Below, one piece after another: positions 1 to 32,920 of a DNA stretch of 32,920 nt. The translations under genes were made by a program, and so were the position numbers. A model generated the notes under the pieces. It was given only the letters and a program-made list of their open reading frames with translations, made no database searches and had not been told where the DNA came from. The stretch covers positions 1-32,920 of the forward strand of contig JAGGXZ010000002.1 in the NCBI GenBank assembly GCA_021162805.1. The letters are read 5' to 3'. Each line of letters begins with the position of its first letter. Positions within the stretch are counted from its first letter, which is position 1. The stretch comes from Candidatus Poribacteria bacterium (lineage in GTDB: Bacteria > Poribacteria > WGA-4E > B28-G17).

Positions 1-279
1 GATAGTGGGATCATCCAATTTTTTCAATCTTTTGAATGTCAGTTTCCTGGCAGAGACCTTCAGTTTAAGCTTCTGAGCAGCTTGAAACAGGTTCAACATG
101 GTAGTTCCGCCTTTCTCGTCGACCCCAGTCAAAAGGCAGATCTCCTCAAACGATGCCGGTATGTTAAACAGTTTGCATATAACGAGCAATGACTTGGGGC
201 CACAGAAAGTCTCTTCAGGAGAACCACTTTGAACGATGAAAAGAGATATGAACAACAGGTAACTGATAGCAGCTTTCAT
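1..279 (-). CDS. Secreted C39-like cysteine peptidase, N-terminal part (cut by window edge)
   Basis: Only the first 93 codons are in the window; the gene runs off position 1. The product starts with a signal peptide (MKAAISYLLFISLFIVQSG), followed by a CGPKSL motif with Cys26. This is the usual position and context of the catalytic cysteine in peptidase family C39 (bacteriocin-processing type). A helix and a hydrophobic GVDEKGGTTMLNLFQAA stretch follow, as in that family. The catalytic His and Asp would lie beyond the window. I chose ATG at 279 because GGGAG precedes it; an in-frame ATG at 294 has no ribosome site. Known C39 enzymes either form the N-terminus of peptide ABC exporters or stand alone; this one has a signal peptide, so it is probably periplasmic. 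It lies downstream of two genes for cysteine-rich secreted proteins on the same strand, which suggests but does not prove that it processes or folds with them. Confidence 0.7.
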   Translation of the reverse strand, partial: MKAAISYLLFISLFIVQSGSPEETFCGPKSLLVICKLFNIPASFEEICLLTGVDEKGGTTMLNLFQAAQKLKLKVSARKLTFKRLKKLDDPTI

Positions 280-359
280 TTTTCCATCTCCCATACCGAG
301 GGAAGCTAAGCCTTTGGCTAAGCAAGAATCAGAAAACCTTTTCAATTTTTCCTTTGGTT

Positions 360-388
360 CATATACACCAAGAACACAATGATATCAA
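360..388 (-). promoter_or_regulatory. Putative sigma70-type promoter for the C39-like gene
   Basis: On the minus strand TTGATA (388-383) and TATATG (365-360) are separated by 17 bases, about 80 bases before the chosen start of the peptidase gene. Pattern match only. Confidence 0.35.
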
Positions 389-391
389 GCG

Positions 392-402
392 TTCAGGCGT
401 TT
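392..402 (-). promoter_or_regulatory. Motif AAACGCCTGAA, copy upstream of the C39-like gene
   Basis: The 11-base sequence AAACGCCTGAA on the minus strand lies just upstream of the putative -35 of the peptidase gene. An identical copy lies just upstream of the sigma-factor gene (4486-4496). It could be a shared control site, for instance for autoregulation by the sigma factor. Two copies are weak evidence, and this one lies inside the suspected mobile element. Confidence 0.25.
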
Positions 403-413
403 ATCAGTCCATA

Positions 414-455
414 GTAAACCCTAGATGGTTTACCGAAACTTGCTTAAGCAAGTTT
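414..455. repeat. Two adjacent perfect hairpins
   Basis: GTAAACC (414-420) pairs with GGTTTAC (427-433) across a 6-base loop. Two bases later comes the 20-bp perfect palindrome AAACTTGCTTAAGCAAGTTT (436-455). There is no T-tract on either side, so a simple intrinsic terminator is unlikely. The hairpins could be the core of the surrounding repeat element or a structured leader. Confidence 0.6.
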
Positions 456-581
456 GCCAAAAGAACTTCAACTTTCAGATGTCGAAAAACCCAGTAATGA
501 CGGACTTTCTCGGACCTTAGACATTGGACTTCAGACTTCAAACTTGCTTAAGGCTTCCCCTATTTAATTCCTCCTTTATGC

Positions 582-976
582 TCAAGGACATGGTCCGTAA
601 TCAGTTAGATCATAGTCGGTACCACTTTTCAGAACCGTACTATAAACCACTTCTGTGCAATGATAGTCCTCATACCTGATGTATACGCATTCAGCCCTCT
701 CTCCCACAGCGGTACACACTCTCCAACCGGAATCCTGTTGGACATCCGTGCAGAACTCTCTGTTCTTGTTTTCAATGGTGAAGAAACCCTCCTCCGGACA
801 GGTGACGGGGTACAGTCTGGCGTTGCCATCATACCAACCGACTTGCAAGTTCCTACTCCGTATAGATGAACCATGGCATCCTTTCTCAGCTCGGCTTGGT
901 CTGCTCTTACGCCTAGCACGACGATGCTCACGGCTAGAACAGCTACTATTAGGTTCCACAGCATCCATCTTCTCAT
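582..976 (-). pseudogene. 8-cysteine secreted small protein, second copy, frameshifted
   Basis: This is a paralogue of the intact gene at 2692-3084. It starts at ATG 976 behind AAAGGAGGTGA and encodes a signal peptide (MRRWMLWNLIVAVLAVS...), then the conserved GVGTCK and DCTP blocks. At about 804-806 one base is missing relative to the paralogue: the codons after DCTP shift, and the remainder (TCPEEGFF ... TDYGPCP) continues in the next frame to the TGA at 582. All eight cysteines of the intact copy are present if the two frames are joined. Either the gene is recently broken, the read has an error, or expression needs a frameshift; there is no clear slippery heptamer, so I favour the first two. 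Confidence 0.75.
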
Positions 977-1008
977 CTTCAATTCACCTCCTTTCGGCGT
1001 GGTTTCGT

Positions 1009-1731
1009 TTACTTGGGATAATCCCAGGGTAACAAACCGCCCACGTATTCTCGTAGTTTGCTGAAATCCGTCCCACCTCTGTTCCCCAGAACCGCTTCTG
1101 GAAAATATCTTTCGAGCGTATCGAACCATATCTTTGACAATTCTTTATGCCTTTTTTCCAGCTTATCCTGCTTTTTAATGTAAGGATAGTAGTATTTCAT
1201 ATACCAATCTCCATCTAGGAGTCCGGTCTTCGGATCTCTGCTCCTCTGGAATTGTTCATAGAGTCTTCTATTTATAGCTGCTATCTCATTAATCTGATGA
1301 GAGAGCTCATTCATCTCCTCCCACACCCATGCGATGCTCTCAAGAATTTCATAAAGCCTTTGTTGCTCCGGCGTGCGTTGAGTGCCAGACGTTGTTCCTT
1401 TTGTTTCCTCCTCAGGCTCTTCCTCTACCTTCTCCTCTCCCATGTCCGATTCAACTTCGGGATAAACCCCCTGCTCACTCCCCTCTTCCTTTCCTTCCTT
1501 GGCGAAGTACTCATCTAGCAGTCTGTTGAATTCCTCAAATGTGAAATCCTCTTCCTCCTTCTGCTCCGCCTCTCTCATCGTCATCCTCGCAGGTGCAGAT
1601 GCTCCCTCCTCTCTCTCAACCTTCGCCTCTTTTACCTTCAAGGTGGGTTTCTTCCCCCTCAGATGTAATATCCAAATGCCTATAACGATCAACAGGGCGA
1701 GACATACCCCGACTATCATGTATCTTCTCAT
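1009..1731 (-). CDS. Membrane-anchored protein sharing the C-terminal domain of the sigma factor
   Basis: The 240-residue product has one N-terminal membrane segment (about residues 5-23), a charged linker rich in Glu and Lys, and a C-terminal domain clearly homologous to residues about 263-440 of the sigma-factor fusion at 3133-4455. Shared blocks are FTFEEFNRLLDEYFAKEGKE, TTSGTQRTPEQQRLYEILES, a DPKTG..DGDWYMKYYYP block and the ending YVGG.LPWD. It has no sigma-factor part. The DNA of the shared blocks is nearly identical in places, so the duplication is recent. ATG overlaps the stop of the upstream gene (ATGA at 1728-1731), indicating translational coupling. I do not recognise the domain. 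By topology it would face the periplasm and could compete with, or pair with, the sigma factor's domain. Confidence 0.8.
   Translation of the reverse strand: MRRYMIVGVCLALLIVIGIWILHLRGKKPTLKVKEAKVEREEGASAPARMTMREAEQKEEEDFTFEEFNRLLDEYFAKEGKEEGSEQGVYPEVESDMGEEKVEEEPEEETKGTTSGTQRTPEQQRLYEILESIAWVWEEMNELSHQINEIAAINRRLYEQFQRSRDPKTGLLDGDWYMKYYYPYIKKQDKLEKRHKELSKIWFDTLERYFPEAVLGNRGGTDFSKLREYVGGLLPWDYPK
1297..1530. repeat. Recent segmental duplication, copy A
   Basis: DNA blocks in this stretch are near-identical to those at about 3416-3645 inside the sigma-factor fusion. Examples are the run around TTTCATAAAGCCTTTGTTG, CGGCGTGCGTTGAGTGCCAG and TTGGCGAAGTACTCATC. Together with the paired 8-cysteine genes, this shows that a [C-terminal domain + peptide] unit has been duplicated. 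Confidence 0.8.
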
Positions 1732-2636
1732 CGCCTAATCTTCCCTTCCCTGTGATCCATGACCCAATCAACCTCATTGGTGGGCATCTGAAACATCCCA
1801 AAGGGGATATCTTCATTCGCCTCAAATTCACTAAATTCGACTGCTTTCTCCGTGATGAGAACCTCTTTCCCACTCACCTCCGAGAAATATTGCGCTTTGA
1901 CCTTCACCGGATACCAAATTGAGTCGGTATACCGATCTAATACAACTTGGACCACGCTTCTCCTACCCGACAACTGATTAACTATCTCCACAGGACGATA
2001 TCCCTCAGAGGGACTTATCAGAAACTGAACCGTTTTCTCAGGTCGGGTTATCACCAACCGGTAGTATGTCTGACCATCTATCCTCTCCTTATGAAATGAA
2101 GCTCCATATCTCTCCACGTATTCCCCAATAGGGGTACCGAAGTAGGTCAACCAATATCTGGGATCGAACTCAGCCGCTTTGAAGGGATCGCGAGCAGGGG
2201 AGAAGATATGTCTTTCACTTGTGGAGTGTCCACCTTCACGTTTTCTCCTTATCGTCTCGATTATCTTCTCCCCATCGAACCTATACTCCTGAGATTGGAG
2301 CACTTTTCTTTTCACCCCTTCGAACTCCTCATCGTAGTAGTGGTATCTGATCATCCTTTTCATTGGTCCACTTGCTTGGAACTCCCCCCAGTATTCGGTT
2401 ATTCTGGGTTTTTCCAGCTTATCTCCCCACATGGAGATGTATTCTATGTTTTGCTGCCTGACCGAGGTGGAGTATGAGTGGAGCAACACATCAGCGTATT
2501 TGATCCCTTCGATAAGGAGATCATACTCCGAGGATGAAGGGGTTTCTCCTCCGCTCTGTAGGATCACCCAGATAGTTATTCCAATTATCAGTATTCCTGC
2601 GATGAATCCAACGAATCTCTTGAATAGTTTTGCCAT
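1728..2636 (-). CDS. Anchored LolA/MucB-like envelope protein
   Basis: The 302-residue product begins MAKLFKRFVGFIAGILIIGI, one membrane anchor (about residues 8-26), followed by a beta-rich domain of about 270 residues. The start at 2636 is preceded by GAGGAG; the open frame extends 18 codons further up, but through a G-tract hairpin with no ribosome site. The pattern of short alternating strands (EYISMWGDKLEKPRITEYWG, MIRYHYYDEEFEGVKRKVLQ, VQFLISPSEGYRPVEIVNQL) resembles the LolA/LolB/RseB fold, which binds lipoproteins or hydrophobic peptides. This is a fold guess, not a motif identification. RseB-type proteins regulate envelope sigma factors, and this gene sits in an operon with one. Confidence 0.6.
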   Translation of the reverse strand: MAKLFKRFVGFIAGILIIGITIWVILQSGGETPSSSEYDLLIEGIKYADVLLHSYSTSVRQQNIEYISMWGDKLEKPRITEYWGEFQASGPMKRMIRYHYYDEEFEGVKRKVLQSQEYRFDGEKIIETIRRKREGGHSTSERHIFSPARDPFKAAEFDPRYWLTYFGTPIGEYVERYGASFHKERIDGQTYYRLVITRPEKTVQFLISPSEGYRPVEIVNQLSGRRSVVQVVLDRYTDSIWYPVKVKAQYFSEVSGKEVLITEKAVEFSEFEANEDIPFGMFQMPTNEVDWVMDHREGKIRR

Positions 2637-2657
2637 GGACTCCTCTTCACAATTTCG

Positions 2658-2681
2658 GGGGGGAGACCATCTTGGCCCCCC
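2658..2681 (-). terminator. GC-rich intercistronic stem-loop after the 8-cysteine protein gene
   Basis: Ten bases past the peptide gene's stop, GGGGGG and CCCCCC arms (2658-2663 and 2676-2681) enclose a second CCA/TGG stem. No T-run follows on the minus strand, so it is probably not a strong terminator. A stem-loop right after a short secreted-product gene often stabilises that part of the mRNA or lowers downstream expression. Confidence 0.5.
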
Positions 2682-2691
2682 GCTTACCACA

Positions 2692-3084
2692 TCAAGGACA
2701 TGGACCGTAATCGGTTAGTTCGTAGTCGGTTCCAGTTTCAATATTGTGATATATCACCTCGGTGCACTCGGAAGTTTCATAGATCCAAGTTTCACACTCC
2801 TTCCGCGTACCAACAGCTGTACACTGTCTCCACCCATTATCCTGAGTGACATCGGTGCATTGTTCAACACCATAGTTCTTCTGGGTAATGTAACCGCTTT
2901 CAGGACAGGTGGTAGGAGTGCAATCCTCCCTCGCAGGTGTTACTATCGCCTTACAGGTTCCCACACCATACATGGACGCCATCACGTCCTTCTTCAGTTC
3001 AGCTTGATCTGCCTTCACGGCTAACACAACGACGCACACGGCGAAAGCTGCCAGTATGGCGTTCCATAACGTCCATCTCTTCAT
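2692..3084 (-). CDS. 8-cysteine secreted small protein, intact copy
   Basis: The 130-residue product has a positive N-terminus and a hydrophobic stretch (MKRWTLWNAILAAFAVCVVV). A plausible signal-peptidase site follows AVKA at residue 25, leaving a mature chain of about 105 residues. This carries eight cysteines (44, 55, 60, 76, 88, 97, 107, 129), an even number consistent with four disulfides. The ribosome site AAAGGAGGTGA is near perfect, and the same site precedes the second copy. Conserved blocks are YGVGTCK, DCTP, TCPE.G, CTAVG and TD..LTDYGPCP. I know no named family for it. It lies 48 bases after the sigma-factor fusion and before a strong stem-loop. It could be an exported effector peptide, a structural Cys-rich protein or a substrate of the C39-like peptidase; there is no double-glycine leader, so classic C39 leader cleavage is not supported. 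Confidence 0.75.
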   Translation of the reverse strand: MKRWTLWNAILAAFAVCVVVLAVKADQAELKKDVMASMYGVGTCKAIVTPAREDCTPTTCPESGYITQKNYGVEQCTDVTQDNGWRQCTAVGTRKECETWIYETSECTEVIYHNIETGTDYELTDYGPCP

Positions 3085-3132
3085 CTCTGACTCACCTCCT
3101 TTCGTCGAAGATGGAAATCATGTTGTTCATCA

Positions 3133-4455
3133 CTATTTGGAGTCCCATGGCAATGGGCCACCCACATACTTCCTTAGTTTGTTGAAATCCACACTAATCT
3201 GGTTTCCACTTTCGGTTATAGCCTCCGGGAAATATCTCCTCAGGGTACCATAGTATATCTTTCTCAATTCTCTATCCCTTGCGTCCAACTCACCCATTTT
3301 CTTTTCGAGCGGGTAGTAATATTTCATATACCAATCCCCATCGATCATCCCTGTTTTGGGATCTCTAGGCATCACCTTATTTAGCTCAGACAGTTGTTTA
3401 GCAATATCTGCTCTCTGATGAGAGAGCTCGTTCATTTCATCCCACACCCATGTGATGCTCTCAAGGATTTCATAAAGCCTTTGTTGTTCCGGCGTGCGTT
3501 GAGTGCCAGACGTTGTTTCCTTTGTTTCTTTCCCTGGCTCTTCCTGCTTTTTTCCCTCATTCACGTCCGGTTTAACATCAGGATAAACCTCCTGCTTATT
3601 CCCCTCTTCCTTTCCTTCCTTGGCGAAGTACTCATCAAGCAGCCTGTTGAATTCCTCAAAGGTGATCACATCTTTCTCCTTTTTCGGCTTCGGTTTCCTC
3701 AAAGCTACCCTTGCTGGTGCTCTCACGCTCGCCTGCCTCTCAACCGTCATCTCGTTGGACTCAGGCACAGGCTTTTCCTCCCCACGGTGACTCATCCATA
3801 TCCCCGCCCCTGCAAGCATTATCACAGCTACACCCGTTATCGCCACCTTCGTCGTGGCCTTCATAACAACACCTCCTATCATCTTCCCGATTTTCCCCCA
3901 TGGGAAGATCATCATCATGCCGCTCAGCCTCCTCAGAACCTTCTCCCTCACCTTCTCCTTCGCCCTCTTCACACGCATCACAACAGCATGATATGACAGA
4001 CCATACTTCTCGCTTAGCTCCATATATCCCTTCTCTTCCAGAAGATACTCCCTCAGTATCTCCCTCTCTCCCTCTGGAAGCTCGTCCATCGCCCTCATGA
4101 CCTCCTCCACCATCTCCCTCCTCAGTAGCTCCTCATCTGCCGGTGGAGAGAGCAAATCCTCAGATGCCACCTCGTCAAGGGGTATGCAGCTTCTTCTCAC
4201 CCTCCTCTTCAGCCGATTTATCGCCAAGTTACATGTTATGCTCCTTAGCCATCTCTCGAACGCATTTTGATCTCTCAATCCGCTCAGATGAAGGTGAACT
4301 TTCAGGAAGACCTCCTGAGCGATCTCCTCGGCCTCGTCGGGATCATGCAGGATGGAGAGGGCAGAGAGGAAGACGGTATGGCGGTATTTCCTCACCAGTT
4401 CCTTGAAGGCGGATTGGTCTCCCGATATGATTCTCTCCAGCAACTCCTTCCCCAT
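3133..4455 (-). CDS. Membrane-anchored ECF-type sigma factor with novel C-terminal domain
   Basis: The 440-residue product starts with an ECF sigma factor. Region 2 is about residues 14-82 (AFKELVRKYRHTVFLSALSI, DEAEEIAQEVFLKV, FERWLRSITCNLAINRLKRR). Region 4 is about 120-175 (MDELPEGEREILREYLLEE, SEKYGLSYHAVVMRVKRAKE). A single membrane segment follows (about 203-221), then a charged linker, then a domain of about 180 residues shared with the gene at 1009-1731. The topology puts the sigma domains in the cytoplasm and the C-terminal domain outside. I chose ATG 4455 because GGAGG precedes it; the open frame reaches a TTG at 4482 without support. ECF factors fused to transmembrane anti-sigma-like parts are known in some lineages, but I do not recognise this C-terminal domain. 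A natural model is envelope sensing by the outer domain with control or proteolytic release of the sigma part. Confidence 0.85.
   Translation of the reverse strand: MGKELLERIISGDQSAFKELVRKYRHTVFLSALSILHDPDEAEEIAQEVFLKVHLHLSGLRDQNAFERWLRSITCNLAINRLKRRVRRSCIPLDEVASEDLLSPPADEELLRREMVEEVMRAMDELPEGEREILREYLLEEKGYMELSEKYGLSYHAVVMRVKRAKEKVREKVLRRLSGMMMIFPWGKIGKMIGGVVMKATTKVAITGVAVIMLAGAGIWMSHRGEEKPVPESNEMTVERQASVRAPARVALRKPKPKKEKDVITFEEFNRLLDEYFAKEGKEEGNKQEVYPDVKPDVNEGKKQEEPGKETKETTSGTQRTPEQQRLYEILESITWVWDEMNELSHQRADIAKQLSELNKVMPRDPKTGMIDGDWYMKYYYPLEKKMGELDARDRELRKIYYGTLRRYFPEAITESGNQISVDFNKLRKYVGGPLPWDSK
3416..3645. repeat. Recent segmental duplication, copy B
   Basis: Partner of the block at 1297-1530. 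The high base identity covers the shared C-terminal-domain coding DNA and stops before the membrane segment, which differs between the two genes. Confidence 0.8.
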
Positions 4456-4485
4456 CGTTTTTCCCTCCATATATATAGACAACGA

Positions 4486-4496
4486 TTCAGGCGTTT
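4486..4496 (-). promoter_or_regulatory. Motif AAACGCCTGAA, copy upstream of the sigma-factor gene
   Basis: Identical 11-base copy of the motif at 392-402, here 30 bases before the sigma-factor start codon and followed by TCTATATATATGG. It might belong to the promoter of the sigma operon. Confidence 0.3.
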
Positions 4497-4618
4497 TTTA
4501 ACAAAAAATTTCGTTTCAAGGATGGAGGCGGTGAGTCCGTGAGGATGAAATCGCCCCTCGTCTCCCTCAGAAAATATATAGAGGGTGTTTCGGAGGGGTT
4601 TTAACGGGAAAAATTTCG
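4496..4618. repeat. AT-rich direct repeat upstream of the sigma-factor gene
   Basis: TTTTAAC, one to three variable bases and AAAAATTTCG occur twice: 4496-4513 and 4599-4618 on the plus strand. The pair lies in the 178-base gap between the sigma-factor gene and the TPR lipoprotein gene, where no gene is seen. It could be a duplicated protein-binding site. Confidence 0.35.
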
Positions 4619-4633
4619 CTGCTTTGGTCTTAC

Positions 4634-5743
4634 TTATCTCTCGATCATAGACGCCTTTTCGTAACACCTCGCGGCCTCGGCCTCCTTCCCGGCCATCCGG
4701 TAGATATCCCCGATATCCGTCCAGATCTGAGCGCAATCCGGCATCAGGTTTCCGGCGACCTCAAGGACCTCAGCCGCTTCGACGAGGCGATTCATCTCCA
4801 GGTAAACCCATCCCAGCATCAGGAGCGGCCTGGGATCGTCGGGAAGGAAGTTGGCGGCGAGGTTGAGGTAGAAGGCAGCCTTCTTCAGATCGCCCAGCTC
4901 GGCGTAACATGTCCCGATGAGATACTTCACCTCGCCCACGCTCACACCCACATCCGCTCCCGATCGTTCCACATCCTCCAGCAGTTGAACCGCTTCGCTG
5001 AAGAGCTCCATCTGCATCTTCCTGCGAGCGAGGTTGAACTTCCTGATCTGTATCGCCGTCTCAGGCAGGTCAAATCCGATCCCCTCGAACCATTCCCTCA
5101 GATTCCTTTCACTGAGCCTGATGACGATATCCCCTTCGACGGGGATGGCATCCCTGAGGGTTGGAAGACACCTGAATGTCCCATCCGGCATCCTCTTGAA
5201 CTGAAACAGATCGCATACCTTTCTCATCCTGAATGCCACGGGACCCGATCTGGAGCGTATAAGTTCGATCGGTGCCGCCGCGCTGAGCAGATCGTCACCT
5301 GAGGGTGGATCGACGTCGTCGAAGAGCCGGACGAACACATGCTGACTTTGAGGGTTCACCTCCACAACATGCCCCACCGGCTTGACGGGAGGGGGTGAGG
5401 GCGATTTAGAGCGCCTTTTCAACCTCATGATATCCCCCTCGGCAAGCGGTTTATGCCCCTTGACCAGGGCGATCCCGCCCATCACGTAAACCACCTCCGC
5501 CTCGCCCGGTTTCTCCTCCACATCACACAGATGCTCGCCTGTGACGGGATGTGTGATCTTCAGACGCCTTATCCCCTCGAGGCGATCTCCTCCCTTAAGC
5601 TTCGGCAGGTTCTCGACGGAGATCAGAGCTATATCGCCCTGAGATCTGCTCTCGGCATAGAGAACCGTACCGAACTCATTCTTGGCCCCGCATCCGACCA
5701 GTATAAGGCCCAGAAGGGCGATTATCGATATCTCATGCCGCAT
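4634..5743 (-). CDS. TPR-containing lipoprotein
   Basis: The 369-residue product begins MRHEISIIALLGLILVGCGA: a lipoprotein signal with lipobox LVGC, Cys18 being the acylated residue. Residues about 25-230 are a beta-rich region with no family I recognise. Residues about 245-365 form tetratricopeptide-like helix pairs (VKYLIGTCYAELGDLKKAAF, PLLMLGWVYLEMNRLVEAAE, IWTDIGDIYRMAGKEAEAAR). ATG 5743 is preceded by AAGGGG at good spacing; an upstream TTG at 5761 is possible but less likely. The gene starts 14 bases after the stop of the PEGA protein and is probably co-transcribed with it. Likely role: an envelope scaffold or assembly factor, inferred only from its TPR part and lipid anchor. Confidence 0.75.
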   Translation of the reverse strand: MRHEISIIALLGLILVGCGAKNEFGTVLYAESRSQGDIALISVENLPKLKGGDRLEGIRRLKITHPVTGEHLCDVEEKPGEAEVVYVMGGIALVKGHKPLAEGDIMRLKRRSKSPSPPPVKPVGHVVEVNPQSQHVFVRLFDDVDPPSGDDLLSAAAPIELIRSRSGPVAFRMRKVCDLFQFKRMPDGTFRCLPTLRDAIPVEGDIVIRLSERNLREWFEGIGFDLPETAIQIRKFNLARRKMQMELFSEAVQLLEDVERSGADVGVSVGEVKYLIGTCYAELGDLKKAAFYLNLAANFLPDDPRPLLMLGWVYLEMNRLVEAAEVLEVAGNLMPDCAQIWTDIGDIYRMAGKEAEAARCYEKASMIER

Positions 5744-5757
5744 CACGGTATCCCCTT

Positions 5758-7197
5758 TCAACGCACATGGGGAGCGAGATACGCGATCCGGTTACGTCTG
5801 ATCCTCACCTTACCTGACCATGAGGCGGTTCCCATCTTCAACCTGATATCGTGTTCTCCCACCTCTAAGCCGTAGATCAGCTTCGGCGTTCTGCCGGAGA
5901 ATTTCCCATCGACGAATATAGATGCTCCTTTCGGATCCGAAGAGATCCACAGCGCTCCGATATATGGCCTCAGACGTCCGACGATCTCCGCCGTCCTGCC
6001 GGTTGACACCGTGACCCTGCTCCAGATATCCCTAAACCCCGGCTTGCGGATCAGAACCGTATACGATCCGGGAGGAAGCTGAGGGCTTCTCAATGGGGTG
6101 TGGCCGATTCTCCGGCCGTTCAGGATCACCTCGGCATCCTCCGGCACCGATTTAACCTCGATGTTTCCCCCCAGCACGCCGCGATAGACGGCGATCCTGC
6201 CGCTTTCGATCTTCACCTCATCGTACAGCCGATCGAATCCATCCTTGAAAATAGATATCTCGTGTTTACCTACCTCCACCTTCTCCAGTTTCAACGGCGT
6301 GATCCCCACAAACCTGCCGTCCAGATGGACCTCCGCTCCCTCCGGATCGGATCTGACGAGGAGGACGCCGGGCGGGAGCTTTTCAAGCCTGATGAGGATC
6401 GAGGCTGAAAAACGCCTCACCGGATAGGCCGTATCGCCCAGAAACACCCTGTTCCCCTCTATCCTCACATCGCCTGAAAACTCCCTGTATGTCGGATATC
6501 TCACCGTCAGAGCCGGACGGGCGTCCTCCTCCACCTCCAGGTTGATGGGCGTTTCGCCCACCTTTCTTCCGTTAAGAAGAACCTCGGCACCGATGGGATC
6601 ACTGCGTAGATTCAGCCGAATTTTGATCTTTCTCAGACTGAGCTTCACGGTATTCGTTCCGCTTTTGACGACGATCTCCCCGATATGATCATGATAGTGG
6701 ATTTTTCTCAGCTCGAGACGATGTCTGCCGATCAGAACGGGATAGATCTCAATTTCGCCTCTCCGATCGGTTCGCCCGATCCTTTTGCCGTCGAGGTATA
6801 CCTCCGCCTCGGGCGGATCCGTCTTCAGGAGCAATCTGCCGAGGAGCCTCTCCTGAACCTTCCTGAAGAGCGCTACCGCCTTGGGAGGATATCCCTTCGG
6901 CATCTGGAGTTCGGGATTGAGCTTGATGGCGAACTCGAAACAGGACTCTGCCTCCCTCCGACCTCCCATGGCCAGGTAGGAGATGCCCACGAGCATATAG
7001 GCCGTGGCCATTCTCTTCTTCGGTCCGCCGAGGATGATGGCCGATCTGAGCTTGTCTATCGCCCCCTCGAAATCCCCCTCCTCGAAGAGCAACCTGCCCT
7101 CCTGGAGCAGCTTATCGAACCGCTTATCCCTACTGGCTCCCATTAAGAGAAGGGAGAGTGAGAGGATCAAAACCGTCAGAACCGTCTTATGTTTCAT
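5758..7197 (-). CDS. TPR and multi-PEGA-domain secreted protein
   Basis: The 479-residue product has a signal peptide (MKHKTVLTVLILSLSLLLMG), then TPR-like helices (about 25-118), then five PEGA repeats at about 121-187, 193-270, 277-343, 344-409 and 413-477. Each repeat has the signature S/TDP.GAEV.LDG...G.TP. PEGA domains are beta-sandwich modules found in surface and extracytoplasmic proteins. The frame is open for 95 further codons upstream, but ATG 7197 has GGAGG and begins a proper signal peptide. It heads a two-gene unit with the TPR lipoprotein. Confidence 0.88.
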   Translation of the reverse strand: MKHKTVLTVLILSLSLLLMGASRDKRFDKLLQEGRLLFEEGDFEGAIDKLRSAIILGGPKKRMATAYMLVGISYLAMGGRREAESCFEFAIKLNPELQMPKGYPPKAVALFRKVQERLLGRLLLKTDPPEAEVYLDGKRIGRTDRRGEIEIYPVLIGRHRLELRKIHYHDHIGEIVVKSGTNTVKLSLRKIKIRLNLRSDPIGAEVLLNGRKVGETPINLEVEEDARPALTVRYPTYREFSGDVRIEGNRVFLGDTAYPVRRFSASILIRLEKLPPGVLLVRSDPEGAEVHLDGRFVGITPLKLEKVEVGKHEISIFKDGFDRLYDEVKIESGRIAVYRGVLGGNIEVKSVPEDAEVILNGRRIGHTPLRSPQLPPGSYTVLIRKPGFRDIWSRVTVSTGRTAEIVGRLRPYIGALWISSDPKGASIFVDGKFSGRTPKLIYGLEVGEHDIRLKMGTASWSGKVRIRRNRIAYLAPHVR

Positions 7198-7219
7198 CGT
7201 GAATCTTCCTCCGCCTATT

Positions 7220-7249
7220 ATGATACTATACCTCTTCAGAGAAATCCAA
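7220..7249 (-). promoter_or_regulatory. Putative promoter for the PEGA/TPR operon
   Basis: TTGGAT (7249-7244) and TATCAT (7225-7220) on the minus strand with an 18-base spacer, shortly before the PEGA gene. Pattern match only. Confidence 0.35.
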
Positions 7250-7284
7250 ACCGCACCTATCTCCTGGCGCTTTACGGGTGCCGC

Positions 7285-7313
7285 TTGAATTTCAATTCGG
7301 CTTATGATAAGAT
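7285..7313 (+). promoter_or_regulatory. Putative promoter for the 7349-15742 operon
   Basis: TTGAAT (7285-7290), a 17-base spacer and TAAGAT (7308-7313), 36 bases before the phosphatase gene and divergent from the PEGA operon. Pattern match only. Confidence 0.4.
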
Positions 7314-7348
7314 ATTTTTTGATTTCAGCATGCTGTAAAAGGGAGGTT

Positions 7349-8146
7349 ATGCTCTTATCCAATCTGATCGATATCCATTCCCATATATTACCCGGTGTGG
7401 ATGATGGAGCTAAGGAGATAGAGGATTCGCTTCGGATGATTGAATCGGCATATAGGAACGGTGTAAGCGTTATAATCGCCACCCCGCATAAGCTTCCTGG
7501 AACCTATGATGCCCCCGTAAAGGAGCTGAGGAAAAAACTGAAGGAGATAAGGGATCTGATAGAGGAAAGGGGGATAGACGTTCAGATCCTCCTGGGCAGG
7601 GAATGTTACCTCAGTCCTGACTTGCTTGACTACATGGAGGGGAACAGAAAAGAGGAGATTTCCATAAACAACACCGGTTATATACTGGTGGAGTTTCCCT
7701 TCCAGGGCATCCCACGTTACGCTGATGATCTCCTATCCAAGCTTCAGTTCAACGGGTTGATTCCGATAATAGCGCATCCGGAGCGTTGTGTTGAGGTTAC
7801 GCGCGATCCAAATCTGCTTGAAGAACATATCGAAAAAGGCAGGCTTTTTCAGATCAACGTCGGGAGCCTGTTGGGACGATACGGGCGGAGGACAAAGGAG
7901 ACCGCCGAGGTACTTGTAACCCATAGGTTCGCCCACTTCGTGGCCAGCGATATGCATTCGCCGAGGTCCGCAATGCTGAGTTCAGTCGTTGAAAGACTCG
8001 AGAATCTTGTCGGGGAGAGGGAATGTCAGAGGCTCCTTCGCGATAATCCCCTCGCTGTTATCGGAAATATGCCCATAGTTCCGCCATCTCCCATAAGATA
8101 TAAGGTCAAGAGGGGTCTATCTAAGATATTTTCCTTTTTCAGGTGA
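7349..8146 (+). CDS. CpsB/YwqE-type PHP-domain tyrosine phosphatase
   Basis: The 265-residue product opens with the PHP metal-binding motif IDIHSHILPGVDDGA. It also has IIATPHKLPG, AHPERC and the closing SDMHS, the set of His and Asp ligands of the CpsB/CapC family. Known members dephosphorylate the bacterial tyrosine kinases that control polysaccharide export, and use a trinuclear metal centre. No kinase or Wzz gene is nearby, so the target is unknown. The ATG at 7349 follows GGGAGG by only two bases, unusually close, yet the family normally starts a few residues before IDIHSH, so no other start fits better. Confidence 0.85.
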   Translation: MLLSNLIDIHSHILPGVDDGAKEIEDSLRMIESAYRNGVSVIIATPHKLPGTYDAPVKELRKKLKEIRDLIEERGIDVQILLGRECYLSPDLLDYMEGNRKEEISINNTGYILVEFPFQGIPRYADDLLSKLQFNGLIPIIAHPERCVEVTRDPNLLEEHIEKGRLFQINVGSLLGRYGRRTKETAEVLVTHRFAHFVASDMHSPRSAMLSSVVERLENLVGERECQRLLRDNPLAVIGNMPIVPPSPIRYKVKRGLSKIFSFFR

Positions 8147-8163
8147 GCCGGGGTTATCCCGGC
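8147..8163 (+). terminator. Hairpin after the PHP phosphatase gene
   Basis: GCCGGG (8147-8152) pairs with CCCGGC (8158-8163) over a 5-base loop, with CTTTCGAGGCTTTTT after it. It may partly terminate transcription before the UbiB-family gene. Confidence 0.45.
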
Positions 8164-8182
8164 CTTTCGAGGCTTTTTCGAG

Positions 8183-9877
8183 ATGCCGATCCCTAACATA
8201 AACAGGACCATCAGAAACCTTCAACGTTTGACCCACATATTGAACGTCTTCGCCAAACACGGCTTTGGGCATTTCATAGATCGAATTCATCTCAGCAGAT
8301 ACTCCACCAGAGGTCGAAGATGGTTCGGTTTCAGGAGATACAGGGAGCCGAGAGGGGTTCGGGCGCTTTCCCTCGCCGAAAGGCTCAGGATGGCATTCGA
8401 GGAATTGGGGGCGACTTTTATCAAGTTGGGCCAGATGCTCAGCATGCGATCCGATCTGTTGCCTCACGAGTTCATCCTCGAGCTGCGCAAGCTTCAGGTG
8501 GATGTTCCCCCTTTCCCCTCATCTGAGGTGCGCGAGGTGATAAAGGAGGAGCTGGGGCGTCCCGTCGAGGAGATATTCGCTTATTTCGAGGAGACCCCCT
8601 TCGCCGCTGCCTCAATCGCCCAGGTTCATCGCGCCCGTCTCTCCAACGGTAAGCGGGTTGTGGTTAAGGTGCAACGCCCGGGCGTAGATCGCCTGATAGA
8701 AACTGACCTGGACATCCTTTTCACCATCGCCCGCCTGCTGGAAAGACATGTCGCGGAGGTGAGCTTCTACGAACCCGTAAGCCTTATCGAGGAGTTCGCC
8801 AGGTCCATCAGAAGGGAATTGGACTTCACCTCCGAGGCCTCAAGCACCGATCTCTTCCACAGATACTTCGAGAACGATCCCAGAGTTAAGATCCCAAAGG
8901 TATTCTGGGATTTCACAACCAAAAGGGTCATGGTGTTGGAGGAGATCGACGGCATAAGGATCGACGACCTGGAGGAGCTCGATCGAGTGGGTGCTGACAG
9001 GAGAAAATTGGCGGCAAACCTCGTCGATATCTTCTTCAACCAGATATTCGTCAACGGACTCTTCCACGCCGATCCGCATCCGGGGAACCTCTTGGTTCTG
9101 GAGGACGACGTGATCGGCATGATCGATTTTGGAACGGTGGGCAGGATAGCAGGTGATATGTTAAAGGACATCAAGAACTGGTTCATAGCCATACTCGACA
9201 AGGACGTCGATCTGATGGCTAAGATCTACCTCAAAATGGGTATAATCAGCGAGGAAACGGACATAACCCAGTTCAAACTCGAGGTCGCCGATTTCCTCGA
9301 CAGATACCTCACCAGACCCGTCGAAAGGATACATCTTGGGGAGATAATAAACGAGATCGTGACTTCATCGCCGAGATACAGAATGAGGATGCCGCCGGTC
9401 TTGACCATGCTCGGGAAGACGATTATGCTCGTGGAGGGTATCGTAAGGGAGCTCGACCCTGAGGTGGATATAATGGAGATCGGGCGCTCCTACATCGCCA
9501 GATTGATGCTCGGCCAGTTCAGTCCCAAGGAGTGGGCCAAGGGCGTTTACTCGACCTTCTCCGATATATCCGAGATGGCCAGAACGATGCCGTTCCAGGT
9601 CAACCAGATCCTCTCTAAGCTCAATAGAGGGACGCTGAAGGTGGACTTCGAGCCCCTTGGACTCGATCGGCTGATATACGAGATGGATAGGTCGAGCAAC
9701 AGGTTGACGTTCGGCATGATCATCGCCGCCCTGATCGTCGGCTCATCTATCATGGTCTGGTCGGACACAGGAGTTAAGATCTTCGGATATTCCGCCATCG
9801 GTATTGTGGGATATCTGATTGCGGGAATATTGGGCTTCGGGTTGTTGATCTCGATCCTCAGATCGGGGAGGCTGTGA
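8183..9877 (+). CDS. UbiB/AarF (ABC1) family atypical kinase
   Basis: The 564-residue product carries the family signatures: KLGQ (81-84) in the KxGQ motif, the Ala-rich AAASIAQVH loop (141-149) in place of a glycine loop, VVKVQRPG with Lys162, FHADPHPGNLLV as the catalytic loop and MIDFGTVG as the metal-binding motif. Two membrane helices end the protein (about 505-525 and 535-558). Family members support quinone or other isoprenoid-lipid metabolism, probably as ATPases rather than protein kinases. The ribosome site is weak (GAGG, 14 bases up). The stop overlaps the start of the next gene (TGATG). No ubiquinone genes are nearby. Confidence 0.92.
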   Translation: MPIPNINRTIRNLQRLTHILNVFAKHGFGHFIDRIHLSRYSTRGRRWFGFRRYREPRGVRALSLAERLRMAFEELGATFIKLGQMLSMRSDLLPHEFILELRKLQVDVPPFPSSEVREVIKEELGRPVEEIFAYFEETPFAAASIAQVHRARLSNGKRVVVKVQRPGVDRLIETDLDILFTIARLLERHVAEVSFYEPVSLIEEFARSIRRELDFTSEASSTDLFHRYFENDPRVKIPKVFWDFTTKRVMVLEEIDGIRIDDLEELDRVGADRRKLAANLVDIFFNQIFVNGLFHADPHPGNLLVLEDDVIGMIDFGTVGRIAGDMLKDIKNWFIAILDKDVDLMAKIYLKMGIISEETDITQFKLEVADFLDRYLTRPVERIHLGEIINEIVTSSPRYRMRMPPVLTMLGKTIMLVEGIVRELDPEVDIMEIGRSYIARLMLGQFSPKEWAKGVYSTFSDISEMARTMPFQVNQILSKLNRGTLKVDFEPLGLDRLIYEMDRSSNRLTFGMIIAALIVGSSIMVWSDTGVKIFGYSAIGIVGYLIAGILGFGLLISILRSGRL

Positions 9878-10308
9878 TGGTGATGATGGGGTTGGATGTC
9901 GGAGATGTCAGAATAGGCGTGGCGTTCACCGATAGGTTGCTCTTCGCCGCCCATCCCCACGGTGTGATAGAGCGTGGGGAGGATTCGGCGGCGATCAACG
10001 AGATATCCCGGCTCGCTCGTGAAAAGGGTGTGAGTAGAATCGTCGTCGGCATGCCCTATACGCTCAGGGGGGAGATCGGCGTTCAGGGAGATAAGGTCAA
10101 GAGGTTCGTCGAGCTCCTCAGACGGGAGGTTGATGTGCCGGTGATTGAATGGGATGAGAGGATGACCACCGCGGCCGCCGATAGATTGCTGAGGGAGCTG
10201 GAGATGCCGGGAAGGAAAAGGAGAAAACTGCTGGATCAGCTTTCAGCGGCCTTGATATTACAATCATACCTCGATATGCTTAAAAACAGAGGCGAGCTCG
10301 ATGTCTAA
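9877..10308 (+). CDS. yqgF: RuvX/YqgF-family putative Holliday junction resolvase
   Basis: The 143-residue product has the RNase H-like fold signatures GLDVGDVRIGVAFTD, IVVGMPYTLRGE, EWDERMTT and a C-terminal LDQLSAALILQSYLD. Family members are implicated in 16S rRNA 5'-end maturation and in Holliday junction resolution. ATG 9877 shares its A with the UbiB-like stop and has GGGAGG five bases ahead; GTG and ATG codons close by are alternatives. The 3' end overlaps mltG by 8 bases, so the three genes are translationally linked. Confidence 0.9.
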   Translation: MVMMGLDVGDVRIGVAFTDRLLFAAHPHGVIERGEDSAAINEISRLAREKGVSRIVVGMPYTLRGEIGVQGDKVKRFVELLRREVDVPVIEWDERMTTAAADRLLRELEMPGRKRRKLLDQLSAALILQSYLDMLKNRGELDV

Positions 10309-11326
10309 AAGATACCTACTCGTTGCTAAGATAGGGGCGATGAACTTCGCCGTGGCGGCCTTGATCGTCATATCGGTTCTCATGTGCCGATTTCTTTCGG
10401 AATTCGCCCCTCTCGATCCCAATGAGACCAAGCGAATAGAGATCGAGATCCCTCACGGTATGAGCGCTGCCCAGATAGGAGATCTCCTCCAGCGTGAGGG
10501 CATTATCAGAAGCCGAACTGCCTTTCTCTGGAGCGCACGGCTTAGGGGCGTGGCTGCTAAGTTGAAATCCGGTAGATATCTCCTTTCACCATCGATGTCA
10601 CTCTCCCAGATATTGCGGATACTCGCTCTCGGGAAGGTGAAGATGGTGAAATTCTCCGTGCCGGAGGGGCTGACTGTTGAACAGATCGCCGACCTATGGC
10701 AGTCGAAGGGATTCGGCACGGCTGAAGAGTTCATCAGAGCCGCTCATGACAGGACGTTACTTACATCCTACGGGATAAACGCCCAAAGCGCCGAAGGATA
10801 CCTCTTCCCGGAGACATACGTGATCTCGGAGGGCACATCGGCTAAGGAGATGGTCTCCTCTATGATAGAGCTTTTCAGAAGAAGAGTTACCCCGGATCTG
10901 ATCAAAGAGGGGAGGAGAAGGGGATTCAACCTCCATCAGATCATCACCCTTGCCTCGATCATCGAAAAGGAGGCCCGGCTCGACGATGAGAGACCCATCA
11001 TATCCGCTGTCTTTCACAGAAGGCTGAAACTGGGCTGGAAATTAGAGGCCGATCCGACGGTGAGATATGCCCTTGGGCTTCCCTCAAGACCTCTCACCTC
11101 GGATGATCTGAAGGTTGATTCCCCTTATAACACCTATCTTCACCCAGGCCTGCCGCCAGGGCCTATCTGTAATCCGGGGATTAAGTCCATCGAGGCGGCT
11201 GTGAACCCGGCCGATGTGGATTACCTCTATTTCGTTGCCAGGGGCGATGGAAGCCATATCTTCTCCAGAACCTATAGCGAACACATCAGGGCCATCGCTC
11301 AAATCAAAAAGGATCGGAGGATCTGA
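10301..11326 (+). CDS. mltG: Endolytic murein transglycosylase MltG
   Basis: The 341-residue product has one N-terminal membrane helix (about 11-29), a LysM-like stretch with IPHGMSAAQIGDLLQREGII, and the catalytic domain. This includes GYLFPETY, ITLASIIEKEA with the catalytic Glu222, and the family hallmark YNTYLHPGLPPGPICNPG. MltG cleaves nascent glycan strands in the inner membrane and so sets peptidoglycan chain length. Side-by-side yqgF and mltG are common in bacteria. The length is normal. Confidence 0.95.
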   Translation: MSKRYLLVAKIGAMNFAVAALIVISVLMCRFLSEFAPLDPNETKRIEIEIPHGMSAAQIGDLLQREGIIRSRTAFLWSARLRGVAAKLKSGRYLLSPSMSLSQILRILALGKVKMVKFSVPEGLTVEQIADLWQSKGFGTAEEFIRAAHDRTLLTSYGINAQSAEGYLFPETYVISEGTSAKEMVSSMIELFRRRVTPDLIKEGRRRGFNLHQIITLASIIEKEARLDDERPIISAVFHRRLKLGWKLEADPTVRYALGLPSRPLTSDDLKVDSPYNTYLHPGLPPGPICNPGIKSIEAAVNPADVDYLYFVARGDGSHIFSRTYSEHIRAIAQIKKDRRI

Positions 11327-11332
11327 GACGGA

Positions 11333-11728
11333 ATGTTGATGGACGATCTCGTCATAAACGAGAGGAGGATCGACGGCATAACCGTCGTTGAACTGGAGGG
11401 CGATTTGGACGCCTTCACCGTTCAGGAGGTCAGATGTCGTTTGAACGAGATGATAGAGGAGGGAATTAACAGAATCGTTCTCAATTTCTCAAAGCTCAGA
11501 TATATAAACAGCACCTCCATCGGCGTTCTGGTCGGAAGACTCCGCCGGATCAGGGAGCGCGGCGGGGATATGGTCCTGGCGGAGCTTAACCCCAGGGTAA
11601 ACCGGATTATAACCTTGGTCGGCGGTAGAAGGCTTTTCAGGATATTCGATACCGAACGGAGGGCGATTGAGGAACTCTCGAACTTAACAGGGAAAGGAGA
11701 AGTGAGTGGAAAGACAGAGGACGATTAA
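11333..11728 (+). CDS. STAS-domain protein (anti-sigma-factor antagonist type)
   Basis: The 131-residue product is a single STAS domain: VVELEGDLDAFTVQEVRCRL, RIVLNFSKLRYINSTSIGVL and GGDMVLAELNPRVNRII. The usual phosphoserine site DSSG reads NSTS here: Asp is replaced, but Ser and Thr remain that could be phosphorylated. STAS antagonists free sigma factors by binding kinase-type anti-sigma factors; none is in view. The gene starts 6 bases after mltG and overlaps lpxC-fabZ by 23 bases, an odd place for a regulator. ATG 11339 is an alternative start. Confidence 0.85.
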   Translation: MLMDDLVINERRIDGITVVELEGDLDAFTVQEVRCRLNEMIEEGINRIVLNFSKLRYINSTSIGVLVGRLRRIRERGGDMVLAELNPRVNRIITLVGGRRLFRIFDTERRAIEELSNLTGKGEVSGKTEDD

Positions 11729-12971
11729 ATCGCAGGTGACCGTCTCGGGTGTGGGGCTGATGCTCGGCAAACCCGTCAACCTCACCCTCAAGCCGGCCGG
11801 TCCTGACGAAGGTATAATCTTCCGGAGAACAGATCTGGCGGGAAAACCCTCTCTGAAAGCCACCTTTGAGAACTTCTCCGACGAGATACCGCATTGCACC
11901 AGCCTTAAGAACGAAGACGTGAGGGTCGTCGGGGTGGAACATCTCCTCTCCGCCCTCGCCGGACTCGGCGTGGATAACGTCATCGTCGAGATGGACGCCG
12001 AGGAACCGCCGGCAGGAGACGGCAGCGCCGAGATCTTCGTGAAGGCCATACGGGGAGCAGGTCTGGTTGAGCTGGATTCGGAGAGGAGATACATCAATCT
12101 GGGCGAGGAGATATGTATCTCCGAAAATGGTAGACAGTTGATCGCCGTTCCATCCGATACGTTTAAGATCACCTTCGTCTTCGATCATCCGAAGCTCCCA
12201 TCCCAAGTGGTCACCTTCGAGATAACGCCCGATTCCTATGAATCGGAGATAGGCCAGGCGAGGACCTTCTGCTTTGAAAGCGAGGCTCAGGAGATAAAAT
12301 CGAAGGGATTCGGTCTGGGAGGATCCGAGGAGAACGTGATCCTCCTCTCAGAGGATAGCTGTTCCCCTAAAGGGGAGCTCAGACTTCCCGGTGAATTCGC
12401 CAGACATAAGGTCCTGGATCTGATAGGCGATCTCGCGCTACTGGGAGCAAGACCCAAAGCTCATGTAATAGCGATTCGATCGGGACATGACTTCAACATC
12501 AGGTTGGTCGAGAGGCTGGTGGAAAGGAGAGGATGGCTCGATCGGCCGATCGAGGCAAGTGAGATCTACAGGGTGTTACCCCACAGGTTTCCCTTCATGA
12601 TGGTCGATAGAGTTTTGGCGATCGAGCCGAAGAGGAGGATCGTCGCCGTCAAGAACATCACCTATAACGAGACCTTCTTCCAAGGGCATTTCCCGGGGAC
12701 GCCCGTGATGCCGGCCGTCCTCCAGGTTGAGGCGCTGGCTCAGGCGGGCGGATATCTGTTGATGCACGGGGTTCAGGAAGGGACGATCGGGTATTTCGCC
12801 GCCGTCGATCAGGCGAAGTTCAGAAGACCCGTCATACCGGGCGATCAACTTATACTTGAGGTGGAGGTTCTCAGGCTTAGAAGTAGATTCGGTAAGCTCC
12901 GCGGCGTCGCTAAGGTGAAGGGAGAGGTGGCGACCGAGGCGGAGTTCACCATAACGATCGGTGGTCGATGA
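11706..12971 (+). CDS. lpxC/fabZ: LpxC-FabZ fusion: UDP-3-O-acyl-GlcNAc deacetylase and hydroxyacyl-ACP dehydratase
   Basis: The 421-residue product joins two enzymes. LpxC (about 1-280) catalyses the committed step of lipid A synthesis, with zinc ligands His79 (GVEHLLSAL), His234 and Asp238 (ARHKVLDLIGD) and the general acid His261 (SGHDF). FabZ (about 284-421) dehydrates beta-hydroxyacyl-ACP, with LPHRFPFMMVDRV, GHFPGTPVMPAVLQVEALAQ, His328 and Glu342. Such fusions are known in Bacteroidetes and related groups. Deviations: GLM replaces the usual GLH near residue 19, and ARTFCF replaces ARTFGF. GTG at 11706 follows GGAGA; the start lies inside the STAS gene. The stop overlaps lpxA (ATGA). 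Confidence 0.95.
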   Translation: MERQRTIKSQVTVSGVGLMLGKPVNLTLKPAGPDEGIIFRRTDLAGKPSLKATFENFSDEIPHCTSLKNEDVRVVGVEHLLSALAGLGVDNVIVEMDAEEPPAGDGSAEIFVKAIRGAGLVELDSERRYINLGEEICISENGRQLIAVPSDTFKITFVFDHPKLPSQVVTFEITPDSYESEIGQARTFCFESEAQEIKSKGFGLGGSEENVILLSEDSCSPKGELRLPGEFARHKVLDLIGDLALLGARPKAHVIAIRSGHDFNIRLVERLVERRGWLDRPIEASEIYRVLPHRFPFMMVDRVLAIEPKRRIVAVKNITYNETFFQGHFPGTPVMPAVLQVEALAQAGGYLLMHGVQEGTIGYFAAVDQAKFRRPVIPGDQLILEVEVLRLRSRFGKLRGVAKVKGEVATEAEFTITIGGR

Positions 12972-13759
12972 CCAAGATCCATCCGACGGCCATAGTTCAT
13001 CCTAAGGCTGAGCTGGACGATGAGGTGGAGATCGGCCCCTATTCCATCGTCGAGGAGTATGTCCGGATCGGGCGGGGCACAAAGGTGGGACCGCACGTCC
13101 AGATATGTCGGTGGACAAAGATAGGGAGGGATTGTCGGATTTTCTTCGGCGCAACCATAGGAACTCCATCTCAGGACGTCAAGTATCGGGGCTGGCGCAG
13201 CTACGCCGTGATCGGCGATAGAAACGTCATCCGCGAATACGCCTCAATCTCACGGGCAACTACCGAGGAGGGAGCCACCCTGATAGGCGACGATAACCTG
13301 ATCATGAAACACGTCGGCATCAGCCACGACTGCCGTATAGGAAACCACGTCATCATGGCCAATCTGGTCACGCTTGGCGGACATGTGACTGTGGAGGATT
13401 ATGCCAGAATCGGCGGCATGAGCGCCGTGCATCAGTTCGTCAGAATAGGGAAGATGGCGATGGCGGGCGCATGCTCGAAATTCACCAAGGACGTCCCGCC
13501 TTTCACCGTCGCCGACGGCCATCCGGCCAGAGTTCGAGGGCTGAACCTGATAGGCTTTTCCACATCCGCCGTCCATCCGATGCGACTTCTGTCCGAGGAG
13601 ACGAGAAGACATCTTAAAAAAGCTTTCAGGATACTGTTCAGATCGGGGCTTAACATGAGGGAGGCCGTCCAGAGGGTCAGACTTGAGGTGGAGTGTGACC
13701 CGGAGGTCGAACATCTGCTGAACTTTATAGAGAGCTCGAGGAGGGGGATCTGTGTCTGA
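12968..13759 (+). CDS. lpxA: Acyl-ACP:UDP-GlcNAc O-acyltransferase LpxA
   Basis: The 263-residue product is a left-handed beta-helix of hexapeptide repeats (IHPTAIVHPKAELDDEVEIG and following) with the LpxA motifs GTPSQDVKY, ISHDCRIGNHVIMAN with catalytic His120, and GGHVTVEDYARIGG. It ends in the typical helical C-terminal domain. It performs the first step of lipid A synthesis in the cytoplasm. It overlaps lpxC-fabZ by 4 bases and lpxI by 8, showing coupling. Length matches the family (about 255-270). Confidence 0.95.
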   Translation: MTKIHPTAIVHPKAELDDEVEIGPYSIVEEYVRIGRGTKVGPHVQICRWTKIGRDCRIFFGATIGTPSQDVKYRGWRSYAVIGDRNVIREYASISRATTEEGATLIGDDNLIMKHVGISHDCRIGNHVIMANLVTLGGHVTVEDYARIGGMSAVHQFVRIGKMAMAGACSKFTKDVPPFTVADGHPARVRGLNLIGFSTSAVHPMRLLSEETRRHLKKAFRILFRSGLNMREAVQRVRLEVECDPEVEHLLNFIESSRRGICV

Positions 13760-14552
13760 GCTTCTTGGATTGATAGCCGGTTCCGGGAAGCTGCCGCTAT
13801 ATCTGGCGCGTCGGGCGATCGAGCTCGGACGAAAACTGATCGTCGTAGCCGCCTGTGAAAACGTGGAGGGGGAACTGAAACATCTGGCGGAGGAGTTCCA
13901 TCCAATTCCCGCCGGCCGGATCGGCCTCATCGTTGATACGCTGGCTGAGGCAGGCGCTCGCAAGATAGCGTTGGCAGGTAAGGTTGAGAAAAGAGACCTG
14001 TTCGACCGTTCCGGCCTCGATTCCGTCGCAAAACAGGTTCTCTCCAGGCTCAACAGCGGGAGCGATGCCGCCATCCTGAAGGCAATAGCCGATCTCTTTG
14101 AGGAGAAAGGATTTGAACTTGTGGATCAACGCGGATTTCTCGATCACCTGCTGGTCGAATCCGGAGTTATAGCGGGCAATCCTTCAGATAGGGAGATAAA
14201 GGACGCTCGTTACGGTATATGGCTCGCCAGAAAGGTCGCCGATCTCGGGGTGGGACAGAGCGTCGCCATCAGATCGCTCGTCCCAATAGCCGTAGAGGCC
14301 GTTGAAGGGACGGACGAGATGATCAGACGGGCGGCCGGATATGTCGGGGGAGGGATCGTCGTGGCCAAAGCGACGGCGTCAGATCACGATTTCCGATTCG
14401 ATACCCCGACGGTCGGCCCTGAGACGATCAGGGTGATGAAGGAGGTCAAGGCCTCCGCTCTAGCTCTAGAGGCCGGCAGGTGCTTCCTCGCCGATAGAGA
14501 GGAAGCCATAGCCCTGGCCTCAGCGGGCGATATCTCGATCATCGCCCTGTAG
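13752..14552 (+). CDS. lpxI: UDP-2,3-diacylglucosamine pyrophosphatase LpxI
   Basis: The 266-residue product shows the LpxI (former DUF1009) signatures: GLIAGSGKLPLYLARRA at the N-terminus, GKVEKRDLF, AVEAVEGTDEMIRRA and DFRFDTPTVGPETI. LpxI splits UDP-diacylglucosamine to lipid X and replaces LpxH in many bacteria. GTG 13752 is preceded by GGAGGGG. LpxD and LpxB, the remaining early enzymes, are not in the window. Confidence 0.95.
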   Translation: MSELLGLIAGSGKLPLYLARRAIELGRKLIVVAACENVEGELKHLAEEFHPIPAGRIGLIVDTLAEAGARKIALAGKVEKRDLFDRSGLDSVAKQVLSRLNSGSDAAILKAIADLFEEKGFELVDQRGFLDHLLVESGVIAGNPSDREIKDARYGIWLARKVADLGVGQSVAIRSLVPIAVEAVEGTDEMIRRAAGYVGGGIVVAKATASDHDFRFDTPTVGPETIRVMKEVKASALALEAGRCFLADREEAIALASAGDISIIAL

Positions 14553-14575
14553 AAATTCCAAGAGGGGAAAAACAG

Positions 14576-15742
14576 ATGGATCTGAGCGTTAGTTACGTGG
14601 GTTTAAGGCTGAAAAACCCGCTCATCGTTGCCTCATCCCACCTGGCGGGAACGGTTGAGAACATGAAGCGGTGTGAGGATGCCGGAGCGGCCGCTGTCGT
14701 GGCGAAGAGCCTCTTCGAGGAAGCGGTGGTCAGAAAGGCCCCCACACCGAGATTCAGGATCCTACATCGGAATTTCGGAAGATATCGGACGTGGTCCCTT
14801 TACTCCTACGAGCAGGCCAGCGAGTGGGGACCGGAGAGATATGCCGAGGAGATGCGCAGGGCTAAGGAGGAGATCGAGATACCGGTTATAGCCAGCATCA
14901 ACTGCAAGACACATGAGGGATGGGTTGAATACTCCAAGATGATGGAGGAGGCAGGGGTCGATGCCCTGGAGCTCAACGTCTCATGTCCTCATAGCTCCAT
15001 CACGTTTACGGGATTGAATGTCGAGGAGGAGATAGCGGAGGTCGTGCGCCTCGTTCGTTCAGCCGTCTCGATCCCGATCGTCGTCAAACTCAGCCCCATG
15101 CTCACCTCCCCGCTTTTCGTCGCCAGATCGGTTGAGGCCGCCGGAGCCGACGGTGTAGTTATGTTCAATCGATTCACCGGATTGGATATAGATATCGAGT
15201 CCGAATCCCCCATAATGCATGGAACATATGCCGGGTTCGGCGGGACATGGTCGATATATTATCCCCTCAGATGGATAAGCGCCGCCAGGGAACATCTCAA
15301 GATAGACATCGCCGCCAGCGGCGGGGTGATGTGTGGCGAGGACGTCGTCAAATATCTGCTGGTGGGAGCTAACGTCGTCCAGGTCTGCACAGCCATCTAT
15401 CTGACGGGCTTTGAGGTGCTGGGGAAAATACTGGATGGAATCAGGTGGTTCATGGATAGGAAGGGCTATCAAAGTATAGACCAGTTCAGGGGTAACGCTT
15501 TGGGGAAGATCCTCAGTACCGAAGAGGTCTTTCGAGAGCATATCTACGTCGCCGAAATTGACCCCGCCAGCTGCACGAATTGTGGTCTATGTTATAGGTC
15601 ATGTATGTACTCCGCTATAGTCAGGAGAGAGGACCGGCATGAGATCGTCGCCGATAGATGCGACGGCTGTGGGTTATGTATTGAGGTCTGCCCCGTCTCG
15701 GCCATCCGGTTACTCCGTAAGGACATGATGAATAAGGCGTAG
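14576..15742 (+). CDS. PreA-like dihydroorotate/dihydropyrimidine dehydrogenase with C-terminal ferredoxin domain
   Basis: The 388-residue product has a DHOD-type FMN barrel (1-310) with LKNPLIVASSHLAG, IPVIASINCKT, the active-site motif LELNVSCPHSS (Cys137), VVKLSP and AASGGVMCGEDVVKYLLVGA. Two 4Fe-4S motifs follow, CTNCGLCYRSC and CDGCGLCIEVCP. This arrangement is that of the dihydropyrimidine dehydrogenase subunit PreA rather than PyrD. The partner PreT is not adjacent, but the GltD-like part of the fusion at 28519-31614 is related to PreT in type. It starts 23 bases after lpxI behind GAGGGG and is probably the last gene of the operon. Confidence 0.85.
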   Translation: MDLSVSYVGLRLKNPLIVASSHLAGTVENMKRCEDAGAAAVVAKSLFEEAVVRKAPTPRFRILHRNFGRYRTWSLYSYEQASEWGPERYAEEMRRAKEEIEIPVIASINCKTHEGWVEYSKMMEEAGVDALELNVSCPHSSITFTGLNVEEEIAEVVRLVRSAVSIPIVVKLSPMLTSPLFVARSVEAAGADGVVMFNRFTGLDIDIESESPIMHGTYAGFGGTWSIYYPLRWISAAREHLKIDIAASGGVMCGEDVVKYLLVGANVVQVCTAIYLTGFEVLGKILDGIRWFMDRKGYQSIDQFRGNALGKILSTEEVFREHIYVAEIDPASCTNCGLCYRSCMYSAIVRREDRHEIVADRCDGCGLCIEVCPVSAIRLLRKDMMNKA

Positions 15743-15764
15743 AGCGTAAATACACCCTACGCCT
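15735..15764. terminator. Hairpin between convergent genes
   Basis: AGGCGTAG (15735-15742) pairs with CTACGCCT (15757-15764) around a 14-base loop, covering the end of the dehydrogenase gene and the gap before the convergent ThuA-like gene. There is no long T-run, so function as a terminator is tentative. Confidence 0.4.
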
Positions 15765-15784
15765 CATACCTCCCGTTTCCCCTG

Positions 15785-16459
15785 TTACTCGGCCAGCCTC
15801 ATCGCCCAGAGTATCCCGCCCAGAAGGTGTTTACGGAACCATTCCTCGTGCCATACCTCCTTAAAATGCCCGAAGGCCGTATAGAAAACGCGGCCCTTAC
15901 CGAACTGGTGGCACCAGGCGAGGGCATAATATTGATCCTCCCTGTTGCCTTTGCTCAGATCCACGGTGCTGTTATCTAACTTCAACAGGGTATGGGTTCT
16001 ATCCGGGGACCAATCCCTATGAACGTAAACCTCCTCCTTCGTTCTGAACGTCGGAGGCAGGTGTCTCGTCGATGGATGGTTCGAGTCCACCACGATGACG
16101 CCGACCTCCTGGGTCCACGGGTGGCCGTTGAAGTATCCGCCTATCATCTGACCGTATTCGGGAAACTTGTAGAAGGTATCCGTGGCGTTATGCACGCCGA
16201 TAAATCCTTTCCCATCCACCCTCACGAAATCGATCAGAGCCTTCTTCTGCGATTCGTCCATAGGCAGCTCCCCGGTGGTTGCGAAGAGCAGTGCGTCGTA
16301 ATTCTTCAGGTTTCCGGCGTTTATCAGGGAACAGTCCTGGGTGGCCGTGGTCTCGAACTGACCCGATTCCCTCCCTATCTCCGCTATAACCTCCTCGGCC
16401 GTCGGCAGATAATCGTGCTTAAATCCGGCCGAGTGGGTTAAGACCAGAAGCTTTCTCAT
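15785..16459 (-). CDS. ThuA-like glutamine-amidotransferase-fold protein
   Basis: The 224-residue product is a ThuA-domain protein: KLLVLTHSAGFKHDYLPTAE, YDALLFATTGELPMDE, GFIGVHNATDTFY, GGYFNGHPW, AWCHQFGKGRVFYTAFGH. The family has a class I glutamine-amidotransferase-like fold without the standard catalytic triad and is linked to sugar (trehalose or disaccharide) use. AGGAGG precedes the start at good spacing. The gene is divergent from the ABC exporter and stands alone. Confidence 0.9.
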   Translation of the reverse strand: MRKLLVLTHSAGFKHDYLPTAEEVIAEIGRESGQFETTATQDCSLINAGNLKNYDALLFATTGELPMDESQKKALIDFVRVDGKGFIGVHNATDTFYKFPEYGQMIGGYFNGHPWTQEVGVIVVDSNHPSTRHLPPTFRTKEEVYVHRDWSPDRTHTLLKLDNSTVDLSKGNREDQYYALAWCHQFGKGRVFYTAFGHFKEVWHEEWFRKHLLGGILWAMRLAE

Positions 16460-16495
16460 AGCAATTCCTCCTTGAAATCCCCATCAGTTATATGG

Positions 16496-16525
16496 TTACA
16501 TATTAAACACCTACTAGATTATAAC
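16496..16525 (+). promoter_or_regulatory. Putative promoter for the ABC exporter
   Basis: TTACAT (16496-16501), an 18-base spacer and TATAAC (16520-16525), about 40 bases before the exporter's start. Pattern match only. Confidence 0.35.
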
Positions 16526-16562
16526 GTCTATTGGGAAGGATATCAATTACGGAGGGAACAAG

Positions 16563-18650
16563 ATGCTGCTGTATCTCGTCGGGCTGCTTATGATCGCCAT
16601 GAGCATGATCATCCATCTGCACTTCCACGGCGGATTCATGGGCAGACGAGGAGGACCTCCTGTCGATCGGCCGAAAGGGGGCATACGCAAGACATATCCC
16701 AGGCTCCTCAGATATGCCAAACCCTACTGGTATATGCTTCTCCTGGTGTTGCTGCTTGCAACCTTCAGCTCGTTTATGAGAGTCCTGCCCGCACAGGTGA
16801 TGGGGGTGACCATAAACGAGGTCACAAGCGTGGTAGGCGAGCAGATGCGCCCCGGGCGTCCTCCTGTCGGGGGAAGGGGATTGGGAGGAGGCTTGCTCTT
16901 CGGGAAGGCGATATGGATCGAACCTTACATGCATAAAGTGATGGACTTCGTCGGCGAGACCTGGTTCCCCACCGTCAACAGGCATGTCGTCAACTTCTTC
17001 GTGCTTTCGGGCATGTTCCTCCTCTTCTATCTGGTCGCCAATTCGATCTCCATCACACAGGGGCTGACCATGGCGATACTGGGTCAATCCCTCATCTACG
17101 ACATGCGAGCTCACGTCTACAAACATCTGCAGAGGCTCTCGCTCAGATACTTCGAGGACAAGCCAACCGGAGATATCATGTCCAGGGTGATCAACGACGT
17201 CAACTCGCTGGAGAGGGTCATCGTCGGCCCGATAATAGACTTCATAACCAGTATGTTCTCGCTGATGTGGATACTCTACTTCTGTTTCAAATGGGAATGG
17301 CGTATGACGCTGATGCTGCTCAGTGTCACGCCCGCCCTTTGGATCACCACCTTCTTCTTCGGCAGGGTCCTCAGGAGAAACTTCAGGGTGATGCGTGAGA
17401 GGATAGGTGAGCTGAACGCACTCCTTCAGGATAACATCTCGGGGATCCGGGTGATAAAGGGATTTGCGAGGGAGGAGAGCGAACTTGAACGGTTCAACAA
17501 CAAGAGCAGAGATCTCTATAACATCAACGTGAAGCTGGCTAAGCTCTTCAACGTCTTCAGGCCGATAATCGGGCTGGAGTACCAGCTCGGATACATCATA
17601 ATCCTCTGTTACGGCGGGCTTAAGGCAGTTCAGGGCGAGATGAATCCGGGAATGCTGGTCGTCTTCTTCCAGTATGTCCAGGGAATATATGGGCCTATAA
17701 CCAGCATAACGAGGTTCTACAACATGATTCAGCAGGCATTGGCGTCCAGCGAGAGGGTGTTCGAGGTGCTCGACACCGTCCCTGAGATCCAAGATGCTCC
17801 CGACGCTGTGGAATTGCCCAGGATAAAAGGTAGGGTTGAGTTCGAGAACGTCTCCTTCAGTTACATCGACGGGATAGAGGTGTTGAAGGATATCGATTTC
17901 GTGGCTGAACCGGGGCGAATGATCGCCCTCGTCGGCCCAAGCGGAGCAGGCAAAACCACATTGGCCAACCTGATACCGAGGTTCTACGATCCGACAAAGG
18001 GAAGGGTGTTGATCGACGGACATGATCTGAGAAAGGTCAAGGTGAAATCGCTGCGCAGGCAGATAGGCATCGTCCTTCAGGAGCCGTTCCTGTTTAACGA
18101 CACGATACGGAACAACATCACCTATGCCAGGCCAAATGCGACGGATAAGGAGGTTATACAGGCCGCAAAAGCGGCCTACGCCCATGACTTTATAATGGAG
18201 CTGCCGGAGGGATATGATACGATCGTCGGCGAGAGAGGGGTTAAGCTCTCAGGAGGACAACGACAGCGTATATCCATCGCAAGGGCGATATTGGCCGATC
18301 CGAGGATACTGATCTTCGATGAGGCGACCTCCTCCGTGGATACCGAGGCCGAGGTGTTGATACAAAGGGCGATAAACAACCTCGTCAAAAACCGAACTAC
18401 CTTTGTCATCGCTCATAGGCTCTCAACCATCATGAACGCCGATGTGATACTGGTGCTGGATGAGGGTAAGATAGTTGAGATGGGGAAACACGAGGAGCTT
18501 CTGGGGAAAGGCGGGCTCTACGCCAAACTATACAGGGCCCAATTTAAGGATGTAGGATCCCCTCCGAAAGCCAGACCTCCCAGGGCCGCTCCAACGGCCG
18601 GACGAGAGGAACCCTCTTTTGAGATAACGGAGGGTGAGGATCTGTTTTAG
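16563..18650 (+). CDS. MsbA-type ABC exporter, fused permease and ATPase
   Basis: The 695-residue product has a six-helix exporter domain and an ATPase domain with Walker A GPSGAGKTT (about 459-467), signature LSGGQRQR (about 562-569), Walker B ILIFDEATSSVD and the H-loop IAHRLST. An extra membrane helix at the very N-terminus (MLLYLVGLLMIAMSMIIHLH) is followed by a His- and Gly-rich linker, which typical MsbA lacks. The loop at about 93-115 is also Gly- and Arg-rich. Half-transporters of this type flip lipid A, lipids or peptides; given the nearby lipid A genes MsbA is plausible but unproven. GGAGGG precedes ATG 16563. Confidence 0.9.
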   Translation: MLLYLVGLLMIAMSMIIHLHFHGGFMGRRGGPPVDRPKGGIRKTYPRLLRYAKPYWYMLLLVLLLATFSSFMRVLPAQVMGVTINEVTSVVGEQMRPGRPPVGGRGLGGGLLFGKAIWIEPYMHKVMDFVGETWFPTVNRHVVNFFVLSGMFLLFYLVANSISITQGLTMAILGQSLIYDMRAHVYKHLQRLSLRYFEDKPTGDIMSRVINDVNSLERVIVGPIIDFITSMFSLMWILYFCFKWEWRMTLMLLSVTPALWITTFFFGRVLRRNFRVMRERIGELNALLQDNISGIRVIKGFAREESELERFNNKSRDLYNINVKLAKLFNVFRPIIGLEYQLGYIIILCYGGLKAVQGEMNPGMLVVFFQYVQGIYGPITSITRFYNMIQQALASSERVFEVLDTVPEIQDAPDAVELPRIKGRVEFENVSFSYIDGIEVLKDIDFVAEPGRMIALVGPSGAGKTTLANLIPRFYDPTKGRVLIDGHDLRKVKVKSLRRQIGIVLQEPFLFNDTIRNNITYARPNATDKEVIQAAKAAYAHDFIMELPEGYDTIVGERGVKLSGGQRQRISIARAILADPRILIFDEATSSVDTEAEVLIQRAINNLVKNRTTFVIAHRLSTIMNADVILVLDEGKIVEMGKHEELLGKGGLYAKLYRAQFKDVGSPPKARPPRAAPTAGREEPSFEITEGEDLF

Positions 18651-18786
18651 AGTGTAGCGGTATCACCGAATAGAGCTATGTCGGATGAGCTGAGGATGCC
18701 AGCAGGGCGACGGCCTCCGCACAGCCATACATCCTGGATGAGAAGCTCTTGCCGAAACCGGGGCCCGTCGATGAGATTCCACGCAG
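18651..18786. other. Non-coding stretch, nothing recognised
   Basis: Between the ABC exporter stop and the first decayed gene, short open frames exist on the minus strand but none resembles a known protein. It is probably further debris of the decayed genes that follow. Confidence 0.5.
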
Positions 18787-19120
18787 TTACTGGAACTTAG
18801 CCTCCCAGGCGACTTTTAGGATTCGGAGATGTTCCGGATTGCCGGTGATCTGAAAACCGTTGACATGCGCCATAACCACGACCCCGACCGGTGGCCCTGC
18901 TGGCAGGACAGGAGGTGTATCTCCAATCCCGCCATTCCTCACGCCAGGTATCGTTATCGAGAAAGGTCACCGCCCGATCGATAGCCTCGGGGAGCCGTTC
19001 ATCGCCCGTTAAGAAGTAGTATCTGCTCAGGCCGTTGATCAGGATCGCCGTGATAAACCCGGCCATCCCGACGTGCTTTCGCTTCTCGCAGTAGCAATGG
19101 CCTCTGGGCAGTTCATAAAG
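18787..19120 (-). pseudogene. C-terminal remnant of a secreted carbohydrate-related protein
   Basis: The minus strand encodes YELPRGHCYCEKRKHVGMAG, helical repeats (GLSRYYFLTGDERLPEAIDR, AVTFLDNDTWREEWRDWRYT) and, after a one-base shift near 18905, VNGFQITGNPEHLRILKVAW up to the TAA at 18787. The helix pattern with YYFLTGDERL resembles alpha/alpha-barrel glycoside hydrolases or lyases. There is no start, and the 5' end is fused to another remnant. Confidence 0.6.
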
Positions 19121-19125
19121 CAGAG

Positions 19126-19320
19126 CAGAGGTTCTCCCACGGTTTGTCAGGCCGTATCACGGGATTGTTCGGATGGCGTGTCGGCGAGTTGACCACCCGC
19201 CGCAGACCGTCCATCCGCTCGATCAGGTGATCGTCTAGGAAAAGCTGATGCACACCTCGTTCCAATTCGATAGCGCTTCCATGAACGGGATGTTGTTGGA
19301 TTTCATCCGGCGACGCCGAT
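19126..19320 (-). pseudogene. N-terminal remnant of a GH32-like or related secreted protein
   Basis: One frame reads GVHQLFLDDHLIERMDGLRR, VVNSPTRHPNNPVIRPDKPW, then stops within about 10 bases of the next remnant. The block LFLDD.LIE...GL.R..N.P..HP.NPVI is common at the N-terminus of five-bladed-propeller glycoside hydrolase-like proteins. Only about 50 residues remain. Confidence 0.55.
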
Positions 19321-19706
19321 GTCGAAGATGGGCGGGATGTGAGACCTCCATTCGATCACCGCGTTGCCCTCCACCGCCTTGATACCCCCCTTGGCGTTTT
19401 CAGCGACGTAATTGTTGGTGAATTCCGTCACCGCCGTTATGGCGCACCTTGTTCCTTCTGATGACGCTGTTTCTCACCTCACAGAACCATATGCCCGGCC
19501 CGCCGTTTCCGTAAGCCTCGTTCTCCTCGCACACCGCCCTTGCCACGGAGGGCGTCGATCCGCCGTTGAATGAGTTCCCCGTCGGATATTCTCTCCCCCG
19601 CCATCATGCTTCCTCCCCCATCAGCGGATGTTATCGGCTCCCGCCCGATTAAAGAGGCGAGGAGCATAAGGGCTAATCCTGGAAAACACGTCAGCCACCG
19701 TTTCAA
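19312..19706 (-). pseudogene. Remnant of a secreted right-handed beta-helix protein
   Basis: A signal peptide (MKRWLTCFPGLALMLLASLI from 19706) leads to GELIQRRIDAL, the usual start of pectate-lyase-fold proteins, and then breaks. Coil repeats continue in other frames: VCEENEAYGNGGPGIWFCEV, RNSVIRRNKVRHNGG and, after another shift, EFTNNYVAENAKGGIKAVEG. Most of the helix is missing. The start overlaps the end of the GH89-like gene by 86 bases. Confidence 0.6.
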
Positions 19707-22281
19707 CCGGGTCCACCTCCTCTTTCCCTATGTGCTCTAACGGCTCATCCAGCCACTCCCGTTCGATTTGTTCGTAGAGGGCGTCCAGCTCTTCACGAGG
19801 CACGATTGGGGCCTCTTCCACGGGCACCTTCTGAAGCCTCAGATCGTCAAACCATGAGGTCCCCATCCCTTCCTGCCGACAGTAGATCCGCATCTTCGCC
19901 GTCTTCTTCGGCGTGATGAACCAGCCTTGAACCGTCACCCAGTCCTCTCCATCGGTTGGTGCCGTTGCCACGCCCGTTTGGGCGAATACCGCCCGAGGCC
20001 ATTCGGCCGCGGCGCGCATGAAATCCACATACAGGCTGACGTGGCATTTTCCTTTCACTCTGACCCTTGCGCTGAGGTAGTAGGCCTCACCGGGTTTCGC
20101 CTCCACATCCTGGTAGAGGTTTGCGTAACCGCCCTCCTCAGACACGTGGAGCCTGCCGGAGAATCTGCCCGATGTGGATATTCCCTCTATCCTGGATGCT
20201 GTTCCGCCCTTATGAACGAATTCGGTGCTCCAGCGGGCGGGGTTATCTCCTTCTCCCTCTTCAAAGCCCGGGTTTGAAAGTAGATTCGGCGTGGTTGGAA
20301 CGCCCTTACTACGCTTTTTCAGAGCCTCTCTCAGGGCAGCGACGAAAGCCTCCAGCCGTCGACGGTAGTAAAAACGAACCAGTTCAAACATATCCTTGCT
20401 CTGATAGTCCCGAAGCCAAGGCGTGCTGACAAAGGTGAACATCCCATCTTTGATGGATCGTTCCACATCGGCGGGGTCTCTATCCCTGTGTAGTCGTTTC
20501 GCCTTCTCGATGATCGGAAGGATGCGGTACTCTTCCCTGGAGAAAAGGACCTCCTCCAATCCGTCCATCAGAATTTTCAGGACGGACGCCTCCTGCTCGA
20601 AACGTTCCTTCTCACCGTCCACAAATGCCTGATACAGCTCCTCAAGGTGGTAGTTGGAGAGTTCGGCGATGTACTGGCGCATCATATCCACCAGATCATT
20701 GGCGAACAGGCGGTTATCTCTCTGTCTCATCCTTTCACCGAGGGCTATCTTCAAGGCTTCCTCCAACTCGCGGAGGTGGGCGTATTTGTTTCGATTGGGC
20801 GCCAGAGGAGGATAAATCCTGTGTTGATAGTAGGGCTCGGTATCCCTACTAGAGGTGCTGTAGACGCTTTCCGCCAACAGCTTCAAACATCTCAGCATAT
20901 CGGCCGCTGATTCCTCCCCGTAGCGGCGAAGGGCGTAGCGGGAGAGGAAATCTTCAAGGTTGACCTTCCTGGGGTCCCACGACAGCCTCGCCGCCAGATC
21001 GAAATAGAGGATATTGTAGTGGATTATCTCAGGGTTGATGTAGAAAGCCTTACACCGATCAGCTTTGGGATCATTCACAACCTGTTGGACCTTTCTTATC
21101 AGCCCTGCCAGATCGCCCCGCATGGTATCGTCCCCGCCGAAGGAATGAAGCACGCCGAAGCCCCAATCCCGCCCGTAGAAGTAATGGTATTTCCTATAGA
21201 TGGAGTTCTCATCCGCCCAGATGTCGCAGATGTAAAACATGTCTTCGGGTATGGCCTCTAAGAACGCCTTCGCCGTCTCCTCCGGCCACGGCGGTGCCAA
21301 AAGCGCCCATCCGCTGGCATACCAGATTCCCTGCGGATCGGCCTCTTTGATATAAGCCGCCGTAGCCCTGGCGAAGTCGATCCGCATTCTCCTCACCTCT
21401 TCGGGCTGGAGAAAGACCGTCTGCTCGGAGTATGGATCTACGTTGTAAATGTGATCGGTGCCGTAGGTCCGGATATTTCTCCGGATGGTTTCAACACCCC
21501 GTTCCATAAATATCGGGTCGGAGGGATGGATGACGAAATAGGGTTTGGCTTCAATCCATTGCATCTTCACATATCTGACGTTCGGGTGTTCCCTCATGAA
21601 CTCCTCCGAGACCTCACCCAGTCCTGCTCCCGGCAGGATGGTTTTGATGCCCAGCTTGCGGGCGTAATCGGCAATACGTCGCCATTCGGGATGCCCCCAA
21701 TCAACCATCATCGTGTTCAGGTATCGCTTCGCCATCCAATCCAGCTCCCTTTTCCAGTCCTCCCATTCCCAGTAGGATGTGGTGTAGCCGAAAGCGCATG
21801 TCTGGAGGTATTGTCTGATTTCAAAGTATGGCCTTTCGGCCACGTCTATCTCGCCTAAAGTGATGGTGCTTCGCTGCGGGATATGCTCGCCATCTTGAAA
21901 GAAACCGACATGGCAGAAATTTTCGAGGAGGTAATAGACGGCGTAAAGCGTTCCAGGGTCGGTGCTACCTCCTAGAACGAGGGTTTGGGGGAGGATCTTG
22001 ATGATGAAGCCGTCCAGCCCTGGATAATCGGCGGACAGCTTCACCCTCCCCTCCTCCGCAAATTGGGCCACAAGCGTGTGGGTCTCCGGGCGACCGATAA
22101 GGATAGCCGTTTGTTCCCTCCCGATTCCCCGCCATTTATCGCAGCTTACGATCGGGAGCGAGGCTCCGCTTATGGCTTGGATGTAGCGAACCAGTTCCTC
22201 GGCGGCATGTCGTTCCAACCAGGTGGGCCTTTCGCCCAATATGATGACCGCCTTCGGTTCTCCCTCTTCGACGATCTTCAT
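19621..22281 (-). CDS. GH89-like alpha-N-acetylglucosaminidase with C-terminal carbohydrate-binding domain
   Basis: The 886-residue product has a NAGLU-type N-domain (IILGERPTWLERHAAEELVR) and a TIM barrel with YNVDPYSEQTVF, GIWYASGWALLAPPWPEET, FYICDIWADEN and VLHSFGGDDTMRG. These align with the order of motifs and acidic residues in GH89 enzymes. An all-helical domain and a CBM4/9-like sandwich (about 700-850, LLSNPGFEEGEGDNPARWST) follow. GH89 enzymes remove terminal alpha-GlcNAc from heparan-type or mucin glycans. ATG 22281 has GGGGAGG in good position, yet a signal-like segment (KLYSWFILLACIIPCKYGIS) lies in frame just upstream without an ATG, so the true start may be a rare codon further up (frame open to 22533). 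Confidence 0.8.
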   Translation of the reverse strand: MKIVEEGEPKAVIILGERPTWLERHAAEELVRYIQAISGASLPIVSCDKWRGIGREQTAILIGRPETHTLVAQFAEEGRVKLSADYPGLDGFIIKILPQTLVLGGSTDPGTLYAVYYLLENFCHVGFFQDGEHIPQRSTITLGEIDVAERPYFEIRQYLQTCAFGYTTSYWEWEDWKRELDWMAKRYLNTMMVDWGHPEWRRIADYARKLGIKTILPGAGLGEVSEEFMREHPNVRYVKMQWIEAKPYFVIHPSDPIFMERGVETIRRNIRTYGTDHIYNVDPYSEQTVFLQPEEVRRMRIDFARATAAYIKEADPQGIWYASGWALLAPPWPEETAKAFLEAIPEDMFYICDIWADENSIYRKYHYFYGRDWGFGVLHSFGGDDTMRGDLAGLIRKVQQVVNDPKADRCKAFYINPEIIHYNILYFDLAARLSWDPRKVNLEDFLSRYALRRYGEESAADMLRCLKLLAESVYSTSSRDTEPYYQHRIYPPLAPNRNKYAHLRELEEALKIALGERMRQRDNRLFANDLVDMMRQYIAELSNYHLEELYQAFVDGEKERFEQEASVLKILMDGLEEVLFSREEYRILPIIEKAKRLHRDRDPADVERSIKDGMFTFVSTPWLRDYQSKDMFELVRFYYRRRLEAFVAALREALKKRSKGVPTTPNLLSNPGFEEGEGDNPARWSTEFVHKGGTASRIEGISTSGRFSGRLHVSEEGGYANLYQDVEAKPGEAYYLSARVRVKGKCHVSLYVDFMRAAAEWPRAVFAQTGVATAPTDGEDWVTVQGWFITPKKTAKMRIYCRQEGMGTSWFDDLRLQKVPVEEAPIVPREELDALYEQIEREWLDEPLEHIGKEEVDPVETVADVFSRISPYAPRLFNRAGADNIR

Positions 22282-22475
22282 CCTAACCTCCCCTGAAATG
22301 CCGTATTTACACGGAATGATGCACGCCAGGAGGATAAACCAGCTATATAGTTTCCGCCGCAGATTCTCCCGAAAACGGGCCTCTTTAGATGAGCGGTTGC
22401 CGTGGAGAAGCGAGTTTATGGAGATGGTACGTATACACGCCTTACGGGACGTAACGATCACCTCACATACATCGA

Positions 22476-22815
22476 TCACAGGGATAAGGTATAAATATGC
22501 ACGGCAAGCGGGGCGAACGCGTCCTCGAACCACCCCGCCTTCGCCGTCAAGGTTCGTCCTTCATCAATGACGGTTATCTCCTGTCCACTGCGCAAGCCTT
22601 CCACACTGATTTTCACGTCCGCCTCTCGCAGACGCTCGTCGTAATTAACGACGAAGATGTAGATCCGATCGCCGAGCCGGCGGGCGATAAAGTCGAGCTT
22701 GACATCGCCCTCCGGGCGGACGGTTATGTGCCGTTTCGGCGGCTCGCTCAGGATCGGCGAACGGCAATGCCGTGAGCGTCATAAACAAAAATCCGGCAAA
22801 TCCGATCGTCATCAT
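22476..22815 (-). pseudogene. Signal peptide joined to the C-terminus of a lost glycoside hydrolase
   Basis: A gene start with GAGGAG and a signal peptide (MMTIGFAGFLFMTLTALPFA) is followed within 20 codons by a frame change. The other frame then encodes a beta-sandwich C-terminus: GDVKLDFIARRLGDRIYIFV, VNYDERLREADVKISVEGLR, GWFEDAFAPLAVHIYTL and a TGA at 22476. That ending is typical of glycoside hydrolases; the catalytic part is gone. TTGACG (22876-22871) and TATTAT (22855-22850) upstream could be its old promoter, with a short spacer. 22816-23005 holds nothing else convincing. Confidence 0.6.
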
Positions 22816-23005
22816 CGGGCTCCTCACTGATTTTAGATTCAGAATCATGATAATACAAAGTGATTATATCCGTCAAGTTGTATTTTGCGAGCTTTTCCGG
22901 GACTCCTCTCCTCCGGTTGCTCACGGTGTAAAGGTTTTGATCATGGTTATCGACCGGGGGTTGGAACTTCCCCACTGAATAGGTCGCTTATTCTCAGAAA
23001 TTATA

Positions 23006-23035
23006 TTGACCTGTTGTCCGATTTTCCGTTATAAT
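23006..23035 (+). promoter_or_regulatory. Near-consensus sigma70 promoter for the tyrosine recombinase
   Basis: TTGACC (23006-23011), an 18-base spacer and a perfect TATAAT (23030-23035). The recombinase ATG is 45 bases further on. Confidence 0.7.
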
Positions 23036-23080
23036 TACCGCCGGAATTCAAAACCGCTCTTGAGTTTCCGGGGGACTGAG

Positions 23081-23893
23081 ATGAAATTAGATGACATCAG
23101 CGAGGAGGTTCAAGCTTTTAGGGAACATCTCCAATCAAGAGGTCTTTCTCCCAGGACGATCTATGAATACACACACGATCTTTATGCGTTCCTCTCGGAA
23201 TATCCCTCAGCGAAAGTGGAGGATTTGGAGAAATGGCTTCAAAGGCTATCCAAGGACGGCTTAAAGCTTTCATCCCTTCGGAGAAAGTTCGCCTCAATAA
23301 AGGCATGGGCTAGATGGCGTAGAAGAGGGGATATACTCACGGTAGAATGGGTATGGGGCAGAGAGGAGAAACTACCGAATTTTCTCGGTGAGTCTGAGGT
23401 GAGAAAGCTTGAAAGAGCTGCTGAGGAGATGATAGATCCCAGATACCCGGCCATGATCACACTGATGGCAAGAGGCGGGTTGAGGCTCTCCGAGGTGGCT
23501 TCTTTAAAGGCGAAGGACGTCAACCTGAAGGAGGGTATCATAACGATAAGATCGGGCAAGGGAAGAAAGGACAGGGTTATACCGATGCCGAAGGGCTCAA
23601 AGAGACATCTTCAGGTGATTCTGAGATTCCTAAAATCGGATGACCATCTTTTCCCCTGGAGCACCAGGACGATAAACAGGGTCGTCAAAAGACTCGCCAA
23701 GAAAGCCGGGATAGACAGGAACGTATCGCCTCACACCTTGAGACATACGGCGGCAACGAGAATGTTGAAGAAAGGCGTAAACATAAGGGCGGTCCAGAAG
23801 ATATTAGGACATAAATCCTTAACTACAACTCAGAGATATACCCATCTCACGATAGATGATCTAAAGGAGGAGATGAAAAGAGCGGGGCTTTAA
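23081..23893 (+). CDS. XerC/D-like tyrosine recombinase
   Basis: The 270-residue product has the N-terminal SAM-like core-binding domain (QAFREHLQSRGLSPRTIYEY) and the catalytic domain with the full set of residues: Arg135 (GGLRLSE), Lys160 (SGKGRKDR), His218 and Arg221 (HTLRHTAATRM), His244 (LGHKS) and the nucleophile Tyr253 (TQRYTHL). Length is slightly short for XerC/D (about 295-300). ATG 23081 follows the promoter by 45 bases, so upstream in-frame codons are excluded. It stands alone next to decayed genes, which suggests an element-borne or orphan integrase; no attachment site is visible. Confidence 0.9.
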   Translation: MKLDDISEEVQAFREHLQSRGLSPRTIYEYTHDLYAFLSEYPSAKVEDLEKWLQRLSKDGLKLSSLRRKFASIKAWARWRRRGDILTVEWVWGREEKLPNFLGESEVRKLERAAEEMIDPRYPAMITLMARGGLRLSEVASLKAKDVNLKEGIITIRSGKGRKDRVIPMPKGSKRHLQVILRFLKSDDHLFPWSTRTINRVVKRLAKKAGIDRNVSPHTLRHTAATRMLKKGVNIRAVQKILGHKSLTTTQRYTHLTIDDLKEEMKRAGL

Positions 23894-23898
23894 GCGGA

Positions 23899-24678
23899 TC
23901 ATCTGAGCTTCAGCTTCCCCCAAAGCATGGGCAAACTTGTGAGAGGCGTCACGGCAAGTTTCCCACCAAGCGTCAATTTCCCCAAATTCGCGGCCACATC
24001 CGGATCCACACCGTTCCAATCCATGAAAATCAATCCTCTACCCTCAGGATCGTTGGTTCCCTCCTCATACCCTGGCGTGAATCCGAAGGAGTAGCCCTCT
24101 TCAGCCTTGATGTTTTGTATCAGCTTCATGGGTATCCTTGCCTCGTAGATCATACCTGCAGGACCGAGCTCTTTTTCAGGAGCGATCGCCAATTCGGCGG
24201 AGGTCATGTCGACCCCTCTGCCGCTCCAGTCGCTGACCACAGGTTTGCCGTTGATCAGTGCGAGGTTTATCTTGTTATCCGGTTTCCCGGCCTTGGTGTT
24301 GGATGCGTCAAAGTAGAGGAAAATGCAATCGCCAAGCCATGGCTGAGCAGGGTTATTAGACGGCTTGAACTTGTCATCTCTGACGGCAGCAGCGAAGTAG
24401 AAGTCATCCTTATCCCACATCGTGCTCCAGATCACAGTCAGATCATCGGGCCCCTTCCATGAACCTTTACCTCTGAATAGTTCCCTCTCGGAATCGAAGG
24501 CCACGAAAACGGCGTATTTCCAATCGCTGAGCTCCCCATCGATCTTCGGTGACCGCGGTGTCAAACCGCATATGGACTCGCCATAGGGTAAAGTCTCATC
24601 GGGTTTTGGTATGAAGCCTGCCCAAGCTCCAGACACCGGGATCAGTATGGCTATCAAGATCAAACTGATAGATTTCAT
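23899..24678 (-). CDS. Secreted CBM9-like carbohydrate-binding protein
   Basis: The 259-residue product has a signal peptide (MKSISLILIAILIPVSGAWA, cut after AWA) and one domain of about 190 residues with the CBM9/DOMON-like features IDGELSDWKYAVFV, DLTVIWSTMWDKDDFYFAAA, CIFLYFDASN, YEARIPMKLI and YSFGFTPGYEEG. Related proteins bind sugars or haem at the cell surface; no catalytic domain is attached. GGAGG precedes the start. It converges with the recombinase with 5 bases between the stops. Confidence 0.8.
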   Translation of the reverse strand: MKSISLILIAILIPVSGAWAGFIPKPDETLPYGESICGLTPRSPKIDGELSDWKYAVFVAFDSERELFRGKGSWKGPDDLTVIWSTMWDKDDFYFAAAVRDDKFKPSNNPAQPWLGDCIFLYFDASNTKAGKPDNKINLALINGKPVVSDWSGRGVDMTSAELAIAPEKELGPAGMIYEARIPMKLIQNIKAEEGYSFGFTPGYEEGTNDPEGRGLIFMDWNGVDPDVAANLGKLTLGGKLAVTPLTSLPMLWGKLKLR

Positions 24679-24712
24679 GCTTTACCTCCAGATCACCGTA
24701 AATTTTACACTA

Positions 24713-25546
24713 TTAACGCCGTTCATTCAATAACCGCGAGAGATATCTTCCTGATTCCCTTGCCTTTTCGATCATCTCCGGCTCCTCCAGTTCTATCACG
24801 AACAACCCTCCATAACCGATCTCCTTCAACGTCTGAACCAGTCGGGGAAAATCTATAACGCCTTCGGGGACTGACCGGTGATCCCTCCAATCGCTGAGAC
24901 GCACGTTATGGACGTGAAGGTGAAGGAGCCTTCCCCCCAACTCTCTTACGAGTTTTTCCATAAGATCGTTCAGCGTCTTTGCCCTCTCCTCCAAGTTGGA
25001 TATCGACTTTATATCATCGAAATAAGCACAATGTCCTACATCCAGGGTCGCCCCCATCGAGGGATGTTCGACAGATTCGATCAGCGACACGAACTTTTTC
25101 AGATCTCCACCGACGTTTTCGACGCCGATCCTAACCCCTTTCCCTATCGCGTAATCCCCGATCCTTCGGAGAAACTCCGCTTGATCTTCAACAGTAGCTT
25201 TGGGTTTATGGTGTATCGTGACTATCTCAGCCTCAAGATAGGCAGCGCAGTCTATCCAACTCTTCCAATCATCATCCCATGCCTGATGGACGGCGATATG
25301 TTTGAACCTCTTAAGCATCCCTTTAAGTCTGCAACGGCCATCTTCGTTCAGCTCATAAAATCTGAAGGTCGGAAACTCACCAAGGGAATGCCTCGTGTTA
25401 GGTCCCCCCGGCAGGGACATTACGGATTGGAACCCGATCGCCCTCGCTGTCTCCAAAGCCTCGTAGAGCTCCAATCCAGCTAGCGTGGGAAGCCCTAAAG
25501 CCACCCGTTCGCTCAGAATAACCTCTTCCATCGTTATCCCATTCAC
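24713..25546 (-). CDS. Xylose-isomerase-like TIM-barrel sugar isomerase/epimerase
   Basis: The 277-residue product is of the AP-endonuclease-2 type: RIGVENVG, MGATLDVGHCAYF, LLHLHVHNVRLSDWRDHRSV and GLFVIELEEPEM give the usual metal-binding Glu, Asp and His set. The substrate cannot be told. The start is GTG 25546, overlapping the formate dehydrogenase stop as GTGA, which suggests coupling; ATG 25531 is an alternative. Its place behind a formate dehydrogenase gene is unexpected. Confidence 0.85.
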   Translation of the reverse strand: MNGITMEEVILSERVALGLPTLAGLELYEALETARAIGFQSVMSLPGGPNTRHSLGEFPTFRFYELNEDGRCRLKGMLKRFKHIAVHQAWDDDWKSWIDCAAYLEAEIVTIHHKPKATVEDQAEFLRRIGDYAIGKGVRIGVENVGGDLKKFVSLIESVEHPSMGATLDVGHCAYFDDIKSISNLEERAKTLNDLMEKLVRELGGRLLHLHVHNVRLSDWRDHRSVPEGVIDFPRLVQTLKEIGYGGLFVIELEEPEMIEKARESGRYLSRLLNERR

Positions 25547-28242
25547 CCGTCTCTCATTTCAGGCTCGATCTTAACGGCGCAGACTTTGAGCTCCGGTATC
25601 TTGGCTATCGGGTCAAGGGCGTCGTTCGTCAGAAGGTTAGCGGCCGATTCCCTGAAATGGAACGTCATGAAAACCACCCCCTTGCTTACGACATCCGTAA
25701 CAGAAGCTCTCGCCGTGACCTCTCCCCTCCTCGATCTGACCCTGACGAGCTGGCCGTCTTTGATCCCAAGCTCCTCAGCGTCTTCCGAGCTTATCTGCAC
25801 AACCCCCTCCGGATAGATCTCGTTTAGCCCCTTAACGCGCGATGTCATCGTCCTGGTATGCCAGTGATAGAGCACCCTTCCGGTGGTCAACAGAAGCGGA
25901 TATTCGTCGTCGGGAAGCTCGTCCGCTGGCCTGAAGGGGGTGATGTGGAATTTACCCAATCCCCTCGAGAACTTATCCTTGTGGAGGAATTTCGTCCCCG
26001 GGTGTGTTCGATCGGTGCACGGCCACTGTAGGCCACCTTTCTCGAGCCTGTCGTAGAATATCCCGCCGTAGATCGGGGTAAGCAACGCTATCTCGGCCAT
26101 GATCTCTGCCGGTGAGTCGTAATCCATCTCATAGCCCATTTCCCTCGCCAGCTCGCAGATTATCCTCCAGTCCTCCATCGCCTCTCCAGGCGGATCGATC
26201 GCCTTTCTCACCCGCTGTATCCTTCTCTCCGTATTGGTGAAGGTTCCATCCTTCTCGAAGGCGGACGCCGCTGGAAGCACTACATCGGCATATTCGGCCG
26301 TCTCGGTGAGGAAGATGTCCTGAACGACCAGGAAGTCCAGCTTCTGGAGAGCCTTTCTAGTCCTGTTCAGGTTCGGATCGGAAAGGGCCGGATTTTCGCC
26401 CATGATGTACATGGCCTTGATCTTCCCCTCCTCAACGGCGTGCATCATCTCGACAACGGTCAGTCCGGGTTCCGATGGCAGATCCACACCCCAAGCCCTT
26501 TCGAACTTGGCCCTCACCTCAGGATCGTCCACCCTCTGATATCCGGGAAAGACGTTCGGCAAAGCGCCGAGATCACAGGCTCCCTGAACGTTGTTCTGCC
26601 CTCTCAAGGGGTTGACGCCCGTGCTCTCCCTGCCGACGTTGCCGGTGAGCATAGCGAGGTTAGCCAAAGCCAGGACGTTATCCGTGCCGGTGGTGTGCTG
26701 GGTTATGCCCATGCTGTAGATTATGGAGCTTCTTCGAGCTTTAGCGTAGATCCTCGCCGCCTCGATTATCCTCTCGGCCGGCACCCCTGTTATCCTCTCG
26801 ACCGCCTCAGGGGTATAGTCCTTGATGAAGTCCCTGAAGAGCTCAAATCCCTCCGTTCGTGCTTCGATGAACTCCTCATTGTGTAGCTCCTCGGAGATGA
26901 TGACGTTCATCATCCCGTTAAAGAGCGCCACATCGGTTCCGGGCCTCTGCCTGAGCCATAACGTTGCGAAGGAGACCAGCTCTATCTTTCTGGGATCGGC
27001 CACGATGAGCTTGGCGCCGTTTTTCATCACGGCCTCTTTGATCCGAAGGGCGATTATGGGATGGTTCTCGGTCGTATTGGAGCCGGTCACGAGGATGCAC
27101 TCGGCGTCGGCGATCTCGTCGATGGAGTTGGTCATCGCACCGCTACCGAAGGCCCTCGCCAAACCCGCGACGGTCGAGGCGTGACAGAGCCTCGCACAGT
27201 GATCGACGTTATTCGTCCCCACCACGGCCCGCATGAATTTCTGGAAGAGGTAGTTCTCCTCGTTGGTGCATTTTGCCGATGAGAGTCCGGCTATTGAGTC
27301 TGGACCATATTTCTCTTTGAGCTCGCCCAGCTTCTTCGCCACAAGCGAGAGGGCTTCATTCCAGCTCGCCTCTCTGAACCTTCCGTTCTCCTTGATCAGC
27401 GGTTTCGTGAGCCTGTCGGGATGATGTGTGAACTCAAAGGCGAACTTCCCCTTGACGCAAAGCCATCCCTGGTTTACGGTTCCCTCCGATCTGGAGGTAA
27501 CCTTAACAATCCTATTGTCCTTGACGTGAATCGTGAGACTGCATCCGCATCCGCAGTAAGGACATGTGGTCTCGATCTTTTCGAGCTCCCACTCTCTTCC
27601 CATCCTCTTTCTCCCCTTTTCGATCAGAGCTCCGACGGGGCAGACGAGGACGCAGTTGCCGCATGAGACGCAGTCCGTTTCTCCCAGGGGCTTATCGAAT
27701 TCAGCCCCTATCTTCGTCCTGAATCCCCTGTAGATGAAATCTATCACGCCCTGATACTGCACCTCCTGACAGACTGTGACGCATCTGCCGCAGAGGACGC
27801 ATTTGGAGTAATCCCTTTCGAAGAAGGGATTTGTGTCGTCTATGGGATAGGAGTGCCTCTCGCCGTCGAACCTGCTCTTCGAGACGCCCAGCTCATAAGC
27901 GTATTTCTCCAACAGACAGGAGCCGCTTTTCTCACATGTCATGCAGTCAAGCGGATGGTCGGATATAAGAAGCTCGATGACCAATCTCCTGGCTTTCCGG
28001 ACCCTCTCGGTGTTCGTCCATACGACCATCCCCTCCGAGACGGGATATGAGCATGAGGGGACGAGGGTTTTAGCGCCCTCAACCTCAACCACACAGAGCC
28101 TACATGCGCCTGTGGGTGGAAGGCCCTCCATGTAACAGAGATGTGGTATCTCTATGCCGATCGATTTGGCAGCCTCCAGTATCGTCATCCCCTCCTCGAC
28201 CGTGACCTTTCGTCCATCGATCATTAAACTGACCTTTCCCAT
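25543..28242 (-). CDS. fdhA: Formate dehydrogenase alpha subunit, NuoG-like N-terminus, Cys active site
   Basis: The 899-residue product binds many cofactors. A 2Fe-2S domain has Cys36, 47, 50 and 64. The NuoG-type His-Cys cluster has His96, Cys100, 103 and 109. Two 4Fe-4S motifs have Cys148-158 and Cys191-201. The molybdopterin domain has a 4Fe-4S site (Cys227, 230, 234, 262) and the active-site block NVDHCARLCHASTVAGL, where Cys353 stands in the place of selenocysteine. The C-terminal dinucleotide-binding domain is complete. This is the soluble NAD-linked type of formate dehydrogenase, oxidising formate or reducing CO2. GGAGG precedes ATG 28242. The NADH-binding partner is the fusion upstream. 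Confidence 0.92.
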   Translation of the reverse strand: MGKVSLMIDGRKVTVEEGMTILEAAKSIGIEIPHLCYMEGLPPTGACRLCVVEVEGAKTLVPSCSYPVSEGMVVWTNTERVRKARRLVIELLISDHPLDCMTCEKSGSCLLEKYAYELGVSKSRFDGERHSYPIDDTNPFFERDYSKCVLCGRCVTVCQEVQYQGVIDFIYRGFRTKIGAEFDKPLGETDCVSCGNCVLVCPVGALIEKGRKRMGREWELEKIETTCPYCGCGCSLTIHVKDNRIVKVTSRSEGTVNQGWLCVKGKFAFEFTHHPDRLTKPLIKENGRFREASWNEALSLVAKKLGELKEKYGPDSIAGLSSAKCTNEENYLFQKFMRAVVGTNNVDHCARLCHASTVAGLARAFGSGAMTNSIDEIADAECILVTGSNTTENHPIIALRIKEAVMKNGAKLIVADPRKIELVSFATLWLRQRPGTDVALFNGMMNVIISEELHNEEFIEARTEGFELFRDFIKDYTPEAVERITGVPAERIIEAARIYAKARRSSIIYSMGITQHTTGTDNVLALANLAMLTGNVGRESTGVNPLRGQNNVQGACDLGALPNVFPGYQRVDDPEVRAKFERAWGVDLPSEPGLTVVEMMHAVEEGKIKAMYIMGENPALSDPNLNRTRKALQKLDFLVVQDIFLTETAEYADVVLPAASAFEKDGTFTNTERRIQRVRKAIDPPGEAMEDWRIICELAREMGYEMDYDSPAEIMAEIALLTPIYGGIFYDRLEKGGLQWPCTDRTHPGTKFLHKDKFSRGLGKFHITPFRPADELPDDEYPLLLTTGRVLYHWHTRTMTSRVKGLNEIYPEGVVQISSEDAEELGIKDGQLVRVRSRRGEVTARASVTDVVSKGVVFMTFHFRESAANLLTNDALDPIAKIPELKVCAVKIEPEMRDG

Positions 28243-28268
28243 CGTTCAACCTCCAGCTGCTTAGTCGC

Positions 28269-28502
28269 TTAAACTGCTTCCCTTTTCGCCCTCAGGGAAG
28301 GGAAGATCTCCAAGACAACTTTATCAGCATCGTCTCCTAAAACTGAGCTAGCGTTTAAAATCTCCAGCCCCGCCAGCTTGCCATTGGGGCCGTAATTAGC
28401 TATCACATCCTCGCTTATCTCTCGCGCCTCAGCCTTCCCAGGGGGCAGAGGGCGAAACTCAACGTATAGAGCATCCACTTGGGCATCGTAAAACACCCTC
28501 AT
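28269..28502 (-). CDS. DUF2283 small protein
   Basis: The 77-residue product has the DUF2283 pattern: an initial strand MRVFYDAQVDALYVEFRP, then DVIANYGPNGKLAGLEILNA. GAGGAGG precedes the start. Function is unknown; the family often sits with DUF4258 toxin-like genes, none of which is here. It lies between two subunits of one enzyme complex with short gaps (16 and 26 bases), so it is co-transcribed with them. Confidence 0.85.
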   Translation of the reverse strand: MRVFYDAQVDALYVEFRPLPPGKAEAREISEDVIANYGPNGKLAGLEILNASSVLGDDADKVVLEIFPSLRAKREAV

Positions 28503-28518
28503 GTTACTCCCTCCTCGT

Positions 28519-31500
28519 TTATCCGCTTCCCCTTCTCTGTTCCAAGTCGCATCTCAGGCACCGTTTGGCCTCTTCACGGGCATCGCTCTCGCTCAAGGCC
28601 CTCTCAACCTCCTGGAATCCCCTTATTCGTTCCTTAACGGGGAGGCTCGATATGACATGTCTCCCCCTTTCTGAGGGTTCGATCTCCCTTTCAAGCTCTT
28701 CCGGAGGGATGAACTTCTTCCTGATCTCCAGCCGACCTTCCATCAGATCCTGTCCTCTGAGATATCTATCAATTGAGATAGCGGCCCTTTCCCCGGCGGC
28801 TATCGCCTCGATGACAGTCGCTGGGCCTGTAGCGACATCTCCTCCCGCGAAGACCCCTTGTATCTGTGTGGCCAGCGTGATCGGATCGACGTTCAACTCC
28901 CCTTCGATGAATGGAAGCTCAGCTCTTTGACCTATAGCGAGGATCACCTGATCGAGATCGATCCTGAATTCAGAGCCCTCAACGGGGATGGGTCGTCTAC
29001 GTCCTGTCTCGTCATATTCGCCTAACTCCATTCTTATACACTCTAAGCCTTTAACCTTTTCGCCTCCCAGGATCCTTCGAGGCGAGGTGAGATACTCGAT
29101 CCTCACCCCTTCCTTTTCTGCCTCTTCGATCTCGCTTTCAATGGCGGGCATCTCAGATCGGGTTCTGCGATAGAGAATCTGAACCTGTGAGGCGCCGAGT
29201 CTCACGGCTACTCTGGCGGCATCGATAGCCACATTTCCGCCGCCTATTACAGCGACCTTTTCGCCGAGTTTGACCTTTTCACCGAGATTCACCTTTTTGA
29301 GCAGTTCTAAGCCGCTCAAAACACCCTCGAGATCTTCACCCGGAATTCCGAGCCCTACGCTGCCTTGGGCGCCGACAGCTATGAACACCGCATCAAATTC
29401 TCTTTTAATTTGGTCGAGCGATATATCCTCACCCACAGGTGTTTCCGTCCTGATTTCCACTCCCAGATCCCTGATGAGTTGTATCTCCCTCTGCACGATA
29501 TCCTTAGGAAGCCTATAGCCTGGGATTCCAAGGGAGAGCATCCCTCCGGGGACAGGAGCCGATTCAAACATCGTCACAGGATACCCTTTTCTCACCAGGT
29601 GATAGGCTGCTGAAAGGCCGGCAGGACCGGAGCCGATGACGGCAACTTTTTTCTCCCTTCTTTCGATTTTTCTCACCTTCTCGATCAGTTCTCTCCTATA
29701 TTCATCCCATGCCTGATCAGCGGCGAAACGTTTGAGGGCCTTGATCGCCACGGGGGCGTCCACCTCGCTCCTCCTGCATTTCAACTCGCAGGGCTGATGG
29801 CAGACTCTGCCGCAAACGCCGGGGAACGGTATCCTCTCCATGATAACGGAGAGAGCCCCTTTATAATCTCCCTCGGCTATGAGGCTAACATATCCTGGAA
29901 CGTCAATCCCGGCGGGACATGCGTGCTGACATGGAGAGTCGAAGAGGGCTTCACAGGCACAGGCCGGACATCTCTTCTCCTTTATATGCGCCTCGTATTC
30001 GTCCCTGAAATACCGGATCGTCGAGAGGATCGGATTAGGGGCGGTCTGGCCAAGCCCACAGAGGGCCGAGTCCTTGATCGTCCAGGCCAGCTCCTCGAGC
30101 AGCTCGACATCCCCTTCTCTTCCCTCTCCCTTCGTTATCCTCTCAAGTATCTCAAGCATCCGCTTGGTTCCGATGCGACAGGGGACGCATTTGCCGCAAG
30201 ATTCGCTCTGGATGAAATCCATGAAGAACCTTGCCACATCGACCATACAGGTGGCGTCGTCCATCACCACCATTCCACCTGAGCCCATTATCGCGCCGGC
30301 CTCGGTGAGCGACTCGTAATCTATCGGCAGATCAAGATGTCTCTCAGGTATGCATCCCCCTGATGGCCCGCCGATCTGAACGGCCTTGAACCTCCTGCCC
30401 TCCGGCACGCCGCCTCCTATGTCGAATATGACCTTCCTCAACGGCGTCCCGATCGGCACCTCCACCAATCCCGTGTTGTTCACCTTGCCCGCCAGGGCGA
30501 ATATCTTCGTCCCCTTGCTTCTTTCGGTGCCGATCTTCGAGTATTCGTCGGCACCTTTCTCTATGATGATGGGGATATTGGCCCAGGTCTCGACGTTGTT
30601 GATGTTGGTGGGTTTGCCCCAAAGGCCGGATTGTGCCGGGAAGGGCGGCCTCGGCCTCGGCATACCCCTTCTCCCCTCGATCGACGCTATCAGAGCTGTC
30701 TCCTCGCCACAGACGAAAGCACCCGCTCCCTTCTTCATCTTTATCCTGAAGGAGAAATCCGTTCCCAAGATATTCTCGCCCAGCAATCCCAGCTCCTCGG
30801 CCTGTTCGATAGCTATCTGGAGGTGTTCGACCGCTATGGGGTATTCGGCCCTGACGTAGATATAGCCTTCCTGAGCCCCTATCGCATATGCGCCGATCAG
30901 CATCCCCTCTATGACGCTGTGAGGATCGCCCTCCAGCACCGCCCTGTCCATGAAGGCCCCCGGATCGCCCTCGTCAGCGTTACAGATGATGTATTTCGGA
31001 TGGCCTTTTGCGAGCCTCGTGAACTCCCACTTCCTGCCTGTCGGAAATCCCGCTCCACCTCTTCCGCGGAGTCCTGACCTTTTTACCTCCTCGATCACCT
31101 CCTCCGGTTTCATCCCGGAGAGGACCTTCGCCAAAGAGGAGTACCCTCCCCTTGCGATGTACTGGCGGATATCGGTGGGATCGATTTTACCGCAGTTTCT
31201 GAGCACCCATTTGGTCTGCTCTCTGTAAAAGGGCACCTCGCCGCTTTTAACGTAAACCCGTCCATCTCTTGGATCCCTGAAGAGCAGCCTTTCAACCACC
31301 TCGCCCTTGAGCAAGGTCTCGGAAACGATCTCGGGCACGTCATCCGGAGTCAACTGCTGATAGAAGATATCATAGGGATCTATGACGATAACGGGAGCTC
31401 TCGCACAGAAGCCGTGACATCCGGTTGAGATTATATCCACCTTCTCCTCGAGTCCTTTCTCCTTTATCTCTGAGAGGAAGGCCTCTCTTATCTCACCTGC

Positions 31501-31614
31501 ACCGTAAGCCCTGCATCCCGTCATACAGATGCGGACCTTCACCTTGTTAGGATCTTCCCCTTTGAGGATCTCCCTTTGGAGCGAGTCCAGATCTTCGATT
31601 TTTTCGAGCTTCAT
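28519..31614 (-). CDS. Trx-like 2Fe-2S / NuoF / GltD fusion flavoprotein (NAD(P)H module of formate dehydrogenase)
   Basis: The 1031-residue product joins three units. A thioredoxin-like 2Fe-2S domain has Cys30, 34, 66 and 70. NuoF, about 130-545, has GRGGAGFPTGRKW for NADH/FMN, an SLBB region, and the 4Fe-4S set Cys473, 476, 479 and 519. A GltD/NfnB-like unit, about 548-955, has 4Fe-4S cysteines, the FAD site VIGSGPAGLSAAYHL and the NADPH site VIGGGNVAIDAARVA; CLRCD follows near the end. This gives two flavins able to bind pyridine nucleotides in one chain, an arrangement used by electron-bifurcating or transhydrogenating enzymes. The open frame reaches 31686, but those codons are the promoter, so the start is ATG 31614. 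Confidence 0.88.
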   Translation of the reverse strand: MKLEKIEDLDSLQREILKGEDPNKVKVRICMTGCRAYGAGEIREAFLSEIKEKGLEEKVDIISTGCHGFCARAPVIVIDPYDIFYQQLTPDDVPEIVSETLLKGEVVERLLFRDPRDGRVYVKSGEVPFYREQTKWVLRNCGKIDPTDIRQYIARGGYSSLAKVLSGMKPEEVIEEVKRSGLRGRGGAGFPTGRKWEFTRLAKGHPKYIICNADEGDPGAFMDRAVLEGDPHSVIEGMLIGAYAIGAQEGYIYVRAEYPIAVEHLQIAIEQAEELGLLGENILGTDFSFRIKMKKGAGAFVCGEETALIASIEGRRGMPRPRPPFPAQSGLWGKPTNINNVETWANIPIIIEKGADEYSKIGTERSKGTKIFALAGKVNNTGLVEVPIGTPLRKVIFDIGGGVPEGRRFKAVQIGGPSGGCIPERHLDLPIDYESLTEAGAIMGSGGMVVMDDATCMVDVARFFMDFIQSESCGKCVPCRIGTKRMLEILERITKGEGREGDVELLEELAWTIKDSALCGLGQTAPNPILSTIRYFRDEYEAHIKEKRCPACACEALFDSPCQHACPAGIDVPGYVSLIAEGDYKGALSVIMERIPFPGVCGRVCHQPCELKCRRSEVDAPVAIKALKRFAADQAWDEYRRELIEKVRKIERREKKVAVIGSGPAGLSAAYHLVRKGYPVTMFESAPVPGGMLSLGIPGYRLPKDIVQREIQLIRDLGVEIRTETPVGEDISLDQIKREFDAVFIAVGAQGSVGLGIPGEDLEGVLSGLELLKKVNLGEKVKLGEKVAVIGGGNVAIDAARVAVRLGASQVQILYRRTRSEMPAIESEIEEAEKEGVRIEYLTSPRRILGGEKVKGLECIRMELGEYDETGRRRPIPVEGSEFRIDLDQVILAIGQRAELPFIEGELNVDPITLATQIQGVFAGGDVATGPATVIEAIAAGERAAISIDRYLRGQDLMEGRLEIRKKFIPPEELEREIEPSERGRHVISSLPVKERIRGFQEVERALSESDAREEAKRCLRCDLEQRRGSG

Positions 31615-31656
31615 TTCACCCGCACCAAACCTCCCGTGCTCTGAGGAGCCCAAATG

Positions 31657-31686
31657 ATTATAATGGTTGTCTTTCCATCTTGTCAA
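31657..31686 (-). promoter_or_regulatory. Near-perfect sigma70 promoter of the formate dehydrogenase operon
   Basis: Minus strand TTGACA (31686-31681), an 18-base spacer and TATAAT (31662-31657): both boxes are consensus. It is 43 bases before the fusion gene's start and probably drives all genes down to 24713. Confidence 0.8.
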
Positions 31687-31720
31687 ATGTTATCATCATG
31701 GCGCGCTTGGAACGGGGGCT

Positions 31721-32254
31721 CTTGATCTCTGCACCACCACGGTCGGCTTCCCCCACGGCTCACATGTGACTAGGATCAAGGTGGCGGAGGCCAAGGAGGC
31801 GCTCGATGACGGTACTGAGGAGCTGGATATGGTGGTCAACGTCGGCAAAGTTCTCAGCGGGGATTGGGACTACGTGAGGTCGGATATCAAAGCGGTGGTC
31901 GATCTGGCTCATGAAAGGGGGAAGATCATCAAGGTCATATTTGAAAACTGTTATCTTGAGGACAAGCATAAGATCAAGCTTTGTGAGATATGCGGTGAGG
32001 TGGAAGCCGATTTCGTGAAGACCTCCACCGGCTATGGGGAGGGAGGGGCGACGATTCACGATTTGAAGCTGATGATCGAGCATACCCCGCCGCACGTGAA
32101 GGTCAAAGCCGCGGGAGGGATCCGGACGCTGGACAAGCTGCTTGAGGTTCGAGCGCTTGGAGTGGCGCGCATCGGCGCAAGCCGAACCGTCGACATACTG
32201 GATGAGTGCAAGAGGCGGCTAAACAGTATGAGACTCTCAAGTGCAAGGAGTTAG
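31721..32254 (+). pseudogene. deoC: Deoxyribose-phosphate aldolase DeoC, 5'-truncated
   Basis: From LCTTTVGFPHG onward the frame matches DeoC closely: AKEALDDGTEELDMVVNVG with the catalytic Asp, FVKTSTGYGEGGATIHDLKL with the Schiff-base Lys, VKAAGGIRTL and ARIGASRT. The first 50 or so residues are missing. The upstream frame (MSFHLVKCYHH from 31667) is DNA of the formate dehydrogenase promoter, not protein. It has no ribosome site or promoter of its own and an atypical tail (MRLSSARS). A short frame after it, ending GDLEFDYDH at about 32369, may be another remnant. Confidence 0.75.
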
Positions 32255-32407
32255 CAGGATTTAGGGATCTAAAGCGGCGTTTCACCTTAGGCAGGTATAT
32301 GGGCAGGATTGCAGAGAACCTTCAGAAATATATCGCTCTGAGTGGAGATCTTGAGTTTGATTACGATCACTAACTATGGTAAGATATCTCCCGAAGGAGG
32401 GATCGCG

Positions 32408-32632
32408 GTGGAAATTATTCCCGTGTCCAACTTCAAAGCAACGTGCCTCTCACTGCTTTCCAAAGTCAAACAAACCGGGAAACCCATCTTGGTCACCTGC
32501 AAGGGGGAACCGATAGCTTTGATCACGCCGCTTCCTTCACCTCCAAAACTTCCATCCTGGTTAGGTGAGATCACGGGTGATATACTCAGTCCAGCTCTGG
32601 AGGAAGGAAGATGGGAAATTCTGAGCCGTTGA
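32408..32632 (+). CDS. Phd/YefM-family antitoxin-like protein
   Basis: The 74-residue product has the type II antitoxin pattern: VEIIPVSNFKATCLSLLSKV, then KQTGKPILVTCKGEPIALIT. This is the DNA-binding N-terminal domain, followed by a short Pro-rich tail and an LEEGRWEI segment of the toxin-binding kind. GTG 32408 has AGGAGG seven bases ahead; upstream codons to 32342 lack support. A PIN or Doc toxin usually follows, but none is recognisable in the next 290 bases. Confidence 0.75.
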   Translation: MEIIPVSNFKATCLSLLSKVKQTGKPILVTCKGEPIALITPLPSPPKLPSWLGEITGDILSPALEEGRWEILSR

Positions 32633-32718
32633 GGCTACAAGTGAAACTCTTCACTGCTTGTGGAAAGGCGTTCCATTTGATTAGCTTGCTAAATCCATCT
32701 AGCATTTTAGGACTGTTT

Positions 32719-32853
32719 ATGGGGAAAGGCATACGGAAGGCAAGTATATTACTCCCTATTCTCAGTATTTTCTTTACCAGCTGCGGATTTCTTGGACATC
32801 AAACTTCGATCTTGATTGAGAACACATCGGCTGAGAATTCCCGGAAGCTATGA
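32719..32853 (+). CDS. Possible small lipoprotein
   Basis: ATG 32719 opens 44 residues with a positive start, a hydrophobic core and a lipobox-like FTSC (MGKGIRKASILLPILSIFFT then SCGFLG). AGGA lies six bases ahead. The same frame is open back to 32611, overlapping the antitoxin. An ATG overlapping its stop (32850) opens another frame to the window end. It may be a chance ORF; AT-rich DNA. Confidence 0.3.
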   Translation: MGKGIRKASILLPILSIFFTSCGFLGHQTSILIENTSAENSRKL

Positions 32854-32913
32854 GATGGTTCATCGAAGGCTTGACAAATAAGAAGAAAAAAGGTTTCCTT
32901 GTAGGAGGGGGCG

Positions 32914-32920
32914 ATGAAAA
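32914..32920 (+). CDS. Probable start of the next gene (window edge)
   Basis: AGGAGG (32903-32908) followed by ATGAAAA at 32914 has the spacing of a real start, but only two codons are visible. The product is unknown. Confidence 0.35.

Follow-up and report, generated by a model that had tools for sequence, protein, structure and literature searches.

A sigma factor gene of Candidatus Poribacteria with a built-in membrane anchor carries a conserved internal start and probably encodes two proteins

Few membrane-tethered sigma factors have been studied. One characterized example is IutY of Pseudomonas putida, a sigma/anti-sigma hybrid of group ECF243, which is tethered and then released by Prc and RseP (PMC9249621, PMC5411451) and whose requirement for RseP is lifted by removing the membrane segment (PMC5411451). 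The actinobacterial groups ECF48, ECF52 (SCO4117), and ECF53 likewise join an ECF sigma factor to a C-terminal membrane helix and an extracytoplasmic extension, and release by proteolysis has been proposed for them (PMC8999054). Another kind of precedent comes from Cas11b (PMC11899642) and the CTP1L endolysin (PMC4777826), in which a single reading frame yields a long protein and, from an internal ribosome binding site, a short C-terminal partner; the long and short forms of the endolysin assemble (PMC4777826). No internal in-frame product of a sigma factor was reported in the literature that we searched, and the IutY mutagenesis paper nowhere mentions an internal start.

We analyzed a 32,920-nucleotide stretch of a Candidatus Poribacteria genome (GCA_021162805.1, contig JAGGXZ010000002.1), referred to here as the window, whose reverse strand carries a gene for a 440-residue sigma-membrane helix-tail fusion (3133 to 4455). 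The gene runs from an ATG at 4455 to a stop codon at 3133 to 3135, and its Shine-Dalgarno (SD) sequence, GGAGGG at 4463 to 4468 (reverse strand), lies 7 nt upstream of that ATG. Based on Pfam matches that both exceed the gathering score, residues 20 to 87 constitute ECF sigma region 2 (4195 to 4398, reverse strand; Sigma70_r2, PF04542, E = 9.9e-11) and residues 117 to 168 constitute region 4 (3952 to 4107, reverse strand; Sigma70_r4_2, PF08281, E = 3.3e-06). Region 3 is absent, the composition that defines ECF (group 4) sigma factors. In the AlphaFold2 model of the fusion protein, the sigma2 and sigma4 domains are confident and the membrane segment and linkers are of low confidence; the sigma part of the predicted model matches AlgU and SigE.

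A single segment, VAITGVAVIMLAGAGIWMS (residues 204 to 222; 3790 to 3846, reverse strand; hydropathy, 1.96), was called as membrane spanning from hydropathy and composition rather than with a topology program. The 15 residues that precede it include three Lys/Arg and no acidic residue, and acidic residues follow it, suggesting that the N terminus lies inside the cell. Only ∼35 residues, without Cys or His, separate region 4 from the helix, leaving no room for an anti-sigma domain. Pfam and NCBIfam recognized neither an anti-sigma domain nor a zinc finger in the fusion protein, and no domain at all C-terminal of residue 180; no anti-sigma domain was recognized among the products of the neighboring genes. 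These results bear out much of a sequence-only reading of the window, which had placed ECF regions 2 and 4 and then a transmembrane helix in one chain, with no separate anti-sigma factor.

The same reading had described the outer part as one 180-residue domain, a point that structure prediction did not uphold. The extension instead comprises a disordered linker, a short conserved helix, TFEEFNRLLDEYF, that is common to the paralogues (residues 265 to 277; 3625 to 3663, reverse strand), a second linker, and a helical hairpin of ∼110 residues. A helix predicted by AlphaFold2 at residues 266 to 281 coincides with the conserved motif, and the hairpin, together with a small strand pair (residues 322 to 432; 3160 to 3492, reverse strand), was predicted with a pLDDT of ∼90 or more and was reproduced when AlphaFold2 was run on the tail alone. 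A similar motif, QISAEEMQQIEDFFAQLDEAD, occupies the place of TFEEFNRLLDEYF in two families of related fusions, f6 and f7. Searches with the tail against Pfam, NCBIfam, PADLOC, and PDB sequences returned no match. The hairpin has no significant PDB relative by sequence or fold, and the fold search of the tail returned generic coiled coils only, none with an E value below 0.001. An NTF2/SnoaL-like assignment for the tail at a related locus (L195) was dropped when Pfam gave it no support. We consider it plausible that the tail is a sensor.

The order of sigma2, sigma4, one membrane helix, and a periplasmic part, with little cytoplasmic room for an anti-sigma domain, resembles that of IutY (PMC9249621, PMC5411451). 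Unlike IutY, the fusion has no FecR-like periplasmic domain, based on Pfam and NCBIfam searches after residue 180 and a PDB search of the tail, and no adjacent TonB-dependent transducer was found among the neighbors scanned, up to the contig end. The internal translation start, sigma-less partner genes, and tandem families described below also set it apart from IutY. ECF48, ECF52, and ECF53 have a zinc-finger anti-sigma region N-terminal to the helix, whereas the corresponding ∼35 residues here contain no recognized domain. By the features tested, the fusion is not a member of the IutY/ECF243 or ECF48/52/53 groups. Membership in a described ECF group with known regulation was the outcome that the sequence-only reading had set against its own proposal; such fusions do exist, and their extra domains were not found here. 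The layout of sigma factor, membrane helix, and outer part is itself already known; the novelty lies in the internal start, which is conserved, and in the repeated occurrence of a sigma-less partner.

The DNA just 5′ of the membrane helix reads ATAGGAGGTGTTGTTATGAAG and contains, within the sigma-TM frame, a perfect SD sequence (AGGAGGT; 3871 to 3877, reverse strand) 7 nt from an in-frame ATG (Met198; 3862 to 3864, reverse strand). Initiation at this codon would yield a putative 243-residue product (3133 to 3864, reverse strand) with the membrane helix and outer tail and no sigma domains. Among fusion genes with the membrane segment in register, we scored an SD core of at least 5 nt located 4 to 12 nt upstream of an in-frame ATG or GTG just before the helix. 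Across four families, 40 of the 49 related genes retain both SD and start, a count whose statistics are overstated because the genes are not independent, the real support being some three to four old lineages. By family, the pair occurs in 6/7 genes of the source genome, 18/25 of f6, 4/4 of f7, and 12/13 of f3, compared with 16%, 1.3%, 3.2%, and 3.0%, respectively, of the other in-frame ATG or GTG codons in the same genes. Some f6 paralogues no longer have the SD.

All 49 aligned genes have a start codon at the site, if one gene is permitted a shift of one residue. Met accounts for 92% of this column, compared with at most 65% for other Met-majority columns, and all three Met-to-Val changes (two of the three are related) are written GTG. 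The surrounding residues vary by family (IGGVVMKATTK, YSGGLTVMKVGT, AWGGILLMTKTTK), and the only columns conserved at more than 90% in this stretch are the Gly-Gly pair, the start codon, and one Lys (one Gly column is at 84%). A conserved SD and start inside a reading frame, as in genes with an internal in-frame product, is found here; the evidence for this product is its conservation, in contrast to Cas11b and the CTP1L endolysin. Our conclusion is that two proteins are probably produced from this gene: the sigma factor tethered to the membrane, and a version of its sensor that lacks sigma. This two-product form of a membrane-tethered sigma gene appears to be undescribed.

Sigma-less forms also occur as genes of their own. 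As had been noted from the sequence, the outer domain is encoded alone next door to the fusion, by a 240-residue paralogue (1009 to 1731, reverse strand; 59% identity over 235 residues) that combines its own N-terminal hydrophobic helix with a fusion-type tail. Such a partner adjoins the fusion in four cassettes (59, 26, 52, and 35% identity), three of which lie elsewhere than the cassette in the window. In the related genome G003, the sigma-less gene directly follows the fusion gene, is 76% identical to its tail module, starts precisely at the corresponding Met, and is provided with a GGAGG of its own. The free-standing sigma-less gene of G006 starts at the equivalent Met, as does C12, a broken copy in the source genome. 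In the G020 cassette, the f2-type fusion lacks the internal SD, and another gene encodes the same tail without sigma (52%). The conserved internal start, the free-standing genes, and the G020 partner are together most simply explained if the sigma-less anchor-plus-tail is a functional product, supplied either from an internal start or by a neighboring gene.

At least eight full-length fusions, counting the one at 3133 to 4455, are encoded in the source genome assembly (4.35 Mb, 232 contigs), along with partial and sigma-less copies, and dozens of intact fusion frames occur in three other families. Used as a 242-residue query, the tail of the window copy had no match outside its own genome in 39 relatives, so we followed architecture and motif instead of tail sequence. 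A membrane-segment extension is present in 40 of 57 sigma frames examined at same-class loci, compared with 0 of the 80 best-matching named-genome loci, mostly from other phyla, with loci in this comparison chosen by similarity rather than as a random sample. With frames intact and both order and motif conserved, the architecture is real and far beyond chance. Tandem fusion arrays occur in G012, G022, G044, and G003. In a FastTree phylogeny of sigma domains, f1, f3, f6, and f7 fusions are placed apart from f2 fusions and named sigma factors (support, 0.87), and the source-genome fusions form a lineage-specific clade. The rpoB identity of the source genome is 72% to G006, 65% to G003, 61% to G020, 61% to the genome with locus L114, and 62% to Gemmatimonadetes; poribacterial locus L114 and same-class G020 share 69% DNA identity over 563 nt. 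These values fit a member of the class that contains Candidatus Poribacteria, but Gemmatimonadetes is just as distant by rpoB, so this placement depends on the taxonomic class assignment.

Several related loci differ in form. Three adjacent sigma fusions in G012 (L193:6603-11522) have a reading frame that is interrupted in the outer linker or tail region, which could reflect decay, assembly error, or switching. Three ECF sigma factors of the source genome (L040:9268-11064, L041:6658-8634, and L042:7524-9338) have C-terminal extensions of 420 to 480 residues without a clear membrane helix and represent a different fusion type. At L194 and L197 (G022 and G035), f6 fusions alternate with repeated exported proteins starting MQRRYNL...AQIVFxSxRDG, which are probably TolB-like propellers.

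A targeting pause is a serious alternative to the internal start. In the single-product view, the SD-like sequence and Met would be kept either for the amino acids that they encode (Gly-Gly for flexibility, and a residue beside the helix) or as a programmed ribosome pause aiding helix insertion. SD-like pauses help membrane-protein targeting in E. coli; the published pauses, however, come after the first helix, ∼35 codons in, and proteins in which more than 80 residues precede the first helix lack early pauses (PMC4359368). GGAGG is a common way to write Gly-Gly in the source genome (GGA-GGN is favored, at 38%), as a single product would allow, and the site is not unusually unstructured; its predicted mRNA openness is ordinary rather than above average, and we dropped openness as a sign of initiation. 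Invariance of the GGA codon was likewise dropped as proof of an SD by itself, the neighboring Gly codon being equally invariant in f6 and f7. A pause nevertheless accounts for neither the invariant start codon nor the use of GTG each of the three times that Met was replaced by Val. Paralogue C8 encodes Leu-Glu-Val at this place, yet GGAGGTG still precedes the ATG in another reading frame, and f2 fusions do without the SD, with a core anywhere in 84 nt in 3/14 versus 43/52. Weighing these points with the free-standing genes that start at the equivalent Met, we regard a single product as rather unlikely.

The route to activity may also differ from release. In a ToxR- or CadC-like manner, a signal could cause the tail to oligomerize and RNA polymerase to be recruited to membrane-near promoters by a sigma factor that stays uncleaved. 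The protein has no anti-sigma domain and no recognized protease site, and the long coiled outer hairpin of the model suggests assembly, all of which would suit such a scheme. A sigma factor must bind the RNA polymerase core, however, and the RseP requirement of IutY, the one characterized protein of this layout, also speaks for cleavage, so that we judge activity at the membrane unlikely. It seems to us very improbable that repeated duplication of the cassette has simply left behind a recent or decaying fusion that serves no regulated function. Broken copies do occur (the second copy of C150, C12, C109, and the frameshifted second Cys-rich copy in the window) and copies are located at contig ends, but the many intact long frames in the source genome and in three other families, and the conservation of motif and start, had already disfavored this explanation.

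The cassettes encode Cys-rich exported proteins, an exported protein, and a C39 peptidase fused to DUF1573, with a sulfatase-modifying-type protein, cytochromes, and a CcpM-like radical SAM enzyme as occasional members. At L036:5632-7185, such a CcpM-like, peptide-modifying enzyme lies between the sigma fusion and the sigma-less partner. The window encodes an exported Cys-rich protein of 130 residues with nine Cys (2692 to 3084, reverse strand) and an exported protein with an N-terminal hydrophobic helix (1728 to 2636, reverse strand) whose relatives recur in cassettes elsewhere; neither belongs to a Pfam family. A second Cys-rich copy (582 to 976, reverse strand) has a frameshift near 810 when compared with the first and could be a broken duplicate or an assembly error. 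Flanking genes on the contig encode TPR, PEGA, Cys-rich, and exported proteins. Exported C39-type peptidases fused to a DUF1573/OS_HP2-type domain (1 to 279, reverse strand; L031:3128-4528; L032:2947-4386) occur in 17 of 40 related genomes, whether or not the sigma gene accompanies them.

Several of the Cys-rich exported proteins of the cassettes have a double-glycine-like leader ending. Those at L031:1667-2065, L033:2193-2627, L037:775-1185, and L202:12761-13138 carry the stretch L[ST]xEEMxxxxGG after the signal helix, which resembles double-glycine leaders, and C39 peptidases adjoin. The Cys-rich proteins and C39 peptidases possibly form a peptide export or maturation system, and the gene neighborhood by itself suggests that what is being controlled is the export of Cys-rich peptides. 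Before the sigma gene, we identified by eye, with no statistical test, a promoter-like element, TTTTTTGTTAAAAAA-N13-GTCTATATATAT (4469 to 4508, reverse strand). Such a CGTCTATA-type element, with variable spacing of the −35 part, lies directly upstream of fusion genes, including the paralogues, and is absent before other cassette genes (also by eye), a distribution that suggests autoregulation. The source genome encodes one RseP and two Prc proteases, both of which are nearly universal.

Taken as a whole, these data are best explained by a tethered ECF sigma factor accompanied by a sigma-less form from the internal start, with assembly of the two and proteolytic release, a reading to which we assign a probability of roughly 55%. 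The sigma factor's own C-terminal helix would hold it at the inner membrane while the tail lies outside the cytoplasm, and the second in-frame ribosome binding site and start just before the helix would give rise to an anchor and tail without sigma. Long and short forms may assemble via the outer helical hairpin, and the sigma-less form could thereby set the dose or threshold of the sigma-bearing form. Because an anti-sigma domain would not fit, we infer that tethering itself is the off-state and keeps the sigma factor from RNA polymerase. An envelope signal, plausibly one that involves the exported Cys-rich peptides and the C39-type proteases encoded in the cassette, might trigger trimming of the tail and then intramembrane cleavage by RseP, and the freed sigma factor would transcribe its own cassette. 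Release by RseP-type proteolysis is the leading model by analogy, given the IutY layout, the activation of IutY by Prc and RseP, and the presence of genes for both proteases here.

Tentatively, and at somewhat less than even odds, we propose that these genes form a previously undescribed class of ECF sigma genes, each with two products, in which a sigma-less sensor copy assembles with the sigma factor and controls its release, a separate neighboring gene supplies that copy elsewhere, and the genes are tandem-expanded and coupled to Cys-rich-peptide export cassettes. The conserved internal start and the recurrence of the sigma-less partner, which were absent from the first reading of the sequence, offer a directly testable prediction. 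If this proposal is correct, the stoichiometry of the sensor would be encoded within the sigma gene itself, and one-protein-per-gene annotation would overlook half of the system. The genes would also reveal a mechanism by which ECF sigma factors are controlled with no anti-sigma factor at all, in a bacterial class that is largely uncultured and includes Candidatus Poribacteria.
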